Assembly: GCA_020073085.1 (NCBI GenBank)
Contig: JAIQFV010000002.1
Coordinates: forward strand, 195,586 to 259,585
Direction of reading: 5' to 3'
Source: Terriglobia bacterium
GTDB taxonomy: Bacteria > Acidobacteriota > Terriglobia > JAIQFV01
Length of the DNA stretch: 64,000 nucleotides
Under the pieces are notes generated by a model, which saw only the letters and a list, made by a program, of their open reading frames with translations, was not told the origin of the DNA and made no database searches. Shown here piece after piece: positions 1-64,000 of this stretch (its first letter is position 1; every line of letters begins with the position of its first letter). The translations under genes and the position numbers were made by a program.

Positions 1-645
1 CAGGAAGGATTCTGCAAAGTGAATATGATCATTCAGGCTCTTCTCTTTTGCCGTAAACCCTGATTGCACTATTTCTCTGAGCGTTTCATGGAAATCGGAA
101 AAATCATAAACGAGAGGTTCTTCACAATTGAGGGGAGGGAGTTGGTGGATTCTGATTTCGCCAAAGAGCTCGCGAGCCTTTCCCCGGTCTACCGACAACA
201 TTGCCTTTACCGCCCTGCATTGGAGCGACAAAGCATCCAGGTTAAGATCAAGGGCCTTTGCAAGATATCCAGAACGTGTGTCGGTGAGGCTTCCCGCCAA
301 AGCTCTTCGACGAATCGGGGACGAGGAATGCGCTCCCCATCGAAAAGCTTCCTCCAAGAGTTCGCGCTTCCATGCTGATTGTTTAATCCGGTCTGATTGG
401 GCGATTCGAAGAAGTGCATCGGCAGCGAATTCAGGCGGAGCATTTCGCGCAGAATCCACCAGGGCTTCGATCTCGACTGGACGCCCGGGGCGGTCGCCGC
501 CAATCCTTCCCTTGGCTTGTTGATCGCTGACTTGGGGGGATTTAGAAGCCTGCTGGTCCCCTGTCGGGGTTACCGCAGAGAAGTGGCGATGAGAACCCGC
601 AAGGATTAAGACGAGGAGGAGAGGCCATCTAAGATTTGAGCGCAT
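1..645 (-). CDS. Exported helical-repeat-like hypothetical protein (3' end outside window)
   Basis: The minus-strand frame opens with an ATG at 645 and stays open to base 1, so 215 codons are visible and the C-terminus lies outside the window. The N-terminus (MRSNLRWPLLLVLILAGS) is a clear signal peptide, so export is expected. The remainder is Ala/Leu/Arg/Glu-rich and looks alpha-helical, with stretches such as FAADALLRIAQSDR and DRGKARELFGEIR. This style resembles the exported helical protein at 20371-22155, so the two may be distant relatives (inference). No catalytic motif is visible and no function is assigned. Competing frames in this interval lack a signal peptide or start context. Confidence 0.6.
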   Translation of the reverse strand, partial: MRSNLRWPLLLVLILAGSHRHFSAVTPTGDQQASKSPQVSDQQAKGRIGGDRPGRPVEIEALVDSARNAPPEFAADALLRIAQSDRIKQSAWKRELLEEAFRWGAHSSSPIRRRALAGSLTDTRSGYLAKALDLNLDALSLQCRAVKAMLSVDRGKARELFGEIRIHQLPPLNCEEPLVYDFSDFHETLREIVQSGFTAKEKSLNDHIHFAESFL

Positions 646-712
646 ACGAGGTTGCCTTATTCTTCATGCACGGGTGAATAATTGAAACAATGCCCATGCA
701 GAGGGTGACTGT

Positions 713-1699
713 TCAAAAGAGTGACCGGGTCTTATCTCGAATGCGCCGCTTCGCAAAATCAAAGTAATGCGGATCAATCTCTACTCCAATGCTGTTCCTA
801 CCTGTCTTGGCCGCTGCCAGCGTGGTACTGCCGGTCCCGAGAAACGGGTCAAGCACTGTATCTCCGACAAAGCTGAACATCCGTATCAGGCGCTCGGCGA
901 GCTCTAGCGGAAAGGGAGCGGGGTGGTCACGTGTGGAAGCCCCGGTGAGTCCCGACCAAATCTGCTGAAACCACCTCTTGTGATCTTCGACAGAGATGAG
1001 GCTTAAAATCCGAGTGGCCACGTCGGGGGTCCTGTAGCCGCCGGGTTTCCGTTCCATGAGAATAAACTCGATGTCGTTCTTAATGATTGCATTGGGCTCG
1101 TAAGGCTTACCAAGGAAACCCGATCCGTTCTCCACCTCGTAGGCTGCGTTTGATATCTTGTACCAGATGATTGGAGCGAGGTTGTCATAGCCAATCTTGC
1201 GGCAGTGTTCCTGAATGGAGGCGTGTAACGGTACCACGGTGTGCCGGCCGCTTTTCTTGCGCCTTGAGAGGCAGACGTCGCCAACCACGCAGATCAACCG
1301 CCCACCGGGAGCTAAGGCGCGGAAGCAGTGTTCCCATACCCGATCAAGCTCGGTCAAAAAATCCTCGTAGCCTTGAACGAACCCCAATTGTCCATCTGTG
1401 TTGCGGTACTCTTTGAGCGTCCAGTAGGGCGGCGAGGTAACGACCAGGTGGATGCTGTTGGGTTTTAGGATAGAAAGCCCGCGGGCATCGCCGAGCAAAA
1501 GCTGATGTGTGGATGGAACCTGCTGGACGGCGCTATCGATCAAACCAATCAAATTTGGGTCTTTTGCAATGCGAGGAATCTCCGTCTGTGGGTCATCGAG
1601 CTCTCCGATGTCTTTTGGCACGAAGCGGGAAAGATCTAGCGGTATTGCCTCATCAATTTCGAGCTCGATTTCTTTGCTTGCGATGACGTTTCGGGCCAT
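713..1699 (-). CDS. Orphan DNA methyltransferase (N4-cytosine/N6-adenine, beta-type order)
   Basis: This 328-residue SAM-dependent DNA methyltransferase belongs to the N6_N4_Mtase type. The catalytic motif IV TSPPYW lies at residues 88-93 and the SAM-binding motif I DPFLGTGST at about 284-292, followed by GVEID. Catalytic motif before SAM motif is the beta-class order, and SPPY rather than DPPY favours N4-cytosine methylation, although some adenine enzymes share it. VVGDVCLSRRKKSGRH lies in the target-recognition part. No endonuclease gene is adjacent, so it appears solitary, with an epigenetic or protective role rather than a complete restriction system. The intergenic region upstream of its start carries REP-like hairpins. 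Confidence 0.88.
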   Translation of the reverse strand: MARNVIASKEIELEIDEAIPLDLSRFVPKDIGELDDPQTEIPRIAKDPNLIGLIDSAVQQVPSTHQLLLGDARGLSILKPNSIHLVVTSPPYWTLKEYRNTDGQLGFVQGYEDFLTELDRVWEHCFRALAPGGRLICVVGDVCLSRRKKSGRHTVVPLHASIQEHCRKIGYDNLAPIIWYKISNAAYEVENGSGFLGKPYEPNAIIKNDIEFILMERKPGGYRTPDVATRILSLISVEDHKRWFQQIWSGLTGASTRDHPAPFPLELAERLIRMFSFVGDTVLDPFLGTGSTTLAAAKTGRNSIGVEIDPHYFDFAKRRIRDKTRSLF

Positions 1700-1745
1700 A
1701 TTTTATTATAACTACGAATTTCAGCTTTGAATACGCATTACGCTA

Positions 1746-1860
1746 GAGTCTTTCTCGCACACATCGCAAAAAACGCGATTTGTGCGCCACCCGGCGCAAC
1801 ACGCGAGGGACTTTCTCGCACACATCGTTCGCCGCGGCGAACGCGATGTATGCGCCACCC
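1746..1860. repeat. Two REP-like hairpins, family A
   Basis: There are two tandem copies of a palindromic element. The first (1746-1792) has arms TCGCACACATCGC and GCGATTTGTGCGCC around an A-rich loop. The second (1805-1860) has the same arms extended by the internal palindrome TTCGCCGCGGCGAA. Both end in GCGCCACCC. A third copy lies at 2653-2701. They sit in intergenic DNA upstream of the methyltransferase and downstream of the 242-aa exported protein. Confidence 0.8.
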
Positions 1861-1884
1861 GGAGACTTGAATTGCGGCGAGGAT

Positions 1885-2613
1885 TCAGTAGCGTTGAAAG
1901 AACAGGGAGAATCGTTCGAGCGAGTTGGCGAACCTCTCCCGCAGGGCACGAGTCAAAGGAAAATCATTGAAATCCTTCGAAAGCGGCTGGATTTGGCCGC
2001 CTGCATCAACTTTGAAGATACCATACGGACCAAAGGCGGGTCGTCCAAAACGGGTTAGAGTTTCGGAGTTGCTGAATCCTGTGAGGTCGGCGAACAGGAG
2101 ATACACCCCATCCTTCCGGAACCCTTCGTATAAGGGTTTGCCCCTCACCTCAACGCCATCAACGGTGACTGTTCCGCCTGTATCCCGAATCAAGACTTCG
2201 TCTCCTTTCAAAGGGAGAATGCTCGCCGGTATTTCGAGCGGAACATTGGGAGGGAGAGCGGTCTCTTTGGGAAGAGGGGTGTCGGACAGATCTCTCAGCA
2301 CTTTGAGTTTATACCATGTCCAAATCGCATCTTCAGACGACGAGGGTACACTGGTTTGATCTTGCAGCTTGACGACCAGAACGGCGCTAGACCACATCGC
2401 TTGATCAAGACTATCCACTTCAGCATAGTTCGGCAGCGGACTTGTCATTTCCACCGACGTTGCCCCTTTCTCTTTCGCCAACCGGACATGTCTCTGAAGA
2501 CGAGTTTCATCCCTCTTGTCAGGCTGTGCGTAAAGGCGCAACTGCTCCGTTGCAGCAATTGGCAGAAAAGAGACAAGAGCCAGAACGACCAGCTTGTAAG
2601 TCATGTTTTTCAT
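1885..2613 (-). CDS. Exported hypothetical protein
   Basis: This is a 242-residue protein with a signal peptide (MKNMTYKLVVLALVSFLPIAA). The mature part is beta-rich and mixed, with no motif I recognise. A segment around residues 85-110 (VLVVKLQDQTS...WTWYKLKVLRDL) and the later IPLKGDEVLIRD-like stretch resemble hypothetical periplasmic proteins in which a value or status string is processed, but this is not enough for a function. The gene is bracketed on both sides by family A REP-like hairpins. No operon partner is apparent: about 260 bp separate it from the beta-CASP gene upstream. Confidence 0.65.
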   Translation of the reverse strand: MKNMTYKLVVLALVSFLPIAATEQLRLYAQPDKRDETRLQRHVRLAKEKGATSVEMTSPLPNYAEVDSLDQAMWSSAVLVVKLQDQTSVPSSSEDAIWTWYKLKVLRDLSDTPLPKETALPPNVPLEIPASILPLKGDEVLIRDTGGTVTVDGVEVRGKPLYEGFRKDGVYLLFADLTGFSNSETLTRFGRPAFGPYGIFKVDAGGQIQPLSKDFNDFPLTRALRERFANSLERFSLFFQRY

Positions 2614-2652
2614 GTCGCCCTCAGGACCGAACCCCGGGTGGCGCTATCCTAT

Positions 2653-2701
2653 CGAGTCTTTATCGCACACATCGCAAAAAAACGCGATGTATGCGCCACC
2701 C
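2653..2701. repeat. REP-like hairpin, family A, third copy
   Basis: The arms TCGCACACATCGC and GCGATGTATGCGCC flank an A7 loop, and the element ends in GCCACCC as in the copies at 1746-1860. It lies immediately upstream of the exported protein gene that starts at 2613. Confidence 0.8.
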
Positions 2702-2728
2702 AACCGGAGGACAAGCAGATTGAGGGGT

Positions 2729-2762
2729 GCACACCCCGATCTATCGGGGTGTGCGCATTTTT
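2729..2762 (+). terminator. Strong hairpin followed by T-run (terminator-like)
   Basis: A perfect 11-bp stem (GCACACCCCGA, 2729-2739, pairing with 2744-2754) has a 4-nt loop and is followed on the plus strand by GCATTTTT. The T-run orientation would stop plus-strand transcription, yet no plus-strand gene precedes it. It could block antisense readthrough, or work as a stem alone downstream of the minus-strand gene ending at 2876. Confidence 0.5.
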
Positions 2763-2805
2763 GGAGAAGGGTTTCACTTCTTGAATACGACACCTGGTCT
2801 ATAGT

Positions 2806-2845
2806 GTTCGCAGGCATGCCAACAGCGCATGCCTGCGGCACCCCG
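2806..2845. repeat. Dispersed palindromic repeat, family B, copy 1
   Basis: The sequence GTTCGCAGGCATGCC, a short loop, then GCATGCCTGCGGCACC is the reverse complement of the two copies at 14987-15029 and 15142-15183. The conserved ends are GGGGTGCCGC and CCTGCGAAC. It lies downstream of the beta-CASP gene. Confidence 0.75.
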
Positions 2846-2875
2846 CTTCAGACAATCCACCCCGCACGAATTGTC

Positions 2876-4282
2876 CTAGAACATTTCCTTGAGGTCGAAG
2901 GTCTGCAAGTATTCCGGCAACACCGTCTTCCATTTGAGCTGGGCCGAAATTTTTTCGCTCAGAGATTTTCGTGCGGCATCTTCGCCGTGGGTAATGAACA
3001 CAGCGCGCGGGGGCAGCTTCAGGTTCGACAGCCAGCGCAATTCCTCGTTGTAATCTGCGTGGGCCGAGACATATTCGATCGATTCGATATGAGCGCGCAC
3101 CACGACGCACTGGCCGTGGATCTTGGTTTCCCTGGCCCCATCCTTGAGGTACCGGCCCAGCGTTCCTTCCGCCTGGTAACCCACGAACAACACGGTGTTC
3201 GCGGGGTCGCTGACGCGATGTCGCAGATGGTGCATGACTCGCCCCCCGGTGCACATCCCGCTCGAGGCGATAATTACTTTCGGCACCTCGTTCGTGTTGA
3301 GGGCCTTCGACTCCTCCGCGCTCCGGATAAAGGTGACATCGTGCGTTCCCAGCGGATCGATGCCGTGTTGTTCCAGAGTCGTCATCTCCAGGTCATGCTC
3401 TTCGGGATGAGCCAGGAGCACGCGGGTGACACTCGAAGCCATCGGGCTGTCGACAAAGACCGGGATGTCGGGGATCACCTTCTCCTCTTCCATGGCGCGC
3501 AGGATATATAGCAGTTCCTGGGTCCGGCCCACGGCGAACGACGGGATGATCACCGTGCCGCCGCGCTTGAAGGTCGATTTGATGACCTCGGCCAGCTTGA
3601 GTTTCGGATCCGTCCCGTCATGTAATCGATCGCCGTAGGTCGATTCCACCACCATCAGGTCGGCCTTCTCGATGGGGGTGGGATCGGGCGTGATGGGCTG
3701 GTCGTAGCGCCCCAGGTCCCCGGAGAACAGCAGGTTCAATGGCGCCTCACCCGGTTCGTGAATGTCGAGCGAGACCAAGCACGAACCCAGGATGTGTCCG
3801 GCCGGATAAAGCGTGAAGGAAAAGTTCTTGGAAATCTGTGTCGCAGTTCGGTATTTCACGCCCCGCAGAAAACGCAGGGCGGTCCGCGCTTCCTCTTCGG
3901 TATAAAGCGGTAACGCCGGCTTGTGCTTGGTATACGCCTCCTTGTTGGCATAGAGGGCATCTTCTTCCTGGATCTTTCCGGAGTCGGGCCACAGGATGCC
4001 GCACAGATCCACGGTCGTTTCACTGGCGTAGACCTTTCCATCAAAGCCAGTTTTCGCGAGACGCGGGAAGAACCCGGAATGGTCGAGGTGGGCATGGGTG
4101 AGGATGATGGAATCCAGTTTCTCGCCGTCAATGGGCAAGGGTTCCCAGTTTCGATCCCGCAGGGCGTGGGGTCCCTGAAACAGACCGCAATCGACCATCA
4201 GGCGCTCGCCATCGTGAAAGGTCAGGAGATACTTGGAGCCGGTAACGCAGCCGGTGGCGCCAAGAAATTGAAGGACAGGCAT
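2876..4282 (-). CDS. Beta-CASP metallo-beta-lactamase-fold RNase/hydrolase (CPSF/Ysh1-like)
   Basis: This 468-residue protein of the MBL-fold RNA-processing exonuclease type is expected to be a cytoplasmic zinc-dependent nuclease. The visible motifs, in order, are THAHLDHSG near residue 62 (motif 2, HxHxDH), AGHILGS (His ligand), FSGDLGRYDQPI (Asp ligand), the beta-CASP insert VVESTYGDRLH...SFAVGRTQELLY...DSPMASSVT, IASSGMCTGGRVMHHL, VGYQAEGTLGR, and the C-terminal histidines in SAHADY and FITHGE. The length and complete motif set fit an intact enzyme. In bacteria these proteins act in RNA processing or decay, but the substrate here is unknown. About 250 bp of repeat-rich DNA separates it from the upstream HD-like gene. 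Confidence 0.9.
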   Translation of the reverse strand: MPVLQFLGATGCVTGSKYLLTFHDGERLMVDCGLFQGPHALRDRNWEPLPIDGEKLDSIILTHAHLDHSGFFPRLAKTGFDGKVYASETTVDLCGILWPDSGKIQEEDALYANKEAYTKHKPALPLYTEEEARTALRFLRGVKYRTATQISKNFSFTLYPAGHILGSCLVSLDIHEPGEAPLNLLFSGDLGRYDQPITPDPTPIEKADLMVVESTYGDRLHDGTDPKLKLAEVIKSTFKRGGTVIIPSFAVGRTQELLYILRAMEEEKVIPDIPVFVDSPMASSVTRVLLAHPEEHDLEMTTLEQHGIDPLGTHDVTFIRSAEESKALNTNEVPKVIIASSGMCTGGRVMHHLRHRVSDPANTVLFVGYQAEGTLGRYLKDGARETKIHGQCVVVRAHIESIEYVSAHADYNEELRWLSNLKLPPRAVFITHGEDAARKSLSEKISAQLKWKTVLPEYLQTFDLKEMF

Positions 4283-4354
4283 GAAAGTATCCTCAGTTAT
4301 GGTTCTGACGGGTCAAACATGTACGAGAATGGCTTGATCTTGGATGATCCTGTT

Positions 4355-4445
4355 GCCGAAGCCAGAAGTCAGAGGCCAGAGGCCAGAAGCCAGAGGCCAG
4401 AAGCCAGAGGCCAGAAGGCAGAAGCCAGAAGCCAGAAGGTAGAAA
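4355..4445. repeat. Heptameric purine-rich tandem repeat (CCAGAAG/CCAGAGG)
   Basis: About a dozen degenerate 7-bp units alternate AGCCAGA, GGCCAGA and AGTCAGA on the plus strand. The complementary repeat (TTCTGGC, TTCCGCC) runs through 4545-4620 inside the 3' end of the neighbouring minus-strand gene, so the two arrays read as the same minus- and plus-strand unit in opposite orientation around 4450-4540. Confidence 0.8.
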
Positions 4446-4536
4446 TCGAAAACCGGAATCCGAAATCCGGAAACCAAAAGTAGGAAACCAGAGAACAGAA
4501 GGGAATGACGTTCTAGAATGTTCTGCATCCTTAAGA

Positions 4537-5925
4537 TCACCTGTTATTCTCTTCTACTTCTGATTTCTGACCTCTGACTTCCGCCTTCTGGCGACTGGCT
4601 TCCGCCTTCTGGCTTCCGGGTAACAGTCCCAACCGGCGCATTTCTTTCAAAACGGCCGTGGAGGAACCTTCCAGCCACAGGGAATAGAACCGTTCCTGGG
4701 TCATCTGGGAAAACACGCGGTTTCTAAAGTCGTTGAAGCGACGCCCGTGCAAATCGGATTCGCTCATCTTCAACTCGGTGCGGGCAATCTCGCCCAGTTT
4801 TTCAACGGCAAAGCGGGCGGCTGTGATGGAAAGGACGAAATCCCCATCCGAAAGATTATTGATCGTGGCCTCGGGGGATATCGGGCCCGGCAATTCCATC
4901 TTGGCTGTTGTGGAGGTGCCTGCCGCAGGGAGGGCCGTCATTCTTAACACGCCATATTCGACCGGATCGACATGCGCCAGCATGGCCGCCGCCTCTAGCC
5001 AGTCGACAATTTTGCCCGAGGGTTCGAAGCCGGGTGTCCCATGGGCTGCTGCAATTGCGATTACCAACCTTGGGGGAAGCTTCCGGTGGAGCGCCTCGGC
5101 GATCCCGAGAATGTGGTGGGCGCCGGTCCCCGCGATCACGAGTTCCGGCAGTTCGCTGTCGTCGCTCCTCCATTGGAAGACGAGCGTTTTCATCGCGTCG
5201 TGCCAGATGGGCGCGGCGATCACGAAATCATTGTTCAGGATCATCCCGGGGTACTGGGCACGGTAATTGGCCGCAAGCGAAAGGGCACTGCGCAGGTTGA
5301 ACGCCTCGTGGATGACCAAACCGCCCGGATACGAGTGATGGCCCTCGAAGTTGCCTCCCGGCGCCCCCCAAAAGCGTTGCGGTGAACGTCGCGGATCTGC
5401 GACGGGAGGAAAGACTCCATCGAGCACCCCCCTCTCCGGAAAGCGGTCGTCCTGGGCTTTGACATATCCGCGTGCAATAAATGCATTGCAGACCTCCTGC
5501 TTGCTCTCCGGCGTCGGCCATTCCCGGTAGAATGTCGGGGCGGGATTGTCGAGCAGTTCGAGCACCTGCTTGCGGAGTTCGGGGGTGGCAATCGTAATGG
5601 CATTGGCGCGCAGGTATCGAAAAGCCCCCATGACAAGGCGCGAACGGCTCGCGATTTCCTCAGCGCGGCGATTGCCGGCCGAAAGGTCGTCCCGGCCCTG
5701 GTCTGCAGCCAGGGTGGGTGGCGGCACTCCGAGTCCCGATAAAACCAACGCACCCAACAAGAGAACTTCAGCAAGAGGGGTCGTGGGAGTAAGAAAGCCG
5801 GTACGAAAGGGGCCCCGGCGAGCAACCTTTTGCGTTTTGAATGGCTTCCAATGATTACACGGATCCCCCCTCGATGGGGGATCCAGGCGAAGACGAGCAT
5901 TAAGGGAAGACATGAATGGTTTCAC
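4537..5925 (-). CDS. Exported HD-superfamily-like protein with repeat-derived C-terminal tail
   Basis: This is a 462-residue protein. A hydrophobic segment at about residues 50-73 (AEVLLLGALVLSGLGVPPPTLAA) suggests a signal peptide behind a long basic leader, so a downstream start is possible. The body carries HD-like metal-binding spacing: HHSYPGGLVIHEA, then PIWHDAMK, then GTGAHHILGIAEA and AAAHGTPG. This matches metal-dependent phosphohydrolases (known for the family), but the substrate is not predictable. The last roughly 25 residues (GSQKAEASRQKAEVRGQK...) are pure translation of a 7-bp tandem repeat and are probably a recent extension. It has no clear operon partner. Confidence 0.6.
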   Translation of the reverse strand: MKPFMSSLNARLRLDPPSRGDPCNHWKPFKTQKVARRGPFRTGFLTPTTPLAEVLLLGALVLSGLGVPPPTLAADQGRDDLSAGNRRAEEIASRSRLVMGAFRYLRANAITIATPELRKQVLELLDNPAPTFYREWPTPESKQEVCNAFIARGYVKAQDDRFPERGVLDGVFPPVADPRRSPQRFWGAPGGNFEGHHSYPGGLVIHEAFNLRSALSLAANYRAQYPGMILNNDFVIAAPIWHDAMKTLVFQWRSDDSELPELVIAGTGAHHILGIAEALHRKLPPRLVIAIAAAHGTPGFEPSGKIVDWLEAAAMLAHVDPVEYGVLRMTALPAAGTSTTAKMELPGPISPEATINNLSDGDFVLSITAARFAVEKLGEIARTELKMSESDLHGRRFNDFRNRVFSQMTQERFYSLWLEGSSTAVLKEMRRLGLLPGSQKAEASRQKAEVRGQKSEVEENNR

Positions 5926-6138
5926 TTAAGGTTCCGAGTGTAATTCAATTTTGTAAAAAAATTAACCGTAAAGATCACAGGGGCGTCCATTCGAGTTCTT
6001 CCGATAACGTTTCACGGAGCGCTGGTTGCCTCTCTTTGGCAGTCCTTGCATTGGGATCATTTCCTGAAACACAGAGTCTCTTCACCGAGGGTCCGGAAAT
6101 GCTTCAAATGTGAAAACAGTCACGAGCAAAACCTTGGG

Positions 6139-6165
6139 TTGAAACAGAAGCGGTTGTGTTATACT
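6139..6165 (+). promoter_or_regulatory. Candidate promoter of the S41 protease gene
   Basis: TTGAAA at 6139-6144 and TATACT at 6160-6165 are separated by 15 bp, which is shorter than ideal. The -10 overlaps the farthest upstream start (GTG 6156), which favours the ATG at 6192 as the true start. Confidence 0.4.
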
Positions 6166-6191
6166 TCCCGGCCTCAGGAGAACGATTCCGT

Positions 6192-7781
6192 ATGCGAAAA
6201 GGCGCCACGACAAGCTTATTCAGCGGTTTGATTCTTTTTTCTGCGTTGATGGGAGGGGTCCTCGGGCCCCGCCTGAATGCGACCGCAAAAGATCCCCCCG
6301 ATTCGACCAACCAGGTGGTCAAACAGTTTTCCGAGGTGATGAACCTCATCGAACAGAACTATGCCGAACCGGTTGACCCTGAGCGCACGGTGTACAGCGC
6401 CATCAATGGGATGCTGCGGACGTTAGACCCGCACTCTGTGTTCTTTGATCCCAAGCGTTATGCGGAGCTGCGGGAAGAGCAGCAGGGAAAGTACTACGGA
6501 GTCGGTATGACCATTGGCACCCTCGATGGCAGGACAAAAGTCCTGAGCCTGGTGGTGGGCGCCCCTGCGTTCCGGGCGGGTCTGCGTCCCGGCGACGTTC
6601 TGGTCAGCGTGAATGGGGTCCCTTCGGACAAGCTGGCGACCTCGGAGGTCTCCAAGCTGCTGCGCGGCGCCAAGGGAACCCTGGCGAGGATTGAAGTGGA
6701 GCGAGAGGGTTCAACCGACCTGCTGAAGTTTGAAGTCACTCGGGATGAAATCCCGCGCCCGTCGATCGAATTCGCATACCGCCTCAAGGACAATGTCGGA
6801 TACATCCGCATCAAGAGCTTCAGTGAGACGACCGACCGGGAACTCGCCGCGAAATTGAAGGAGATCAACGAGCCCACGCTCCAGGGATTGATTCTGGATC
6901 TTCGCGACAATGGTGGCGGAATTCTCAACGAAGGGATCCGCGTGGCCGATACCTTCCTTGAGAAGGGCCAGTTGGTGGTTTATACAAAGGGGCGAAATTC
7001 ACCCGAGCGCCGGTTTACTGCCCCCAATGGCAGCGGGTCTCAAAGATATCCTCTGGTCGTCTTGATCAATCAGGACACCGCAAGCGCCGCCGAGATTGTG
7101 GCCGGGGCTCTGCAAGATCATGACCGGGGGCTCATCATCGGCGAGACGAGTTTTGGCAAAGGCCTGGTCCAGACGGTCTATCCGCTGGATCAACAGACTG
7201 GCCTGGCTCTGACGGTTGCTCACTGGTATACCCCCAGCGGACGACTCATCCAGCGGGATTATTCACATCTCTCCTTGTTTGACTATTACAACGGGAAGGA
7301 CCGCGACGACATCAAGCCCACGGAGATCAAAATGACCGACAGCGGGCGCCAGGTGTTCGGCGGCGGCGGCATTCGTCCCGACGTGAAGGTCCTGGACAGG
7401 AAGTACAGCGCTTTTGAGAGTGCGCTCCTTCAGAGCGCGATGTTCTTTAACTATACGCCGCACTATCTGGCGATGCACTCCCATCCTTCGAAGACCATGC
7501 TCCTGGATGACGTCGCGGTCAACGATTTCCGCCAGTATCTGAACGAACAGAAGTTCCCCTACAGTGAAGCGGATTTCATGGCGAGCCTGGATTTCATCAA
7601 ACAGCAGCTGAAGTACTATATCCTCACCTCCGAGTATGGACAGGTCGAGGCGACCCGGTTCACGCTGGATGATGACGTCGAAATCCAGAAGGCCATCCAG
7701 TTGATGCCGCAGGCCAGAGAACTCGCCGCCAACGCCAAGCGGGTGGTCGCCCAGCGGATGAAGACGAGCGAGAAACAGTAG
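6192..7781 (+). CDS. ctpA: S41 C-terminal processing peptidase with PDZ domain
   Basis: This secreted or membrane-anchored serine endopeptidase trims C-termini of periplasmic proteins. I chose the ATG at 6192 (MRKGATTSLFSGLILFSALMGG, signal/anchor segment). The order is an N-terminal helical region, a PDZ domain (about residues 95-170, VGMTIGTL...PAFRAGLRPGDVLVSVNG), then the S41 core. The catalytic Ser lies in TASAAEIVAG (about residue 298) and the general-base Lys in SFGKGLVQ (about 323), the usual 25-residue spacing. The C-terminal 160 residues extend beyond the core, as in acidobacterial homologues. It is convergent with the S9 peptidase gene, sharing a bidirectional terminator. Confidence 0.92.
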   Translation: MRKGATTSLFSGLILFSALMGGVLGPRLNATAKDPPDSTNQVVKQFSEVMNLIEQNYAEPVDPERTVYSAINGMLRTLDPHSVFFDPKRYAELREEQQGKYYGVGMTIGTLDGRTKVLSLVVGAPAFRAGLRPGDVLVSVNGVPSDKLATSEVSKLLRGAKGTLARIEVEREGSTDLLKFEVTRDEIPRPSIEFAYRLKDNVGYIRIKSFSETTDRELAAKLKEINEPTLQGLILDLRDNGGGILNEGIRVADTFLEKGQLVVYTKGRNSPERRFTAPNGSGSQRYPLVVLINQDTASAAEIVAGALQDHDRGLIIGETSFGKGLVQTVYPLDQQTGLALTVAHWYTPSGRLIQRDYSHLSLFDYYNGKDRDDIKPTEIKMTDSGRQVFGGGGIRPDVKVLDRKYSAFESALLQSAMFFNYTPHYLAMHSHPSKTMLLDDVAVNDFRQYLNEQKFPYSEADFMASLDFIKQQLKYYILTSEYGQVEATRFTLDDDVEIQKAIQLMPQARELAANAKRVVAQRMKTSEKQ

Positions 7782-7815
7782 AACGAGAATTCAGTTCAAT
7801 AGCCGGTCAACGGCA

Positions 7816-7860
7816 CAAAAGAAATCGGCCAACACAGCCTGTGTTGGCCGATTTCTTTTG
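7816..7860. terminator. Bidirectional terminator, perfect 21-bp inverted repeat
   Basis: Arms 7816-7836 and 7840-7860 are perfectly complementary, with a 3-nt loop. The ends are CAAAAGAAATCGG and CCGATTTCTTTTG, giving A/T flanks on both strands. It sits between the convergent S41 and S9 peptidase genes. Confidence 0.85.
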
Positions 7861-7861
7861 T

Positions 7862-7995
7862 GTAGGGCGAGCAGTCTGCTCGCCCTACCTGCTTGGTGAC
7901 GATGATTAAATACAGTGATCTTTTCTTGAAGCCTGGAGACGATAAGCGGCTCTGCCGCTCATTATTGCGGTAAGCCTCCGGCTTACCGTCGCACG
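7862..7995. repeat. REP-like palindromes between convergent genes
   Basis: There are three short palindromes in a row: GTAGGGCGAGCA with TGCTCGCCCTAC at 7862-7888, AAGCGGCTCTGCCGCT around 7944-7960, and GGTAAGCC with GGCTTACC at 7970-7988. No gene is visible in this gap. Confidence 0.65.
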
Positions 7996-8014
7996 CCTTC
8001 AACCCCCTCTTTCC

Positions 8015-10465
8015 TTACTTCGCGTCCTGCACGTACTTGTTAAAGAAAGTAATCATCTCGTAGAGCACATCTTCGATGGACTCCCGCGCCTGATAGCCAT
8101 GGGCCTCAAACGGGAGTTGCACGTAACGAACGGTCCCGCCGTTTCCCTTGATAGCGGCGTACATGCGCTCGGACTGGATCGGGAAAGTGCCCGAGTTGTT
8201 GTCGGCCATGCCGTGGATCAGGAGGATAGGGTCCTTGATGTTGTTGGCATAGACGAAGGGTGAAACCTTGAAGTACATCTCCGGGGCTTCCCAGAAGTTG
8301 CGCCGTTCACTTTGAAAACCGAATGGAGTCAGGGTCCGGTTGTAAGCCCCACTGCGGGCAATCCCCGCCTTAAACAGCCGGGAGTGCGCCAGGAGGTTGG
8401 CCGTCATGAAGGCCCCGTAGCTGTGTCCTCCCACCCCGACGCGATTGCGGTCTGTGACCCCCATCTCGACGGCCTTGTCGATGGCCGCCTGAGCACTCGC
8501 CACGATTTGCTCGATATAAGTATTATTCATCGTTTCAGGATCACCGATGACGGGCATGGTGGCGCCATCGAGCACGGCATATCCCTGCGTCAGGAAAAAC
8601 AGGTGGGTGTAGCCCACAAAGATTGAAAAACGATTCGCGGACCCGGACACTTGCCCCGCCGTCGCGGGATCGTTGTATTCGAGCGGGTACGCCCATACGA
8701 CGGTCGGCAATCGGGTGCCTTCCTTGTAGCCCGCCGGCAGATAAAGCGTGAAGGAAAGCTCCACGCCATCGTTGCGTTTATATTTGACAAGCTGTTTCTT
8801 GATCCCCAGCAACTGGGGGGTGGGGTCGGGAAAGTGAGTGAACGCTTTTTTGTCATTGCCTTGCGCGGTGTGGACAAAAAAGTTCGGCGCCTCAGAAGGG
8901 GATTCGTAGCGGGTCAGGAATTTGCCCGCATCCGGAGTGAGTACGGAGACCACCGATTCGTAGCTCTTCTCATCGCACCGGAACAGCCGCTCCGCTTTCA
9001 AGGTCTTCAGATCAAACCGGTCCAGGAAAGGCCGGTCACCTCCCGGAGAAGCGCCGGCGCCGCTGAGGAAAATGGAATCCCCTTCCTGCATCAGGACGGG
9101 ACGACCGCTCGGGAGCATGCGCATCACAGGTTCACCGGGGTCTTTATAGCGGTCCTGAATGGACCGGTCCCAGACCAGTTTCGGGGTTTCCGCCGGATGG
9201 TCGGCATCAAGCATGAAGGTGCGAACCCAGCGGCGATTCCGGTCGTAATCGCTCAAGAAGAGCAGTCCTCCCTTCTCGCCCCAAACCAGCCCGCGAGATC
9301 TGGGCCCTCCGCCTCCCCCAAATCGTTGCGTCAGTTTAATCACCTCTGTGGGTTGGTCCTTGAAGGGAGCCCGGAGCATCAGGACGCGGTCTCGAAACTC
9401 CGCCTTGATCTTCGGATTGCCCCCGTCCATCGCCTCCACCCAGACCAGCGTGGCCGGTTCATTCGGCCTCCATTGATCATTGCGGGGTCCAACGGGAACG
9501 CCATCGACAGGGATTTGATCCTCGAGGGGACGATCGACCAGCTTGAACACGACTTGCCCAGCCCGGTTCCACACCACAATCTCCTTCGGCAAATCGCCAG
9601 CCGGGAACAGGTAGGAATAAGGCCTGTGAGTGCGCGTCACGGCGAACATTTTCCCGTCCGGCGAGATCGAGACATTGGCGAACAGCCCCGGCTTGCCCAA
9701 CGGCGTGGCCTTCCCCGAGGCCACGTCCAAAAGAGCGACCTGCGACGTGCAGTAATAATCGAAGAGGTCCTCATCATGCGGACTTTGGAGCAGGTCTTCG
9801 TAGGTGCGAATGGGGGCGGCCTTGCCGGAACTTTCCTGAACGATGGGCCCTTGCGGAACTGCCGGTTCCTCAGGTGGTTTACCTCGGCCGGCCGGGATGG
9901 TCAGGACCAGGAGAGCCTTATTGTCAGGCATCCATTGGATAGGATCGCCATACGCCGCATTGAGCGTAATCCCCGCCATTTTGTGAACGGCTCCAGTCGC
10001 CCCGTCGCCGACCCACAAGTCAATGCCGTCCGGCGTGGTATTTGAAAAGGCGAAATGTCTTCCATCGCCCGACCATTCGGGCATGCTGAGGTAAGCATTG
10101 GGAGGAACCGCAATCTTGATTTCCTTGCCGGTGTCAATCCACTTCAGGGTGTATGCCACATGCCGGGTCGGATGATGTGGGCCATTGGTTTTCGGATTCA
10201 AGCGCAGCCCGGCGATGCGCAGCATGGGTTGTGAAAGGTCCGAAATCGGCGGATAGCGGAGTGTCGTGACCAGAAGGACGCGGTCCTTAGCCGGGCTGAC
10301 CAGAAGCGTCGGCGTGGGAGGCGCGTTCAGAACATCGAGAACTTCCTTGGGGGGCTTCTGATAAACGTCAACCGCATAGGCCGCGCCCGCCAGGAGCAGG
10401 AGCATCAGCAAAGCGAGCGACGCAATCAGAATGGAAGATCGTTTTGACGGATTACAACGGGTCAT
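8015..10465 (-). CDS. S9-family exported peptidase (prolyl-oligopeptidase fold)
   Basis: This is an 816-residue exported serine peptidase. The signal peptide is SSILIASLALLMLLLLAGAA, followed by a beta-propeller-like region (about residues 60-560, e.g. SGDGRHFAFSNT, SISPDGKMFAVT) and a C-terminal alpha/beta hydrolase domain. The triad is Ser in GVGGHSYGAFMTA, Asp in LLIHGMADNNSG and His in PFEAHGYQARES. The arrangement matches prolyl-oligopeptidase/glutamyl-peptidase-type S9 enzymes common in Acidobacteriota. It is probably involved in periplasmic peptide degradation. The next minus-strand gene upstream (10582-13827) also encodes an exported protein, with 116 bp between them. Confidence 0.9.
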   Translation of the reverse strand: MTRCNPSKRSSILIASLALLMLLLLAGAAYAVDVYQKPPKEVLDVLNAPPTPTLLVSPAKDRVLLVTTLRYPPISDLSQPMLRIAGLRLNPKTNGPHHPTRHVAYTLKWIDTGKEIKIAVPPNAYLSMPEWSGDGRHFAFSNTTPDGIDLWVGDGATGAVHKMAGITLNAAYGDPIQWMPDNKALLVLTIPAGRGKPPEEPAVPQGPIVQESSGKAAPIRTYEDLLQSPHDEDLFDYYCTSQVALLDVASGKATPLGKPGLFANVSISPDGKMFAVTRTHRPYSYLFPAGDLPKEIVVWNRAGQVVFKLVDRPLEDQIPVDGVPVGPRNDQWRPNEPATLVWVEAMDGGNPKIKAEFRDRVLMLRAPFKDQPTEVIKLTQRFGGGGGPRSRGLVWGEKGGLLFLSDYDRNRRWVRTFMLDADHPAETPKLVWDRSIQDRYKDPGEPVMRMLPSGRPVLMQEGDSIFLSGAGASPGGDRPFLDRFDLKTLKAERLFRCDEKSYESVVSVLTPDAGKFLTRYESPSEAPNFFVHTAQGNDKKAFTHFPDPTPQLLGIKKQLVKYKRNDGVELSFTLYLPAGYKEGTRLPTVVWAYPLEYNDPATAGQVSGSANRFSIFVGYTHLFFLTQGYAVLDGATMPVIGDPETMNNTYIEQIVASAQAAIDKAVEMGVTDRNRVGVGGHSYGAFMTANLLAHSRLFKAGIARSGAYNRTLTPFGFQSERRNFWEAPEMYFKVSPFVYANNIKDPILLIHGMADNNSGTFPIQSERMYAAIKGNGGTVRYVQLPFEAHGYQARESIEDVLYEMITFFNKYVQDAK

Positions 10466-10581
10466 GGAAAAGTCCTTTCGCCTGAAAATAATGGCTGGTC
10501 CGGTCCGGGATAAGGCAGATATGGAGCGCGAACTTCTCGCTCGTCATTACGGGAGGAATACCCGCGCTCCACGGAACTCGA

Positions 10582-13500
10582 CTACTCGACGCCCCCGCGG
10601 CCGCGAGGCGTGGCGGGCGTGGTCACCACATCCGGGTTGACGTAGGGCAACCCGGCTTCGCTAATCATCTTGTTCAAGGAAGTTAGATTGTCTTTTGCTT
10701 TCTTGATCATGTCGTTCGCCTCACTCAACAGCTTCGATGCCGTGTCAAGGTCTTCCCGGTCTTGGGCCGAAGGAGCCGCGGTGACGCTTTGCAGTGACGA
10801 GAACAGCCGCTGCAGGCGCTGGGGAATGCGCGGAGGTTCATAGGTCAGCGGCGGACCCGCGTTCCCCAGGGGATCGGTTCGATCCACGGCAAACTTGTCG
10901 AAGGCGGCATCGGCATCTTTGCTCAGCGCCTCTGCCGCTTTCACGATGTTTTCGGGCGCCTTGGGATCTTTCATCTTTTTGAATTCCTCCAGGTTCGTCT
11001 TCAATGCCGTCCGCAGGCGCACCAGATACTTTTGCCCGGTATCGGCCGACGCCAGGAGTTTGGAGACTTCCATCTGCATATCGAACTGCGCCTTGCGGTC
11101 AGAGGCTGAAACCTGGATTCGGGGATCTTCCTCCACTTTCACCGTAGTGGTCGCAGACTTGTCCCCGAGCGATACCTTCACGTCGTATTCACCCGGCAGG
11201 ACGCGCGCGCCGGTCCCGCGGCCGAAGCCGAAGAAACCTGCCGCCGCGGCCTCCTGCGCACGCTCCAGTTCCTCGGGTGTGGGAGGAACCGGCGGATTGG
11301 TGCGAAGATCCCAGTTTGCCCGGTTGAGACCTTGCTCCTTCGGATTCCGGTAGATCTCTCGAATCGTCTTGCCACTCTTATCACTGATGGTGATGCGGAC
11401 CTGCTCCTTTTCGCCCGGTTTGTTCTTGAGGTAATAAGTGAGAAGGGCGCCGTAGGGCGGATTGGGGGCCATAAACCACTCATGTCCCGTGCTGCCTTTG
11501 TTCCCGTACATCCGGTACTCGACGGCCGTCCGGGGTTCAAAGACGTAGAGATCGGAACTGACCACGCTGTCGGAAGCTTTTTCGATGGGGGTGACATCAT
11601 CCAGGATGTAGATCGAGCGACCGTGCGTTGCGAGAATGAGGTCGTTATCGCGCGGGTGAATCTGAATGTCGTCTACCGGAACGGTGGGGAAGCCGGAAAG
11701 CTTCAATGGCTCCCAACTGCCGCCGCGATTCATGGAAATGAAAGCACCGAACTCGGTTCCCAGGAACAGTACATTCGCATTGCGCGGATGTTCCCGGACT
11801 ACGTGCACGCCGCCGGTATTCGGAAGGTTGGCCGCGATCGACTTCCAGTGCTCGCCATAGTCGGTCGACATGTAAACGTAGGTGTTGAAATCTCCCATGC
11901 GATGTCCGTCGAAGGTGGCGTACCCGGTGCCCTCGGCTGACTTGGAGGCCGCAACCCGGCTCACGTAGGTTCCTTTGGGAAGGCCGGGTACCTTGTCGGC
12001 GACGTTTTTCCAGGTCTTCCCGCCATCGCGTGTGATCTGAAGATTGCCGTCGTCACTGCCGTAAAGAAGCACATTGGCGTTGAGGGGGGACTCGGCGATG
12101 GTCGTCGCGGTTGGATACCATTGGACGCCATCGTTGCGCGAAAGGGTGTCCCGTTCCTTGCTCGGAACCACCCCGAAGATGCCTAGTTTGCTGCGATCCA
12201 CCCCGGTGGTGAGATCTCCGCCTAACGGGGTCCAGGTTTCGCCGCGATTGGTGGATTTGAACAGGAAGTTCCCGCCATAGTAAAGGGTGTTGTGGTCGAA
12301 CGCGGAAATCAGCACCGGCGAATTCCAGTTGAAGCGGTAAGGCGGCTCGCCCTCTTTCATCTGAGGCCGGATGGACTTGCTTTCGGTCGTTCGGAGGTCG
12401 AGGCGAGACAGGTTGCCGTCCTGGGATTCAGCATAAACCGTGTTCGGATCCACCGGGTCATTGGCAGTGTAAAATCCATCGCCGCCGCCGACACGGAACC
12501 AGTCATCGTTAGTGATGCCGGCCGAAAAGAGCGTGGCGCTCGGCCCGCACCAGCTTCCATTGTCCTGCAGGCCCCCGCACACGCGATACGGCTTCTGCAT
12601 GTCAAAGGACACCTCATAAAATTGGCCCAGCGGGTAAGTATTAATGAAATCCCAAGTCACCCCGCGATCGTAGGTCTGGTGAATGCCCCCGTCACTGCCC
12701 ACCCACATGTGACTGGAATTGGCTGGATCGATCCACATGGCGTGATAATCGCCGTGGATGCGCTGGACGAGATTGCTGCGAAACGTTTTGCCTCCATCTT
12801 CGGTGAAGTACATGGGCGCGCCGAGCAACCAGACGCGCTGGTCGTTGTTGGGATCGACGTGCACCTGACTGTAATACATCGGCCGCGGATTGGTCTCACT
12901 CATCTTCGTCCACGTTTCGCCCTTGTCATTGCTGCGATAGATGCCCCCGGCCTTCTGATTTTCAAACAGGGCGTACACGATGTTGGGATTAAAGCGATAG
13001 ATTCCGATTCCGATCCGTCCGGTGTCGCCTTCCGAGGGCAAACCCTTCGTCAGTTTTGTCCAGGTCGCGCCCCCGTCGACGGTCTTGTAGAGACCGCTTC
13101 CGGGGCCGCCGCCATTGAAGCCAAACACCGTGCGGCGGCGTTGGTACATCGCAGCGTAGAGCGTGTTCGGGCTTTGCGGGTCCATCGCGAGGTCGATCGC
13201 CCCGGTGTCTTCATTCACGAACAGGGACTGAGTCCAGGTCTTTCCTCCATCCGCGGTCTTAAACACCCCGCGTTCCTTGTTTGCTCCCCAGAGGTTTCCT
13301 GTCGCAGCCACGTAAACCGTGTTGGGATCCTGAGGGTTGATCACCACCCGCCCGATGGCCTTTGTCTCTTTCAGCCCCACGGGGCTCCAGGTCTTTCCGG
13401 CATCCATGGTCCTGTAAACCCCGTTCCCCCACGAAGAACTCTGCCGGTTGTTCGCTTCGCCCGTCCCGACGTAGAGGATGCTGGGATCGGAAGGGGAAAT

Positions 13501-13827
13501 GGCGATGTCGCCAATGGTGGAGACCGCTTCGTTGTCAAAGACCGGCTCCCAGGTCGTGCCGTTGTTGACGGTCTTAAGGATGCCGCCCGACGCCGTGGCC
13601 ACGTACACAGTGGACGGATTGTTCTCGACGACGGCAAAGTCATCAATGCGGCCACCCATAATGGCCGGTCCAATGGAGCGAGGTTTGAGGTTCTTGAAGA
13701 ACGATGCATCCAGCTTCGGTGCACTGGCGGCCGTTTTTTCCTGCGCAAATGTGAACGCCGAGCCGGCGGAAAGGCCCAGAACGATCCCCCAGATCAGGAA
13801 TGAAAGGAAGCGAGACCTTGTCCTCAC
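10582..13827 (-). CDS. Exported sortilin/VPS10-like BNR-repeat protein
   Basis: This 1081-residue exported protein has signal peptide FLSFLIWGIVLGLSAGSAFTFA. It then carries repeated BNR/Asp-box motifs with consensus S/T-x-D-x-G-x-T-W: TVNNGTTW, TMDAGKTW, TADGGKTW, TVDGGATW, SNDKGETW, STNRGETW, TRDGGKTW and STDYGEHW. Together they form one or two beta-propellers (about residues 45-730). The C-terminal 330 residues include ITISDKSGKTIREI and helical segments. These proteins are often mis-named glycosyl hydrolases; no glycosidase catalytic signature is seen here. Length is typical for the acidobacterial family. The ligand or role is unknown. Confidence 0.88.
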   Translation of the reverse strand: MRTRSRFLSFLIWGIVLGLSAGSAFTFAQEKTAASAPKLDASFFKNLKPRSIGPAIMGGRIDDFAVVENNPSTVYVATASGGILKTVNNGTTWEPVFDNEAVSTIGDIAISPSDPSILYVGTGEANNRQSSSWGNGVYRTMDAGKTWSPVGLKETKAIGRVVINPQDPNTVYVAATGNLWGANKERGVFKTADGGKTWTQSLFVNEDTGAIDLAMDPQSPNTLYAAMYQRRRTVFGFNGGGPGSGLYKTVDGGATWTKLTKGLPSEGDTGRIGIGIYRFNPNIVYALFENQKAGGIYRSNDKGETWTKMSETNPRPMYYSQVHVDPNNDQRVWLLGAPMYFTEDGGKTFRSNLVQRIHGDYHAMWIDPANSSHMWVGSDGGIHQTYDRGVTWDFINTYPLGQFYEVSFDMQKPYRVCGGLQDNGSWCGPSATLFSAGITNDDWFRVGGGDGFYTANDPVDPNTVYAESQDGNLSRLDLRTTESKSIRPQMKEGEPPYRFNWNSPVLISAFDHNTLYYGGNFLFKSTNRGETWTPLGGDLTTGVDRSKLGIFGVVPSKERDTLSRNDGVQWYPTATTIAESPLNANVLLYGSDDGNLQITRDGGKTWKNVADKVPGLPKGTYVSRVAASKSAEGTGYATFDGHRMGDFNTYVYMSTDYGEHWKSIAANLPNTGGVHVVREHPRNANVLFLGTEFGAFISMNRGGSWEPLKLSGFPTVPVDDIQIHPRDNDLILATHGRSIYILDDVTPIEKASDSVVSSDLYVFEPRTAVEYRMYGNKGSTGHEWFMAPNPPYGALLTYYLKNKPGEKEQVRITISDKSGKTIREIYRNPKEQGLNRANWDLRTNPPVPPTPEELERAQEAAAAGFFGFGRGTGARVLPGEYDVKVSLGDKSATTTVKVEEDPRIQVSASDRKAQFDMQMEVSKLLASADTGQKYLVRLRTALKTNLEEFKKMKDPKAPENIVKAAEALSKDADAAFDKFAVDRTDPLGNAGPPLTYEPPRIPQRLQRLFSSLQSVTAAPSAQDREDLDTASKLLSEANDMIKKAKDNLTSLNKMISEAGLPYVNPDVVTTPATPRGRGGVE

Positions 13828-13978
13828 GTGAATTCCTCCTTGATGTGTGGCTGAGAAAGTTAACTGCAGGTGAACCCAAAGGTGTAGCCTTCAAAGACGC
13901 AGAAAGAAGCCGAGTCGTTACGCGGTTCACCAGGACGTCACATCCACGGTCCCGCCAGGCGGTGATCCTGTCGGAAAG

Positions 13979-14449
13979 CTAGCCACGCATTCCGCCGGTC
14001 AACCGCACGATCCAGCCCATGCACTTATGCCCGAAATCCACGGGGGCACAGAACATCATCGGGCAACCCCCCGAGATGACGGCGATATGGTGTTCGTGGC
14101 AAAACTCGCTGGCTGCCTTGGAAACACTTCCCTGGCCCATGGAACGATGAATCCAAACTCGCGGGATATGAAGCTCCGCACACTCGCGAACAAGCTGCTC
14201 AGTCACCCGCGGTGGCGTGACAATCACAACTCCGTCAACGGCTACGGGAAGTGACTTGAGGTCGGGATAACAGGTCGTGTCCTCCACGGTGGTGGCGTTG
14301 GGGTTCACGGGAAAAACCTGGAATCCGGAATCCCGTAGTTTACGGAAAATGAAATTGGCCGCTTCATTCTTTGAATGGCGGGAGACCCCCGCGACAGCGA
14401 TCTTCTTCTGGGCGAGGAAGTCGTCGACGTTCTCTTTGACGGAAGACAT
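13979..14449 (-). CDS. CoA-binding domain protein (CoA_binding_2, YccU-like)
   Basis: This is a small Rossmann-fold CoA-binding protein of about 156 residues. The start ATG at 14449 (MSSVKENVDDFL) is preceded by a good GGAGG ribosome site, which favours it over the upstream in-frame ATG at 14500. The motifs are KIAVAGVSRHSKNEAANFIF (nucleotide-binding loop), VFPVNPN, VVIVTPPR and ISGGCPMMFC, the usual conserved C-terminal block. It is presumed cytoplasmic. The family binds CoA, but a precise physiological role is not established. Confidence 0.85.
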   Translation of the reverse strand: MSSVKENVDDFLAQKKIAVAGVSRHSKNEAANFIFRKLRDSGFQVFPVNPNATTVEDTTCYPDLKSLPVAVDGVVIVTPPRVTEQLVRECAELHIPRVWIHRSMGQGSVSKAASEFCHEHHIAVISGGCPMMFCAPVDFGHKCMGWIVRLTGGMRG

Positions 14450-14538
14450 GGCGGACCTCCACAAGGGGTAGAACGAAAGGGGTATAAGGGACGTGTTCAT
14501 ATTACATTTTGATCAAACGAAAGTTAACGGGACGCCCA

Positions 14539-14958
14539 TCACTTCGACGGACGCGGACGATCTTTTACGCGAATCACAAAGCGGAGCCCCGACCACACTT
14601 CGTCAATGGCGCAGACCTTGGTGTCCACGAGACCGGCGGCCAGGCCGATTTTTTGCACAATCCCCTCTGCCAGGTCCGTCGATACCCCCGAAGTCTTCTT
14701 GGGCCATCCCACCCAGAGCATTCCGTTGGAGACCAGGTTTTCAGCCAGGCGCGGAAAATTTCTATTCAGATCCGCCTGGGATTTCGTGAAAAACAAAATG
14801 AGATCAATCGATTTCCTCGCTGCAGTGGAGATGGTAACGCCGGGGGGCAGTTTCCCCAATGTATCTTCGAAGTGATCCGGCGAGTTGATCATCGCGACCT
14901 TGAAATTCTCTTTGATGCCGAGCTTCTTTGCCAGCGGAGTTCCTGAGTATCCGGCCAT
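14539..14958 (-). CDS. DUF3052-like protein
   Basis: This protein of about 139 residues starts at the ATG at 14958 (MAGYSGTPLAKKLGIKENF). The upstream in-frame extension to 15063 is translation of the family B repeat and is rejected. The pattern AGYSGTPLAKKLGIK, DLILFFTKSQADL, GMLWVGWPKK and VCAIDEVWSGLRFVIR is characteristic of DUF3052 proteins. The biochemical function is unknown. It lies between the CoA-binding gene and an S9 peptidase, all on the minus strand. Confidence 0.8.
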   Translation of the reverse strand: MAGYSGTPLAKKLGIKENFKVAMINSPDHFEDTLGKLPPGVTISTAARKSIDLILFFTKSQADLNRNFPRLAENLVSNGMLWVGWPKKTSGVSTDLAEGIVQKIGLAAGLVDTKVCAIDEVWSGLRFVIRVKDRPRPSK

Positions 14959-14986
14959 AAGGTCATTTCTTAAATTGGTCTCAAAA

Positions 14987-15183
14987 TGGGGTGCCGCAGG
15001 CATGGTGTTCTTTGCCATGCCTGCGAACAAATCCTTCGAAATTTGGAAGTCAGGGACAGACACCTTTTCTCAAAACACTTTGCAGGAATGAAACCAAAGC
15101 CGGTGTGTGTCCCGATTGTTTCATAGAGCAATCTCTTGGGATGGGGTGCCGCGGGCATGGCGCTTTTTGCCATGCCTGCGAAC
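14987..15183. repeat. Two direct copies of dispersed repeat family B
   Basis: Copies at 14987-15029 and 15142-15183 both read GGGGTGCCGC, a GGCATG...CATGCC stem, then TGCGAAC and AATCC. They flank about 110 bp without a gene. The inverted third copy is at 2806-2845. Confidence 0.8.
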
Positions 15184-15198
15184 GAATCCCTCGAATAT

Positions 15199-17166
15199 CT
15201 ACAAGTTCTCTATCTTCACCGGCTCCACCGGGTCGGCCAATTCAAACCCGAACACGCGAGAGAAGAAATACAACTCCGCATCCAGTGCCCGCTTGATGTT
15301 TTCGGCGCGACGAAACCCGTGCTGTTCGCCTTCAAATGGTAGATAGGCCACCGGCAACCCTTTCCGGCGGAGGGTTTCGAACATCATTTCGGACTGGTTG
15401 GGGAGGACGATCTTATCCTCGAGACCTTGAAAAAGAATGATCGGGCAGGACAGGCGGTCGATGAAATGGATGGGCGATCGGTCGTGATAGATTTCCTCTT
15501 TCGCGGGAAAAGAGCCCAGCAGACTATGGGAGTAGCGCGACTCAAATTTGTGTGTATCCTCGTCCATGACCTTCAGATCGCTGATGCCGTAATAGCTGGC
15601 CCCCGCCTTGAAGGTGTTGCGAAAGGTCAGGGCGCATAGGGTGGTATAACCCCCGGCGCTTCCGCCGTCAATGGCGAGACGTTGTCCATCGACCTCGCCG
15701 CGCACGACAAGATCGCGCGCCCCGTTCACGCAGTCGTCCACATCGACAATCCCCCATTGACCATTCAGCCGCTGACGGTAGGCGCGCCCATATCCGGTGC
15801 TGCCCCCGTAATTCACGTCCAAAACGGCAAACCCGCGGCTCGTCCAATATTGAATCCCCAGATTCAGAACGGCGGTCGTGGCCGCCGTCGGTCCTCCATG
15901 ACTTTTCACAAGGAGCGGAGGCTTTTCACCCGGCGGCGCGGTGAAGTCGCGATTCTTAGGGGGATAGTAAAAAGCATAGGCCGCGAGTCCATGTTCCGTT
16001 GGGAACTCGATCGCCTGGGGGATGGATAGGTAGTCTGGATCAATCTTGATGTGGCTTGAACGCTGTAAAACCTCCACGTGATGCGTAGCAAGATCAAGGT
16101 GGACAATCGATGAGCCTTCGACATGCGAGCCGGCCCAGAACACCGCCTTTCCCGGAGCAGCCCTCAAATAACGGATATCGGTAAAAGGGATGTTGATGGG
16201 ATCAAGTCGCCTGGCTCTCGTATCCAGCGTGCCGAGGCGCCAGTTTCCATCCTTATTGAACGTGCAGATAATGCGATTGGCAGATTCGATGGCGTAGGTC
16301 GAGAACCGGAAGAGCCACTGGGGCAAGCCGAATTCAGCGGACATCTCGCACATTGGTTCAATACGATCGTCGCGCCAGCGGTAGAGATTCCACCATCCAG
16401 TCCGGTCGGAGACAAAGTAGAGCGAGCCATCCGGCGACCACTCCGGCTGGAAGATCGATTCTTCCACACCGCCGGCGATCCGGCGTTTATGACCCAATGA
16501 CCCGTCTGGATTGACCTCCGCTACCCACAATTCTGTTCCGTCCCAGGGCATGTTCGGGTGGTTCCAGGAAAGCCAGGCCAGGCGGGTCCCGTCGGGACTA
16601 AGGCGCGGAGAGGAATAGAAATCATTGCCGGAAACGAGCACCTGATCGCCGGAAATCACGATGGCCCCACCCGTCCCCGCAGTGTGAACCAACCGTTTTG
16701 TTCCTTGGGCGACAATGGAATTCTCCGCCTCCCGGCCTTCCACGGTGTGGTCTTCACGCACGCATATCAAGCGGTTCCGTCGGAAGTCGATGACACCGTC
16801 GGCATAGCGCATATCGACGGCCGGCGTGAGTGGGCGCGCGGCCTCCCCGGGCCGTTGCCTGTAAAGTTGTTGATCTGCAAAATTTGAAAAATAGATATTT
16901 CCGTTGGCGACGACGTAGGCGCCTCCTCCGTATTCATGGACCCGAGTCCGGACGTTGAAGGGCGGAGGAGTCACATCCGTTTTTGTTCCATCGGAAGATC
17001 TTTTCACCAGGACCTGGCGTCCGGCTTCGGTGGGGCGGCTCTCAATCCAGTAGATGTCCTCGCCATCCAGCGTGATTTCACCGAGCCCGACCGTGCCTGC
17101 GACGATGAGATCCGAGGTGATCGGGGATTTCCAGGAGCCATAGGGAGCGACTTTGGTTCCAATCAT
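15199..17166 (-). CDS. S9-family peptidase (dipeptidyl/acylaminoacyl peptidase type)
   Basis: This 655-residue enzyme has no obvious signal peptide ([19 protein letters not shown]), so it is probably cytoplasmic, unlike the S9 enzyme at 8015. An N-terminal propeller with TolB-like strands ([33 protein letters not shown]) precedes a hydrolase domain with Ser in [11 protein letters not shown], Asp in [13 protein letters not shown] and His in [14 protein letters not shown]. The complete triad and typical length suggest an active acyl-aminoacyl or oligopeptide exopeptidase. The 337-bp gap to the divergent permease holds both promoters, but no distinct boxes stand out. Confidence 0.9.
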
Positions 17167-17503
17167 TCCAGAGGTCCTCTCGTCATCGACTTCACCGGCT
17201 TTGTGCCTCGGCGGTGAGGGTCCTTCCCAGTCAGACCAGGATGCTTTGACGCGCTTTCGTCTCTGTTTGGCTCGAGTTTACAGCTCTTTATCGCATGACC
17301 CGAGGAATTGGAGCAAGGGCAAATTCCTTCTCCCGGGAATATTGATGCGGCCCTGATGGAATCAGGTACAATAAGCGACTTCAAAAAGTTTGTGGTGACG
17401 GGGCAGGATGTTCAACTCCGAGCGGGATAGAAAAGAAGCGGGTATGCGCGCGTCGCATCGGCTGCCGCCGGGGCAGTCGTTGACGTAGAAAAGGTTTCCT
17501 CGA

Positions 17504-18844
17504 ATGCCCCAATTAACCCGAACTCTGGGCTTCCGCGATCTCACGCTCATCACCATCGGGTCCGTCATCGGATCGGGGATTTTTCTTGTTCCCGGGCCAG
17601 TGATCAGGCAAGTCGGGGGGTCGATGGGGGTGGCGCTGATGGTATGGCTGGTGGGCGGGATTCTCTCGCTGCTGGGCGCCCTGACTTACGGCGAACTGAG
17701 CGCGATGAACCCGTCGGCGGGCGGCCTGTATGTCTACATCCGCGACTGTTTCGGGAAGTTCTTTGCATTCATGTTTGGCTGGACGCTCTTCTTTGTCACC
17801 AGCAGTGGAACCAACGCCACGCTCGCCGTCGCCTTCAGCGCCTACCTGGGCGAGATTGTTCCCTTGACCCCTGTAATGGCAAAGCTGATTGCCGCCGCGA
17901 TGCTCCTGGTTGTCATGGCGGTCAATGTGTGGGGCACTCGCCGCAGTGCCGACCTGACCAACTGGACGACCGCGGTCAAAGTGGCGGCGATTCTCGGAAT
18001 GAGCATCGCGCTGATGTGGCTCGGCCACGGGTTTGTCGGATCAAGGCCCTACCTCTGGCCATTGCATTTTTCCTGGCCACTTGCCTCCGGCTTTGGCGTG
18101 GCGATGGTCAGTGTTCTCTGGGCGTATGAAGGCTGGCAGTTCGGTACCTATAGCGCCGCCGAAACACTGCATCCTCAGCGCGATTTTCCCCGGTCATTGA
18201 CGATCGGCACTGGGGCGCTGATTGGTCTGTACATGTTGGCCAATGTGGCGTACCTGGCGGGGATCGGTCCGGTGGCCGTGGCCCGGTCCGACAGTGTGGC
18301 GGCCGCTTCGATGGCTGCCATCTTCACGCCGGCGGCTGCAAAACTGGTGGCGCTGGCGATTCTGATTTCCATCTTCAGCGCCACCAATGTCACGGTCCTC
18401 ACCGCCACGCGGGTTTATTATGCGATGGCCAGCGACGGAATCTTCTTCAAACGGCTGGCCGAAGTGCACCCCCGGTTCGGGACGCCCGCGTTCGCCATTG
18501 TCACGAGCTCCGTATGGTCCATTGTTCTGGCCTTGAGCGGCACCTTTGAGCAACTCCTCACCTACGTCATTTTTATTGCCTGGATTTTCTACGCCCTAGC
18601 AGCGGCGTCGATTTTTGTTTATCGAAGGCGCCAGCCGAATGCATCTCGCCCTTACCGTGTCCCCGGATATCCCTGGACGCCCCTGCTGTTCATTTTGGCG
18701 GCCGCGGCTTTGGTAGGAAATACGATATTTGCGGAACCGCTCAACGCGTTGGTTGGTTTGGGCATCGTGCTGTTGGGCGCCCCAGCGTATTTGATCTGGC
18801 AGTCGCGAAGCAAGAAGGCCAAGGCGGTCATTCCGTCGCCGTGA
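17504..18844 (+). CDS. APC-superfamily amino-acid permease
   Basis: This 446-residue integral membrane transporter has about 12 hydrophobic segments. The N-terminal signature LGFRDLTLITIGSVIGSGIFLVPG is the APC family glycine-rich TM1 substrate-binding loop. ELSAMNPSAGGLYVYIRD (TM2-3) and GWQFGTYSAAETLHPQRDFPRSL (cytoplasmic loop) follow the LAT/APA pattern. It likely imports or exchanges amino acids; substrate specificity is not readable. It is monocistronic, followed by repeat-rich non-coding DNA. Confidence 0.9.
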   Translation: MPQLTRTLGFRDLTLITIGSVIGSGIFLVPGPVIRQVGGSMGVALMVWLVGGILSLLGALTYGELSAMNPSAGGLYVYIRDCFGKFFAFMFGWTLFFVTSSGTNATLAVAFSAYLGEIVPLTPVMAKLIAAAMLLVVMAVNVWGTRRSADLTNWTTAVKVAAILGMSIALMWLGHGFVGSRPYLWPLHFSWPLASGFGVAMVSVLWAYEGWQFGTYSAAETLHPQRDFPRSLTIGTGALIGLYMLANVAYLAGIGPVAVARSDSVAAASMAAIFTPAAAKLVALAILISIFSATNVTVLTATRVYYAMASDGIFFKRLAEVHPRFGTPAFAIVTSSVWSIVLALSGTFEQLLTYVIFIAWIFYALAAASIFVYRRRQPNASRPYRVPGYPWTPLLFILAAAALVGNTIFAEPLNALVGLGIVLLGAPAYLIWQSRSKKAKAVIPSP

Positions 18845-18879
18845 CTCGGGACCAGAGAGACCGGGCACGATGGATGAGG

Positions 18880-19270
18880 GAACATCCCGAACTCTTAAAT
18901 TGACCCAATCCCTGAGAGGGATTCATTCATTAGCCCAGGGTTGCCCCTTGGGCAACCCTGGGTCAGAAATCATTGTCGAACTCTCCAAACCCTGAAAGGG
19001 TTCGATAGAATGGATTACTCCCACACTCGAGAATGGAAGGATGCGACCCCCCGCAATCCTATTGAACAGTAATGGAACTTCATCGAACTTCTCGAGCATC
19101 TTGGTTAAGTGCCCGGTTCATTTCTGGTCGGAGGCTCATTCCAAGTCGGCGGTTCAATTCCAAGTCGGCGGTTCAATTCCAATCCAAGGTTTATTTCCAA
19201 TCAGAGGCCCGGAGGGCCGGCAGAATGTAGCCCCGTCTGAGCCCCGGAGGGGTGAAAGAATCCCCTCATT
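18880..19270. repeat. Repeat-rich non-coding stretch with REP-like palindromes
   Basis: There is no gene between 18845 and 19394. The interval contains CCCTGAGAGGGATTC, the long palindrome CCCAGGGTTGCCC with GGGCAACCCTGGG (18932-18962), AACCCTGAAAGGGTTCGATA (18990-19009), a direct duplication AGTCGGCGGTTCAATTCCA (19142-19182) and, at 19205-19262, the reverse complement of the CCCCTCCGGGGCTC/GGCCCTCCGGGCC element that is amplified at 29.99-30.29 kb. Confidence 0.75.
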
Positions 19271-19394
19271 TCTCCCTTCTTCTTTTCACTCATTCTAGAA
19301 GTTGCTTAGGATGGAATTCAACCGGCGCGGTTGCGAGATGAGGCTCGCATGGTGAAAGCGGCAACCCGCGACCCCGTCAGGGTTGAACGAAGTG

Positions 19395-19565
19395 TTAGAC
19401 AGGAGGGTTGTTCCTGGATTTCGCAATGAAGAAACTTCCAATGGCGAAGAATGCAGCACCAACACCAACAAATGCCACCTGTTTGCTGAAGAGATAGGCT
19501 GCAAAGAATGCGACACCGGCGATCAGGAAAAGGATGCCACTCAGTTTCAATTGCTCAGGTTTCAT
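19395..19565 (-). CDS. Small two-helix membrane protein
   Basis: This is a 56-residue protein starting MKPEQLKLSGILFLIAGVAFF. Two hydrophobic helices (about residues 9-25 and 29-48) are joined by SKQVAF, and the tail is basic (AKSRNNPPV). The longer in-frame extension upstream has no membrane character and overlaps the spacer to the CPBP gene, so the ATG at 19565 is preferred. Function unknown. It lies 76 bp downstream of the CPBP protease gene on the same strand and could be co-transcribed. Confidence 0.65.
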   Translation of the reverse strand: MKPEQLKLSGILFLIAGVAFFAAYLFSKQVAFVGVGAAFFAIGSFFIAKSRNNPPV

Positions 19566-19641
19566 AGATGAAATCTCCGAATCTTGCGGCCTAGCGAAAG
19601 TAATCAACTGGCGCAGCCGGGCCCGCGAGTTGAACGAGGGG

Positions 19642-20346
19642 TCAGGCTGGTGCGACGGTTGGAAGCTTCCGCAGCAACGCCATGAACAGGGCCCGTAGAT
19701 CGATAAGGGCATGCACCAAAATGGGAAACAGCAAGCTACCGGTGGCTATATAAAGCCCGCCAAGGACCAATCCAATAAAGGCCGTTTCGAGTACCCCTTT
19801 AACCCCTTGCCCGAGATGGGCCAAGCCGAAAACCGCCGATGATGCCAGCAAGCCCCACCCGAGAGGAAGCCCCCAAGGCGACGCCTGGAGGTATCGAAGG
19901 AGGTATCCGCGATAGATTATCTCCTCACAAACTCCTGCTGAAATGGCGACCCCACTGAAAAGGGCCATTTCCAGGAGACTGTTCGGCAGCAGGTAGTCCA
20001 TTTTTTCGTATGGGATGAGCAAACGCTGGCGAATGCCGCGATGGACTAGCGCCAGGAAAGGAGGTAACAGGATCCCAAGGATTAACGGGATCATAAGGCC
20101 TATGACAGCCTCGTGAGGCACATGACTTAGGAACGGGATCTTCACCAACGGAGCAGCGTACAATTGCCGGAGGGGTATGCGCCAGATGACCAAGAGTGAG
20201 ACGATCCACAGCCCGGTGATAATGCGTAGATAACTCCAAATTTTTACCTGCGGGTGAATTGATTCGCGCAGTTGACGCGCTTCCCAAAAATCCCAGATAG
20301 GAAATCCAAACAATAGAAGCGCAGGAATCAAATGGGAGATGATCAT
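19642..20346 (-). CDS. CPBP-family intramembrane metalloprotease (CAAX/Abi type)
   Basis: This 234-residue polytopic membrane protein carries the conserved motifs VCEEIIYRGYLLRYLQ (EExxxR), FGLAHLGQG (second motif, with His) and ILVHALIDLR (third motif, His and Asp). These are the active-site signatures of CPBP intramembrane proteases related to Rce1. The substrate is unknown. It is 24 bp from the end of the upstream exported protein gene and may form an operon with it and the 56-aa membrane protein. Confidence 0.88.
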   Translation of the reverse strand: MIISHLIPALLLFGFPIWDFWEARQLRESIHPQVKIWSYLRIITGLWIVSLLVIWRIPLRQLYAAPLVKIPFLSHVPHEAVIGLMIPLILGILLPPFLALVHRGIRQRLLIPYEKMDYLLPNSLLEMALFSGVAISAGVCEEIIYRGYLLRYLQASPWGLPLGWGLLASSAVFGLAHLGQGVKGVLETAFIGLVLGGLYIATGSLLFPILVHALIDLRALFMALLRKLPTVAPA

Positions 20347-20370
20347 TTTTCTGTTTTCATCCGCTGTGTC

Positions 20371-22155
20371 CTACTTCTGGTTGAGCAGGGCATTCGCAAT
20401 CTGCACCATGGCCCGGAGTTTTGTCTCTTTGTCTTTGATTCCCTCGGCCCGGGCCATGGCGTCATCGATATTCAGCCTCGCCAAGGTGCTAAGAAGCATT
20501 GAAAAGAGAGGCTGAGGAGAGCGGAACGTGGTTGCCACGCCGGCCGGAGGTTTCGGATTCGATTTCCTCTCCTCCTCTTCCTGGGCCAATTGATCGGCCA
20601 GTTTGAGAGCCTCCTTCAAGATTTGTTGAGCTCGATCCTGGTCGAACAGCAGAAATCCCCCTGCGATCAGTCCGTCGCATTCGGCTTGATCATAAGGATC
20701 CGGGAGTTTTTCTGTGGCCGAAGCGGCTTCATTGAGGAGGCTTTTGGCTTGTTCCGGGTCCTTCTTGGATAGAGCCATGGCCGTTGAAGCCATCGCCTTG
20801 ACGCGCGAGGGGCCCGGCGGGATGGTCTTCAGGAGAGCTTGCGCTGCCTCGGGATCTTCCCTCGCCAGCTGGGCGGCCAGGGCCACCTGGTTGACGCTCT
20901 CCATACGCGCTTGCTCGGCCGCCCGCCTGGCACTGAAATCGATCGGCGGTTTCGTCGGAGCTCCCACCGCATCCCTGTGAATGAGGGTCATTCTGGAGTA
21001 GGTGGGCATGGTCGATGCCGGCGGCGGCCCGGAAGGGCTCGGGGTGCTGCTGTTGTCCGGGGTTTGAGTGGAGGGTTTGGCCGGAGGGGCCGTTGAATAT
21101 TCGCTCATTGAACCCACCTCTCTCCCCGGACTCTTGGGAAGCAGGGCTCGACTGGCTGAGAACTTTTCTTCAAGGCCTTTGGCACGCTCCGGGTCCATCC
21201 GTCGAACCAGCGGGAGCACTTTCGACATGGCATATTCTCGAACCCCGTCGTACGACGTTTTGGTATTCCCGTCGAAAATTTCCCATTGTACATCCAAGTC
21301 GGGCGGATGGTCCCCCATGTCGTCAATGGCGTTGAGAATAATCCCCACCGCCTGGGATGTGAGCGCCCGGTTCAAATCGAACAGGCTTGAAGCCATATCA
21401 ATGAAGTCGACGAAGGCGGGAGCGTTCGTGACGGGCTTGTCAAATTGATGAATCGCTTCAATGTAGAGAGTTTCTGCGAGTTCAGGCCTCTTTTTCTGGA
21501 GGGCCACCGCCATCGGGACGATCAGGGACTTCAAACAATCACCGTGTGCCATTTCCTCCCGGACAATCCCAAAGGCCCGCTCGGGATCCTTGTCGGCCAG
21601 ACGGACGACCATGAAACCGAGTGCCCCTAGCCCTATGTTCACCTGACTTACGGACCCGGGCATCGATTCAATGCGAAGTGCCAGCTCAAGCGCTTTTTCC
21701 GGGTCATAGCCGTAAACCATTCGGGCAATATTGCTTTGGTTCATGGCACGCACAGTGGCGTTTTCCGAGCCTTGGAGCTCCTGGGCTGCATTAAAGGCCT
21801 GCTCGTAAATGAGTATCCCCTGCTTGCGGTCTATTCCTGCCATGGAGCGCGCAATGTCCAGCAACAGGGCCATCTTTACGCGTGGCTCGCTCTGTAATGC
21901 TTCCTGATAGCATCGGTTCAGAAGGTTCTGGGCCTTCTTTTTTCTCTCCGCGATGGGGTCGGCCTTAGTGGAGGGCTGGGCGGTTTTGACGTCGCCTTGC
22001 TTCACAGTCGATGGGGAGGTTTGACTCGGGGCTTTTTCAACGGACTGTAGAATGGCCCGATCTTCACTTACAGCGGTAAATGCAGGTTCTGGGAAGATCA
22101 ATCCCGCAGAACAAAGGAGGGCAAGCGTTGACACCATTGCATGCCGGTTTTTCAT
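20371..22155 (-). CDS. Exported alpha-helical repeat protein
   Basis: This protein of about 594 residues starts at the ATG at 22155 (MKNRHAMVSTLALLCSAGLIF, signal peptide). The body consists of helical units with recurring A-R-x-D-P-E-x-A patterns: YGYDPEKALELALRIESM, LADKDPERAFGIVREE, LAREDPEAAQALLKTIPPG, LSKKDPEQAKSLLNEA and LFDQDRAQQILKEALKLAD. This suggests a solenoid related to TPR/Sel1 folds. A Pro/Ser/Thr-rich linker lies at about residues 365-405. No catalytic residues are recognised; a scaffold role is inferred. The gap 22156-22583 upstream holds a family C repeat. Confidence 0.7.
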   Translation of the reverse strand: MKNRHAMVSTLALLCSAGLIFPEPAFTAVSEDRAILQSVEKAPSQTSPSTVKQGDVKTAQPSTKADPIAERKKKAQNLLNRCYQEALQSEPRVKMALLLDIARSMAGIDRKQGILIYEQAFNAAQELQGSENATVRAMNQSNIARMVYGYDPEKALELALRIESMPGSVSQVNIGLGALGFMVVRLADKDPERAFGIVREEMAHGDCLKSLIVPMAVALQKKRPELAETLYIEAIHQFDKPVTNAPAFVDFIDMASSLFDLNRALTSQAVGIILNAIDDMGDHPPDLDVQWEIFDGNTKTSYDGVREYAMSKVLPLVRRMDPERAKGLEEKFSASRALLPKSPGREVGSMSEYSTAPPAKPSTQTPDNSSTPSPSGPPPASTMPTYSRMTLIHRDAVGAPTKPPIDFSARRAAEQARMESVNQVALAAQLAREDPEAAQALLKTIPPGPSRVKAMASTAMALSKKDPEQAKSLLNEAASATEKLPDPYDQAECDGLIAGGFLLFDQDRAQQILKEALKLADQLAQEEEERKSNPKPPAGVATTFRSPQPLFSMLLSTLARLNIDDAMARAEGIKDKETKLRAMVQIANALLNQK

Positions 22156-22276
22156 AGAGCCTCCTGGGGTGTGCATGGAAACTAAAGTTCTAAAGGGTAA
22201 GACGACAATCCCGCCCAAAAAGTCCGGCCAAAATCTGTCCCGTCATCAGGTAGGGGACGCGTTCAGCGCGGTAGGC

Positions 22277-22340
22277 CGCATCTCCAGTATCCATTTTCCC
22301 GGCCCACGTGGGACGGCGGAGTCTTGATGCTTCCATCGTG
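22277..22340. repeat. Dispersed repeat family C, copy 1
   Basis: The block CGCATCTCCAGTATCCATTT, then a CCCGGCC/GTGGGA segment and GGAGTCTTGATGCTTCCA, recurs at 25665-25728. The first half recurs at 24686-24715. Copies 1 and 3 are direct repeats on either side of the AAA/TOPRIM operon. Confidence 0.75.
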
Positions 22341-22583
22341 AAGCCTCCCGGAATATCACGCTCGGGTGTTAATCGCAAGCGATTTGGCCGCACGCGCAAC
22401 AGACTTATAGGAAATGGAGGGTGCCCCTTAAGACGGAAACACAGAATGGATAAAGATGCGCCCACATCAAATTGGTCAACGACGCCCGCCGGAGGACAAT
22501 TCTCTGGCAAACACAGTAACATAACTGATAAGATTTCCGACAACAAGGACACAGAACAAATTGGATAGTGTGGCGGGAAAGCG

Positions 22584-23735
22584 ATGATTGTAACTCATAT
22601 CAAACTTAAGAACTGGCGTAACTTCCGTTCGGTCGATGTTGAACTGAGCGAACGGATTTTTCTCGCTGGACCCAATGCTTCAGGCAAGTCCAATTTCCTA
22701 GACGCCTTCCGGTTTTTACGTGACATTGCCAAGCCTGGTGGAGGATTGCAGAAAGCCGTCACCGACCGTGGTGGCTTATCGAAACTGAGGTGCTTAGCGG
22801 CGCGTGAGCACCCTAATGTGGAAATGGAGGTTCACCTCTCCGAAGTTTCGAATCAGGAAGCTGGATGGAGGTACGCGATTGGAATTAAACAAGAGTCGCG
22901 TGGGTACCGGCAACCTTTTTTGGCATATGAGCAAGTCTGGCACCAAGGAGACAAAATATTGACGCGTCCGGATAAGGATGATGTCACAGACCCGCTACGC
23001 CGCACCCAGACACATCTTGAGCAAATTGGGGCAAACAGCCAGTTCAGAGATATTGCGAAGTTCTTTGAATCGGTACTCTATTTGCATCTAGTACCGCAGT
23101 TGGTTCGCCATCCAGAAATATACGCGGGGCCAGGGAATTCCGAAGACCCCTTCGGTCGAAGCTTCCTTGAACGAGTGGTCAAGACACCCCAGAAAGTCCG
23201 GCGTTCTCGACTGAAAAAGATCGAAAAGGCCTTGTTTTTGGCAGTCCCACAGATTAAAGGGCTGACAGATGTGAAGGACGAAAGCGGTATTCCTCACCTT
23301 GAGGCAGTCTACGAGCACTGGCGCCCCAAAGGCGCCAAGCAAAGAGAAGACCAGTTCTCCGACGGGACGTTGCGCCTAATTGGTTTGTTGTGGTCGTTGC
23401 TCGAAAGTGAGTCTCTCCTGTTGCTGGAAGAGCCCGAACTATCGCTGAACTCTGGGATTGTCCGGAAACTGCCTGCTCTTTTGCATCGGGTCCAGAGACA
23501 GAAGAAGAGGCAGATTATCCTGAGCACCCACAGCGCGGACTTGCTTTCAGATAAAGGTATTGGGGGAGAAGAAGTGCTTCTGTTGACTCCCAGCGTCGAA
23601 GGTACGAGAGTTGATCCTGCCGCGTCAATTAAGGAAGTAAGAGCGCTCCTTGAAGCGGGGCTTAGCATTGCAGAGGCCGCACTGCCCCGCACGGTGCCAT
23701 CCGCCGTTCAGCAATTGCCCCTTAAATTTGAATGA
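22584..23735 (+). CDS. RecF/OLD-type AAA ATPase of a candidate defence operon
   Basis: This 383-residue ABC-type ATPase has Walker A GPNASGKS (about residues 29-36) after the IKLKNWRNFRSVDVELS start typical of RecF/OLD ATPases. A C-terminal half carries the signature-like FSDGTLRLIGLL, Walker B LLLLEEPELSLN and the H-switch STHSADLLS. There is no TOPRIM nuclease domain in this chain; the next gene supplies a candidate. In OLD-like, Gabija and PARIS systems such ATPases sense or gate a TOPRIM effector (family knowledge); a defence role here is inference. Its stop overlaps the next start by 4 nt (ATGA), so the two are translationally coupled. Confidence 0.85.
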   Translation: MIVTHIKLKNWRNFRSVDVELSERIFLAGPNASGKSNFLDAFRFLRDIAKPGGGLQKAVTDRGGLSKLRCLAAREHPNVEMEVHLSEVSNQEAGWRYAIGIKQESRGYRQPFLAYEQVWHQGDKILTRPDKDDVTDPLRRTQTHLEQIGANSQFRDIAKFFESVLYLHLVPQLVRHPEIYAGPGNSEDPFGRSFLERVVKTPQKVRRSRLKKIEKALFLAVPQIKGLTDVKDESGIPHLEAVYEHWRPKGAKQREDQFSDGTLRLIGLLWSLLESESLLLLEEPELSLNSGIVRKLPALLHRVQRQKKRQIILSTHSADLLSDKGIGGEEVLLLTPSVEGTRVDPAASIKEVRALLEAGLSIAEAALPRTVPSAVQQLPLKFE

Positions 23736-24349
23736 TGTCACCCATCCCGATCCAACTTGCTGTGGAGGACGACCTCAGTGAGGGGGTCCTTATCAAGCTT
23801 CTTTGCAAAACGGGGCGCCCTTATGCGATAGGCACGTGCTATAACGGTAGTGGGTTCGGGTACTTGCGTAGAACAATTCGCGGGTTCAACAATGCCGCAA
23901 AGGGAACACCATTTCTAGTATTGACTGACCTCGATCAGATCGAATGTGCGCCAGATCTCATTGAGACTTGGTTGCATGAACCCCTCCATCCGAACCTCTT
24001 GTTTCGAGTCGCCGTCAAAGAGGTTGAAGCCTGGCTGCTCGCTGATCAGGTAGGGCTCGCCAGATTCCTGGGCATCAACAAGACCCTGATTCCCGAGAGT
24101 GTGGATGAAATTGTAGATCCGAAAAAGTGCCTCATCGATCTGGCCAGAAGATCCCCCCATCGAAATCTCCGAGGAGACATTGTCCCCCCGTCTGGAAGTA
24201 CACGACAGATCGGTCCCAATTACAATGGGCAGTTGGTTGCCTTCGTGCAAAACCGGTGGAACATATCGGCTGCTGAGCGGTCCTCGCCGAGCCTTAGGCG
24301 TACAGTGACTGCTGTGACCCGATTTGTCCCAACGTGGGACCACGTTTAG
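23732..24349 (+). CDS. Small TOPRIM-like protein, partner of the AAA ATPase
   Basis: This 205-residue protein is coupled to the ATPase by an ATGA overlap. It begins IQLAVEDDLSEGVLIKLL, with an acidic residue (E12) at the end of a strand, followed by FLVLTDLDQIE with a DxD (D66, D68). E...DxD is the TOPRIM metal-binding pattern. VAVKEVEAWLLAD (about 97-109) and RQIGPNYNGQLVAFV are further conserved-looking blocks. It resembles the short TOPRIM-like proteins (DUF4276/DUF4435 style) paired with AAA ATPases in split OLD-type anti-phage modules, but family membership is not certain. The likely role is the nuclease or effector of a two-gene module. Confidence 0.65.
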   Translation: MMSPIPIQLAVEDDLSEGVLIKLLCKTGRPYAIGTCYNGSGFGYLRRTIRGFNNAAKGTPFLVLTDLDQIECAPDLIETWLHEPLHPNLLFRVAVKEVEAWLLADQVGLARFLGINKTLIPESVDEIVDPKKCLIDLARRSPHRNLRGDIVPPSGSTRQIGPNYNGQLVAFVQNRWNISAAERSSPSLRRTVTAVTRFVPTWDHV

Positions 24350-24579
24350 ATCTGAGAATAGTGGTGCAGCCTCTTAGACCCCCATCATGCGAGTCCTACG
24401 CCCTTACTGCGGCTAGCTCGCCCGTGGTGAGGATAGCATGCGTGAAGTTGGAACCGTTTAACTCGTGCGCAGCATGCATTCTGTCCATGCTGAAAGCCGC
24501 TGTCGTGGCCCCTACTGGCGTTACATGAGAGCCGAGCTCCATGGCAAAACGGAGGTGGATTCAATGCGAGCCGCCTGAT
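24350..24579. other. Non-coding stretch between defence operon and cassette array
   Basis: I see no credible gene here. The sequence differs in base usage from the flanking coding DNA and contains short direct words such as GCATGC, but no attC with convincing arms. It is treated as the left boundary zone of the array. Confidence 0.4.
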
Positions 24580-24666
24580 TCATCGTCTTGTTAACCGGCT
24601 TTTTTGGCTAAATGACAGGCATCGCTTTTCCGTCAAGACGGCTTCCGCGCGGAGCGTTTGTGTGAA
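24580..24666 (-). pseudogene. C-terminal remnant duplicating the 25748-26227 gene
   Basis: About 28 codons encode FTQTLRAEAVLTEKRCLS ending in RLTRR and stop. This matches the C-terminus of the 159-residue protein at 25748-26227 (FTQTLRAEPVLTEKQCLS...RLTR). The upstream part of the gene is missing, so it is a remnant of a second copy. Confidence 0.75.
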
Positions 24667-24685
24667 TTCTACCGACAACATGGGC

Positions 24686-24715
24686 TCGCATCTCCTTTAT
24701 CCATTTTCCCTGACC
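24686..24715. repeat. Dispersed repeat family C, partial copy 3
   Basis: CTCGCATCTCCTTTATCCAT followed by TTTCCCTGACC matches the first half of copies at 22277 and 25665, in direct orientation. Confidence 0.6.
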
Positions 24716-24780
24716 ATGTCTGACAACGTCCTGGAATTGAAGCTTGAAAGGATCAGACCCCCGGTCATCGTGTCGAGACC

Positions 24781-25629
24781 TCATCGGGGGATCGCGGCGA
24801 CAACTTTGTCGATGGCTTCCTCCAGCGTGCCCTGCCCGTTGAGATAGGGGATCCAGTACTTTTCGATGGGCTCACGATACTTGGGCCACGCCCTCGTGAA
24901 GAGGTCTTCCGATGTGGGAACGTAATTCGCGACGCCCCGCTCGGCAAGGAACCGGCGCGTGAGTTCACTCGACGTTGCGAAGAGGATTGCATGCCACAGC
25001 TCGCGCGGCGCATCCAAACCGCGCTGCTTCGTAGCAACTGTGATCGCAGCTGCGACCGTTCCCCTGGCAGGACTGACCACCGCGTGTGAACTCTCGTGCA
25101 AGAGCATTTCGAGCGCGCGTAGCCCTTGGTAGCCGGGGTCGCGGCACGACATCGTGGTAATCACGCCGCCCGACCGGCCGGTGATCGTGTAGGCGCCGTA
25201 AGGGCCGGCAAAGGGCGTGATGTAAGCGCGAACGCGTTCCGGCCACGCCGTACGATACACCGCTTCATGTGCCCGAACGAGGCCCCCTCCCGCTTCACGC
25301 AGCATGGCGGCCGCGTAACCGAGGAAAAATCGATTCGCCTGGTCGTCGGCCACCCACCAGTGCCGGCGATAGACGGGAGCAGCAAGGGTCAGCGCCTCCT
25401 TGAGAGGGGCGTCGATAAGCGGCTCGGCAGCATCATCTGCGACCTGTGTGAGGGCGTCGGTGGTGATGACCATCGGATTCGCGAATGTCATGTCGCCGTG
25501 CCCGCCGCCGGCGGTGCGGTATGCCTTCACGGCCTCGTTCCACGCTGCCTGCTCTTCTGGGGACACGTCAGGTAGTGCGCGCGGCGTGGAGCGCATCGCG
25601 TCCGCGATCAGAGTCTGATGAAGACTCAT
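24781..25629 (-). CDS. HEXXH-motif putative zinc peptidase, N-terminus probably lost
   Basis: This protein of about 282 residues starts at the ATG at 25629 (MSLHQTLIADAMRS). The motif LEMLLHESSHAVV (about residues 172-184) contains HESSH, an HEXXH zinc-binding pattern, suggesting a gluzincin-like metallopeptidase; a third ligand cannot be assigned by eye. Residues just upstream of this start (FFLHSSFW) look like natural protein sequence, but beyond them the frame runs into dispersed repeat C. The original N-terminus and any signal peptide were therefore probably replaced by the repeat. Activity is uncertain. Confidence 0.6.
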   Translation of the reverse strand: MSLHQTLIADAMRSTPRALPDVSPEEQAAWNEAVKAYRTAGGGHGDMTFANPMVITTDALTQVADDAAEPLIDAPLKEALTLAAPVYRRHWWVADDQANRFFLGYAAAMLREAGGGLVRAHEAVYRTAWPERVRAYITPFAGPYGAYTITGRSGGVITTMSCRDPGYQGLRALEMLLHESSHAVVSPARGTVAAAITVATKQRGLDAPRELWHAILFATSSELTRRFLAERGVANYVPTSEDLFTRAWPKYREPIEKYWIPYLNGQGTLEEAIDKVVAAIPR

Positions 25630-25664
25630 CCAAAAGCTACTGTGCAGGAAAAAGATTGCGGGGG

Positions 25665-25728
25665 TCGCATCTCCATTATCCACGTTTCCGGCCGCTGTGG
25701 GATGGTGGAGTCTTGATGCTTCCACCGC
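25665..25728. repeat. Dispersed repeat family C, copy 2
   Basis: CGCATCTCCATTATCCACGT, TTCCGGCCGCTGTGGGATGG and GGAGTCTTGATGCTTCCACC align with 22277-22340. It forms the false N-terminal extension of the HEXXH gene and separates it from the 25748-26227 cassette. Confidence 0.75.
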
Positions 25729-25747
25729 AGAGGCGCGGACTGGCTCC

Positions 25748-26227
25748 TCATCTCGTTAGCCGGTTCCTCTCGCGCGTCGACAGGCATTGCTTTTCAGTCA
25801 AGACAGGTTCCGCGCGCAGCGTCTGTGTGAAGCCAACGGCGCCAAAGGTGATCTCGCTTGAGGCGGGCCAGTTGAGCTGAACCCTCCAACGGTAATACGG
25901 TCGGTCGAGGTACACCTTCTGATCCTGAACCAGTTCGCGTTCGACATGGTCGATCGACACGGGATGGAGTGAGACCTGAAAGCCCGAACGCCCCCAGTCG
26001 ATTGCAATCTTCGGATCCGTGACCCCGTGGAACACGAGGGTTGCCGGCGCCACGCGGAACTGTCCAGCTTCGCCGACACCGCAAATCCATTCGACAATAA
26101 AATCGATGTCGAACGCCAGATCGCTGGTCCAGTCCGCCTCGTCCGGATCCCCGGCTCGAAGCTCGATCCCCCAGAGGTGACAGTCGTGCCAGGAGAGTCG
26201 ATCGAAATCTGCTTCCGTCCAGTTCAT
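25748..26227 (-). CDS. Conserved hypothetical protein (cassette-type, 159 aa)
   Basis: This 159-residue soluble protein starts MNWTEADFDRLSWHDCHLWG. The features are aromatic- and acid-rich: DEADWTSDLAFDIDFIVEWICG, VAPATLVFHGVTDPKI and RPYYRWRVQLNWP. It gives the impression of a compact beta-sheet domain. I do not recognise a named family or catalytic site. A degraded second copy of its C-terminus lies at 24580-24666, so this gene has duplicated within the array. Its stop follows CGGCTAACG, an attC-core-like sequence overlapping the last codons. Confidence 0.65.
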   Translation of the reverse strand: MNWTEADFDRLSWHDCHLWGIELRAGDPDEADWTSDLAFDIDFIVEWICGVGEAGQFRVAPATLVFHGVTDPKIAIDWGRSGFQVSLHPVSIDHVERELVQDQKVYLDRPYYRWRVQLNWPASSEITFGAVGFTQTLRAEPVLTEKQCLSTRERNRLTR

Positions 26228-26236
26228 GGCACTCTT

Positions 26237-26325
26237 CCCTAACGCAGAGTCCAGGCTGCCGTCTTCCCCCAGCCCGGTAAGTAATGATCAGGTTGCCCCC
26301 AGGCGGTCCGCGTCAGCAACTTGCT
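26237..26325 (-). other. Putative degenerate attC site
   Basis: The core CCCTAAC at 26237-26243 lies just upstream of the 26227 start. The arms GCAGAGTCCAGGCTGCC and GGCGGTCCGCGTCAGC are only partly complementary. Confidence 0.4.
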
Positions 26326-26358
26326 GATCACTCCATTTTCCACGCCAGGCATGATGAT

Positions 26359-27468
26359 TTACGGCGCCTTCCTCACGATGAATACCAAGTCAGCAATGTC
26401 TGCTGGCCTTGATTTATCCGGCTCCACGAATGCGACCGGTTTATGCACGATCCCAGCGCTCTCCAAATGGTCCATGAAGTCCCACATGAGCTCGTGGTAC
26501 ACGATGACCAGCGCCTGCTTGTCATCGCGGAAACCGAATTCTTTGCTGAGAGAGCTGAGCCTGAGAAGATCGGGGACGCTTTCGGCGATCCGTCCTGCAA
26601 TGGCTTGACTCAACTGGTACAGGGGATCACTGCCATCGGCTTTGATGATCGGAACCGTGAAGCGCCCTGTTTGGTCGAAGAGGTCAAACGGGCCGAAGAC
26701 TTTCCGGGCGTGCTCATCCTCCACACGTCCTTTTTCAACATAGTCGTCGAACATCCGGAGGAAAGTCTTTATGTCAGCAACGAACGGCATCATCTTTGGG
26801 ATGGCCCGTTCGGTCCAGTTTACCTTCAGAGAAACTCCCTTGTCCGAAACGGAATTTGTTCCCATCGCGAAGGCGCGCGGCGGATACACTGCCCACACCT
26901 CGCCGGCCCAAAGGGGCGTTTCGGCTGTAATCTCCCGTCGTCCTAACAACCCGCGCGATCTGAACTGTTCCCAAACCAGGTCGTCCAGGACATAAGAGAA
27001 GAGAATCGTGTAGGCATTCTTCTTGCGCCCCAGGGCGTCCAGAGTATTGACCAACCTGACGATTTCGGGCTCCAGCCGTCGACTCAGCGCGGGCACTACT
27101 GCCTGGGTGGCTCCCCTCAGCCGCTCCGACATCTGAGCATCAAGGATAGGGAGCGCCGTTTTGAGAACAGTTTTCTCTTCCTCCAGCAACCGCCATGTCT
27201 TGAGCAGCTCGATCTGGCTTTCAACGAACCGAACACCCGAGGCCCGAAGCTGGTCTCTTGTTATTCCCTTGACGCAAGCCAGCAAAATCTCGCCATTATT
27301 ATCGAGTCTTGTTATCTGTTGCGGGCTCTGTCCGGATGAAGTCACGAATTGCGAAAAATCAAAGTCGTCAAACCTGACGATCTTGGACTTGGCTGATTCT
27401 TGAGCGAATGCGACACTGCCCGATATCAAACAGCAGAGGACCAGCGCCAGCCCAGGCACTCTTCTCAT
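26359..27468 (-). CDS. Exported hypothetical protein (369 aa)
   Basis: This 369-residue protein has signal peptide MRRVPGLALVLCCLISGSVAFA. The mature region starts with a polar segment (FDDFDFSQFVTSSGQSPQQIT), followed by helical stretches (RGATQAVVPALSRRLEPEIVRLVNTL) and a C-terminal IVYHELMWDFMDHLESAGI region. YHELMWDF carries an H-E pair but not HEXXH. No function is assigned. It overlaps the stop of the upstream methyltransferase by 4 nt (ATGA), so the pair is translationally coupled. Confidence 0.6.
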   Translation of the reverse strand: MRRVPGLALVLCCLISGSVAFAQESAKSKIVRFDDFDFSQFVTSSGQSPQQITRLDNNGEILLACVKGITRDQLRASGVRFVESQIELLKTWRLLEEEKTVLKTALPILDAQMSERLRGATQAVVPALSRRLEPEIVRLVNTLDALGRKKNAYTILFSYVLDDLVWEQFRSRGLLGRREITAETPLWAGEVWAVYPPRAFAMGTNSVSDKGVSLKVNWTERAIPKMMPFVADIKTFLRMFDDYVEKGRVEDEHARKVFGPFDLFDQTGRFTVPIIKADGSDPLYQLSQAIAGRIAESVPDLLRLSSLSKEFGFRDDKQALVIVYHELMWDFMDHLESAGIVHKPVAFVEPDKSRPADIADLVFIVRKAP

Positions 27469-28112
27469 TGGTGTCCACCTCCATTCAACTTGCGTCCGCC
27501 TTTGCAGCTAAAGCGCCCAACTCTATTTCGGTCAGCCCGGTGCGTCTTTCCTCGGAGCTCCAGGATCAGACGAGCCGCCGGGCTTGCGCCACTCCATGAA
27601 AAGAAAATACGGAATGCGCTTTCCGTTCGAACCCACTCCGACGTCGGCGACGAAAAGCACGGATGCGTAATACTCATCAGCAACCTGCCGTCGGGCACAA
27701 GGATACGCCAGATTTCCTCGATGGCACCGGGGTAATCCTCCACGTCCATTAACACCATCGACGCCAGGACGATCTCGAAGGAGGCGGGCGCAATCGGCTC
27801 AAGCGAGCTGGCGTTTGCACAGATGTATTCAATCTGAAGGCCCGCCGCCCGCGCTGTCTGCTCCGCCGTGGCGACGAGCTGCGCGCTGCCATCAACGCCG
27901 ACCACCTTGGCGCCCCGGACCGCGAGCTCCCGGCTGTAACCTCCCTCTCCGCAACCGAGGTCGAGGATGTGCGCGCCCTTTACATCGCCCAGCCACTCGA
28001 GAGTGAGGGGCAGAAGGAAGTAAATCCGGTAGTCATTTTGGTCGGCGTGCCGCACCCAGTCTTTCGCCACGGCATCCCAAGAGAGGGTCGAGCTGTCTTC
28101 GATTTTTTTCAT
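27465..28112 (-). CDS. Class I SAM-dependent methyltransferase, aberrant C-terminus
   Basis: This 215-residue protein has the Rossmann-type SAM motif HILDLGCGEGGYS (about residues 48-60), VVGVDGSAQLV (acidic ribose-binding residue), FEIVLASMVLMDVEDY (motif IV area) and LLMSITHPCFSSPTSEWVR. This is typical of small-molecule methyltransferases annotated class I SAM. After SEWVRTE the remaining 50-odd residues (FFSWSGASPAARLILELRG...) lose family character, suggesting a frameshift or recombination-truncated 3' end that now runs into the next gene's ribosome site. The substrate is unknown. Confidence 0.75.
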   Translation of the reverse strand: MKKIEDSSTLSWDAVAKDWVRHADQNDYRIYFLLPLTLEWLGDVKGAHILDLGCGEGGYSRELAVRGAKVVGVDGSAQLVATAEQTARAAGLQIEYICANASSLEPIAPASFEIVLASMVLMDVEDYPGAIEEIWRILVPDGRLLMSITHPCFSSPTSEWVRTESAFRIFFSWSGASPAARLILELRGKTHRADRNRVGRFSCKGGRKLNGGGHQ

Positions 28113-28118
28113 AGCGTC

Positions 28119-28544
28119 TTACTCGGGTTTCTCAGCTTCATCCAGCAAGGCAATCGCCTTATCCGCATTACTCTTGAAAACGAGCAACCGGGTTCGTGCG
28201 CCAAAGCCTAATCCGGGATTCCAGCCACCGAGATCATCTCCGGATTCAAACACCTCTATTCCATTTGAATTAAGAAATGACTTTGCCAGATCAGCATCCT
28301 GACGATAGTTGAAGCTGGCGACGACAACAAGCTCCTCTGACAGCTCGCGATCGGTCAACTCGTTAGAGGATTCAATGTCAGTATTGTCCATCTCAGAGTC
28401 CGGCTGATCTGCCGGAGATTGAATCTTCGGCATCTGGTCGACCAACCAAGTCCCACAGATCGGGCATTTTGTAATGCCGTCCACATATTCGCTCGGAGTA
28501 TCAGAACCCTCGAGGTCTGGACATTCTGGATTTGGACAAAACAA
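28119..28544 (-). CDS. DUF2007-like protein with N-terminal zinc ribbon
   Basis: This 141-residue protein has residues 1-33 carrying MFCPNPECPDLEG and KCPICGTW, two CxxC-like knuckles (CPNPEC and CPIC) of a zinc ribbon. A polar acidic linker (about 40-70) leads to LVVVASFNYRQDADLAKSFLN...GIEVFESGDDLGG...RLLVFKSNADKAIALLDE. This is the DUF2007 'putative signal-transducing' ferredoxin-like domain. AGAAAGGAACC precedes the ATG. It lies 6 bp upstream of the methyltransferase, so the three genes 26359-28544 could be one transcript. Confidence 0.75.
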   Translation of the reverse strand: MFCPNPECPDLEGSDTPSEYVDGITKCPICGTWLVDQMPKIQSPADQPDSEMDNTDIESSNELTDRELSEELVVVASFNYRQDADLAKSFLNSNGIEVFESGDDLGGWNPGLGFGARTRLLVFKSNADKAIALLDEAEKPE

Positions 28545-28711
28545 TTTTGGTTCCTTTCTAAGTGAAAGTCGAGTCAGCCTCGGAGGCAGTGATCCTATGG
28601 ATGCACGAGGCAGTGTTGCGACTCAGCCATGGATCGAAGCCATTTCCACACGGTGATGGGGCTGCCTGCCGGGTCGTCCACTTGGCCAGGAGGTCGGAGT
28701 CCGGTACTCGG

Positions 28712-29122
28712 CTACTTCGGCTTCGTGCGAACCTTGAACGTGCGCTCGACCTCTGCCGGAGCAACTTTCCACGGTGCGCCGTCCTTCTCCCGGACGAGCT
28801 TCAACTCCTGGATCTCAGCCCGGCCTCCGTACGGGGCATCGATGACCACCTTGCCTTTCAGTGTCGCTTTCCATGGTTCACCACCATCCGGCTCCAACTT
28901 GTATCCTTTGACCGGCCGAAGCTCCAGTTGCTTCAGATACCGCCACACGGTATCGGCGTCCTTGCCCTCGTCTCCCGTAGAGGCTTCCAGCACCACCCTG
29001 CCGTTGATCGACACCTCGAACTTAACGAAGCGAAGAGCAAAGGCAGGTTGACTACAGCAGGGCAAGATGCCCGCTGCAAGGACTATCGTACGCAGGCGAC
29101 GAGTCACGCGACGCTCCCCCAT
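28712..29122 (-). CDS. Exported hypothetical protein (136 aa)
   Basis: This is a 136-residue protein with basic N-region MGERRVTRRLRTIVLAAGIL and a hydrophobic signal core ending ...PAFA. The mature chain is rich in beta-type segments and Lys/Glu: FVKFEVSINGRVVLEAST, GYKLEPDGGEPWKATLKG, FKVRTKPK. There is no recognised family. Its start lies 15 bp from the attC at 29137-29203, the usual cassette geometry. Confidence 0.6.
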   Translation of the reverse strand: MGERRVTRRLRTIVLAAGILPCCSQPAFALRFVKFEVSINGRVVLEASTGDEGKDADTVWRYLKQLELRPVKGYKLEPDGGEPWKATLKGKVVIDAPYGGRAEIQELKLVREKDGAPWKVAPAEVERTFKVRTKPK

Positions 29123-29136
29123 TTGTGCCCTCGTTC

Positions 29137-29203
29137 GGCTAATGATTTGCCGTCGAGCGGCGGGCGCCGAAGGCGACCGTCTGCTGCAACGGTTTTGTTA
29201 GGC
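29137..29203 (-). other. attC recombination site
   Basis: The cores are GGCTAAT (29137) and GTTAGGC (29197-29203). Arms GCCGTCGAGCGG and CGTCTGCTGCAACGG surround a central GGCGCC. The YcxB-like gene's TAA stop lies inside the GCCTAAC core read on the minus strand. Confidence 0.8.
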
Positions 29204-29686
29204 GACCTTTGCCTCATGTGCCCTGGCCTTGCCTACGATGAACTCACAAATGCCCGTGTCGATATCCGTCGTCGGGATCGTGATGAATTGGGCGCGTGAA
29301 AGAAAGACGAGAAGGAACTCTGGAAACGACCATATCCCGGTCACTGCACTCCACGCCAGTTCAGACGTTCCCGCGTCGGAGCACATCCGGAACGACTCCT
29401 CCCCCAATTCTAAGGTCGCCTCGGGCACGCGCATCCGCCGCAGACGACCCAACGAGGCCCGGTAATGGATCCCATACAAGGCGCCAGAGAAGGCGACGGC
29501 CAAAGCAAGCACTGCACCAAGAAGACCCACCACCCACGAGCGATCCCCGTTCCAGAGCAATCCAACAAAGGATGCGAGAACCAGCAGGAACGCCGCGACG
29601 AAGCGCCAGCCAATCGTGCGCCACCAAAAAAGTCTGACGGCTTTACGGATGAGCGCTTCTGTGTAGTGCAGCTTGATTGGAGTCAT
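29198..29686 (-). CDS. YcxB-like membrane protein
   Basis: This protein of about 162 residues starts MTPIKLHYTEALIRKAVRLFWWR, with a strong GGGGGGAG ribosome site. Two transmembrane helices (about residues 27-45 and 50-70) follow the amphipathic N-terminus. The C-terminal cytoplasmic domain carries ATLELGEESFRMCSDAGTSELAWSAVTG and IPTTDI, the pattern of YcxB-like proteins. The function of that family is unknown. Its stop codon sits in the downstream attC core, so this is a single-gene cassette. Confidence 0.8.
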   Translation of the reverse strand: MTPIKLHYTEALIRKAVRLFWWRTIGWRFVAAFLLVLASFVGLLWNGDRSWVVGLLGAVLALAVAFSGALYGIHYRASLGRLRRMRVPEATLELGEESFRMCSDAGTSELAWSAVTGIWSFPEFLLVFLSRAQFITIPTTDIDTGICEFIVGKARAHEAKVA

Positions 29687-29708
29687 TTCTCCCCCCCTCA
29701 CATGGTTC

Positions 29709-29852
29709 ACCTAACAATAAATGGATGGATCCTCATATTCTCCGGAACATTGGTTTTCAATCCGCCTACTGCGCCGTCGATTCGGCGAGTATTACTGCGC
29801 TAATTATTTCAATATCGACCGTCTGCGAATCACGGCCGAACCGTAGTTAGGA
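29709..29852 (-). other. Putative attC, one consensus core
   Basis: ACCTAAC at 29709-29715 fits the RYYYAAC core exactly and lies just upstream of the YcxB-like cassette. GTTAGGA at 29846-29852 is the best partner, but the arms do not pair well. Confidence 0.35.
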
Positions 29853-29992
29853 CCTTAGCTTACATCATGGGGTGACATCTCGATACCGTGCAGTCAAGGA
29901 GACCCGAGCTGAAACTTCCCATTCAATTGGGCATTTCTTAAGATGAAACTCTGCTTAAGTGAACTGTTGATATACTAGACAACGAAGCAACT

Positions 29993-30292
29993 CTTTCACC
30001 CCTCCGGGGCTCAAGACATTTTTGGACACTTACCCCGCCCTCGCCCCGCAAAAAGAAAAATCGCGGGGCTCAGACGGGGCTACAATCTGGCGGCCCTCCG
30101 GGCCTCTACAATCTGACGGCCCTCCGGGCCTCTACAATCTGACGGCCCTCCGGGCCTCTACAATCTGACGGCCCTCCGGGCCTCTACAATCTGGCGGCCC
30201 TCCGGGCCTCTACAATCTGACGGCCCTCCGGGCCTCTACAATCTGGCGGCCCGGGCCTCTACAATTTGGCGGTCCTACGGGCCTCTGACTGG
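29993..30292. repeat. Tandem 26-bp palindromic repeat array with REP-like leader
   Basis: Eight units of TACAATCTGRCGG followed by CCCTCCGGGCCTC begin at 30081, 30107, 30133, 30159, 30185, 30211, 30237 and 30260 (strict 26-bp period, last unit shortened). Each contains the palindrome GGCCCTCCGGGCC. The leader (29993-30080) carries CACCCCTCCGGGGCTC and GGGGCTCAGACGGGGCTAC, matching 19205-19262 in reverse. No gene is visible from 29853 to 30327. Confidence 0.9.
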
Positions 30293-30327
30293 AAGGGTGC
30301 TGCTGCAAGTCCTTCACGACTGACTGA

Positions 30328-30462
30328 TCAGGACGCCAAGACGAAGAACAATACGACGACCGCAACCGTATCGATGAACCCGCGGGCCAGGATGCAAGCC
30401 CACAGATTCCTACCCAACACGAGATAGGCGGTCCGCATAATCAGTCCTGCTACTCCCGAATC
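30328..30462 (-). pseudogene. C-terminal fragment of a CPBP-family protease
   Basis: An open minus-strand segment encodes VDSGVAGLIMRTAYLVLG, then RNLWACILARGFIDTVAVVV and LFFVLAS before the TGA at 30328-30330. The GRNLW...ILA-x-G-F-IDT pattern is the last membrane helix of CPBP intramembrane proteases. The N-terminal two thirds are absent and its 5' part overlaps the attC at 30412-30513. It is interpreted as a cassette remnant. Confidence 0.5.
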
Positions 30463-30513
30463 CACGACTCTTGCATGCACGCCCACGCGGCAACCAGCCC
30501 AGTTTAGTTGGCT
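30412..30513 (-). other. attC recombination site
   Basis: The core ACCCAAC at 30412-30418 is exact consensus and GTTGGCT at 30507-30513 closes it. Arms AGATAGGCGGTCCGC and GCGGCAACCAGCCC pair imperfectly. The methyltransferase stop (30504-30506) lies inside the site. Confidence 0.7.
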
Positions 30514-31271
30514 CGCTGTCCGATCAGCAACGGCTGATAGAAGATGTCATCCATCCGCCGGCACGACGTGAACCCGGCCGCGGCCATGAGTTCAAGCAGC
30601 CGCGGGATCCCGATCGCATAGTACCGGGTTACGGTTCGAACCCGCTCGATGGGGCCATAAGCCATCTGTTCCTCGATGACGAACGTTACGTCGTAATGCG
30701 TTCGATTGATCCAGCGCCACTGCTGCCACAGATGAAAGACCTGCTCACCACGCCGGCGCTCGCCGTATTTGTGTTGCGTCGTGCCGACGTGGTCGATGCG
30801 ATCATAGTCCCGCACAGAGCACACGCACACGCCACCCTCGATGAGCACCGCCTGGAATTCGGAGAAAGCGGCGGCGATGTCGGCGTCCGTCAGCAGATGC
30901 GGCAGTGAGTTGTCGCAGCAGAGCACGGCGTCGAAGCGATCGTTCACCGTCGCCCCGACGGCACGCATATCCGCAACGCCCGCGTCCAGTGAGAGTCCTC
31001 GAGCGGCCGCCTCACGGGTAAGCCGTGCAATCGCCTGAGGAGACAGATCGCGGGCAGTGACCCGGAATCCCCGTGCCGCAAGCGGCAACGCCTGCGTACC
31101 GATACCCGCCGCGGCGTCGAGCACACGGGGTGATGCGCCAGCGGACTGGTGAAGACCCTCGCGTATGACCCGAGCCAGGGCGTCGCCCTGACGGGCCATG
31201 CTTTCGTTCCAGTCGGGGAAGATCAGATCATAATAAGGGACGAGATCGTCGTAGAACTTTTCTGTGGACAT
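30504..31271 (-). CDS. Class I SAM-dependent methyltransferase (cassette)
   Basis: This 255-residue protein begins MSTEKFYDDLVPYYDLIFPDWNES, the YDxLa-x-x-YDxxF start common to small-molecule methyltransferases. The SAM-binding motif is PRVLDAAAGIGTQALPLAARG (about residues 49-69), then VTARDLSPQAI and DAVLCCDNSLPHLLTDAD. The C-terminal half has RVRTVTRYYAIGIPRLLELMAAAGF, a typical cap. The substrate is unknown. The stop is inside the downstream attC and the start is 20 bp from the attC at 31292, so it is a complete single-gene cassette. Confidence 0.85.
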   Translation of the reverse strand: MSTEKFYDDLVPYYDLIFPDWNESMARQGDALARVIREGLHQSAGASPRVLDAAAGIGTQALPLAARGFRVTARDLSPQAIARLTREAAARGLSLDAGVADMRAVGATVNDRFDAVLCCDNSLPHLLTDADIAAAFSEFQAVLIEGGVCVCSVRDYDRIDHVGTTQHKYGERRRGEQVFHLWQQWRWINRTHYDVTFVIEEQMAYGPIERVRTVTRYYAIGIPRLLELMAAAGFTSCRRMDDIFYQPLLIGQRAN

Positions 31272-31291
31272 GTGTCCTGCCGCCTCGACTC

Positions 31292-31428
31292 ATCTAACGC
31301 GCGGCGTTCATCCCCGAACCTCCTTTGCGCTTTTGTCTCGTAGTGTGAAGGTGCGATCCCTGTGTATGGCATACACGGCGGCGAGGCCGCGGGAAACCCC
31401 TCCCGTGTGCCGCACATCAGTGTTTCCG
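31292..31428 (-). other. attC recombination site (long form)
   Basis: ATCTAAC at 31292-31298 is exact consensus, and the opposite end GTTTCCG lies at 31422-31428. Arms GCGCGGCGTTC and GTGTGCCGCAC pair in part. The TPR gene's stop (31417-31419) falls within it. Confidence 0.6.
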
Positions 31429-33066
31429 CGACTCGAATTGACGAGCCTCTTCGAGCGGGACGAGCCTCGTGCCGTTATCGGCAACCCCAAGAAGCCCCCG
31501 ATAGAATGAGTGGGCCTGGGACTCGTCGCCGCTCGCGCGTGCCGCCCGCGCAGCCCCCAGCAGGCTATTGAAGCGCCTCGGGTATGGATCCAGTGACCGC
31601 TTGTAGGCTGCGAGCGCCTCCACGGGATGCTTCTGCTCCAGAAGAAGGTCTCCCAAGAGTTCAAAAGCGGGTAAAGTGGGGGCGGGAGTCACGGCGGGCT
31701 TGGGGGTTGAAACCTCAAGCTCGGCAGCCTGTCGCAACAGCGCCACGCTTGATTCGCTGTCTCCGCTTGCGTGCGCGAGCCATGCCCCTACCTCAAGACG
31801 AAGAATTCGAATTTGGCGCGCAAAGAGATCCTCGCCTGTCTTGCCGGCTGAAGTTTCGAGCTCCTCCAGACGCCTGGCGGCCCGTTGAGCCTCGTCGACC
31901 TTTCCCAAGTGCGCCGCCCCGAGACCGCGGGCAAACCACGTGACAGCCTCTGGCCACGTAAAACGGTCCCAGTTAAGGATCGGGGGGTCGCGGGGAACCA
32001 GCATTGCCGCTTCGCTCCAGGCCCGTCGCTCCAAGGCATATCGCGCCTGGGTGGAAGCCAGGTGAAAGGCTGTTTTGAAGGTGGGTTCCAGTTGTGCCAT
32101 TCCTCGCAATCGTTTCAACTGCTCAGCGGCTTCATTGCCCGCACCTTTCTGCAGATAGGCATAGATGAGGTATTCAATGGCGTGTGGAAACTCGTCCCAA
32201 ACGAACTCCCCATGGTCGCCGGCGGGATATTTCAGGGCGGCCTCCGCAGCTTGCAGGTTTCCCCGTATCACTCGGTCCCAGTCTCCGAGGCGGGTATAAA
32301 TGTGGGTCGGCATGTGAAGCGCATGGGGGTTGTGGGGAGCGACCGTCTCATACTTGCGGACGATCTCCAGCGATTCTCTCTCCCGGCCTGGCACATCATT
32401 GGCATGTATCAAGTAGTGCATGGCCCCCGGGTGCTCAGGGTTCTGCTTGTACACCGCCAGGAGTAGCCTGGCAGCGCGCTCGGAGTGCTCGCGCGAGACG
32501 CTATCGGAAGGTGCGGTGGCGAGAAGCGCCAGTGCGTAGAAGGACGCCGCCTCGGGGTCATGCGGGTATGCGAGGTACACCGCTTCCATTGCCTCCTCCC
32601 ACCGACGGATTCGCTGCCAATAATCGGACGACGCGGGCTCGCGGAAGAACGCCTCCGCGGCAGCCACGAAGAGGCGCTCCCGCTTCGTGGGCGGCTCCAG
32701 CGCCTTTGCCTTCTCCACTTCATTCCATCCGTGTCGGAGGTCCTCGGAACTCGGCCGCGTGGGCCAGAGCGGTTGAAACAGAGTCATCGCGATCCCCCAG
32801 TGCGCCATCGCACACCGCGGATCGGCCCTGGCGACCTGCTCGAATACTTCCCTGGCCTGCGGGTAGGTCATGTGGTGAAGCAACAAGGTCGCTCGATTGA
32901 ATTCCACCTGTGCTTGTTTGGAGCAGGAGACCGGGAAGTTTACCGTCCCCAGGTCGTGCCGAGCGTGCGGCGGTACCTGAGTTGCCCCGGATGGGACGCT
33001 GGCAAACAGGACCAGCGCCAACACCACGGCAGAGCGCCAAAGGGAACGATAGAGCCTGGAATGCAT
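31417..33066 (-). CDS. Exported TPR-repeat protein
   Basis: This protein of about 549 residues starts at the ATG at 33066 (MHSRLYRSLWRSAVVLALVLFASVP, signal peptide). The upstream in-frame ATG at 33123 reads into the preceding gene. TPR-like helices recur throughout: FNRATLLLHHMTYPQAREVFEQVARADPRCAMAHWGIAMTLFQP, KRERLFVAAAEAFF, GAMHYLIHANDVPG, and near the end LLEQKHPVEALAAYKRSLDPYPRRFNSLLGAARAARASGD. The family is common in Acidobacteriota and related phyla, with unknown partner. At 1.65 kb it is unusually large for cassette cargo and shares its cassette with the AHSA1-like gene. Confidence 0.8.
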   Translation of the reverse strand: MHSRLYRSLWRSAVVLALVLFASVPSGATQVPPHARHDLGTVNFPVSCSKQAQVEFNRATLLLHHMTYPQAREVFEQVARADPRCAMAHWGIAMTLFQPLWPTRPSSEDLRHGWNEVEKAKALEPPTKRERLFVAAAEAFFREPASSDYWQRIRRWEEAMEAVYLAYPHDPEAASFYALALLATAPSDSVSREHSERAARLLLAVYKQNPEHPGAMHYLIHANDVPGRERESLEIVRKYETVAPHNPHALHMPTHIYTRLGDWDRVIRGNLQAAEAALKYPAGDHGEFVWDEFPHAIEYLIYAYLQKGAGNEAAEQLKRLRGMAQLEPTFKTAFHLASTQARYALERRAWSEAAMLVPRDPPILNWDRFTWPEAVTWFARGLGAAHLGKVDEAQRAARRLEELETSAGKTGEDLFARQIRILRLEVGAWLAHASGDSESSVALLRQAAELEVSTPKPAVTPAPTLPAFELLGDLLLEQKHPVEALAAYKRSLDPYPRRFNSLLGAARAARASGDESQAHSFYRGLLGVADNGTRLVPLEEARQFESRKH

Positions 33067-33082
33067 TGCTGGGTTCCTTAGG

Positions 33083-33565
33083 TTAGTGTTCTTCGATCCC
33101 TTTGGGATAACGATCCGCCACAAGATTCAGCCGGACGTTGTGCTCAAGAAGCGCTTTGAGGCCCGCGAGCACCAAAGAGAACCCTTGAGTCGAGTCGGTC
33201 ACCTGTTTCACGAGTTCGTCCCCGTCGCCCGTAAAGCCGGCGTGCGTGATACTGACGAACGTTGTGCCATCCTTTTGGGGCGCAAACAGCCATTCCACGG
33301 TGGTGGGACTCGTGTGTCCCGGCCACTCGAAGACAATGCGCTGGTTCGGTTCGATAATCTTCGCAGTCACCGGGATCGAGATGCCATACATTTCCCAGTC
33401 CCATTGAACCTGCTTGCCCGCCTCGAGCCTTCCGCTGCTTTTGGTGAACCAGAATTTCGTCGTGATGTCCGGGTTGACCACGGCCTCGAACACCTCGGCG
33501 ACCGGCTTGCGGATAAGCATCCCGGTCTTCGCAATCGGCAACTGCTTAAGCTGGAGATTGTCCAT
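33083..33565 (-). CDS. AHSA1/SRPBCC-domain protein
   Basis: This 160-residue START-like (SRPBCC) protein shows the family pattern MLIRKPVAEVFEAVVNPDITTKFWFTKSSG (about residues 16-45), GKQVQWDWEMYGISIPVTAKIIEPNQRIVFEW and TTFVSITHAGFTGDGDELV, ending in a long C-terminal helix (TQGFSLVLAGLKALLE). These domains bind hydrophobic ligands in a cavity; the specific ligand is unknown. The start lies 17 bp from the attC at 33582-33655. Confidence 0.88.
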   Translation of the reverse strand: MDNLQLKQLPIAKTGMLIRKPVAEVFEAVVNPDITTKFWFTKSSGRLEAGKQVQWDWEMYGISIPVTAKIIEPNQRIVFEWPGHTSPTTVEWLFAPQKDGTTFVSITHAGFTGDGDELVKQVTDSTQGFSLVLAGLKALLEHNVRLNLVADRYPKGIEEH

Positions 33566-33581
33566 ACTGACTCCTTTGAGC

Positions 33582-33655
33582 AGATAACGAACAGCGCGTC
33601 ATCCGACGGCGCGTTCTTGTTCCTTGCGCCGGTCGGGTGGACGCGCGGGATAGAC
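33582..33655 (-). other. attC site, common array type
   Basis: The core is AGATAAC and the partner GATAGAC is degenerate. Arms GCGCGTCATCCGACGGCGCG and GCGCCGGTCGGGTGGACGCG match those at 34822, 38007, 41246, 45427 and 47226. Confidence 0.8.
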
Positions 33656-33664
33656 CGTGAGAGA

Positions 33665-34042
33665 TTAGGGTTTTCGTTTCCGATACTGGACGCCCGCCAG
33701 CCCCTTAAAGTCTGCATCTTGTGTCCACAGAGTCGCATCGTGCACCCGCGCAGTGGCCAAAATAATGCTGTCTGCCATCGGCAATTTGGCCTCGTGGCTG
33801 ATCCGGGCCGCTTCCAAAGCAGTGCGGGAGTCAAGATCAACCACGGTGCCTTGCTGCATAACCGCCACGGCCTGCAGTGCTTGACCTTCGTCTCGCTGTG
33901 TAAGGACTCGTTTGAAAACTCCGTAGAGCGTCAAGGAAGGCACCAGAAGGTCTTCTGTCTGTTCGATGGCGGAAGCGAAGAAGGAGGCGTTGGGACCATT
34001 GGCAAAGTACTCCAGCCACGCACTCGAGTCGACAACATTCAT
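33665..34042 (-). CDS. vapC: VapC-family PIN-domain toxin
   Basis: This 125-residue PIN-domain ribonuclease has acidic active-site residues in MNVVDSSAWLEYF (Asp5), a central acidic helix, LPMADSIILATARV (Asp) and LWTQDADFKGL (Asp), giving the usual four-acid Mg2+ site. Its start overlaps the antitoxin stop by 4 nt (ATGA). Toxic RNA cleavage is the family activity; the target RNA is not predictable. It lies immediately before the attC at 33582-33655. Confidence 0.92.
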   Translation of the reverse strand: MNVVDSSAWLEYFANGPNASFFASAIEQTEDLLVPSLTLYGVFKRVLTQRDEGQALQAVAVMQQGTVVDLDSRTALEAARISHEAKLPMADSIILATARVHDATLWTQDADFKGLAGVQYRKRKP

Positions 34043-34245
34043 AGCCGATCCGCCTCTCGCTCCACTTTGGCGTCGATTCCTTTCAGAAAACCTCGCATTT
34101 CCTTGATGGGCCGAAGGGGGATCAGTTCGATTCGGTTACCATACGCGATGGCCTGGATCTTTTGCCCCGGGGATAGACTCAACTGCTCCCGAATCAATCG
34201 GGGGATGACCACCTGAAACTTCGGTGAAATCGTGACTGTTCCCAT
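34039..34245 (-). CDS. vapB: VapB-like AbrB/SpoVT antitoxin
   Basis: This protein of about 68 residues starts MGTVTISPKFQVVIPRLIREQ. An excellent ribosome site (GGAGG, 8 nt upstream) selects the ATG at 34245 over the upstream ATG at 34266. TISPKFQVVIPRLIREQLSLSPGQKI is the AbrB swapped-hairpin DNA-binding domain. The C-terminus (MRGFLKGIDAKVEREADRL) is the toxin-binding tail. It is translationally coupled to vapC and expected to autorepress. Confidence 0.92.
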   Translation of the reverse strand: MGTVTISPKFQVVIPRLIREQLSLSPGQKIQAIAYGNRIELIPLRPIKEMRGFLKGIDAKVEREADRL

Positions 34246-34280
34246 GAGACCTCCATCGATTGACAATCCGTAATACGAAT

Positions 34281-34309
34281 ATGGTATCGATACTGATTTC
34301 GGGTGTCAA
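34281..34309 (-). promoter_or_regulatory. Sigma70-type promoter and likely operator of vapBC
   Basis: On the minus strand, TTGACA (34309-34304), a 17-bp spacer and TACCAT (34286-34281) form a near-consensus promoter. The imperfect palindrome ATACCATATTCGTAT overlaps the -10 and is a likely autoregulation site. This explains how this cassette is expressed deep in the array. Confidence 0.7.
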
Positions 34310-34343
34310 TAATCATTCCCGACCGATTGGGCGGTACCGATGG

Positions 34344-34805
34344 CTATCGGCCGAGGGGCATTAAAAGATCGACTTGGCCCGGTTTCGCATCTTTTGAAAC
34401 GATTATAGTGCCCACGACCGACTGCCAACCGTTCGCAGTCGCTTTGAATGAGTAACTACCCGAAGGCAAGGATCCCATCTTGAATCTCCCTTGTTGGTCA
34501 GCAAGAACACCTCTGATCTTTGTTACAGTACCCGGGCCTCGAATCTCAAAAATAACCTCAACCCATGCCGGCCACTCGCCCCCTTCAGAACGGATAATAC
34601 CGCCAATCCTCCGGACAATGATCGGCTCCGGCGTCTCTGCGATGATATGTTCGATGGGTGATTTTACAAAGCCAGCATACCTCCCGCCAAATTCACGGTC
34701 GCCAAAACGGGAATAGCCGGCTCCAACACCGGTATTGCCGTGACGGAAACATCCACCGAGTCCCAACAGGAACAAGACTAGCACCGCACTCAGCCACCTT
34801 GACAT
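34344..34805 (-). CDS. Lipoprotein with carboxypeptidase-regulatory-like domain
   Basis: This 153-residue protein has signal peptide MSRWLSAVLVLFLLGLGGC with lipobox LGGC (Cys19), so it is probably anchored to a membrane by lipidation. The C-terminal half (IRGPGTVTKIRGVLADQQGRFKMGSLPSGSYSFKATANGWQSVVGTIIV) matches the CarboxypepD_reg/SdrD-B beta-sandwich pattern with the typical D-x-G-x-F ... L-P-x-G-x-Y. Structural or adhesive role only inferred. It shares a cassette interval with vapBC, with no recognisable attC between. Confidence 0.75.
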   Translation of the reverse strand: MSRWLSAVLVLFLLGLGGCFRHGNTGVGAGYSRFGDREFGGRYAGFVKSPIEHIIAETPEPIIVRRIGGIIRSEGGEWPAWVEVIFEIRGPGTVTKIRGVLADQQGRFKMGSLPSGSYSFKATANGWQSVVGTIIVSKDAKPGQVDLLMPLGR

Positions 34806-34821
34806 GACTTTGCTCTCGTCC

Positions 34822-34888
34822 GCCTAACGACCAACGCGTCATCCGGGACTCCGCTCTTTGGGCTGGTCGGGTGCATGCGCGGTTTGAT
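34822..34888 (-). other. attC site, common array type
   Basis: The core GCCTAAC (34822-34828) is opposed by GTTTGAT (34882-34888). Arms CGCGTCATCCGGGA and CTGGTCGGGTGCATGCGCGG match the array's common type. Confidence 0.85.
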
Positions 34889-34969
34889 GTCGCCACTCGA
34901 CGCCAGCCAGCCTTATCCCCGGGGGATCGTGTCACCCTGGGCCAGGCTTTCCGGATCGAGACGGAATCG

Positions 34970-35452
34970 TCACTTGGCCGGGGGCACTGCCGGCGCGAGA
35001 GGCGTTCTGGAGTACATACCAACCGGATGGCCAGCCGGATCGAGGACGAGGGCGATGGCGCCGGTGCCGTCCGGCAGGTTGAAGGGGAACCCGGGGACGA
35101 CGGTTCCCCCCAGCTCCTTCGACTTCTTGCAGCTGGCCTGGATGTCGGTCACCTGAACATAGACCACTCCGTTGAACCCGCTGATCTTGCCTTCCGCAAC
35201 TCGCAGCGTCCCGATCGCCGCGCCACCCGCGACAATCTCGACCGCCTGATCAGTTCCCTGCACCGGGGTAAATTTCCAATCGAAGAGCTTGCCGTAGAAC
35301 TCCTTGGATTGCGGTAGATTGGTCGTGGTGATGTCGAACCAGGCGATACGGCCGGGGCCGACGTCCGCCGGGGCCGACTTGGGGGGACTTGACTGAAGCT
35401 GTCCGGTCATGAGAGTTAGGGCTACGGTCATGGCCAAAATCGCATTTCGCAT
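34970..35452 (-). CDS. Exported VOC/glyoxalase-fold protein
   Basis: This 160-residue protein starts at the ATG at 35452 (MRNAILAMTVALTLMTGQL, signal peptide). The longer frame to 35533 runs through the upstream attC. The VOC signature is GRIAWFDITTTNLPQSKEFYGKLFDWKFTPV, then GGAAIGTLRVAEG, VVYVQVTDIQASCKKSKELGGTVVPGFPF and ALVLDPAGHPVGMY. Two beta-alpha-beta-beta-beta units are apparent. These folds include glyoxalases, dioxygenases and resistance proteins; the actual activity is unknown. An exported VOC protein is uncommon. Confidence 0.85.
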   Translation of the reverse strand: MRNAILAMTVALTLMTGQLQSSPPKSAPADVGPGRIAWFDITTTNLPQSKEFYGKLFDWKFTPVQGTDQAVEIVAGGAAIGTLRVAEGKISGFNGVVYVQVTDIQASCKKSKELGGTVVPGFPFNLPDGTGAIALVLDPAGHPVGMYSRTPLAPAVPPAK

Positions 35453-35472
35453 CGGTGTTCTCCTTATAGTCC

Positions 35473-35660
35473 ATCTAACGGATTGGAGCGGCGCGGCATG
35501 CCGATGTTGTGATACGGACCCACCTTTGATCAATTCGCGGATGAATTCCGCTGACTATGTTGTACTTGGATTTCTCAACGCTCGATGACGAAATTGCAGC
35601 CGTCCTCGCCACGTCCGCCAGAGCGACGGGTCAGCTCGTGTGCGCGCTTTTACGTTGGGC
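35473..35660 (-). other. attC recombination site (188 bp, long form)
   Basis: Both cores are exact consensus: ATCTAAC at 35473-35479 and GTTGGGC at 35654-35660. Terminal arms include AACGGATTGGAGCGGCGC and GCGCGCTTTTACGTT. The last ten codons and stop of the DUF1801 gene lie inside it. Confidence 0.75.
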
Positions 35661-36056
35661 TTCTTTAAAAGCCTTGGCAAAGATCTTCTTGAGAACCTCT
35701 GCATTCACATCGCTCAGCGATTTAAGATACAGGCATCCTTTGCCCCTTTTGTACTTCCCGAGCTTGGAAAGTTCATCCTCAACTTTATTCAGTCCGCCCA
35801 TCAAATAGATGCTGATGTTCTGTTTTCTGGGCGCGAAGCCGATCATGACAGTGTCTCCTTCTCGTCCGCTCTCATAAACATAGTGATATGTTCCAAACCC
35901 GATGATGGCGCTTCCCCACAGGACAGGTTCACATTTCGAGACCTTCTGCATGATTTCAAGAATGGCAAAGCAATCGGCTCGCAAAGGATCGTCTTTGATT
36001 TTGTTCAAGAAAGCCGTCACACTGCTCTTTGTCGGTTTGGTTTTGTTTTCTGCCAT
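35631..36056 (-). CDS. DUF1801 protein
   Basis: This 141-residue protein of the DUF1801/YdhG-like type shows SSVTAFLNKIKDDPLRADCFAILEIMQKVSKCEPVLWGSAIIGFGTYHYVYESGREGDTVMIGFAPRKQNISIYLMGG and KLGKYKRGKGCLYLKSLSDVN. This is the characteristic WG-x-I-GFG-x-Y and R-K-x-x-I-x-L-Y core of the SufE/IscU-like 'YdhG' fold family. Soluble, function unknown. It is bordered by two attC sites and is a textbook single-gene cassette. Confidence 0.88.
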   Translation of the reverse strand: MAENKTKPTKSSVTAFLNKIKDDPLRADCFAILEIMQKVSKCEPVLWGSAIIGFGTYHYVYESGREGDTVMIGFAPRKQNISIYLMGGLNKVEDELSKLGKYKRGKGCLYLKSLSDVNAEVLKKIFAKAFKEAQRKSAHTS

Positions 36057-36075
36057 GGAGTAATCCTTTCTCAGG

Positions 36076-36127
36076 GCCTGACGGCCTGGCGCTCAGCCGC
36101 CCGTCGGTCTGCAGCGCCTTGTTAACC
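36076..36127 (-). other. attC recombination site (short)
   Basis: The core GCCTGAC at 36076 and GTTAACC at 36121-36127 enclose complementary arms GGCCTGGCGCTCAGCCG and GGTCTGCAGCGCCTT. It lies between the beta-lactamase-like and DUF1801 genes. Confidence 0.75.
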
Positions 36128-36160
36128 CGCACGGGGCGTCGCCTATCGGGCGATCGCACT

Positions 36161-37057
36161 CTATGGAACCTCAACGGCTTTTTGCTTCGCCCAGATCGCT
36201 CGAAAGGCTTGCTCTCTTTGGGTCACGTACTTCTTGTAGCCCTCGGGATCGATGAATGCCGTCAGGACGCCTTCTTTCAGCCGCGCGTATTTGGTTTCCA
36301 TGTCGAAGTAGCTGCCGTGGGCGCCGAGAAAGTAATGGCAAGGCAAGGATCTCAGTACTCGGAACGTGCGTTCATAGTCTTGGGCGATCCGAGGATAGAG
36401 GGAGTTGGCGACGAGTTTGTACCCGTCGTTCACGTTCGGGCTGCCAATGATTACAACGTTGTAAGTCTTCCCGCCTTCCCTCACCTTCATCGTCCATGTC
36501 GTGCAGCCCTTTGTGTGTCCGGGGGTGAGATGCGCGACGAGCACCGCATTTCCAAGCTTCACTATATCGCCGTCATGCAGGACGCGGTCTACCTTCGTGG
36601 CCGCGTAGAGAGAGGTCGCCGCGTTGCCATATTGAAAATCACCCTTGCCTCCCGATTCGACCACAGGGACATCGGCGTCCATCACCATGTACTTGGCCCC
36701 GGTGATCTGTTTGATCAACGCGCTGCCTGCATCGTGGTCAAAGTGCGCATGGCTGATCAAAAGGATCTTGATGTCATTGAAATTAAATCCCAGCTTCTCG
36801 ACGCTGGCTCGAAGGAGCGGAACGTTGGCTTCGAGATCACTATTGATAAGGATGTGCCCCTTCGGAGTCGTGATCAAATAGTTCGCGAGGCCTTTGCTTC
36901 CGACATAGTACAGGTTTTGAGCGATGCGGAACGGGGGAAAGGGCTCAGTCCACTCCGGGTCGTTCTGCGCGATCGAGTTGCCAGCGAAAGCGAAGACCGC
37001 CAGCAACGTCCCTAACAGAACGTTCGTTACACGGGACCGGTTGTAGTGTTGGGTCAC
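36161..37057 (-). CDS. Subclass B3-type metallo-beta-lactamase (cassette cargo)
   Basis: This 298-residue exported zinc hydrolase has signal peptide NVLLGTLLAVFAFAGNSIAQ. The zinc ligands are all present: ISHAHFDHDAG (HxHxDH, sites 1 and 2), HLTPGHTKGCTTW (His) and LGAHGSYFDM (His near the C-terminus). Other B3-like marks are NLYYVGSKGLANYLITTPKGHILINSDLEANVPL and GSPNVNDGYKLVAN, where Ser replaces the Cys of B1/B2 enzymes. This pattern is close to environmental B3 beta-lactamases, but B3-fold lactonase-like relatives also exist, so hydrolysis of beta-lactams is likely, not proven. It is flanked by attC sites. Confidence 0.88.
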   Translation of the reverse strand: MTQHYNRSRVTNVLLGTLLAVFAFAGNSIAQNDPEWTEPFPPFRIAQNLYYVGSKGLANYLITTPKGHILINSDLEANVPLLRASVEKLGFNFNDIKILLISHAHFDHDAGSALIKQITGAKYMVMDADVPVVESGGKGDFQYGNAATSLYAATKVDRVLHDGDIVKLGNAVLVAHLTPGHTKGCTTWTMKVREGGKTYNVVIIGSPNVNDGYKLVANSLYPRIAQDYERTFRVLRSLPCHYFLGAHGSYFDMETKYARLKEGVLTAFIDPEGYKKYVTQREQAFRAIWAKQKAVEVP

Positions 37058-37160
37058 GTTTTACACCTCCACGCGGCCGAAACCCTCTCGTTTGCGGAGT
37101 TCGTCGGCTGCGTCGTTGATTACTGCGGCCTGACGTCGAAGCGCAGCGGCAAGCACAGTA

Positions 37161-37220
37161 CAACCAACGCGGCGAAGCCGGCACCGAAAAGTGTTCATCC
37201 ACCGCCGCGGGTGTTTAGGC
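37161..37220 (-). other. Putative attC recombination site
   Basis: ACCAACGCGGCG and CGCCGCGGGTGTTTAGGC pair imperfectly across about 60 bp. The methyltransferase stop lies in the TTTAGGC end. The cores deviate from consensus. Confidence 0.5.
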
Positions 37221-37994
37221 CGCCGCGCGAAACTGAACCACAAGTTCGGGGCCGGTCCCGTAGGCCTCGCCGCCGTAGCCGCCCCATCGACCGATGATCT
37301 CAAACCCGTGCCCCGTGATGAGACGCTCAAATTCCCCAGGGAAGTAGCACCGCATTGCCAAGTTGAAAACAACGGTCTCCGCCAACTCGCCTCCATTGCG
37401 AACACGATAGATCAAATCCGGGTAAATGACCAGATTCTCCGGGTCGACCTTCCCCTTCCGATGGTGACAAGTTACGACCTCGGTACCCGTGGCGACCTCC
37501 CAGTCAAGAACCTCCACGGGATCCGACCAGGCGCGAACAAGCGCTTCGCGATTCGGGTACCGTGGGTTGAAGACGTTGAGTATACACGTGGCGCCCGCCG
37601 AAAGATGGGTCCCAATACCATGGAACAACCCGGCCACGTCTTCATCGGTTACCAGATTCTGCAGCACGCGGTACGGGGCGATGATCAGATCGAATGTCCT
37701 CCCCAAATCCAATTGGGTGATGTCGCCGAGTTCCACGACGGCCCGATGGGGAGGGATCGCTGCCTCTGACAGCTTTGCACGGCAGATCGACAACATCGCC
37801 TCCGAGAGTTCGATCCCATGAATGAAGCGGCAGAAACGGGACAGGGGCAGAGTGACCCGGCCTGTCCCGCACCCCAGATCGAGGACACTGGCGTTCTCAT
37901 GGCTGAGGCGCGAGACATAAAAAGGGACGTCGTTCAGCGGCTCCCGATCTAAGTCATAAAACCTGGCAACTTCAGCCCTGGGATCTCGGGTCAT
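37215..37994 (-). CDS. Class I SAM-dependent methyltransferase (cassette)
   Basis: This 259-residue methyltransferase starts MTRDPRAEVARFYDLDREPLNDVPFY. Motif I is SVLDLGCGTGRVTLPLSRF (about residues 37-55), then IHGIELSEAMLSI (acidic ribose contact), DLIIAPYRVLQNL and CILNVFNPRYPN. The C-terminal beta region (YFPGEFERLITGHGFEIIGRWGGYGGE) matches Methyltransf_25-type enzymes. The substrate is unknown. The start is 13 bp from the attC at 38007-38080 and the stop is within the next site. Confidence 0.88.
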   Translation of the reverse strand: MTRDPRAEVARFYDLDREPLNDVPFYVSRLSHENASVLDLGCGTGRVTLPLSRFCRFIHGIELSEAMLSICRAKLSEAAIPPHRAVVELGDITQLDLGRTFDLIIAPYRVLQNLVTDEDVAGLFHGIGTHLSAGATCILNVFNPRYPNREALVRAWSDPVEVLDWEVATGTEVVTCHHRKGKVDPENLVIYPDLIYRVRNGGELAETVVFNLAMRCYFPGEFERLITGHGFEIIGRWGGYGGEAYGTGPELVVQFRAAA

Positions 37995-38006
37995 AGAGTC
38001 TCGTCA

Positions 38007-38080
38007 GCCTAACGTCCAGCGTGTCACCTGACGGCGTGCTTTTGCTCTTTGAGCCGGTCGAGTGCACGCTCGGGTTAGCC
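38007..38080 (-). other. attC site, common array type (best example)
   Basis: The core GCCTAAC (38007-38013) is opposed by GTTAGCC (38074-38080). Arms GCGTGTCACCTGACGGCGTG and GAGCCGGTCGAGTGCACGC fold into an imperfect hairpin with a T-rich middle. Confidence 0.9.
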
Positions 38081-38095
38081 TGATACGACGAGCCA

Positions 38096-38485
38096 TTACT
38101 CCACACGCCCAAGCTGTTCCAGGACTTGTGCCAGACCCTCTTCGGCTGTCTCGCTCCCGCCGAGCAAGATCGCCTTTCGGAAATATGGCTCAGCTTCCGC
38201 GGGTTTGTCCAAGACCGCATCAAGGAAGCGCCCAATCGACTCGTGTGCCTCAATGCTGCTCGGTTCATATTCCAACGCCGTATGGTAACTCATAAGGGCA
38301 TCCTCGGGCGAATAAGGAGCTTCTTCGTCACTCAGCTGGATCAGGTCACCACGCAGGATCCATAGGCGCGCCGACTGCGGGAAAATCTTGAGACCCTCTT
38401 CGATCATATGCAGAGCAGTTGGTGTGGCCTTCCCGTGGACGGCCACATCTGCGCGGATGGCTTCGATCAATTCGATCTCGGTCAT
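38096..38485 (-). CDS. Small TPR-repeat protein (cassette)
   Basis: This 129-residue soluble protein starts MTEIELIEAIRADVAVHGKATP. Helical TPR units are ALHMIEEGLKIFPQSARLWILRGDLIQLS, EDALMSYHTALEYEPSSIEAHESIGRFLDAVL and EAEPYFRKAILLGGSETAEEGLAQVLEQL. These are two to three consecutive TPRs with the conserved W-x-x-x-G and A-x-x-x-Y-x-x-A-L spacing. It probably mediates protein contact. It lies tightly between two attC sites. Confidence 0.82.
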   Translation of the reverse strand: MTEIELIEAIRADVAVHGKATPTALHMIEEGLKIFPQSARLWILRGDLIQLSDEEAPYSPEDALMSYHTALEYEPSSIEAHESIGRFLDAVLDKPAEAEPYFRKAILLGGSETAEEGLAQVLEQLGRVE

Positions 38486-38496
38486 GGCTTTGAACA

Positions 38497-38603
38497 GCCT
38501 AATGTCAGAGTTGACCGGGCGCGGCGACTACCTTCAACCGTCGATTCAATCAGTCTAGTTGAGAAACCCGCTCCCCGCGCTCCGGTCCAACGATTGGTTC
38601 GGC
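38497..38603 (-). other. attC recombination site
   Basis: GCCTAAT at 38497-38503 and GTTCGGC at 38597-38603 bound arms GAGTTGACCGGGCGCGG and CCGCGCTCCGGTCCAACG, which pair well. Confidence 0.78.
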
Positions 38604-38614
38604 GTGAGCGAAAG

Positions 38615-39145
38615 CTAGCCCCGGGCCTCCTTGGCGCGCCTTGACCACTGCCAAAGGCCACCCGTAATCTCGGCGGGCAAGCGATAGCCCAGCTGTCGGG
38701 CGAGCATGACAATCTGACCGCGATGATGACCTTCATGAGCGACGAAATAGGTTAGGACATGCCCGACGTCGAGGGGAAGGTTTCGCCAGATATACGACGA
38801 GGAGGCGGGGATCACGCCGCCTCGGTCACAACCGAGCGTCAGCAAACTGAGAATGCCGCGGCTGCTGTGACTCAGTGCTGGAATCAGCTCCTTCGGTCCA
38901 ACCTGGTGTCGATTGACGGCTCGCGGCACCGCGATGCCGTGTTCCTTGCCTAACGTCTTGATCCACATGCACCGCGCATTGTGGATGTGCCCGGCAATCA
39001 TCCGCACGGTTCGTCGGGGCGCCCCCGGCACGGTGGCTCCCCATAGCTCGGAGGGTAAATGCTCGAAGAGGAAGACGGTGACGCGGTTGTTGGTTCTCCA
39101 CGCGGCAAGCAGCATATCCCGCTGGTCAAGTGCAGATTGCATCAC
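38615..39145 (-). CDS. DinB-like metal-binding four-helix protein
   Basis: This 176-residue protein carries the DinB/DUF664 His-triad pattern: IAGHIHNARCMW (about residues 51-62, first His) and YFVAHEGHHRGQIVMLARQLGY (about 133-154, HxxxHHR). The four-helix bundle binds a divalent metal; family members include thiol-dependent (mycothiol/bacillithiol-type) transferases and stress proteins (family knowledge). The exact reaction is unknown. The gene starts a few bp from a half attC and ends at a complete one. Confidence 0.88.
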   Translation of the reverse strand: MMQSALDQRDMLLAAWRTNNRVTVFLFEHLPSELWGATVPGAPRRTVRMIAGHIHNARCMWIKTLGKEHGIAVPRAVNRHQVGPKELIPALSHSSRGILSLLTLGCDRGGVIPASSSYIWRNLPLDVGHVLTYFVAHEGHHRGQIVMLARQLGYRLPAEITGGLWQWSRRAKEARG

Positions 39146-39164
39146 AACTCTCCCAGAGTGATCG

Positions 39165-39202
39165 AACTGACGCCGAACGACGGGTGCACGCGCGGGTTAG
39201 GC
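39165..39202 (-). other. Half attC site, common array type
   Basis: Only the right half (CGGGTGCACGCGCGGGTTAG plus GC) of the common attC remains. The left arm GCGTCACCCG... is absent and replaced by the leader of the DinB-like gene. It is probably a non-functional recombination scar. Confidence 0.75.
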
Positions 39203-39242
39203 TCTTGAATTCCCCGCGCTGTCATTGCGCCAAGGGTAACTC

Positions 39243-40068
39243 TTAGGGTCGCTCGCTCTTTATCGCCAGGGGTCGGACATCTTTAACAAGTGCCGCTAAG
39301 AATTCCTCGCGATGCGTGACGATCGCAAAATGACCCGCATGCTCAATGAGAATGAGTTTCTTCTTCGGCGCTTTCACGACATTATAATATTCCACCGCTA
39401 CCGATGTGGGCGTGACCATGTCTTCTTTGCCCTGAATCACGAAAAACGGCACCTTGAATGTATTGGCGGTGGTTGGCAACTCGGTGGCCAGCATCGCACT
39501 AAGCGTGGTGCGCCCGGAGTAGCTCATGCCGTCGCCCAGCGTTTTCATATACTCTTCAGTAAACTCCGGATTTGATCGAACAATCTGCCCCAGTTCTTCA
39601 AACCACCTGCCATCATCGGGTGACATATAGGGGTTGCGCATCCTCCACCAGGAAAAATACTGCGCCGCGTTGGTTGGGTCCGGCGTGCCAATCGCCTGCA
39701 ATTGCTCTACCCTCATGCGGTCATCATCGGCGCGTGCTTTGGCGAGAAGAAAATCGAACTGCGCTTGAATGTTGGCCCGCCAGCTTCCTACCTGTCCCGT
39801 GCCAATATAGGCGGCAAACAAATCCGGACGGCAAAGAAGACTGCGCGTCACCTGGCCCGCCATGCACGATCAATAGGACGGGATTGGCGCGACTCGCACC
39901 GCGAATTGTGATCCACTGCTCGATGCCACCCAGGGTGACAAAGCGTGTTTCTTGAATTGCCGGGGCAATTGGGATTCCTAAATGGGCGGCCTGCGCGGCA
40001 TTCGACAGCCCTAGACCGGTTACAATCAGTAGCAAACTAAGACTTTTATTAATTTGAGGGAACGACAT
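39243..40068 (-). pseudogene. Alpha/beta hydrolase (proline-iminopeptidase-like) with deleted catalytic core
   Basis: The N-terminal piece (40068 down to about 39860) has signal peptide [20 protein letters not shown], then [22 protein letters not shown] (oxyanion-hole HGGPG). It then joins directly, out of frame, to a piece reading [17 protein letters not shown]...FFVIQGKEDMVTPTS (Asp) and LILIEHAGHFAI (His). The intervening roughly 90 residues, including the GHSWG nucleophile elbow, are missing and the frame is broken. The gene is therefore inactivated by an internal deletion. A signal peptide suggests the ancestor was exported. Confidence 0.85.
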
Positions 40069-40210
40069 GCGGTGGATCTCTCCATTACCTTGGGAATATC
40101 AGGATGCGCGGGAATGCTCATGTTTTTCAGTGCCTCGGGTTGCACATTCCTTTCGCAAGACGCGTTTAATTGGTGCCTGTCGCCACTTTCGCAAGGCGGC
40201 GGGCTCGTTC

Positions 40211-40266
40211 GCCTAAAGGCTTGACGATGAGCCGCACGCCTTTTCCGCCGGCTCCATCGCTTGGCT
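40211..40266 (-). other. Putative degenerate attC site
   Basis: GCCTAAAGGCTTGACGATGAG and the partner GGCTCCATCGCTTGGCT pair across a short loop. The cores GCCTAAA and CTTGGCT are each one base from acceptable cores. It lies between the ankyrin-like gene and the broken hydrolase. Confidence 0.5.
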
Positions 40267-40292
40267 GGGCAGCGTGTTCATAAGCCAGGGAT

Positions 40293-40976
40293 TCAGCGGC
40301 CAAGCCTAGCTTCATATTTTTTGAAGAGAGTAATGACATCCTTATGCACATTTGAGGCGTACGAATGCTTGCTCGTTTCGAATAGTTCGCGGGGAGAACT
40401 TCCTCCGTAAATGTTCGCCCTGCTAGTCAGATCGGCTCCCGATGCAATTAGAAAATCCACGATTTCGGCCAAATTCCATGGAACAACTTGCCTGTATGAC
40501 TCCACTCCGTTGGTACCCGCATAATGCAGGAGCGTCGCGCTGTGGCCGTACTGTGATCTCTCGCGAGTCAACTCAGGGGTTTCTCCAATGAGTCCCTTCA
40601 ATAAGGACAGATTTCCAGAAAGCATTGTGTTAACGGCTTTCTCGAACTGCACATTCGACCGTCTGTTAGCGATAGAATCCACGTCATTCCAGTCCTTGAA
40701 TCCGTATTCCCTGGCGATGGTGGTTCTTCCATCGTCGATACTGAAAACATGGTTCAGGATCCATTCATCAGGTTTTCCAACCCAATCCGGGTGCCAAGAA
40801 CCGATCTGAAAACAGACCGAATCATCTCGATTGTGATGGGCTTCCGTCAGCCTGTCTGCCTGAAGCTCGAGCTGTCTTCTCACCGGCAACGAATAGAAAC
40901 CCCCAGTGAATACGTCCGCGTATAGGTTACGTATCTTCTGAACCTTTGGATCCACATACATGTAATCGTTGCTCAT
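40293..40976 (-). CDS. Ankyrin-repeat-like protein (227 aa)
   Basis: This is a 227-residue soluble protein. The first 100 residues (RRQLELQADRLTEAHH, IAREYGFKDWNDVD) resemble the leader found in bacterial ankyrin proteins where a stretch 'ARxYGFxSW' precedes the repeats. The ankyrin-type segment is SLLKGLIGETPELTRERSQYGHSATLLHYAGTNG and IVDFLIASGADLTSRANIYGG. Only two to three repeats are recognisable and the C-terminus stops soon after, so it could be truncated. Protein interaction role inferred. Confidence 0.65.
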   Translation of the reverse strand: MSNDYMYVDPKVQKIRNLYADVFTGGFYSLPVRRQLELQADRLTEAHHNRDDSVCFQIGSWHPDWVGKPDEWILNHVFSIDDGRTTIAREYGFKDWNDVDSIANRRSNVQFEKAVNTMLSGNLSLLKGLIGETPELTRERSQYGHSATLLHYAGTNGVESYRQVVPWNLAEIVDFLIASGADLTSRANIYGGSSPRELFETSKHSYASNVHKDVITLFKKYEARLGR

Positions 40977-40991
40977 CCGGTTTCCTCGGCC

Positions 40992-41237
40992 TTGGAAATG
41001 TTGCCGTTTGCCGCTGCCATGGAGTTGGAAGACCTACCCCCCAGGATTCGAAAGCACATTGCGAATCGGATTCAACACCTCAGCAACGAAGCACGGCCAT
41101 TCAGCTGTGAAAAGCTGTCCGGCCAGGACAAATTCCGTATTCGTCACCGCGATTACCGCATCCTGTATGCAATCCATGACGACGAAGGCTCGATCGTTAT
41201 CGTGAAGCTCGGTCACCGTCGTGAAGTGCACCGATGA
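40992..41237 (+). CDS. relE: RelE/ParE-family toxin-like gene, reversed relative to the array
   Basis: An open plus-strand frame encodes MELEDLPPRIRKHIANRIQHLS, then CEKLSGQDKFRIRHRDYRILYAIHDDEGSIVIVKLGHRREVHR. This is the hallmark RelE C-terminus (KLSG...RIR-x-x-x-YRI-x-Y...V-x-x-GHRREV-x-R). The start is TTG at 40992 or ATG at 41019; the usual first beta-strand is short or altered. No antitoxin gene is adjacent on either side, so it is an orphan or a remnant. Opposite orientation to neighbouring cassettes is unusual. It ends 9 bp before an attC. Confidence 0.75.
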   Translation: MEMLPFAAAMELEDLPPRIRKHIANRIQHLSNEARPFSCEKLSGQDKFRIRHRDYRILYAIHDDEGSIVIVKLGHRREVHR

Positions 41238-41245
41238 ACGACGTC

Positions 41246-41321
41246 GGTCTAAGGTCTGGCGCGTCACCCGCCCGGCGAGCTTGTGTTTCTCGCGCCGGTC
41301 GGGTCCACGCGCGGGTTAGGC
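41246..41321 (-). other. attC site, common array type
   Basis: The core GTCTAAG and GTTAGGC (41315-41321) bound arms GGCGCGTCACCCGCCCGGCG and CGCGCCGGTCGGGTCCACGC. The HigA stop codon lies inside the GCCTAAC core. Confidence 0.88.
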
Positions 41322-41681
41322 GGCGACGTAGGGTTGAATGAGTATTTCGGCCGGAATGTCGAGACCTGCGTGCAATCGCCTTATCATCTCCAATGACAAG
41401 GGCCGCCTGCGGTTGAGGACCTCCGCCACCCGCGCCCTGCTTCCTATGTAAGGCTCAATATCACGACGGGACAACCCCCGACTTTCCATGTAATAACGGA
41501 TCGCTTCGATGGGATCCGGGGCGGGGATGGAGTAATGCTGTCGTTCATAAGCCTCCACCAGCGTCGTTAACACTTCCAAACGATCTCCCGAGGGGGTGTT
41601 TGGCGTCGAGTCAAAGAGACGCTTAATCTCCCCCAGTGCAGCGGTGTAATCAGCCTCGGTTTTGATAGGACGGACGTTCAT
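41316..41681 (-). CDS. higA: HigA-type HTH antitoxin
   Basis: This 121-residue antitoxin has N-terminal NVRPIKTEADYTAALGEIKRLFDSTPNTPSGDRLEVLTTLVEAYERQHY, the HigA leader pattern. An XRE helix-turn-helix follows: IRYYMESRGLSRRDIEPYIGSRARVAEVLNRRRPLSLEMIRRLHAGLDIPAEILIQ. It pairs with the HigB gene 9 bp upstream (toxin-first order, typical of higBA). The stop overlaps the attC core, so higBA is a two-gene cassette. Confidence 0.92.
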   Translation of the reverse strand: MNVRPIKTEADYTAALGEIKRLFDSTPNTPSGDRLEVLTTLVEAYERQHYSIPAPDPIEAIRYYMESRGLSRRDIEPYIGSRARVAEVLNRRRPLSLEMIRRLHAGLDIPAEILIQPYVAA

Positions 41682-41690
41682 ACCCTCTCC

Positions 41691-41984
41691 TCAAATCAAG
41701 CTTCCATCAATCTTGTCGCACTCCGAATGGGTCCCAACAAACCGGATGTAAACAATACCAAACTGATACTGTACCGCCACCACCAGGCGGTATTGGTTGC
41801 CCTTAATATTGAACACGACCCGGTTCTTAGCGAGGATGCTGGCGTTACGATATACGCTCTTGAGGTCCGCTGGTGATTTCCATGTGGCATGTACGGCATC
41901 TTGATACCAAGCCTGCAACGCCTGCCGTGCATGGGGATGCCTTTCCCAGAAGCGTCGCAAGGTCTTGAGAGCAATCACTCGCAC
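41691..41984 (-). CDS. higB: HigB-type mRNA interferase toxin
   Basis: This protein of about 97 residues starts from the GTG at 41984 (VRVIALKTLRRFWERHPHARQALQAWYQD), the conserved HigB start. The upstream ATG at 42041 would add 19 unrelated residues. The core is WKSPADLKSVYRNASILAKNRVVFNIKGNQYRLVVAVQYQFGIVYIRFVGTHSECDKI, the full RelE-superfamily HigB signature. The role is ribosome-dependent mRNA cleavage, neutralised by HigA (family knowledge). Confidence 0.92.
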   Translation of the reverse strand: MRVIALKTLRRFWERHPHARQALQAWYQDAVHATWKSPADLKSVYRNASILAKNRVVFNIKGNQYRLVVAVQYQFGIVYIRFVGTHSECDKIDGSLI

Positions 41985-42015
41985 GAGAATATTGTATGCT
42001 GCTCCCAAATGGGGA

Positions 42016-42474
42016 TCAAGGGGAATGACAGCCTTTTCCACGCCACTCCTTCAACAGATTCTCCTGTGCCTTTTGTTTCGCCAGGGCTCCCCCCAGAAAG
42101 ATTTCAATCCGCTTATCGAGTGCCCGGACCAGGCATTCCTCCGTAAACCCGGCGTCCTGCTGATAACTTTTCGACATCGGCCCCGCCTTGCCCGCACGGT
42201 AATATTCCCTGAGCTTACTGCGATGCTTCGTGAAGTTCGCCTTGACGTGTTCCCTGACGACTGAATGGAGGTACTCATGCACGCCACCATTACTGCCAGG
42301 GCTTTCGAGGGTGTAATAATAATTCTCGTACCTCTCGGGCACGTTCGCCAGCGTTGCCGCCATCATCTGCCGGGCCTTGAGCCTGACCGGGTGCATGGCT
42401 TTCCCCGGAACCTGCTTGTCGTAGCCCGTCGCATTGAGAAACGCAAATACGCGAATCCTTTCATAGCACCCTAG
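42016..42474 (-). pseudogene. Truncated HEXXH metallopeptidase-like gene
   Basis: The frame is open from just after a TGA at 42475-42477 to the stop at 42016, encoding YERIRVFAFLNATGYDKQVP, then LESPGSNGGVHEYLHSVVREH with an HEYLH zinc motif, and FTEECLVRALDKRIEIFLGG. No start codon exists upstream in frame; ATG at 42396 would discard conserved-looking N-terminal sequence. The zinc-binding segment survives, but the protein's front part has been cut off at the attC side. It resembles DUF4932-type putative peptidases (tentative). Probably non-functional. Confidence 0.6.
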
Positions 42475-42488
42475 TCACGCCTCCCACT

Positions 42489-42605
42489 GCCTAACGACCT
42501 TGGCGTTCAGCTGCGGCGCCGGTGCGCGAATGCGCACGCGGCTCAGTAGCCGATCTTGCCGCAGCCGGGCCGCGAGGCGCCGTCAGCTGCAATGCGTTGT
42601 TCGCC
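42489..42605 (-). other. attC recombination site (117 bp)
   Basis: The core GCCTAAC (42489-42495) opposes GTTCGCC (42599-42605). Arms CCTTGGCGTTCAGCTGCGGC and GCCGTCAGCTGCAATGCG pair with one short bulge. Confidence 0.8.
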
Positions 42606-42724
42606 GGTTCGTCTTTCAAGTACGTCCACTTTCGAGCCAGCATTTCGACCGTGATGGCTGCGACCATGCTCGTACACAGGCTTCACGCTAGCCAGCCAAG
42701 CCGGAATCGCGGGCGCGTGGGGAA

Positions 42725-44362
42725 TCAGGGCCGCGTGTAGGTGATCCGGCAGACAGGCACCTGGAACACGTCGAAGCCGACGACAGGCACGGTTCCATTC
42801 CCCTGGAGCGCCTTGTTCAGCCGGTCCAGGGGGATTCCACCGCGGAAGACGGGAACCCGGCCGGTGTGGACCCTCGAGAGCTCCTCGAGGATCTCCTGGC
42901 GCGATGTCCAATTGCCCATGCTTTGCGTCGTCGCATCGGCCCAGGCCTTGAGTCCAGGGGCCAGCTCGACGAGGTCGAGCACCGGAGCCTCGCCCGCGTA
43001 GAAGACGCCCTCGACCTGGGCTGTGAAATCATCGGGATCCGGTGCGCCGCGGTAGTAGCGGAAGGAGTTCACCTCCTTGGCGTTCCGGAGGGGGGCTAAA
43101 TCGGCCTCCGTGAGCGTCGCGGCGGTGACCTGTCCGAGATTGGCGCAGGTCTGCTCGGGCCCGCCCCAGATATGCCGCTGCTTCCCGGCGGAGAAGCTTC
43201 CGGCGTCGTCGAGATTGACCAGCGCCGATCCCGTGCCGTCGAGCGTCGCGTGCTGCGATCCGGGATAGTAGCAGAACGCCCCTTCGCCCCGGATGTAGTA
43301 CTTCTCGTATTTGAGCCGGAGCAGCGACTCGAAGGTCTTCCGCGCCCGAGCCTTGTTTTCGGGGGAGGCATCGTTCCAAAGATACCGGGTCAGCAGGGTG
43401 ATGCCCTTGCCTTCGCGCAGCGTCCAGGCGTGCCACTCGTCGAGACCGCCCGTGGCGTCCGGATGGGGTTCCGCCATCACCTCGAGCGTGGTCTGGAACA
43501 TCCGGTCCTTGTGGCGCAGGGGAAACTCGGGATAGCGATCGTTGCCCTGGTCGTCGACGAACGCCTTGGCGATCGAGCTGGTGTTGTGGAGGTCTCTCTT
43601 CGTCAGCTTCCCGCCATGGCGGAACCGCGGTCCCCAGTACCCGGTCTTGGGATCCTGGCTCTCATAGACCCACTGGAGCAGCGTGCGCTTCCACTCGGGC
43701 GAGAAGGCGTACAGGTGGTTCCTCTCGACGAGGTTCCCTTCCCTGGTGTACGAAAGAAGGTCGCGGATGAAATGGAAGGAGCTCTCGGGAAGCTTCGAGG
43801 CGACCCATCCGATATGGCCGAGGTCGTCGAGATAGACCTGGAGCTCCTCGGGCGTGTCGATCCGGTCGAAGAACTTCAGAGGATACCTGAGCTGCAGGGG
43901 GCGGCCCGTCTCCTTCGAGAGCTTCTCCAGGTGCTCCAGGACGTTTCCTGTCGGACCCTCCCAGGTGCAGTAAGGGCAGGAATCGTCCATGAACGCTCCG
44001 GTCCGGGGATTCTGGAGGCTCAGGTAGAAGTCCATTTCCTCGTTCTTGTCCGCGAACTTCGGCACCTTGACGAGGCCCTTCCGCGTCTTGAGCTGCTCAT
44101 GCAGCCTTTCGATGCTCGACACGGCCTTCGCGTACTGCCCATGGTCGAGCAGGTAGATGATCCCGACCATCTTGAACTCGAACTCGGCCATGTAGTAACC
44201 CTCTTCCTGACACTCCTTGTTCAGGCGGAACAGGTCGGGGATCCGCGAGGCGCTGTGGCCCCAGAGCCCCAGGATCAGGAGCAGGGTGGTGATCGAGAGA
44301 CCGAGGGTGGCCTTGGCGAGGTTCCTCCTGGTGCGTCGGGGGTTCCGGGCGGCAGACGGCAC
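42725..44362 (-). CDS. Membrane-anchored unknown protein (545 aa), G/C-rich codon use
   Basis: This 545-residue protein starts from a GTG at 44362 with an AAGGAGG ribosome site. A single N-terminal transmembrane anchor (LAKATLGLSITTLLLILGLWG, about residues 15-35) is followed by a large extracytoplasmic part. Visible features are DDSCPYCTWEG (CxxC), an aromatic-rich RGEGAFCYYPGSQHATL region, HIWGGPEQTCANLGQ and DEWHAWTLREG. Helical content suggests an alpha/alpha-toroid-like fold, which is speculative. I do not recognise the family. Third codon positions are strongly G/C compared with neighbours, suggesting foreign origin. It follows the barrel fragment by 23 bp. Confidence 0.7.
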   Translation of the reverse strand: MPSAARNPRRTRRNLAKATLGLSITTLLLILGLWGHSASRIPDLFRLNKECQEEGYYMAEFEFKMVGIIYLLDHGQYAKAVSSIERLHEQLKTRKGLVKVPKFADKNEEMDFYLSLQNPRTGAFMDDSCPYCTWEGPTGNVLEHLEKLSKETGRPLQLRYPLKFFDRIDTPEELQVYLDDLGHIGWVASKLPESSFHFIRDLLSYTREGNLVERNHLYAFSPEWKRTLLQWVYESQDPKTGYWGPRFRHGGKLTKRDLHNTSSIAKAFVDDQGNDRYPEFPLRHKDRMFQTTLEVMAEPHPDATGGLDEWHAWTLREGKGITLLTRYLWNDASPENKARARKTFESLLRLKYEKYYIRGEGAFCYYPGSQHATLDGTGSALVNLDDAGSFSAGKQRHIWGGPEQTCANLGQVTAATLTEADLAPLRNAKEVNSFRYYRGAPDPDDFTAQVEGVFYAGEAPVLDLVELAPGLKAWADATTQSMGNWTSRQEILEELSRVHTGRVPVFRGGIPLDRLNKALQGNGTVPVVGFDVFQVPVCRITYTRP

Positions 44363-44385
44363 TAAAACGCCTCCTTGAGCTTGAT

Positions 44386-44649
44386 CTATTTCTGGACGTC
44401 CTCGTCGGCGTTCAGGGCGAAGCCGGTGACGAGGTCGAACTCCTGCTTGTCGTTCCTGGGATCGGGATTGAAGTAGAACGCGCTGTTGGCGCCGAGCGTC
44501 CAGCTGGTCTCGTCGTCGTAGCCGATGATCGGCTGCACGCCGAAGCCCCGGCGCTCCGCCTCGTCCGCTGCCATGGCCGCGGAGGGCAGGCCCGCGAGGA
44601 GCAGGGCCAGGAGCCGGGGAGGGATCGAATGGGGCGGGGAATCGGGCAT
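44386..44649 (-). CDS. Short outer-membrane-barrel N-terminal fragment
   Basis: An 87-residue frame starts MPDSPPHSIPPRLLALLLAG, with a signal peptide ending AAMAAD. It continues RRGFGVQPIIGYDDETSWTLGANSAFYFNP and QEFDLVTGFALNADEDVQK before a TAG. The pattern (P-x-I-x-Y-x-x-ETSW-x-x-G) is the first strand pair of surface-antigen/BamA-like barrels, so the remaining barrel appears to be missing. It shares the G/C-rich codon bias of the following 545-residue gene, with which it is probably co-acquired. Confidence 0.55.
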   Translation of the reverse strand: MPDSPPHSIPPRLLALLLAGLPSAAMAADEAERRGFGVQPIIGYDDETSWTLGANSAFYFNPDPRNDKQEFDLVTGFALNADEDVQK

Positions 44650-44708
44650 GTGCGCCTTCCTCAGGGGTTCCGGGGCCTCAGGGATGCTTCTTCGGGCCTG
44701 GCTTCCGC

Positions 44709-45413
44709 TTAGCCGGACCCTCCGATGAGCAAGGTTCGAATCCACTCACTCGTCACCGCCTGACTCACCTGTTTACCACGCCCGTCTTTGTCGGTCGGGT
44801 TGGCGCCGCGTTCCAGCAGGAGCCTGATGATGCCCGTCTGCTGCTGGCGAGCGTGCTCAGAACCGCTCCCTCCTCGCCCAGTGGTTTGAACGGCAAGGTG
44901 CAGGGGCGTCGAGCCGGACTTGTTCGGCGCCCTCGGGTTGGCGCCGCCATCCAACAGAGCCCGGACTGCTGGCAACGACCGGGTTCGCACCGCTCGGTGC
45001 AGGGGCGCCACGCCGCTCTTGTCCAAGGCATTGGGGTCTGCGCCAACCGACAAGAGGTACTCGATCGTCTCCGCCTGTGCCGACGGTTCCCAGTGGTTGG
45101 CGTCCGCCGCGTAGTGAAGGGGTTGGGCGCCGCGGCGATTCTTCGCGTGCCAATCCGCCCCGTGTGCGACGAGAAGCATGGCGATCGGACGCCGAAACGC
45201 GGCGGCAGCCATATGGAGAGCCGTGTCGCCGGCGTAAAGGTAGTGGGCGATTTCGGTGAAAAAAAAGTCGGGTGCCCCATGGCGAGCAGCGCCAACCTCA
45301 GCCGGCGCTGTAGCAAGAGTGGGACTGGCCGCCAGTCGGCGGGACACTTCGTCGATCTCGCCGTTCACGACATGTCGAACGAACTCAAGAAACACCGACT
45401 CCACCTTTCGCAT
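44709..45413 (-). CDS. Ankyrin-repeat protein (cassette)
   Basis: This 234-residue protein has clear ankyrin repeats: GDTALHMAAAAFRRPIAMLLVAHGADWHAKNRRGAQPLHYAADANHWE, AETIEYLLSVGADPNALDKSGVAPLHRAVRTRSLPAVRALLDGGANPRAPNKSGSTPLHLAVQTTG and GIIRLLLERGANPTDKDGRG. These are four to five units with TPLHLA and GADPN consensus. The N-terminus (VESVFLEFVRHVVNGEIDEVSRRLAASP) is the usual cap. Protein-protein interaction role. The start is 14 bp from the attC at 45427; the stop sits in a lone half core (GGCTAAG). Confidence 0.9.
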   Translation of the reverse strand: MRKVESVFLEFVRHVVNGEIDEVSRRLAASPTLATAPAEVGAARHGAPDFFFTEIAHYLYAGDTALHMAAAAFRRPIAMLLVAHGADWHAKNRRGAQPLHYAADANHWEPSAQAETIEYLLSVGADPNALDKSGVAPLHRAVRTRSLPAVRALLDGGANPRAPNKSGSTPLHLAVQTTGRGGSGSEHARQQQTGIIRLLLERGANPTDKDGRGKQVSQAVTSEWIRTLLIGGSG

Positions 45414-45426
45414 CGGTTTCTCTTCC

Positions 45427-45504
45427 GGCTAACGTCTGGCGCGTCACCCGGCCGACGCACTTTGGCTTCTCGCGCCAGCCGGGTGCACACGCGGGTCGTT
45501 AGCC
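45427..45504 (-). other. attC site, common array type
   Basis: GGCTAAC (45427-45433) and GTTAGCC (45498-45504) bound arms GGCGCGTCACCCGGCCGACG and CGCGCCAGCCGGGTGCACACG. The restored stop of the upstream membrane protein lies within the site. Confidence 0.88.
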
Positions 45505-46057
45505 GACCTTGGTTCCTAGCAGGGCTCCTTGTTCCAACTTCAAGCGTTCATAGTGCCGACGGGCGTATTCCAACACAGCCTCAGTCGGAAAATTAAGAAG
45601 CGACGTGTGCTCAGAAAAATCCCCTTTTTTTCCAGGCCTCCATTACTGGTCGGTAACTCGCCACATGAGAAAAAAGCATAAGCAGGCATTCCGGCACTTT
45701 GGGCTCTTCAAGAAGATCACCGTGGGCTGTCACTAGTTGCGCCATCTCTTCGTTCAGAGGCATAAACACAGTAGTCATCCATTCTCGCCACGCTGTTGCC
45801 TCAACCGCCGTGGGGTGATCGGAACTTCCCCAAAAGGATCTTCCCGGCCGGTATTTTCCCCGGAACGCTTCCCACACGCGGGTCGATGCTTCAGACAACG
45901 ACAAAAGAGGACCATACAGATCGCGAAGCTGTCGTTCTATCCGGTCGAGGCGCGACTTTCTTTGGGCCAAACGCAAGTTATTCCAATAGGTGGCCAGATA
46001 GCCGATCACCGCGAGCAGTATCGTAACGGATAGTGTCCCTACCTGTCTCCAATCCAT
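45499..46057 (-). pseudogene. Membrane protein cassette interrupted by a frameshift in an A7 run
   Basis: The first frame (46057 to 45611) encodes a one-helix membrane protein (MDWRQVGTLSVTILLAVIGYLATYW) with a charged domain (NNLRLAQRKSRLDRIERQLRDLYGPLLSLSEAS, coiled-coil-like) and stops at EAWKKRGFF. Omitting one A from the seven-A run at 45625-45631 restores GDFSEHTSLLNFPTEAVLEY and LKLEQGALLGTKVG, ending TAA at 45499-45501 inside the attC core, the canonical cassette end. The intact protein would be about 186 residues. The cause is sequencing error, true mutation or slippage. Function unknown. Confidence 0.8.
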
Positions 46058-46082
46058 CGAAACTCCATGTCCTCTCTTGTCC

Positions 46083-46181
46083 GGCTAACGCCGCCGCTGA
46101 GGTGCGGCGGCTATCAAGATTCTCCAGTGTAGCGCCGACCCGAGTCTTCCTCCAGGCCGCCGCCAGCTCAAGCGGTTGGTG
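46083..46181 (-). other. attC recombination site (99 bp)
   Basis: GGCTAAC (46083-46089) faces GTTGGTG (46175-46181). Arms CCGCCGCTGAGGTGCGGCGG and GCCGCCGCCAGCTCAAGCGG pair strongly. Confidence 0.82.
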
Positions 46182-46251
46182 AGCCGCCCCCCACAAGCGC
46201 ACTTCCTATTTGAGATTCCAACACTGTTCCTTCTGATCAGCGGCATAGCAC

Positions 46252-47178
46252 TCATTTCGAGATCATCCCGATCGTGCCCAGCCACGTCTCCACCAACTGA
46301 GGCCACCGCGTGATCGGGAGCTTCGTGCGTCGTAACCCAAATGCGTGCCCGCCTTGCGCGTACAGATGCATCTCGACGGGCACTTTGGCCTTCTTAAGAG
46401 CGCGATAGTAGACGAGGGAGTGCTCGACGGGGTCGACTCGGTCGTCCTCCGCTTGCAGCAAGAAGGTGGGCGGCGTCTCGCGTGTCACGTGAATATTTGG
46501 ATTCAACTTGAACTCGTCATGCCCCCACAAATGGCCGGGATAAAGCGCCACCGCGAAATCGGGACGACAGCTCTCCTTGTCGGCCGCGTCGACGGCGGGA
46601 TAGAGACGCGGCTCATACTGCGTACTCATCGCGGCCACCATGTGCCCGCCGGCCGAGAATCCGAGCACGCCGATCTTGTGCGGATCGATGTGCCAATCGG
46701 CGGCATGGAAACGCACGAGGCCGACGGTCCTCTGCGCGTCCTCCAGCGCCATCCGGCTGCTTCGATACGGCCCAAATTTCGTTTCTGGCACTCGATATTT
46801 CAACAGTACACACGTGACTCCGATGGAAGTCAGCCAGTCGCAGACCTCCGTGCCTTCCAAATCGATGGCAAGGATCTCGTATCCCCCGCCGGGGAATACG
46901 ACGACTGCGGCCCCCGTATTCTTTCCGCTGGGCGAGTAGACCGTCATCGTCGGCCTCGATACGTTGCGCACCGCGATCACATGCTTACCGCCGATCCACT
47001 CGTCTTTGTCGATCGTCGCATCTTCCGCGAGATTCTTGTCAGCTCCCGGACCCGGCGGTACTCCCGGCCAAATTGGCGCCTGCTTATGCCCGGCAGAAGG
47101 CTGCCAAGAATCCGCTGGGGCGCTCCCGCTTCCAAACGCAAGCACAACAAGGAGAGCAAAGATCAAAGGTTTCATCAT
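46252..47178 (-). CDS. Exported alpha/beta hydrolase (acetyl-esterase type)
   Basis: This 308-residue protein has signal peptide KPLIFALLVVLAFGSGSAPA. The features are VVVFPGGGYEILAIDLEGTEVCDWL (oxyanion loop), KIGVLGFSAGGHMVAAMS (nucleophile Ser in GFSAGG), QAEDDRVDPVEHSLVYY (Asp) and YAQGGHAFGLRR (His). The complete triad fits BD-FAE/acetyl-xylan-esterase-like carbohydrate esterases common near glycan utilisation genes, but no such neighbours exist here because it is a cassette. Substrate unknown. It is flanked by attC sites on both sides. Confidence 0.9.
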   Translation of the reverse strand: MMKPLIFALLVVLAFGSGSAPADSWQPSAGHKQAPIWPGVPPGPGADKNLAEDATIDKDEWIGGKHVIAVRNVSRPTMTVYSPSGKNTGAAVVVFPGGGYEILAIDLEGTEVCDWLTSIGVTCVLLKYRVPETKFGPYRSSRMALEDAQRTVGLVRFHAADWHIDPHKIGVLGFSAGGHMVAAMSTQYEPRLYPAVDAADKESCRPDFAVALYPGHLWGHDEFKLNPNIHVTRETPPTFLLQAEDDRVDPVEHSLVYYRALKKAKVPVEMHLYAQGGHAFGLRRTKLPITRWPQLVETWLGTIGMISK

Positions 47179-47225
47179 TACCGAGCAGCTCCTTCCAAAA
47201 TATTTCTCAAGCCAGTCATAGGTGC

Positions 47226-47298
47226 GGCAAACGACCAGCGCGTCACCCGGCGGCGCGCTTGTGTTCTATGCGCCGGCCGGGTGACGCGCGGGTTAGGC
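47226..47298 (-). other. attC site, common array type
   Basis: GTTAGGC at 47292-47298 and the degenerate GGCAAAC at 47226-47232 bound arms GCGCGTCACCCGGCGGCGCG and GCGCCGGCCGGGTGACGCGC, the strongest hairpin of the common type. Confidence 0.88.
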
Positions 47299-47305
47299 CC
47301 TTCTC

Positions 47306-47665
47306 TCAGATGGTCTGCTCCGCACGCAGGAGGGCACCCAGCTTTCCAAGCACTTCACCAACGACGCTTCCAGGGAGCTTGCATATCAGGCTCGCTTGGC
47401 GCGCGCGCCAGTCCAAGCACTTGACTTGGTCCGAAAGCACGGCCCCGGATATATTCAGACCTTCCGGGAGAATGACTTCGAAGGGATAACCTTTCACCTG
47501 GCTGGTAATAGGGCAGAGAAGCGCAAGACCCACCTTGCCATTGTATGCGCGCGGTGAAAGAACCACCGCAGGCCGTCGGCCAGCCTGCTCATGTCCAGCT
47601 TGGGGATTCAACGTAATCCACACGGCATCCCCCTGCGCCGGCACGAAAGCGGTGGGGGTTACCAT
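47306..47665 (-). CDS. mazF: MazF-family endoribonuclease toxin
   Basis: This 119-residue MazF/PemK-type toxin shows FVPAQGDAVWITLNPQAGHEQAGRRPAVVLSPRAYNGKVGLALLCPITSQVKGYPFEVILPEGLNISGAVLSDQVKCLDWRARQASL, the complete SH3-like MazF pattern with GHEQ.GRRPAVVLSP, CPIT and SDQVK..DW. The start overlaps the mazE stop by 7 nt, so translation is coupled. It is followed immediately by an attC. Confidence 0.93.
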   Translation of the reverse strand: MVTPTAFVPAQGDAVWITLNPQAGHEQAGRRPAVVLSPRAYNGKVGLALLCPITSQVKGYPFEVILPEGLNISGAVLSDQVKCLDWRARQASLICKLPGSVVGEVLGKLGALLRAEQTI

Positions 47666-47901
47666 GACTCACGTCCTGTCGCGCTTCCGGTATCCACCTC
47701 CCCGTGCAAATTACGCCGCCTCACTTTGGCAAGCAGTTGATTCAAGGAATAATCGGGTACGGCCAAGGGCGTCACAACCAACTTGCCCTTTTCGAGCGTC
47801 ACCTCAACCAACGACCCCTGGGCTATCCGTGAGTCAGAAGCCAAAGACTTGGGTATGCGGAGAGCAAGACTGTTTCCCCATTTACGAACTGTAACACGCA
47901 T
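47659..47901 (-). CDS. mazE: MazE-family antitoxin
   Basis: This 80-residue AbrB-like antitoxin shows MRVTVRKWGNSLALRIPKSLASDSRIAQGSLVEVTLEKGKLVV, the MazE DNA-binding hairpin motif (WGNSLALRIPK). The C-terminal acidic or variable tail (YSLNQLLAKVRRRNLHGEVDTG) binds MazF. A GGGAGG ribosome site and an upstream palindromic operator support the start at 47901. It is the first gene at the right end of the array. Confidence 0.93.
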   Translation of the reverse strand: MRVTVRKWGNSLALRIPKSLASDSRIAQGSLVEVTLEKGKLVVTPLAVPDYSLNQLLAKVRRRNLHGEVDTGSATGRESW

Positions 47902-47916
47902 CTGCCACCTCCCAAA

Positions 47917-47939
47917 ATGTATCTACAATGAAGATACAT
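47917..47939. promoter_or_regulatory. Palindromic operator of mazEF
   Basis: ATGTATCT (47917-47924) and AGATACAT (47932-47939) are perfect inverted arms with a 7-bp centre, located 16 bp upstream of mazE. This is the expected position for MazE/MazEF autorepression. Confidence 0.7.
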
Positions 47940-48411
47940 CCAGAAAATCTTTTATGCAAGTCGGATGAGGGGTTATGTCGTACGACAAATCCTTCGTCTC
48001 GCCTCACCTAAATGGGTCTAACGAATGAATAACCCGTATTCTCCCGCGAAGACGCTTGCAGGTATCGTTCCCGCTTCAGGCCGAAAAACCTCCCGCGTGC
48101 TTGCACCCCGTGTCGGTCTCAGAGAATCGAGGGAGGTTCCAGCAGACACACGCACGCAACAACGCCGAACCGTGTGAAATCCACGAGAACAAGCACCTGG
48201 TGTCTGCACGACCCCGTATCCGGAAGGATTATCTTGAATTAGGACGCCTCGGGTTGTAAGATTGCCCGTGCTGGTTGCCCTCATCCTTCGGCTTGGCAGC
48301 CCACGAGCCGACCTTCCCTGATGGCGAGACGGGCAATGCTGCTCAATCGATTTCCTCTCGAATAGTGTCTTCCTCAGCAGAGCACTCTTACATAAAGGAG
48401 ACTTAATTAAT
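47940..48411. other. Non-coding right boundary of the array
   Basis: No gene is seen. GTCTAAC (48017-48023) matches an attC core, but no partner arm is evident; it could be an attI-like or scar site. The downstream half holds the foldable asnA leader. Confidence 0.35.
48261..48337 (+). promoter_or_regulatory. Foldable leader upstream of asnA
   Basis: A closing stem ATTGCCCGT (48261-48269) with ACGGGCAAT (48329-48337) encloses GGTTGCC/GGCAGCC (48273-48279, 48295-48301), suggesting a multi-branch RNA of about 77 nt that ends about 75 nt before the asnA start. No known riboswitch class was recognised, and no terminator T-run follows. Confidence 0.4.
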
Positions 48412-49551
48412 ATGACCACTGCAACAGACAAGAAAGCGGATCTGGCAGGCCCGGGAATCGGCAATTATGAAGATCTGGAGAAAATTCTCCCCAGTGATTA
48501 CCGATCGCTGCTGGATCCGAAGGAAACGCAGAGAGCCATCTTTGCCGTAAAGAATTACATCGAGGAGAACCTGTGCAAGGAACTCAACCTGATGATGGTC
48601 CAGGTTCCCCTGATTGTGGACGTGGAGAGCGGCGTGAACGACATGCTCGACCGCGACGGTTCGCGCACCCCCATTCAATTCCACATTTCGAACGACTACG
48701 GCAAGCATCCCATTGACGCCCAGGTGGTGCAGGCCGCGACCAAGTGGAAGCGCGTCGCCCTGAAACAGTTCGGGATGAAGGTGGGCGAAGGGCTCTGCAC
48801 CGACATGCGCGCGGTGCGCAAGGATTACTTCCTGGACCACGATCACAGCTGCTATGTGGACCAGTGGGATTGGGAGCGCGTGATTACGGCCGAGCATCGC
48901 AACCTGAATTTTCTGAAAGGCATTGTCCGCGGAATCTGGAAAGTCCTGAAGGGCGCCGAAGTGCATGCCCAAAAATTGTTCCCGCAACTGAAGACCGACA
49001 AGTACCCCGACCTTCCTGACGAACTCAAGTTCCTGCATGCCGAAGAGATCCTGGACATGTATCCCGACATGCCGCGCAAGCAGCGAGAGACAGCCATTCT
49101 GCAAAAGTACCCGGCCGTTTTCATCATCGGGATCGGTTGGACGCTCAAGGACGGCTACCCGCATGAGATGCGAGCCGCGGACTACGACGACTGGGTCACC
49201 GAAACGGTGTCCGAGAGCGGCCAGCCCATGCACGGCCTCAACGGCGACATCCTGGTCTGGAATCCGGTGACCAAGCGACGCCACGAACTGACCTCCATGG
49301 GGATCCGCGTCAATCCTCAAACGCTCCAGAAGCAGTTGGAGATGACCGGTCTGACGGATTTCCTCAAGTTCCCCTACCACCAGGCCATCATGAAGAGCGA
49401 GATTCCTCTCAGCATCGGAGGCGGCATCGGGCAGTCACGAACCCAGATGCTCTTGCTCAAGAAAGCACACCTGGGTGAGGTCAGCGTCACTGTGTGGCCG
49501 AAGATCCTGAAGGAGATGTGCCACAAAAAGAGCATCCACGTGCTCGAATAG
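48412..49551 (+). CDS. asnA: Aspartate-ammonia ligase (AsnA-type asparagine synthetase)
   Basis: This enzyme makes asparagine from aspartate, ammonia and ATP, in the class II aminoacyl-tRNA synthetase fold. Its 379 residues exceed the usual length of about 330 because of N-terminal and internal insertions. Hallmarks are VQVPLIVDVESGVNDMLD, AATKWKRVALKQFG, GEGLCTDMRAVR, SCYVDQWDWERVI, AVFIIGIGWTLKDGYPHEMRAADYDDW, LNGDILVWNPVTKRRHELTSMGIRV and IGGGIGQSRTQMLLL (motif 3). AAGGAGACTT precedes the ATG. A downstream inverted repeat may terminate it. Confidence 0.93.
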   Translation: MTTATDKKADLAGPGIGNYEDLEKILPSDYRSLLDPKETQRAIFAVKNYIEENLCKELNLMMVQVPLIVDVESGVNDMLDRDGSRTPIQFHISNDYGKHPIDAQVVQAATKWKRVALKQFGMKVGEGLCTDMRAVRKDYFLDHDHSCYVDQWDWERVITAEHRNLNFLKGIVRGIWKVLKGAEVHAQKLFPQLKTDKYPDLPDELKFLHAEEILDMYPDMPRKQRETAILQKYPAVFIIGIGWTLKDGYPHEMRAADYDDWVTETVSESGQPMHGLNGDILVWNPVTKRRHELTSMGIRVNPQTLQKQLEMTGLTDFLKFPYHQAIMKSEIPLSIGGGIGQSRTQMLLLKKAHLGEVSVTVWPKILKEMCHKKSIHVLE

Positions 49552-49565
49552 TCAAATGGGTAGGA

Positions 49566-49647
49566 CCGCAAGAGACGCTGAGATCGCAGATTGGGAATCG
49601 AAATCTTGAAGATGAATCCCCTTCTGCGATCTCAGCGTCTCTTGCGG
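49566..49647. repeat. 24-bp perfect inverted repeat (long hairpin)
   Basis: Arms 49566-49589 and 49624-49647 (CCGCAAGAGACGCTGAGATC... and its complement) are separated by 34 nt just after asnA. There is no T-run, so it is either a REP-type element or a processed RNA 3' end. Confidence 0.75.
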
Positions 49648-49712
49648 CTCGAATTTCGTACTCCAGTATTCCGATATCTAAATCTTCATTTCTTGTATTC
49701 AGGGGTGGCGCA

Positions 49713-50060
49713 ATGTGGTTGAACATCGTTGTGGCTGTGGTTTGTCTCGGAGTCGGTTTTGCAGGAGGGTTCTGGTTTTACCGTTCCACGATGGAGTCGG
49801 AGCGGGAACGAGGCAACCTGGCCAAGAAGATTTCAGCCCTGCCTTACATCCTCCTCGATTTCATGAACAATTCGAGGTTCAATGCGCTCACCCCGGACGA
49901 CAAACTCGAATTCATCACCGACTTCTTCCGTCAGGAACTTAAAGCCCTGAATGTCGCGGCCTACACCACAACGCAGGCAGCCTTGGATGATTTTTATCAG
50001 CGAAAGAAGTTGAATCCGAAGCCCGCCAAACCGAGCGCCAAAGAACAGGCCGTCGGCTAA
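49713..50060 (+). CDS. Small single-span membrane protein with charged C-terminal domain
   Basis: This protein of about 115 residues starts at the ATG at 49713 (MWLNIVVAVVCLGVGFAGGFWFYRSTM). The larger upstream frame overlaps asnA and the hairpin and is rejected. One N-terminal TM anchor is followed by a basic helix (ESERERGNLAKKISALPYILLDFMNN), LTPDDKLEFITDFFRQELKAL and a Pro/Lys-rich tail (KKLNPKPAKPSAKEQ). Function unknown. Confidence 0.65.
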   Translation: MWLNIVVAVVCLGVGFAGGFWFYRSTMESERERGNLAKKISALPYILLDFMNNSRFNALTPDDKLEFITDFFRQELKALNVAAYTTTQAALDDFYQRKKLNPKPAKPSAKEQAVG

Positions 50061-50076
50061 ACCGACACCCCTCCAA

Positions 50077-51648
50077 TCAGTCGGAATCCTTCTTCTTTAC
50101 GACAGTGGCCATGCTGCCATCAAACAAGGGAAATGAAGCGCGGGGCACGAAGGAAGAATTTCCTGAATTGAGGTACTGGTTCACCGCGGAGGCGTTCAGG
50201 GTCAGCGAGGACGCTCCCTGGTCGCCGGTTTTGGTGATGATGTAATCACAGGAGCGGACGACTGAAAAGTCCGACTCATTGCCAAGCGGAATGAAATCGG
50301 CGGAGATATTCTGAAAAGCGGCGTAGCACCTCAAGGTCTGGTTATTATAGCGGTACACAAACGGGACAACACCGATGCGGAGCAGCCGTTGCGATGGGCC
50401 GGTGGAGCGAGAGTCCCCCTCGATCCAACCGAGTAATTGGCGAATACCCCAGTCTTCCCGGTGAGGGATTGTTTCACTGAAGAGGGCGCCGTCCCACATC
50501 TTCCATTCGTATCCCGCGACCTGAAACTGAGACACGCCTCCGTGTCGGGGCATGCCAAATTGCGATGCGAAAAAAAACAGGAATGACGCTGCCACGGTGA
50601 GTGAGACCAGAACACGCCGTATCGTCGCCGATTGAGTCAGAAGCCAATCGGCAACGAGAAAGGCGATGGCAGGGGCACACGGGATGAAATGCCGGACGTC
50701 TTTGTTGGAGATGACAAAAGTAAGCAGGAGGTAGCCTCCAGCAAGCCACACCAGGAGCGCTTGTTTCGCCTCGTTGGCTTGCTTCCAGTTTCGAACCCAC
50801 GACACCAATAAAAGCACTCCCAGCAACGGGTGGAGATAATAATTGACCAGGGCATTGGGATAGAAGAGGGCCGCCGCCAGATTCCATCCCATTGGATCGT
50901 GCTCGACGATTGCCTGCTGGCGATTCAGTTCATAGAGCGCTTTCACATCTCCCCAGTGAGGCACATACCACGTGGCCGCGATGGCAACAGCAACTGCCGC
51001 TCCTGAAAATCCCCAAAGGAGGCGCCTTGACGAAAGATGGGGCGGGTTTCTCAAGAAGACAAAGAGGGTGGGAAAAAAGACGTAAATTGGAAAACTCTCC
51101 TTCACTAACAGCCCCATCGCGGCGACGAGACCCAGGGCGATGGAGGTTCTTCCCCGGGTGAAATTCTCTGAGCACAGGAGCAGGTAAATGAAGACGGTGA
51201 CGAGCGCCATGAGTGCCAGTTCCAGTGAAACCTCCCGGACAAACGAGGCCACGATAGTCATGCTCAGGGTGAGAGTCAGGGCGAGCAGTCCCGTGGCAGG
51301 TGAAAGAAATCGTTTGCCCATGCAGTATGCGGCGACTGCAAAGAGGGTCATCCAAAAAAGATTTGCCGCCGCCGCCCAATCAATCGAGGGCCGGGTCAGG
51401 GCGAACTGGATCGCAATAAGGAGGTGCGGCAGGGGGGGATAGGACACCAGACGGTGGCTGAGAAACACCTCGCGAAATCCGCGCAGGGAGAGGCTGGAGA
51501 GAGGCCGGGAAAACTCGAGGGCGGTGTAAATCTCCCCCGCCGTATCGGGACCCGGGGGACGGGAGTTACGACTGAGCCACAGCAGCGCACTGCTTCCAAA
51601 GAAAACGATCAACCCCAGGAGGATCCAGGCATGAATTCGTGGCTTCAT
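50077..51648 (-). CDS. GT39/ArnT-like membrane glycosyltransferase
   Basis: This 523-residue protein with about 10-11 transmembrane helices is of the dolichyl/undecaprenyl-phosphate sugar transferase (GT-C) type. The first extracytoplasmic loop (RNSRPPGPDTAGEIYTALEFSRPL...VSYPPLPHLL) carries the acidic D/E pair and the P-P-L motif of GT-C enzymes. NYYLHPLLG, FVISNKDVRHFIPCAPAIAFL and RHF resemble the TM10-11 region. It likely transfers a lipid-linked sugar to a periplasmic acceptor. Its start overlaps the stop of the upstream phosphatase gene by 4 nt (operon). Confidence 0.75.
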   Translation of the reverse strand: MKPRIHAWILLGLIVFFGSSALLWLSRNSRPPGPDTAGEIYTALEFSRPLSSLSLRGFREVFLSHRLVSYPPLPHLLIAIQFALTRPSIDWAAAANLFWMTLFAVAAYCMGKRFLSPATGLLALTLTLSMTIVASFVREVSLELALMALVTVFIYLLLCSENFTRGRTSIALGLVAAMGLLVKESFPIYVFFPTLFVFLRNPPHLSSRRLLWGFSGAAVAVAIAATWYVPHWGDVKALYELNRQQAIVEHDPMGWNLAAALFYPNALVNYYLHPLLGVLLLVSWVRNWKQANEAKQALLVWLAGGYLLLTFVISNKDVRHFIPCAPAIAFLVADWLLTQSATIRRVLVSLTVAASFLFFFASQFGMPRHGGVSQFQVAGYEWKMWDGALFSETIPHREDWGIRQLLGWIEGDSRSTGPSQRLLRIGVVPFVYRYNNQTLRCYAAFQNISADFIPLGNESDFSVVRSCDYIITKTGDQGASSLTLNASAVNQYLNSGNSSFVPRASFPLFDGSMATVVKKKDSD

Positions 51649-53516
51649 GGAAGGGTTGCGGTATCAAACACATTGCCATCCAGATCAATGGCGGAAAGAG
51701 TCACTTTAGCCTTGTCCACCTTGATGAGAACATAATGGTTGATCATGGCATGTTTCTTGACGGCATAGCCCCAGGGGACCTTCGTGTCTCGAGGGTAAAA
51801 GGGGGCTCCGGCGCCTCCGCTGATGATCTGGGTCACCGGGCGTTGCATGGCTTTATCCACCGAATGATCGATGATCACCCGGGAGTAACTGTGTTCATGG
51901 CCAAACAGCAGGGCGGTCACCCGGTATTCATTGACGAGCTTCATGAACCGGTCGCGCATGGCGGCCACGTCACTCAGGGGCAAGGAAGCGTTATTGAGGC
52001 CATTCCACCACATGGCATCCTTCACATGGCCACCCGTGGGAAAGGCCATGTCGTGACCACAGACGAAAATATGCTCCACTCCGCGCTTCCGGGCGGCGGC
52101 CAGATCCTCAGCCAGCCATTTCATCTGGTTCTCCATGATATATCCGTTGCGGTTGCCGCCGAGCAGCTTCCAGGGGAGGTAGCGATCTTCTTTTTGGGAC
52201 CCCACCGTGAACCAGTAATCCATGTTCAACATGACAAAATGAGAATTACCGTAGTCAAATGAGTACACCGTGCCGCGGTAACTCGGACCGGTGACTCCGT
52301 CGCGCACCTCCGGCGCCGGAAAATCGTCTTCAGGGTTCGCGAAGTGACGGGCAAATTCGTTTTCCGAGTTGACGGTGCCCAGCTTATCGCGACTGTACGT
52401 GTTTTTGGCAGCATCACGAAAGAAATCAGCCAGGGTTTCGTGATTTCCAATGCCCTCATAGATGGGAATCAGGTGACCCACCGGTTCGGAGATCAGCTTC
52501 CAGGTGTTCAGCATCTGGTCGAAGGATTCGACGCTGGAGGTATAGCCGGCAATGAGGTCGCCGCCAAACAGAACCAGGCCGGCGCCACGGCGATAGCTGT
52601 CGATCAACAATCGCTGGGTGACCTCGGCGTTGACGCCTCCGAAGTCTGAAAACCCGCCTTCGGGCGAGGGTCTCCCGTCAGACATGAAGGCAAACTGAAA
52701 TTTTTGACTCCGGTTCGGGGCCGCATGAAATCTATAAATCCGGCTCAAGGTGACTGGCGATCCCCCGGAAGGCTCAAGGATGAGGACCTGATAGCGATAA
52801 GACGATCCCGCGCCCAGCCCGGTAATCTTTATTCTGTGATCCGTCTCCGGCGATGATTTCCCCGCGAACCGTTTCATAGGGGCAGGGGATTTCCCGGCAA
52901 ACAGGTCCACGGCGCCGCGTGAGGGGCGGTCGGTTGTCCAGAAGATGACGGCGGAGTCGGAGGTGACCTGGTCGACGAAAGGGCCATAAAGGATCGTCGT
53001 GCGTTTTTCGTAATGGCCGGCCCGGGCGAAATAGTGAAATCGCGATTCGAAATACTTCGGTCCCGAAGTCCGCGGATCAAAAATCTCCAGACGATAAAAA
53101 ACATCGGCCTCGTGGGCGGGACTGGTGTTGGAATGCTGCTCGTCCGTCTCGGTCTGCTTGAGATCGAAGTTGAGGCGATGCATCGTCCCCAGCTCCTGTT
53201 GAGGTTCGCGCGCAGTCAACTGGAAAAAAGGAGTATCCAGGGGGATGTCGGGATTCAACTGGCCTATGAAGGCCCGGGTGCGGGGCGTGGGGACCATGGT
53301 CTCAAAAACAACGGTCACCTGGCCGTCCTGGCGGAGCTCCACCTCGGGGACCGCTTTCAGAATGCGACCATCCTGCTCAAAGGGTTTCATGTCAGCGAGC
53401 GATTGGGGCAACGGCGGCTTCACGACCGTTTGACTGGAGAGGGGAAATGAAAAGGCGCAAAAAAGCAGGACCATCAAGCCGAACCGCCGGGCGGCGGGGG
53501 CGTTTCCATCTTGCAT
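51645..53516 (-). CDS. Exported purple-acid-phosphatase-like metallophosphoesterase
   Basis: This protein of about 623 residues starts at the ATG at 53516 (signal peptide ARRFGLMVLLFCAFSFPLSS). The farther start at 53753 would add an unrelated segment. A Fn3-like N-terminal domain (QVTSDSAVIFWTTDRPSRGAVDL...HRIKITGLGAGSSYRYQVL) precedes the calcineurin-type domain: SDGRPS (D), LVLFGGDLIAG (GD), YEGIGNHET (GNHE), VCGHDMAF (H) and LLFGHEHSYSR (GHxH). This matches purple acid phosphatase/phospholipase D-like exported enzymes. It is coupled to the glycosyltransferase gene. Confidence 0.88.
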   Translation of the reverse strand: MQDGNAPAARRFGLMVLLFCAFSFPLSSQTVVKPPLPQSLADMKPFEQDGRILKAVPEVELRQDGQVTVVFETMVPTPRTRAFIGQLNPDIPLDTPFFQLTAREPQQELGTMHRLNFDLKQTETDEQHSNTSPAHEADVFYRLEIFDPRTSGPKYFESRFHYFARAGHYEKRTTILYGPFVDQVTSDSAVIFWTTDRPSRGAVDLFAGKSPAPMKRFAGKSSPETDHRIKITGLGAGSSYRYQVLILEPSGGSPVTLSRIYRFHAAPNRSQKFQFAFMSDGRPSPEGGFSDFGGVNAEVTQRLLIDSYRRGAGLVLFGGDLIAGYTSSVESFDQMLNTWKLISEPVGHLIPIYEGIGNHETLADFFRDAAKNTYSRDKLGTVNSENEFARHFANPEDDFPAPEVRDGVTGPSYRGTVYSFDYGNSHFVMLNMDYWFTVGSQKEDRYLPWKLLGGNRNGYIMENQMKWLAEDLAAARKRGVEHIFVCGHDMAFPTGGHVKDAMWWNGLNNASLPLSDVAAMRDRFMKLVNEYRVTALLFGHEHSYSRVIIDHSVDKAMQRPVTQIISGGAGAPFYPRDTKVPWGYAVKKHAMINHYVLIKVDKAKVTLSAIDLDGNVFDTATLP

Positions 53517-53751
53517 GAGAAACTCCTGGAGACCTGAGAAGGTCCGGGGACAGTAATGAAGACACAGGGCAAATTGCAGGCGGATTCTATCAGTTTGCCG
53601 GAGCGATTTACAGGGTGAGAATTGTCTACATATTTTATCGCCGGGAGCAATGTGGCATACTATGCAAAAATCTGTTGAATGCTGCTGAGAGCACAAGAAA
53701 CCAACACCAATCGTTGCGCACCATTCCGGAGTGACAAAGGAGGGCAAGTCC

Positions 53752-54234
53752 ATGGAGCTGGATGTTTATCGGGTGGAAATTCCAGAGGGCTGCAACGTCA
53801 TCATCGGGCACACCCATTTCATTAAGACGGCGGAGGATTTGTACGAGATCATGGTCAGTGCGGTGCCGCAGGTCAAATTCGGGATCGCGTTCTGCGAAGC
53901 CAGCGGACCGTGCCTCATCCGGGTCGAAGGAAATGATGAGGCGCTGAAATCAAGCGCGGCCCGGAATGCCCAGGGCATCGGCGCCGGGCACAGCTTCATC
54001 CTTTTGATGCGAGACGCCTATCCCATCAATGTCTTGAATGCCATAAAGTCCTGCCAGGAAGTGTGCACCATCTTTTGCGCCACTGCCAACCCCGTGGAGG
54101 TCGTGATCTTCAAGAGCGCGCAGGGCCGGGGGGTCCTGGGAGTGGTGGACGGCTCTGCGCCCAAGGGAATCGAAGATGCTGCCGCACGCAGCGCCCGCAA
54201 GGAAATGCTGCGCAAGTTTGGATACAAGCTCTGA
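53752..54234 (+). CDS. Adenosine-specific kinase (DUF355 family)
   Basis: This protein of about 160 residues starts at the ATG at 53752, with the ribosome site AAAGGAGGG. The family signature is MELDVYRVEIPEGCNVIIGHTHFIKTAEDLYEIMV, FGIAFCEASGPCLIRVEGND, IGAGHSFILLMRDAYPINVLNAIKSCQEVCTIFCATANPVEVVI and GVVDGSAPKGIE. This nearly invariant pattern is annotated as adenosine-specific kinase, first characterised in archaea, so adenosine phosphorylation is expected but not verified in bacteria. It is monocistronic. Confidence 0.92.
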   Translation: MELDVYRVEIPEGCNVIIGHTHFIKTAEDLYEIMVSAVPQVKFGIAFCEASGPCLIRVEGNDEALKSSAARNAQGIGAGHSFILLMRDAYPINVLNAIKSCQEVCTIFCATANPVEVVIFKSAQGRGVLGVVDGSAPKGIEDAAARSARKEMLRKFGYKL

Positions 54235-54321
54235 AAGAATGGAAGGGGGCTGAACCGCGGAGCCGCGAAGGGCAAGGAGGCGTTAAGATCCGAAGCCTGT
54301 CAAAACCGGATCGGCCGGTTC

Positions 54322-54741
54322 TCACGCAGCCACATGGCAATCAAATTCGTTCTTCTCGCAGACCTGTCGAAGCGCCATGACCAGCGCGTCCTCGTCCCCC
54401 GTGGGGAAGGGAGAGGGTGCAATGACACTGCCTTGCTGGAGGGTGTGCCCTTCCATCTGTTCCAAGATCGTTTTCGTGGGGCTGCATGGGATAACAATGC
54501 AGTTCGGCGACACCTCTTCCAGGTAAACGAGCGCCGATCCAAGTTCAGTGGGGCTATCGAGCGACAGAACAGCAATGTCAAAATCAATCTTTGCAAGATT
54601 GCGGAAAAGACCATCCTCTCGCGGGGTAACGTGAAACGTGGAACAATGATGGCACGCACACAGGTCCATCCAGTGCTCCATAAAAGCCTCATCGTGCGAA
54701 ACCAGGAGCACCTGGATGCGACGATCTCCCGGCTTAAACAT
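54322..54741 (-). CDS. Degenerate receiver-domain (pseudo-receiver) protein
   Basis: This 139-residue protein reads as a CheY-like fold: IQVLLVSHDEAFMEHW (beta1-alpha1), FDIAVLSLDSPTELGSALVYL (beta3), NCIVIPCSPTKTI (beta4). The phospho-acceptor Asp position of a canonical VLLD motif is replaced (AVLSLD), and the C-terminal Lys-Pro pair is absent. A phosphorylation-independent pseudo-receiver is inferred. It lies 48 bp downstream of a second such protein. Confidence 0.6.
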   Translation of the reverse strand: MFKPGDRRIQVLLVSHDEAFMEHWMDLCACHHCSTFHVTPREDGLFRNLAKIDFDIAVLSLDSPTELGSALVYLEEVSPNCIVIPCSPTKTILEQMEGHTLQQGSVIAPSPFPTGDEDALVMALRQVCEKNEFDCHVAA

Positions 54742-54789
54742 TTGGATCCCTCCTGCAGCAAAACACGAATTTAATGCTAGGACTTCTGT

Positions 54790-55197
54790 TCAGACCGTCT
54801 GGGCCTTCGCAATCTCGACGTCCGGGCGGCGATGAAGCACGAGGGCATAAATGCGCCCAAATTCCTTCCAGTCGACCGGGCGGACAATGTAATCGAACAC
54901 TCCATGCCGGAGGCAGGCCAGATAAAAGGGCACGTCGTCGATGGGTGAAATGACAACGACCGGGGTCGGACGGCGGTTATTGCGGACCGCATCGAGCACA
55001 GCGCAATACTCCTCGTTGGGCGTGTCGATTCCCATGAAGACGGCATCGAAGTCGTTGCTCCGGGACAGCCGCTGCAAAGCGCCATGGGGGGTCTGGACAA
55101 ATTCTACGAGCGAGTGGGAGTCGTCCGCCAACGTCGCTATTTTCTCTTGTTCAGCGACGGTGGCATCAATCACCAGGATATGGGGGCTGTTGCTCAT
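54790..55197 (-). CDS. Second degenerate receiver-domain protein
   Basis: This protein of about 135 residues starts at the ATG at 55197 (MSNSPHILVIDATVAEQEKIATLADD). The CheY-like elements are HILVIDAT (acidic pocket partly kept), FDAVFMGIDTPNEEYCAVLDAVRNN (acceptor Asp position occupied by Gly, with a following Asp), PVVVISPIDDVPFYLACL and DYIVRPVDWKEF (Arg-Pro instead of Lys-Pro). It pairs with the similar gene downstream. The two may heterodimerise or serve an output not using phosphotransfer (inference). Confidence 0.65.
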   Translation of the reverse strand: MSNSPHILVIDATVAEQEKIATLADDSHSLVEFVQTPHGALQRLSRSNDFDAVFMGIDTPNEEYCAVLDAVRNNRRPTPVVVISPIDDVPFYLACLRHGVFDYIVRPVDWKEFGRIYALVLHRRPDVEIAKAQTV

Positions 55198-55449
55198 CGC
55201 ACACCACCTCGTCAGCGATTGCCTGTAAAAAGGAGGCACAATCCGGCAAGGGAAGTAAAAGGACCTCTTCACGCGCAAGAGATTCCTACCTACGTGGCAG
55301 CAGCGGTGGGGCTTCCCAAAAAGTCTCAAAAAATAAATACTACTTGGGATGGCAAATGTCAAGTGGACCTGAACCTGAAAACAGGTTTCAAAGAGATTTG
55401 TCCACGTGTGGGTCCAGAATTCCTGGCGTTCGATTCGGTCGAGATGGGA

Positions 55450-55959
55450 TCAATGGTCCCCTTTGGCCGGCGGACTTGAAGATTCCTTGGTATCTCGATG
55501 ATAGGCAATTTGGTTCTCGCCCAGCCAGTCGATGGCTATTTTCTCAAACGCCTTCTCACGAAATTCATACCATTTCTCGGCAATGCCGCGCTGATGAATG
55601 GCATCTTTGAAAATCCGGAACGCGCCGCTTCCGTGGATCCTGGACAAGAGGTCATTGCGAAGTTCGGGATCGGCGAGCGAGAGGCAGAAGTTCTCCATGA
55701 TGGCCCACTCATGAATCTCGAACTTGGAGGGGAGTTCGAGGTAATCTCCAGAATTCAGGACCTCCCGCTTCTTTTCGATGAGCTCCTTTTGCCATGGAGG
55801 AACATCGTCATGACCCAGCTCGTCGGGGAGATCATAGATTTCCTCGTCAACCAGCGTGATGAGCTCGCCAGTCCTTTTGTTGAGGAACGCGGTGTGGGAG
55901 TCGTCGAGAACGTCCATTTCATTTATGACCGCCTGCAGGGAAACCATGGGAGTCGTCAT
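55450..55959 (-). CDS. UPF0158 family protein
   Basis: This 169-residue soluble protein shows VSLQAVINEMDVLDDSHTAFLNKRTGELITLVDEEIYDLPDE (core UPF0158 start), YLELPSKFEIHEWAIMENFCLSLADPELRNDLLSRIHGSGAFRIFKDAIHQRGIAEKWYEFREKAFEKIAIDWLGENQI. This is the full conserved block (G-x-GAFRxFKD...WY-x-FR-x-x-A...WL). Function unknown; widely conserved. The start MTTPMVSLQ could be the second Met at 55947. Confidence 0.9.
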   Translation of the reverse strand: MTTPMVSLQAVINEMDVLDDSHTAFLNKRTGELITLVDEEIYDLPDELGHDDVPPWQKELIEKKREVLNSGDYLELPSKFEIHEWAIMENFCLSLADPELRNDLLSRIHGSGAFRIFKDAIHQRGIAEKWYEFREKAFEKIAIDWLGENQIAYHRDTKESSSPPAKGDH

Positions 55960-56119
55960 GCATCACCTCCAAAGCGCGTGCACCTCAACATCAAATGAAA
56001 CGACAGACATCACTCTATTTGATCATCATCAAGAAGATCAGCTGAAACAAGTTGAATACGTATAGAATTCCGCTACATGCCGTGCGGGAGGGTCACCCGC
56101 ACGGTCCTCGCTCACCCGC

Positions 56120-57967
56120 TCATTGTCCCATCGCCTTGTTCTGTTCATCCAGCCATTGCTTCAGGGGGGCGAAATAGTCGAGGATGGCCGACGCGTCCAT
56201 CCGATCTTCCCCCGTGAGGGCCTTGAGTTCCTGCGGCCAGGGAAGGCTCTGGCCCATTTCCATCATCCGGATCAGTTTGGCGCCGGCCTTCTTGTTACCG
56301 TAAATTGAGCAACGGTTCAACGGGCCGGAGTAACCCGCTTCGCGGCATAAAGCGCGATGAAATTGGAACTGGAGAATGGTGGCCAGGAAGTACCGCGCGT
56401 AAGGAGTGTTGTCGGCGACGTGATACTTGGCGCCGGCGTCAAAGTCATTTTCAGAGCGGGGTGAAGGAGGAGCAATGCCCTGGTATTTCAGGCGCAAATC
56501 CCACCACCCTTGGTTGTAGTCGGCCGCGCCGATCTCTCCGGAGAAGACTTTCCAGCGCCACTGATCGACAAGATATCCAAAGGGGAGGAAGGCCACCTTG
56601 TCGAGCGCCAACTGGAGCAGCAGTCCGATGTCGGCGCTTGTGTCCGGTACCCGGTCGATCAATCCGATTTGCTTCAGGTATTCCGGCGTGACCGAAAGGG
56701 CCACGGCATCGCCGATGGCCTCATGAAAGCCGTCATTGGCGCCGCTCTGAAACAGAGGCGGCTGAGGGGCATACGCCATCTGATAATAATTGTGACCCAA
56801 CTCGTGATGGACCGTGGCGAAGTCCTCGTCGGTAATCTCGATGCACATTTTCAAGCGGACGTCCTTTTGATTGTCAATGTCCCAGGCGCTCGCGTGGCAG
56901 ACCACGTCCCGGTCCCGGGGCTTTGTAAAGAGGGATCGCTCCCAGAAGGTGTCGGGGAGCACCGGGAATCCCAGCGAAGTGAAAAACCCTTCACCATAAC
57001 GGACCATCTGGCGGGCGTCGGTGTTCCGCTGCTTGAGAATCTCAGTCAAACTGTACCCGGGGTCGCTGTGGGCGGGCTTCAAAAGCGGATAGATGTTCCC
57101 CCATGTCTGGCTCCACATATTCCCCAGCAAGTGCGCGGGAATAGGCCCTTGGAGCGGCACCAACTGGGGCCCGTAGTGTTGCGCCAGCTTCAAACGAGTG
57201 TAGGTATGGAGAGATTCGTAAAGGGGTTTGACCTGTTGCCAGAGGCGCTCCATCTCGGCCGCAAAGGCCTCCGGGCTCATATCGTAATTCGAGCGCCACA
57301 TCGCCCCCACATCTTTGAACCCCATCTCGCGCGCACCCTTGTTCGCCAGTTCCACGAACCGCACATAGCGGGGCCGGTACGGCGGCGAAACCTTGTGCCA
57401 TCCCAGCCAGATCTGCTTCAATTCTTCGGGATTGCGGCTGGTGGCGAGGATGCGCTCCATGTCATTCAAGCTGAGGCATTTCCCTTTCTCGCCCTCGGGA
57501 CAGTACTTTCCTTTTCCGTAGTCACTTTTCATGGAGACGGCGATCTTTGTCAATTCCTCCCGTTCGGCTGGATTACTGGGCGCGGGCAAGGTCAGGGCGA
57601 GGCGAAGCAATTTGAATTTGCGTTCGGCGCTGGCGGAAAGCTTCAAGCCCTCAAACTTTCTCGCGTCCTTTGCTAACCGGGTGACTGCAGCGATCAGCTC
57701 TTGATTGGCCTGGGCGGAGAGGACCTCGGTATCATCCGTGATGAAGTTGCTGTTGACCCAATCGGCGCGACTCGCCTGGATCGACAGGGCGGACACTCGT
57801 GTCTCGGCTTCCTTGATGAAATTTTCTGCCTCGGCCACAGTGGGTTTAGCCTGGTTCGTCTTCGGCGACGGGACCTGGGCAAACGAGGATCCTGCAATGA
57901 GAAGGAAAAGAAATAATAGGATTGACGGATGGGGATGAAGACCTGTTGTGGATCGGGACGATTTCAT
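56120..57967 (-). CDS. M2-family zinc peptidase (angiotensin-converting-enzyme-like)
   Basis: This exported peptidyl-dipeptidase-like enzyme of about 615 residues starts at 57967 (MKSSRSTTGLHPHPSILLFLFLLIAGSSFA, signal peptide). The zinc site is DFATVHHELGHNYYQMAY (HELGH), with the third ligand Glu in ANDGFHEAIGDAVALS. Other M2 blocks are WRSNYDMSPEAFAAEMERLWQQVKPLYESLHTYTR, GPIPAHLLGNMWSQTWGNIYPLL and PYARYFLATILQFQFHRALC (Tyr). The full set and length indicate an intact periplasmic dipeptidyl carboxypeptidase. Confidence 0.93.
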   Translation of the reverse strand: MKSSRSTTGLHPHPSILLFLFLLIAGSSFAQVPSPKTNQAKPTVAEAENFIKEAETRVSALSIQASRADWVNSNFITDDTEVLSAQANQELIAAVTRLAKDARKFEGLKLSASAERKFKLLRLALTLPAPSNPAEREELTKIAVSMKSDYGKGKYCPEGEKGKCLSLNDMERILATSRNPEELKQIWLGWHKVSPPYRPRYVRFVELANKGAREMGFKDVGAMWRSNYDMSPEAFAAEMERLWQQVKPLYESLHTYTRLKLAQHYGPQLVPLQGPIPAHLLGNMWSQTWGNIYPLLKPAHSDPGYSLTEILKQRNTDARQMVRYGEGFFTSLGFPVLPDTFWERSLFTKPRDRDVVCHASAWDIDNQKDVRLKMCIEITDEDFATVHHELGHNYYQMAYAPQPPLFQSGANDGFHEAIGDAVALSVTPEYLKQIGLIDRVPDTSADIGLLLQLALDKVAFLPFGYLVDQWRWKVFSGEIGAADYNQGWWDLRLKYQGIAPPSPRSENDFDAGAKYHVADNTPYARYFLATILQFQFHRALCREAGYSGPLNRCSIYGNKKAGAKLIRMMEMGQSLPWPQELKALTGEDRMDASAILDYFAPLKQWLDEQNKAMGQ

Positions 57968-58269
57968 TAGTAGCCTCCGGTTCTCATGAGTTCGTTGCTG
58001 GATACAAAAAAGCCAAACAGGGATTTCCAGACGATCGTATTCACGCCAAACACCCCTGGATCTCCGACATTCAAAAAAATCCTTGCACAAAGACGGGGAC
58101 TAATCAAGCGGAACGATACGAAGAGCAACGCCACTCCTACCAGGAGATCTATCCGGGGGGGAGCGCAGCCGCGTAAGCAAGGAGGATAGTTCGATGAGTG
58201 TGGCGGGGATCCATAGATCAGGGGCTGTGCCTCCTGGCGCGGGCACGCGGCCCCACGAAGAGGAAGCGC
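57968..58269. other. Non-coding spacer
   Basis: There is no convincing gene between the M2 peptidase and the small frame below. An AAGGAGG-preceded ATG at 58194 opens only a 27-codon plus-strand frame and is not called. Confidence 0.4.
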
Positions 58270-58425
58270 TCACTTGATGGAGATCACCTCGCCCTTCGTG
58301 ATCATCTGTAAATCCGCAGGGCTCAGCTTGAGGACGGCGCACGCAAGGCCGAACGCCTTCAAGGCGTCCTGAACTCTTTGGGCGCTGGGACTGAGATGTT
58401 TAGACGTGATCTCCTTAGGCTCCAT
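58270..58425 (-). CDS. Possible 51-residue protein, YbaK-like N-terminal fragment
   Basis: A short frame encodes MEPKEITSKHLSPSAQRVQD, then ALKAFGLACAVLKLSPADLQ and MITKGEVISIK. SPSAQRVQDALKAFGL resembles the first helix of YbaK/ProX aminoacyl-tRNA deacylase domains, truncated soon after. It may be a remnant or simply a small hypothetical gene. It lies 33 bp downstream of the MazF-like toxin. Confidence 0.35.
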   Translation of the reverse strand: MEPKEITSKHLSPSAQRVQDALKAFGLACAVLKLSPADLQMITKGEVISIK

Positions 58426-58458
58426 GGTGCGACCCTTGTCGCATGTGTCTTATTGGCT

Positions 58459-58788
58459 TCAGTTGGAAATATCCAAACTCATGGCAAGAGCCTGATTCAG
58501 GAGTTGAATCTTTGCCGGCGATAGAGTGCCAATGAAGTTTGTCAAAACCGTCTTGGACAGACTGACCAGTTCATCACAGTGGATACTGCTTGGGTGCTTT
58601 AAGCCCTCGTCCACCCCGACAGGGACCTGAGTGGATAATCCGTCATAAGCGGAGTAGAGGGGCGCGCAGAGCACGGTTGAAAAGCGCGAGTCGATCACTA
58701 CCTGCCGGCTGACAACCACAAAGACCCTGAACCGTCGGGGATCCTTGGATGACGGATGAGCCACTCGGAAAAGATCAGCCCGTTTCAA
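58459..58788 (-). CDS. MazF-like toxin
   Basis: This 109-residue type II toxin of the MazF/PemK fold shows [105 protein letters not shown], the standard sequence of beta strands with RxFVVVSR, TVLCAP and SSIHCDEL. It overlaps its antitoxin by 4 nt (ATGA). It lies outside the integron array. Confidence 0.9.
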
Positions 58789-59015
58789 ATCGACACCTGA
58801 TAAGCGAGAACCTCCTCGGCTTCTTCGTTGAGTCGGCCGGAGTGCCGATTAATAATATCCAGATCCTTCGCGTCTTGGGCGTCACGGAGTTTTTGAGCAA
58901 TGAACGCCCTCACAGCGGTCTCGATGAAGGCTGACCGGTTCTTGTACTGCTTCGAAAACCTCTCGATCGATTTCAGGGCGTCTTCTGATAGGGTGATAGA
59001 TGTCTTGACTTTCAT
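58785..59015 (-). CDS. RHH/CopG-like antitoxin paired with MazF-like toxin
   Basis: This 76-residue protein starts at the ATG at 59015 ([41 protein letters not shown]). The upstream in-frame Met at 59162 would add unrelated residues. [17 protein letters not shown] with a following [13 protein letters not shown] helix is a ribbon-helix-helix DNA-binding fold. The C-terminal acidic segment ([21 protein letters not shown]) should bind the toxin. It is coupled to the toxin by an ATGA overlap. Confidence 0.88.
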
Positions 59016-59027
59016 ACTACTAAGATA

Positions 59028-59037
59028 CTCCAATTGG
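59028..59037. promoter_or_regulatory. Candidate operator of the RHH/MazF operon
   Basis: The perfect palindrome TCCAATTGGA lies 13 bp upstream of the antitoxin start. RHH antitoxins autoregulate from such sites. Confidence 0.5.
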
Positions 59038-59364
59038 AATACGATGCCAAGTCCTATGAAGCGCACGAGAGAAACCGGTAAATGTATCAAGGGTGCGAAA
59101 GGCACAACGTCGCGGCACATCTTCGGATGCGGACTTTTGAGAAATTCCTTGCACCACGGCATTCAAAACTGATACAAATCCCGTTTTGGCGTCCCATGGG
59201 AATGAAGCTTGACCTGTCAGCCTTCAGTTTGACACAGGGGCTACTCGACGGCATACCCCCGGCGACCCGCGCACGGAACGCTGGACACGGCATCGGAATT
59301 CTCACCACGATGAACCTGCGACGCCACCACTCATTTCGAATTCATTCATGAGGTCTATCGAACC
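59038..59364. other. Spacer between the toxin-antitoxin operon and fabH
   Basis: The stretch between the divergent starts (59015 and 59365) has no convincing gene. It should hold both promoters, but no distinctive -35/-10 pair is visible. Confidence 0.35.
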
Positions 59365-60369
59365 ATGTCCACGCCATCTTACCGCGTAAAGATATCCGGC
59401 CTGGGGACCTATGTCCCCGACCGCCTGCTCACGAATGCCGACCTTGAAAGAATGGTCGAGACGAACAACGAATGGATCATGGAGCGGACGGGGATTCGCG
59501 AGCGCCACATCGTTGAAAAGGGTACCGCAACGTCCGACCTGGGGGCTCGAGCCGTCGAGTGCCTCCTTCGGCACATGCACCTCACTCCCGATGACATCGA
59601 GCTCATCGTGGTGGGGACGGTCACGCCGGACATGTTCTTTCCCTCGACCGCCTGCTTGGTTCAGACCAAGGTGGGCGCTACCAAGACCTGGGGCTTCGAC
59701 CTGTCCGGGGCATGCTGCGGGTTTCTGTATGCCCTGACGGCGGGGGCGCAGTTCATCCGGTCCGGAGCGCACCGGCGGGTGGTCGTTGTGGGCGCCGACG
59801 TGATGTCGTCCATCATCGATTATAAGGATCGCAACACCTGTGTGCTGTTTGGCGACGGGGCCGGCGCGGTGATGTTGGAGCGGGTGGAAGACGGGGAGGA
59901 TTTTGGCATCATCGATTTTGCGCACGAGGTGGATGGATCGGGAGGGCCTTATCTATACATGCCAGCGGGCGGCAGCTTGAACCCTTCCTCCCATGAAACA
60001 GTGGACAAGAACATGCACGTGGTCCATCAGGATGGCAAGCAGGTGTTCAAATATGCCGTCCGCAAAATGGCTGAGATTTCAGAAACGGTCTTGAAGCGGA
60101 ACAATTTCGCCTCAAGTGATGTGAAACTCCTGATCCCCCACCAGGCCAACATGCGGATCATTCAGGCCACCGCTGATCGCCTTAAACTTCCGCCGGAACG
60201 GGTCATGCTGAACATCAGCAAATACGGGAACACCACGGCGGCCACCATTCCCCTGGGCATGGCCGATGCCATCGCCGAGGGACGTCTGAAAAAAGGCGAC
60301 CTCGCCCTCCTGGTCAGTGTCGGGGCGGGTTACACGGTGGGGGCGGTGCTGGTCCGGTGGGCGTTCTGA
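59365..60369 (+). CDS. fabH: Beta-ketoacyl-ACP synthase III
   Basis: This 334-residue condensing enzyme starts fatty-acid chains from acyl-CoA and malonyl-ACP. The triad is Cys in [14 protein letters not shown], His in [11 protein letters not shown] and Asn in [14 protein letters not shown]-terminal [39 protein letters not shown] and the end [11 protein letters not shown] are standard. The insert [20 protein letters not shown] is canonical. No other fatty-acid synthesis genes are adjacent, so it may be a solitary starter-unit enzyme. Confidence 0.95.
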
Positions 60370-60442
60370 GAGAATTGATGAATCGAGCGTGTGCGAAACC
60401 CTCCTCTTATCCGCGTTCTTCCGTGTTAGTCCGCGTCCTTAA

Positions 60443-61597
60443 TTACTTCTCCTTCAGCTGAAATCGCTCGACACTGAACGGCGCCAGATCCACCGTCGTC
60501 TGACCATTCGCAATCAGGTCAGAAATGGCAGTAGCCGTGATGGGAGTCAGCAGGATGCCATTTCGAAAGTGCCCGGTGGCGTAAACCAGCCCCTCGCAGG
60601 ATGATCGCCCCAGGATCGGGAAATGATCCCGGGTGTTCGGGCGCAAACCTGACCAGGCTTCCACAAATTCACAGGAGGCGATGGGGGGCGCGAAGTCGAT
60701 CGCCCGGGCAAGAATTCGTTGCATGGCGTCGACGGTGTTGGTCTTGCTGTAACCGACATCCTCCATCGTACCGCCGAGCAGCAATCGTCCCTCTGGAAAG
60801 ACCGCGACGTATCCCCCTTCGTACCTCAGCGTATGCCGCAGCAAGGCATGTCCGCCACTCCCGGATTGCGGGCTTTTCACGGCCACGATCTGGCCGCGGG
60901 TTGGATACACCGGAATGGACTCCCCGGTCCCCGTATCGATTTCAGGTGACCAGGCCCCGGCGGCCAGGACCGTCACTCCAGTGGAAAACTTTTTTCCTTG
61001 GGCCTCAACCCCAACAACCCGACCGCCTTCGTGGGTCAACCGATGGACCGAGGTTCCCGTCCGAATTTCCACGCCCCGATTCTTAAGGGCGGTATAAAGG
61101 ACAGCCAGCCACGCGCGGTTATCCAATTGGTGATCGCCGGGATAGAAGAGGGCAAGCGGGATGGAGGGTGAAAGGGCCGGCTCCGCGCCCAGCAGTTCCC
61201 TTCCCTGCAACCTTTCCACAGCAAAGCCCATTTTCCGCTGCCACTCGAAGCGCGAAACAAGGGCCTTCGCCTCATGTTCACCCAGGGCCAGGAACAGCGC
61301 CCCCTCATCGCGATAATTTACGCTCATCCCGGTTTCCGATTCGATTTCGCGGAGGAAAGCGGGGTAGATTTCGCGGCTCGCAATCGCCAGTCGCAGCAGA
61401 GGCGTGTCCTCCTCGGCCTCGGTGTAAGGCGCCAACATTCCCGCGGAAGCATAAGAGGCTTCGCGCCCGGGTTCGTTTCGCTCAAGGACGAGCACCTCCA
61501 ATTTCTTCTGGGCCAGTTTCCAGGCGATGGACATGCCGATGATGCCGGCACCGACGATAATGACATCCCAACTCTTCTGATTCGTTTGACTCCCCAT
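60443..61597 (-). CDS. thiO: Glycine oxidase-like FAD enzyme
   Basis: This 384-residue DAO-family flavoenzyme makes iminoglycine for thiazole formation in thiamine synthesis. The dinucleotide fold VIIVGAGIIGMSIAWKLAQKKLEVLVLER is at the start, then ASYASAGMLAPYTEAEEDTPLLRL (ThiO-specific AGMLAP), TVLAAGAWSPEI, YPTRGQIVAVK, LLGGTMEDVGYSKTN and EAWSGLRPNTRDHFPILG...YATGHFRNGILLTPITA. No thiS/thiG genes lie nearby, so thiamine assignment rests on the family. Confidence 0.9.
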   Translation of the reverse strand: MGSQTNQKSWDVIIVGAGIIGMSIAWKLAQKKLEVLVLERNEPGREASYASAGMLAPYTEAEEDTPLLRLAIASREIYPAFLREIESETGMSVNYRDEGALFLALGEHEAKALVSRFEWQRKMGFAVERLQGRELLGAEPALSPSIPLALFYPGDHQLDNRAWLAVLYTALKNRGVEIRTGTSVHRLTHEGGRVVGVEAQGKKFSTGVTVLAAGAWSPEIDTGTGESIPVYPTRGQIVAVKSPQSGSGGHALLRHTLRYEGGYVAVFPEGRLLLGGTMEDVGYSKTNTVDAMQRILARAIDFAPPIASCEFVEAWSGLRPNTRDHFPILGRSSCEGLVYATGHFRNGILLTPITATAISDLIANGQTTVDLAPFSVERFQLKEK

Positions 61598-61817
61598 GAA
61601 ATCCTTCTTTCGTTGATGGACCTGCTTTCTGTAAGCACTTTAAGAGATTCCGGCGCTTGAATCAACCCGGGACTTTGGCAGGGGGCGCGGGATGAAATCT
61701 AAAGACCTGATTTTGCCGTTTTCACAAAATGACAGTGTTATAATCCCCGGGTAGCTTTGGATTCTGAAACTGCTGATCCGGAAGCCAAAACAATCAAACC
61801 TTATCAAAGGACCTGTT

Positions 61818-62447
61818 ATGACAAAACTGCTGGTGTGTCTGTTGGCAATGATGATTGGAATGATTTTGATGACCTCACCACTTGCTGCGCAGGGGACAAA
61901 GTCTGCAAAACCGCGTAAGCCCGGTGTGTACGCCGTGTTTGATACCACGATGGGAACGTTTGTATGCGAACTGTACGAGAAGGCAACCCCCGAGACGGTT
62001 GCCAATTTTGTCGGCTTGGTCGAGGGGACCAAGGAGTGGAGAAACCCCCGCGGCGAAGTCAAGAATGGCGTCCCCTACTACAACGGCACGATCTTTCACC
62101 GCGTCATCAAGGATTTCATGATCCAGGGGGGTGATATCACCGGGACGGGAACATTCAGCCCAGTTCCCAAATTCAGGGACGAGATTGTTGACACCCTGAA
62201 ATTTGACCGGTCCGGTCTATTGGCCATGGCCAATTCGGGGCCCAACACGAACGGTTCCCAGTTTTTCATTACGGTTCGCGATACGCCTCATCTCAATGGT
62301 CTGCATACCATCTTTGGTCGCGTGATCGAAGGATATGACGTCGTTGACAAGATCTCCAAGGTTTCTGTGAATTCCAGCAGCAAGCCGTTGAACAATGTGG
62401 TGATCAACAAGATCACGATTGACCGCGTGGCGAAGGCAGCGAAATAG
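61818..62447 (+). CDS. Exported cyclophilin-type peptidyl-prolyl isomerase
   Basis: This 209-residue protein has signal peptide MTKLLVCLLAMMIGMILMTSPLAAQ. The cyclophilin core is YAVFDTTMGTFVCELYEKATPETVANFVGLVEG, FHRVIKDFMIQGGDITGTG (catalytic Arg of FHRV), LAMANSGPNTNGSQFFITVRDTPHLNGLHTIFGRVIEGYDVV. All catalytic or pocket residues (FHRVI, MIQGGD, NGSQFFIT, LDG-like LNGLHTIFG) are present. It acts in periplasmic protein folding. It is convergent with the HAD hydrolase gene. Confidence 0.95.
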   Translation: MTKLLVCLLAMMIGMILMTSPLAAQGTKSAKPRKPGVYAVFDTTMGTFVCELYEKATPETVANFVGLVEGTKEWRNPRGEVKNGVPYYNGTIFHRVIKDFMIQGGDITGTGTFSPVPKFRDEIVDTLKFDRSGLLAMANSGPNTNGSQFFITVRDTPHLNGLHTIFGRVIEGYDVVDKISKVSVNSSSKPLNNVVINKITIDRVAKAAK

Positions 62448-62485
62448 ACGAAAGATCCGGGGCGCTCCGATGGGTTGGAGCGCCC

Positions 62486-63229
62486 CTACAGGGTTTCCAG
62501 GACTTCAGGGATTTTCCGGAATTCACTGACCACGGGCACGCCTCTCCCCTTGCGTTGCAATTCCCTTCTGGAGTACTTCGTGATCCCGGTAAACAACAGG
62601 GCATGCATCCCGGCGCCTTGCGCGCCCCGGATGTCGGTGCGAATGAGATCGCCGACGTGCACCGCTTCCTCCGGGTGAGCGCGAAGCTTTCGAAGCGCCA
62701 GGTGAAAATTGTCGATATGGGGTTTGGTGCGGCCCACCTCGTCCGAAAAGATACAATGCCTGAAGTAAGGAAGCATTCCATCCCTGGCGAGAATCTCTCG
62801 CAGGACCCGGCCGGGCGTGATGCCCGTATCACAAATGATGGCCAGCCGGTAGCGTTCGGCGAGCCGCGGGATCGTCTCTCGAACACCCCCGATGAGCCGC
62901 GGGGGCGCCATTCGAGTGAAGTCCTCATAGGCCTTTGACAACTGACGCAAGTCGCGTCGGCTGTGGGAAATCTTCAGCTGGTCCAGGACCACCTGGAGGC
63001 GTTGTTCGGTGGTAAAGGATCGATGGTGCCGCTGCCACCAGTCGTCGAAGAGAGCGTTGGCATAATCCCAGGCGCGACGACGTTCGGTGGGGGAAGCCGC
63101 CTCGCCTCGTCCTGCGAGGAATTCCGCCATAAGCCTTCGACGGGCGCGCTTCCTTTTCTCGGTTGCGGTCTTGGTGTCGCGATAGAGCGTCATCCAGAAA
63201 TCAAAGGTGATGGCCTTCAACATGGTCAA
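62486..63229 (-). CDS. HAD-superfamily hydrolase
   Basis: This 247-residue HAD phosphatase-like protein has motif I AITFDFWMTLYRD (the second acid of DxD is replaced by Trp, a pattern seen in some HAD subgroups), a helical cap (about residues 20-120), motif II in LAIICDTGITPGR, motif III Lys in DEVGRTKPHIDNF and motif IV VHVGDLIRTDIRGAQGAGM. With the altered motif I, activity may favour phosphoramidates or other substrates, or may be reduced. Substrate unknown. Confidence 0.85.
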   Translation of the reverse strand: MTMLKAITFDFWMTLYRDTKTATEKRKRARRRLMAEFLAGRGEAASPTERRRAWDYANALFDDWWQRHHRSFTTEQRLQVVLDQLKISHSRRDLRQLSKAYEDFTRMAPPRLIGGVRETIPRLAERYRLAIICDTGITPGRVLREILARDGMLPYFRHCIFSDEVGRTKPHIDNFHLALRKLRAHPEEAVHVGDLIRTDIRGAQGAGMHALLFTGITKYSRRELQRKGRGVPVVSEFRKIPEVLETL

Positions 63230-63399
63230 GGTTAAATTCGGAGAGAAGTCCTTGCCGACTCAGGGACGGGGTTTCTGATCCGGCTTCCGGTCGAATCGCG
63301 ATGCAAGGGGAACCATCGGCTTGTTCAGCGGGAGGGGGATCCTGAGGGACAGAGGGCACAGGATGCAGCGGCGCCTTCCATAGGCTCTTGAACTCTCCG

Positions 63400-63714
63400 C
63401 TAATCCTTCATTCTGAGTCGTTCCACCACTTCACCCCGAAGGATATGTCGCTCGATGATTTCGGCAGCGTCTTCCTTCGTCTTCACCTGATACCAGATCC
63501 CTTCAGAATAAATGACCACGGTCGGCCCCTGAAGGCACTGGTCGAGGCAGCCGGCCGCATTCACGCGGACTCTCCCCTTCAATCCATGCCGTGCGACCTC
63601 TGATTTGAAAAACTCCCGGAGCGCTTCACTTCCCTTATCGGCACAGCAACCCTTGGGATGGCCGGGTGGACGTTTGTTCACGCAAACGAAAACATGATGT
63701 TCGTAATGAGGCAT
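63400..63714 (-). CDS. 2Fe-2S thioredoxin-like ferredoxin
   Basis: This protein of about 104 residues starts at the ATG at 63714 (MPHYEHHVFVCVNKR). The four cluster cysteines follow the thioredoxin-fold ferredoxin pattern: VFVCVNKRPPGHPKGCCADKGSE (C-x(12)-C plus a following Cys) and NAAGCLDQCLQGPTVVIYSEGIWY (C-x3-C). Small electron carrier, cytoplasmic. Partner unknown. Confidence 0.9.
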   Translation of the reverse strand: MPHYEHHVFVCVNKRPPGHPKGCCADKGSEALREFFKSEVARHGLKGRVRVNAAGCLDQCLQGPTVVIYSEGIWYQVKTKEDAAEIIERHILRGEVVERLRMKD

Positions 63715-63740
63715 GCGCGTCCCGGAAATCAATCGCCGGG

Positions 63741-64000
63741 CTATTTCGTGATGAACGACTTTGTCAACCGGCGGTTGCCATAGTTGACGATCAGGTCGAA
63801 CCCTTGTCCGGTCGAGGCGAGTTCGATCTTCATATGGTCGAACACGGTGTCAACGGTCGAGAATGAAACATCCTTCTTATAGACGAGGTTTCCCTTGGGC
63901 GCCGGCGAAAAAATGTTTCCCGGCTTGACGAACGTCGGGCCGTCGAATTGCACCACCGAAAGGGTCATCGGCTTCACGTCTTCGCCGGGAATGATGACCA
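63741..64000 (-). CDS. Hypothetical protein, 5' end outside window
   Basis: The frame is open from the window end to a stop at 63741. About 86 residues are visible, e.g. VKPMTLSVVQFDGPTFVKPG, VYKKDVSFSTVDTVFDHMKI and FDLIVNYGNRRLTKSFITK. No domain is recognised in this fragment. It precedes the 2Fe-2S ferredoxin by about 26 bp on the same strand, suggesting co-transcription. Confidence 0.5.
   Translation of the reverse strand, partial: VIIPGEDVKPMTLSVVQFDGPTFVKPGNIFSPAPKGNLVYKKDVSFSTVDTVFDHMKIELASTGQGFDLIVNYGNRRLTKSFITK

Follow-up and report, generated by a model that had tools for sequence, protein, structure and literature searches.

Probable remains of a horizontally acquired Omp85 barrel operon in an integrase-less cassette array of a Terriglobia bacterium

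Two adjoining genes, a remnant of an Omp85-type barrel gene and an intact gene for a 545-residue protein, lie together among integron-type cassettes in the draft genome of a Terriglobia bacterium (GCA_020073085.1). By the window we mean the whole 64,000-nucleotide stretch of contig JAIQFV010000002.1 that was analysed, and all positions in Table 1 and in the text refer to it. The window contained no match to RNA families.

Table 1. Coordinates of the insert and of the cassette array around it.
Feature	Position	Strand	Remarks
Host-type attC	33579..33659	-	60.3 bits
Host-type attC, weak	34819..34892	-	28.3 bits
Host-type attC	38004..38084	-	54.4 bits
Host-type attC downstream of insert	41244..41325	-	74.5 bits; after 126-aa gene and HigB-type pair
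attC-like site of other type, 3' of 545 gene	42489..42605	-	GGCGAAC ... GTTAGGC; no match to host attC model
545-aa gene	42725..44362	-	intact open frame, GTG start; one N-terminal membrane helix and alpha/alpha-toroid body, as modelled
Omp85-type barrel gene remnant	44362..44649	-	ATG at 44649; ~70 N-terminal and ~20 C-terminal codons, ~270 codons missing between
In-frame TAG stop in kept barrel tail	44386..44388	-	Tyr at this place in both relatives
Half core GGCTAAG (R''-like), ankyrin gene end	44708..44714	-	plus strand CTTAGCC; TAA at 44709-44711 is the ankyrin stop
Ankyrin-repeat gene, cassette upstream of insert	44709..45413	-	Pfam Ank, 1.6e-26
Host-type attC before ankyrin cassette	45424..45505	-	77.6 bits; in the model's training set
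Host-type attC	47223..47302	-	71.5 bits

A preliminary description, made from the letters alone, had proposed a G/C-biased two-gene insert at 42725-44649. Its coordinates were right, and GC3 (0.86-0.92) lay well above that of the host (0.68 ± 0.05). Specifically, GC3 was 0.861-0.862 in the 545 gene and 0.916 in the barrel remnant (95 codons). As a reference we used 202 open reading frames of at least 150 amino acids, sampled over 300 kb of this genome in 15 stretches, which had a mean of 0.677 and a standard deviation of 0.052. The 545 gene lay above every one of them (202 of 202), so that the match to host composition named beforehand as counting against the proposal was not seen. The third positions had also been described as unlike those of the flanking cassettes, and a codon-usage check of five neighbouring genes (ankyrin, 148-aa, alpha/beta-hydrolase, HigB and 126-aa) agreed, with GC3 between 0.54 and 0.72.

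Homologues of the 545 gene were found in 5 of 200 relatives of the host (E ≤ 0.001) and in 3 of 396 genomes drawn from its phylum (E ≤ 1e-10), the host being counted in both. In a collection with one genome per species, 34 loci encoded relatives of the protein, and the family is widespread over many phyla, among them Bacillota, Fibrobacter, Raymondbacteria, Bacteroidota, Sedimentisphaerales, KSB1, Spirochaetaceae, Desulfovibrio-like and Pleomorphomonas genomes. The best two relatives, at 59-60% identity, came from metagenome-assembled genomes of Ca. Raymondbacteria RIFOXYA2_FULL_49_16 (L006) and Fibrobacter sp. UBA1313 (L007), and two acidobacterial relatives shared 35-37% identity. In a tree of 29 proteins, the window protein grouped with that of Fibrobacter (99/97) and then with that of Raymondbacteria (98/95). 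Grouping it with three acidobacterial proteins was rejected by the AU test (p-AU 0.000283). Vertical inheritance within the clade, the other outcome named beforehand as counting against the proposal, was thus ruled out by rarity among relatives and in the phylum, by GC3, by the tree and by the AU test.

These results make the foreignness of the insert to the host genome solid, and foreign GC3 together with phylogeny bears out the earlier suggestion that both genes came together from another lineage. The G/C bias of the insert does not come from the two closest genomes (L006 and L007), because the 545 genes of both have a GC3 of about 0.50. A donor search of 150 genomes drawn from the phylum of the Raymondbacteria relative returned two matches, both already known (L006 and L007). 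We also considered carriage by a virus or plasmid and dropped it: 104 stretches in viral contigs matched a pattern and none was confirmed, and neither the 545 protein nor a distant DNA search with 42470-46200 matched any plasmid.

The identity of the operon comes from its two closest relatives. In both L006 and L007, a padR gene, a gene for a barrel protein of 358 or 360 residues and the 545 homologue follow one another on one strand, with a gap of 0 and -1 bases between barrel and 545 homologue; in the window this gap is -1. Both full-length barrels match PF01103 (1.3e-11 and 1.2e-11), and neither has a match to POTRA families at E ≤ 1, so they are not of the POTRA-bearing BamA/TamA type. The Raymondbacteria barrel contains VRGF and that of Fibrobacter LRGF, which we take to be the L6-loop motif of Omp85 proteins, of the type [VL]RG[FY]. 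Judged from these two relatives, by PF01103 and the L6-loop motif, the ancestral barrel would belong to the Omp85 superfamily. The window remnant has no Pfam match of its own at E ≤ 1 (ORF 44386-44745) and is classed as a remnant only. A possible padR tail ahead of the barrel start was rejected: one frame gave a Lys/Arg-rich tail and a stop, and by eye this was unlike the PadR ends of four relatives.

The first gene had been called an N-terminal fragment of a barrel. Its N-terminal part is indeed kept, but so is its C-terminal end, and only the middle is missing. Residues 26-72 of the remnant share 72% identity with residues 20-66 of the Raymondbacteria barrel (E 1e-22), and its last 25 codons share 56% identity with residues 338-358 (E 3e-5), both E-values coming from a two-sequence comparison only. 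Since both ends align to the relatives, about 270 internal codons between them are missing. Where exactly the deletion junction lies is ambiguous, as residues 69-82 of the same relative also give a weak alignment with the surrounding stretch. By these alignments the first gene reads as a whole barrel gene that has lost its middle and retained both ends, as known from one draft assembly. The kept tail ends in IKLKEAF and a stop (44362-44364) that overlaps the GTG of the 545 gene by one base. It also contains AGGAGG, and likely holds the ribosome-binding site of the 545 gene.

Two other accounts of the shortened barrel have to be weighed. The deletion could be an assembly error, with the operon complete in the cell, as the draft genome is split into 68 contigs. 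Yet a stop has also replaced a Tyr codon in the retained tail, the contig runs to 452,697 bases, and nothing else in this genome matches the barrel; we consider such an error improbable. Alternatively, the short frame might be functional in its own right, as a secreted peptide of 87 residues that would also provide translational coupling to the 545 gene. It is open from 44649 to the TAG at 44386, begins like a signal peptide and has kept a high GC3, but most of the barrel is gone and neither full-length relative has a short form, which makes this unlikely. We prefer decay of the barrel gene. In the neighbouring 545 gene, 66 of 66 near-invariant columns, those shared by at least 26 of its 27 full-length relatives, are kept.

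We characterized the surrounding array with a covariance model of host attC sites, built from 20 sites found in this genome and in a second genome belonging to the same genus. Filters were off for searches of the window, and default filters were on for the C8 and C1 stretches described below, the background stretches and the flanks. The model found six host-type attC sites of 28-78 bits, all on the minus strand, between 33579 and 47302 (~14 kb), whereas neither the 15 background stretches nor the two flanks of the window gave a match at E ≤ 1. TIGR02249 matched nine times in the genome but never on the contig of the window, and only the match on C8 passed the cut-off. The array has six attC sites and its contig no integrase match, and it is therefore a CALIN (at least two attC sites and no nearby integron integrase). 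The insert lies within a cassette array, as first described, with attC sites on both sides; what the array lacks is an integrase on its own contig.

The integrase-bearing locus lies elsewhere. A 20 kb stretch of C8 (L092, G000:C8:267000-286999) holds 14 clear plus-strand attC sites, the majority of which belong to the training set. With an integrase above the TIGR02249 cut-off and 14 attC sites of one family, this is the host's own integron. Another stretch (C1; L093, G000:C1:570000-589999) has three attC sites, one of them in the training set. We dropped the idea that lower attC scores betray decay of the window array, because most C8 sites trained the model and scores of sites outside the training set overlap: the three clear ones of C8 score 79.6, 69.0 and 36.3 bits, and the five of the window 74.5, 71.5, 60.3, 54.4 and 28.3 bits. 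One result speaks against this picture: the bare core GTTRRRY was not enriched in the window (80 matches; at least 80 in 88 of 100 shuffles). Generic inverted-repeat scans were of little use, one giving three places, one of them (31707-31859) outside the array pattern, and a looser one giving 12 places in the 64 kb, compared with 43 over 300 kb of background.

A HigB-type toxin gene (PF09907, 1.2e-30) and then a 121-aa partner (41316-41681) occupy 41316-42041 on the minus strand, the stop of the partner lying inside the next attC. By eye, two small minus-strand genes at 47306-47901 resemble a MazF/MazE-type pair, with the attC at 47223-47302 next, and a 125-aa minus-strand frame at 33665-34042 resembles a PIN-domain (VapC-like) toxin, with the attC at 33579-33659 next.

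The insert had been said to follow a lone half core, GGCTAAG near 44711, instead of a full attC, and this was confirmed: the half core is present and the host attC model found nothing there up to E 5, nor any match at E ≤ 1 between 41325 and 45424. The 7-mer is one base off a core, and with one mismatch it is weak evidence alone; a second gene of the array likewise has its stop within its R'' core (41316). On the other side, the attC-like site 3' of the 545 gene gave a DNA fold (42486-42615) with a z of -2.25, and 2 of 200 shuffles folded as well. By the usual definition of a cassette (core junctions plus one 3' attC), the insert has a 3' attC-like site and no 5' core junction, no GTTRRRY being present on its 5' side.

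Two routes of entry could account for these edges. The barrel-545 pair may have arrived as one cassette with the attC-like site, after which the attC of the ankyrin cassette was lost and its half core left behind. The attC-like site lies ~120 bases after the 545 gene, in the expected orientation, folds better than most shuffles, and is not of the host type, as expected of a foreign cassette. A two-gene cassette of 2 kb would be unusual, however, the 5' junction is lacking, and the site had no convincing relative: its matches in 101 genomes amounted to its own locus plus matches of 20-40 bases, with none in plasmids. We hold this route possible at somewhat less than even odds. Alternatively, illegitimate or homologous recombination at the attC of the ankyrin cassette, without an integrase, would explain the core-like GGCTAAG at the end of the ankyrin gene and the missing attC behind it. 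Against this, the insert edges show no conspicuous target duplication or terminal repeat. The best direct match between them was reached by 271 of 1000 shuffles with cheap gaps and 1824 of 2000 with strict gaps, and the best inverted match by 51 of 2000 and 1054 of 2000. We entertain this second route with reserve. Both are compatible with a decayed foreign operon.

The 545 family had been thought undescribed, and the searches agree: it has no convincing match in Pfam or NCBIfam, though it is widespread. The window protein gave one weak hit (0.066), weak hits from one or two of 28 members scattered over unrelated families, and none of the members' Pfam matches at E ≤ 1 was to a toroid family. 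Among solved structures, no sequence matched the 545 profile at E ≤ 1, and one hit from a single-sequence search (0.78) was at chance level and rejected. PADLOC had no match for the protein, and a reading as a defence protein was dropped. Some relatives deviate from the full-length form. Four loci (L032, L034, L036 and L037) have the homologue only as short frames of 120-228 aa, which are broken genes or sequence errors, and two distant relatives (L004:654-2033 and L005:1072-2337; 28% and 26% identity over part) lack the C-terminal region in the alignment.

That the protein is membrane-anchored, as first described, is supported by the hydrophobic N-terminal segment that 27 of the 28 members possess. 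Basic residues before this segment outnumber those in the next 15 residues in 18 of the 28, and are tied or reversed in the other 10; the window protein has 5 before and 2 after. The body of the protein is thus likely, but not firmly, placed outside the cytoplasm. Structure prediction and homology search had both been suggested for this protein, and yielded a confident model, 34 related loci and a weak likeness to toroids. A model built on 3 sequences reached a pLDDT of 52 and was set aside as poor, whereas the AlphaFold model from 28 sequences had a mean pLDDT of 91.1 and a pTM of 0.86. Residues ~101-501 of this model resemble alpha/alpha toroids in most of the structural matches listed. The best match in VIA was a prenyltransferase beta subunit (Z 12.6, 254 residues aligned, rmsd 4.0), just under the caution line of about Z 13 that applies to helical models, and the 50 rows listed spanned Z 8.4-12.6 at 7-12% identity. 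Foldseek found no match at E ≤ 0.001, its best being a GH76 mannanase (E 0.018), and no catalytic motif was identified in the protein.

Genes next to the 545 relatives offer a further hint of function. The 52 neighbours scanned, out of 118 listed, included 6 PadR, 4 response-regulator domain, 2 Omp85 and 2 DUF6544/DUF6920 proteins. This neighbourhood would fit a regulated envelope function, with the adjoining barrel as the exception. The functional link between barrel and 545 protein is thin because Omp85 barrels make up only 2 of the 52. We would read the 545 protein as an envelope enzyme anchored in the inner membrane, with the barrel as an optional outer-membrane partner. In Mangrovimonas (L021:9617-10720 and L031:9530-10633) the 545 homologue overlaps a DUF6544/DUF6920 gene by 4 bases, a partner different from the barrel. 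By eye, the distant relative in L005 is flanked by a glycan-hydrolase-like gene on one side and a transporter gene on the other.

Taken together, we read the insert, with a probability of roughly 0.65, as the remains of a horizontally acquired operon of padR, a POTRA-less Omp85 barrel and the 545 gene in an acidobacterial CALIN, in which the barrel was gutted and the 545 gene left intact. The operon would have come from a distant lineage, its relatives reading padR, POTRA-less Omp85 barrel and 545-type protein. The barrel gene has lost ~270 internal codons and has a stop in the kept tail, which probably provides the ribosome-binding site of the 545 gene and overlaps its start. The 545 protein, intact, is probably still made. 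It may be a periplasm-facing toroid anchored in the inner membrane, most likely an enzyme whose substrate is a glycan or lipid of the envelope. In the donor lineage it would have stood beside an outer-membrane pore, and here it would work without one, as it apparently does in barrel-less relatives.

The insertion is an event of a familiar kind. It shows DNA of a distant lineage within the cassette array of an acidobacterium, at a stage where one gene has decayed and its neighbour is conserved. Of greater interest is the protein family, which is widespread, has a confident model, and has a POTRA-less Omp85 barrel beside its two closest relatives. Tentatively, and against our own better odds, we suggest that the family comprises new alpha/alpha-toroid enzymes, anchored in the inner membrane and facing the periplasm, that have spread horizontally over many phyla including Bacillota. 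With the POTRA-less barrel they might form a two-membrane envelope system in Fibrobacter and Raymondbacteria, the enzyme having outlived the pore in the integron array studied here.

Our literature search found nothing resembling this operon, which does not by itself show its absence from print. The padR-barrel-545 operons of Fibrobacter sp. UBA1313 and Ca. Raymondbacteria RIFOXYA2_FULL_49_16 are like the window in that the 545 gene follows the barrel at once, whereas the window has no padR, has lost the middle of the barrel and has a GC3 of 0.86 against 0.50. Omp85 proteins without an N-terminal extension ('noNterm') are mentioned in PMC4104836; the two full-length barrels are alike in matching PF01103 without POTRA, and the remnant differs in lacking ~270 codons and any Pfam match. 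The 545 model resembles alpha/alpha toroids such as prenyltransferase beta subunits, terpene cyclases, the complement TED and GH76 (aligned with residues 48-386, Z 8.4), but differs from these families in its low sequence identity, the absence of a toroid Pfam match and its N-terminal membrane helix. Families of attC sites by taxon, one of them for Acidobacteria, appear in PMC8352920. CALINs are described in PMC12444791, and the array in the window is alike, with its six host-type attC sites in ~14 kb and no integrase match on the contig; it differs in holding a GC-rich foreign operon that lacks a normal cassette boundary on one side.
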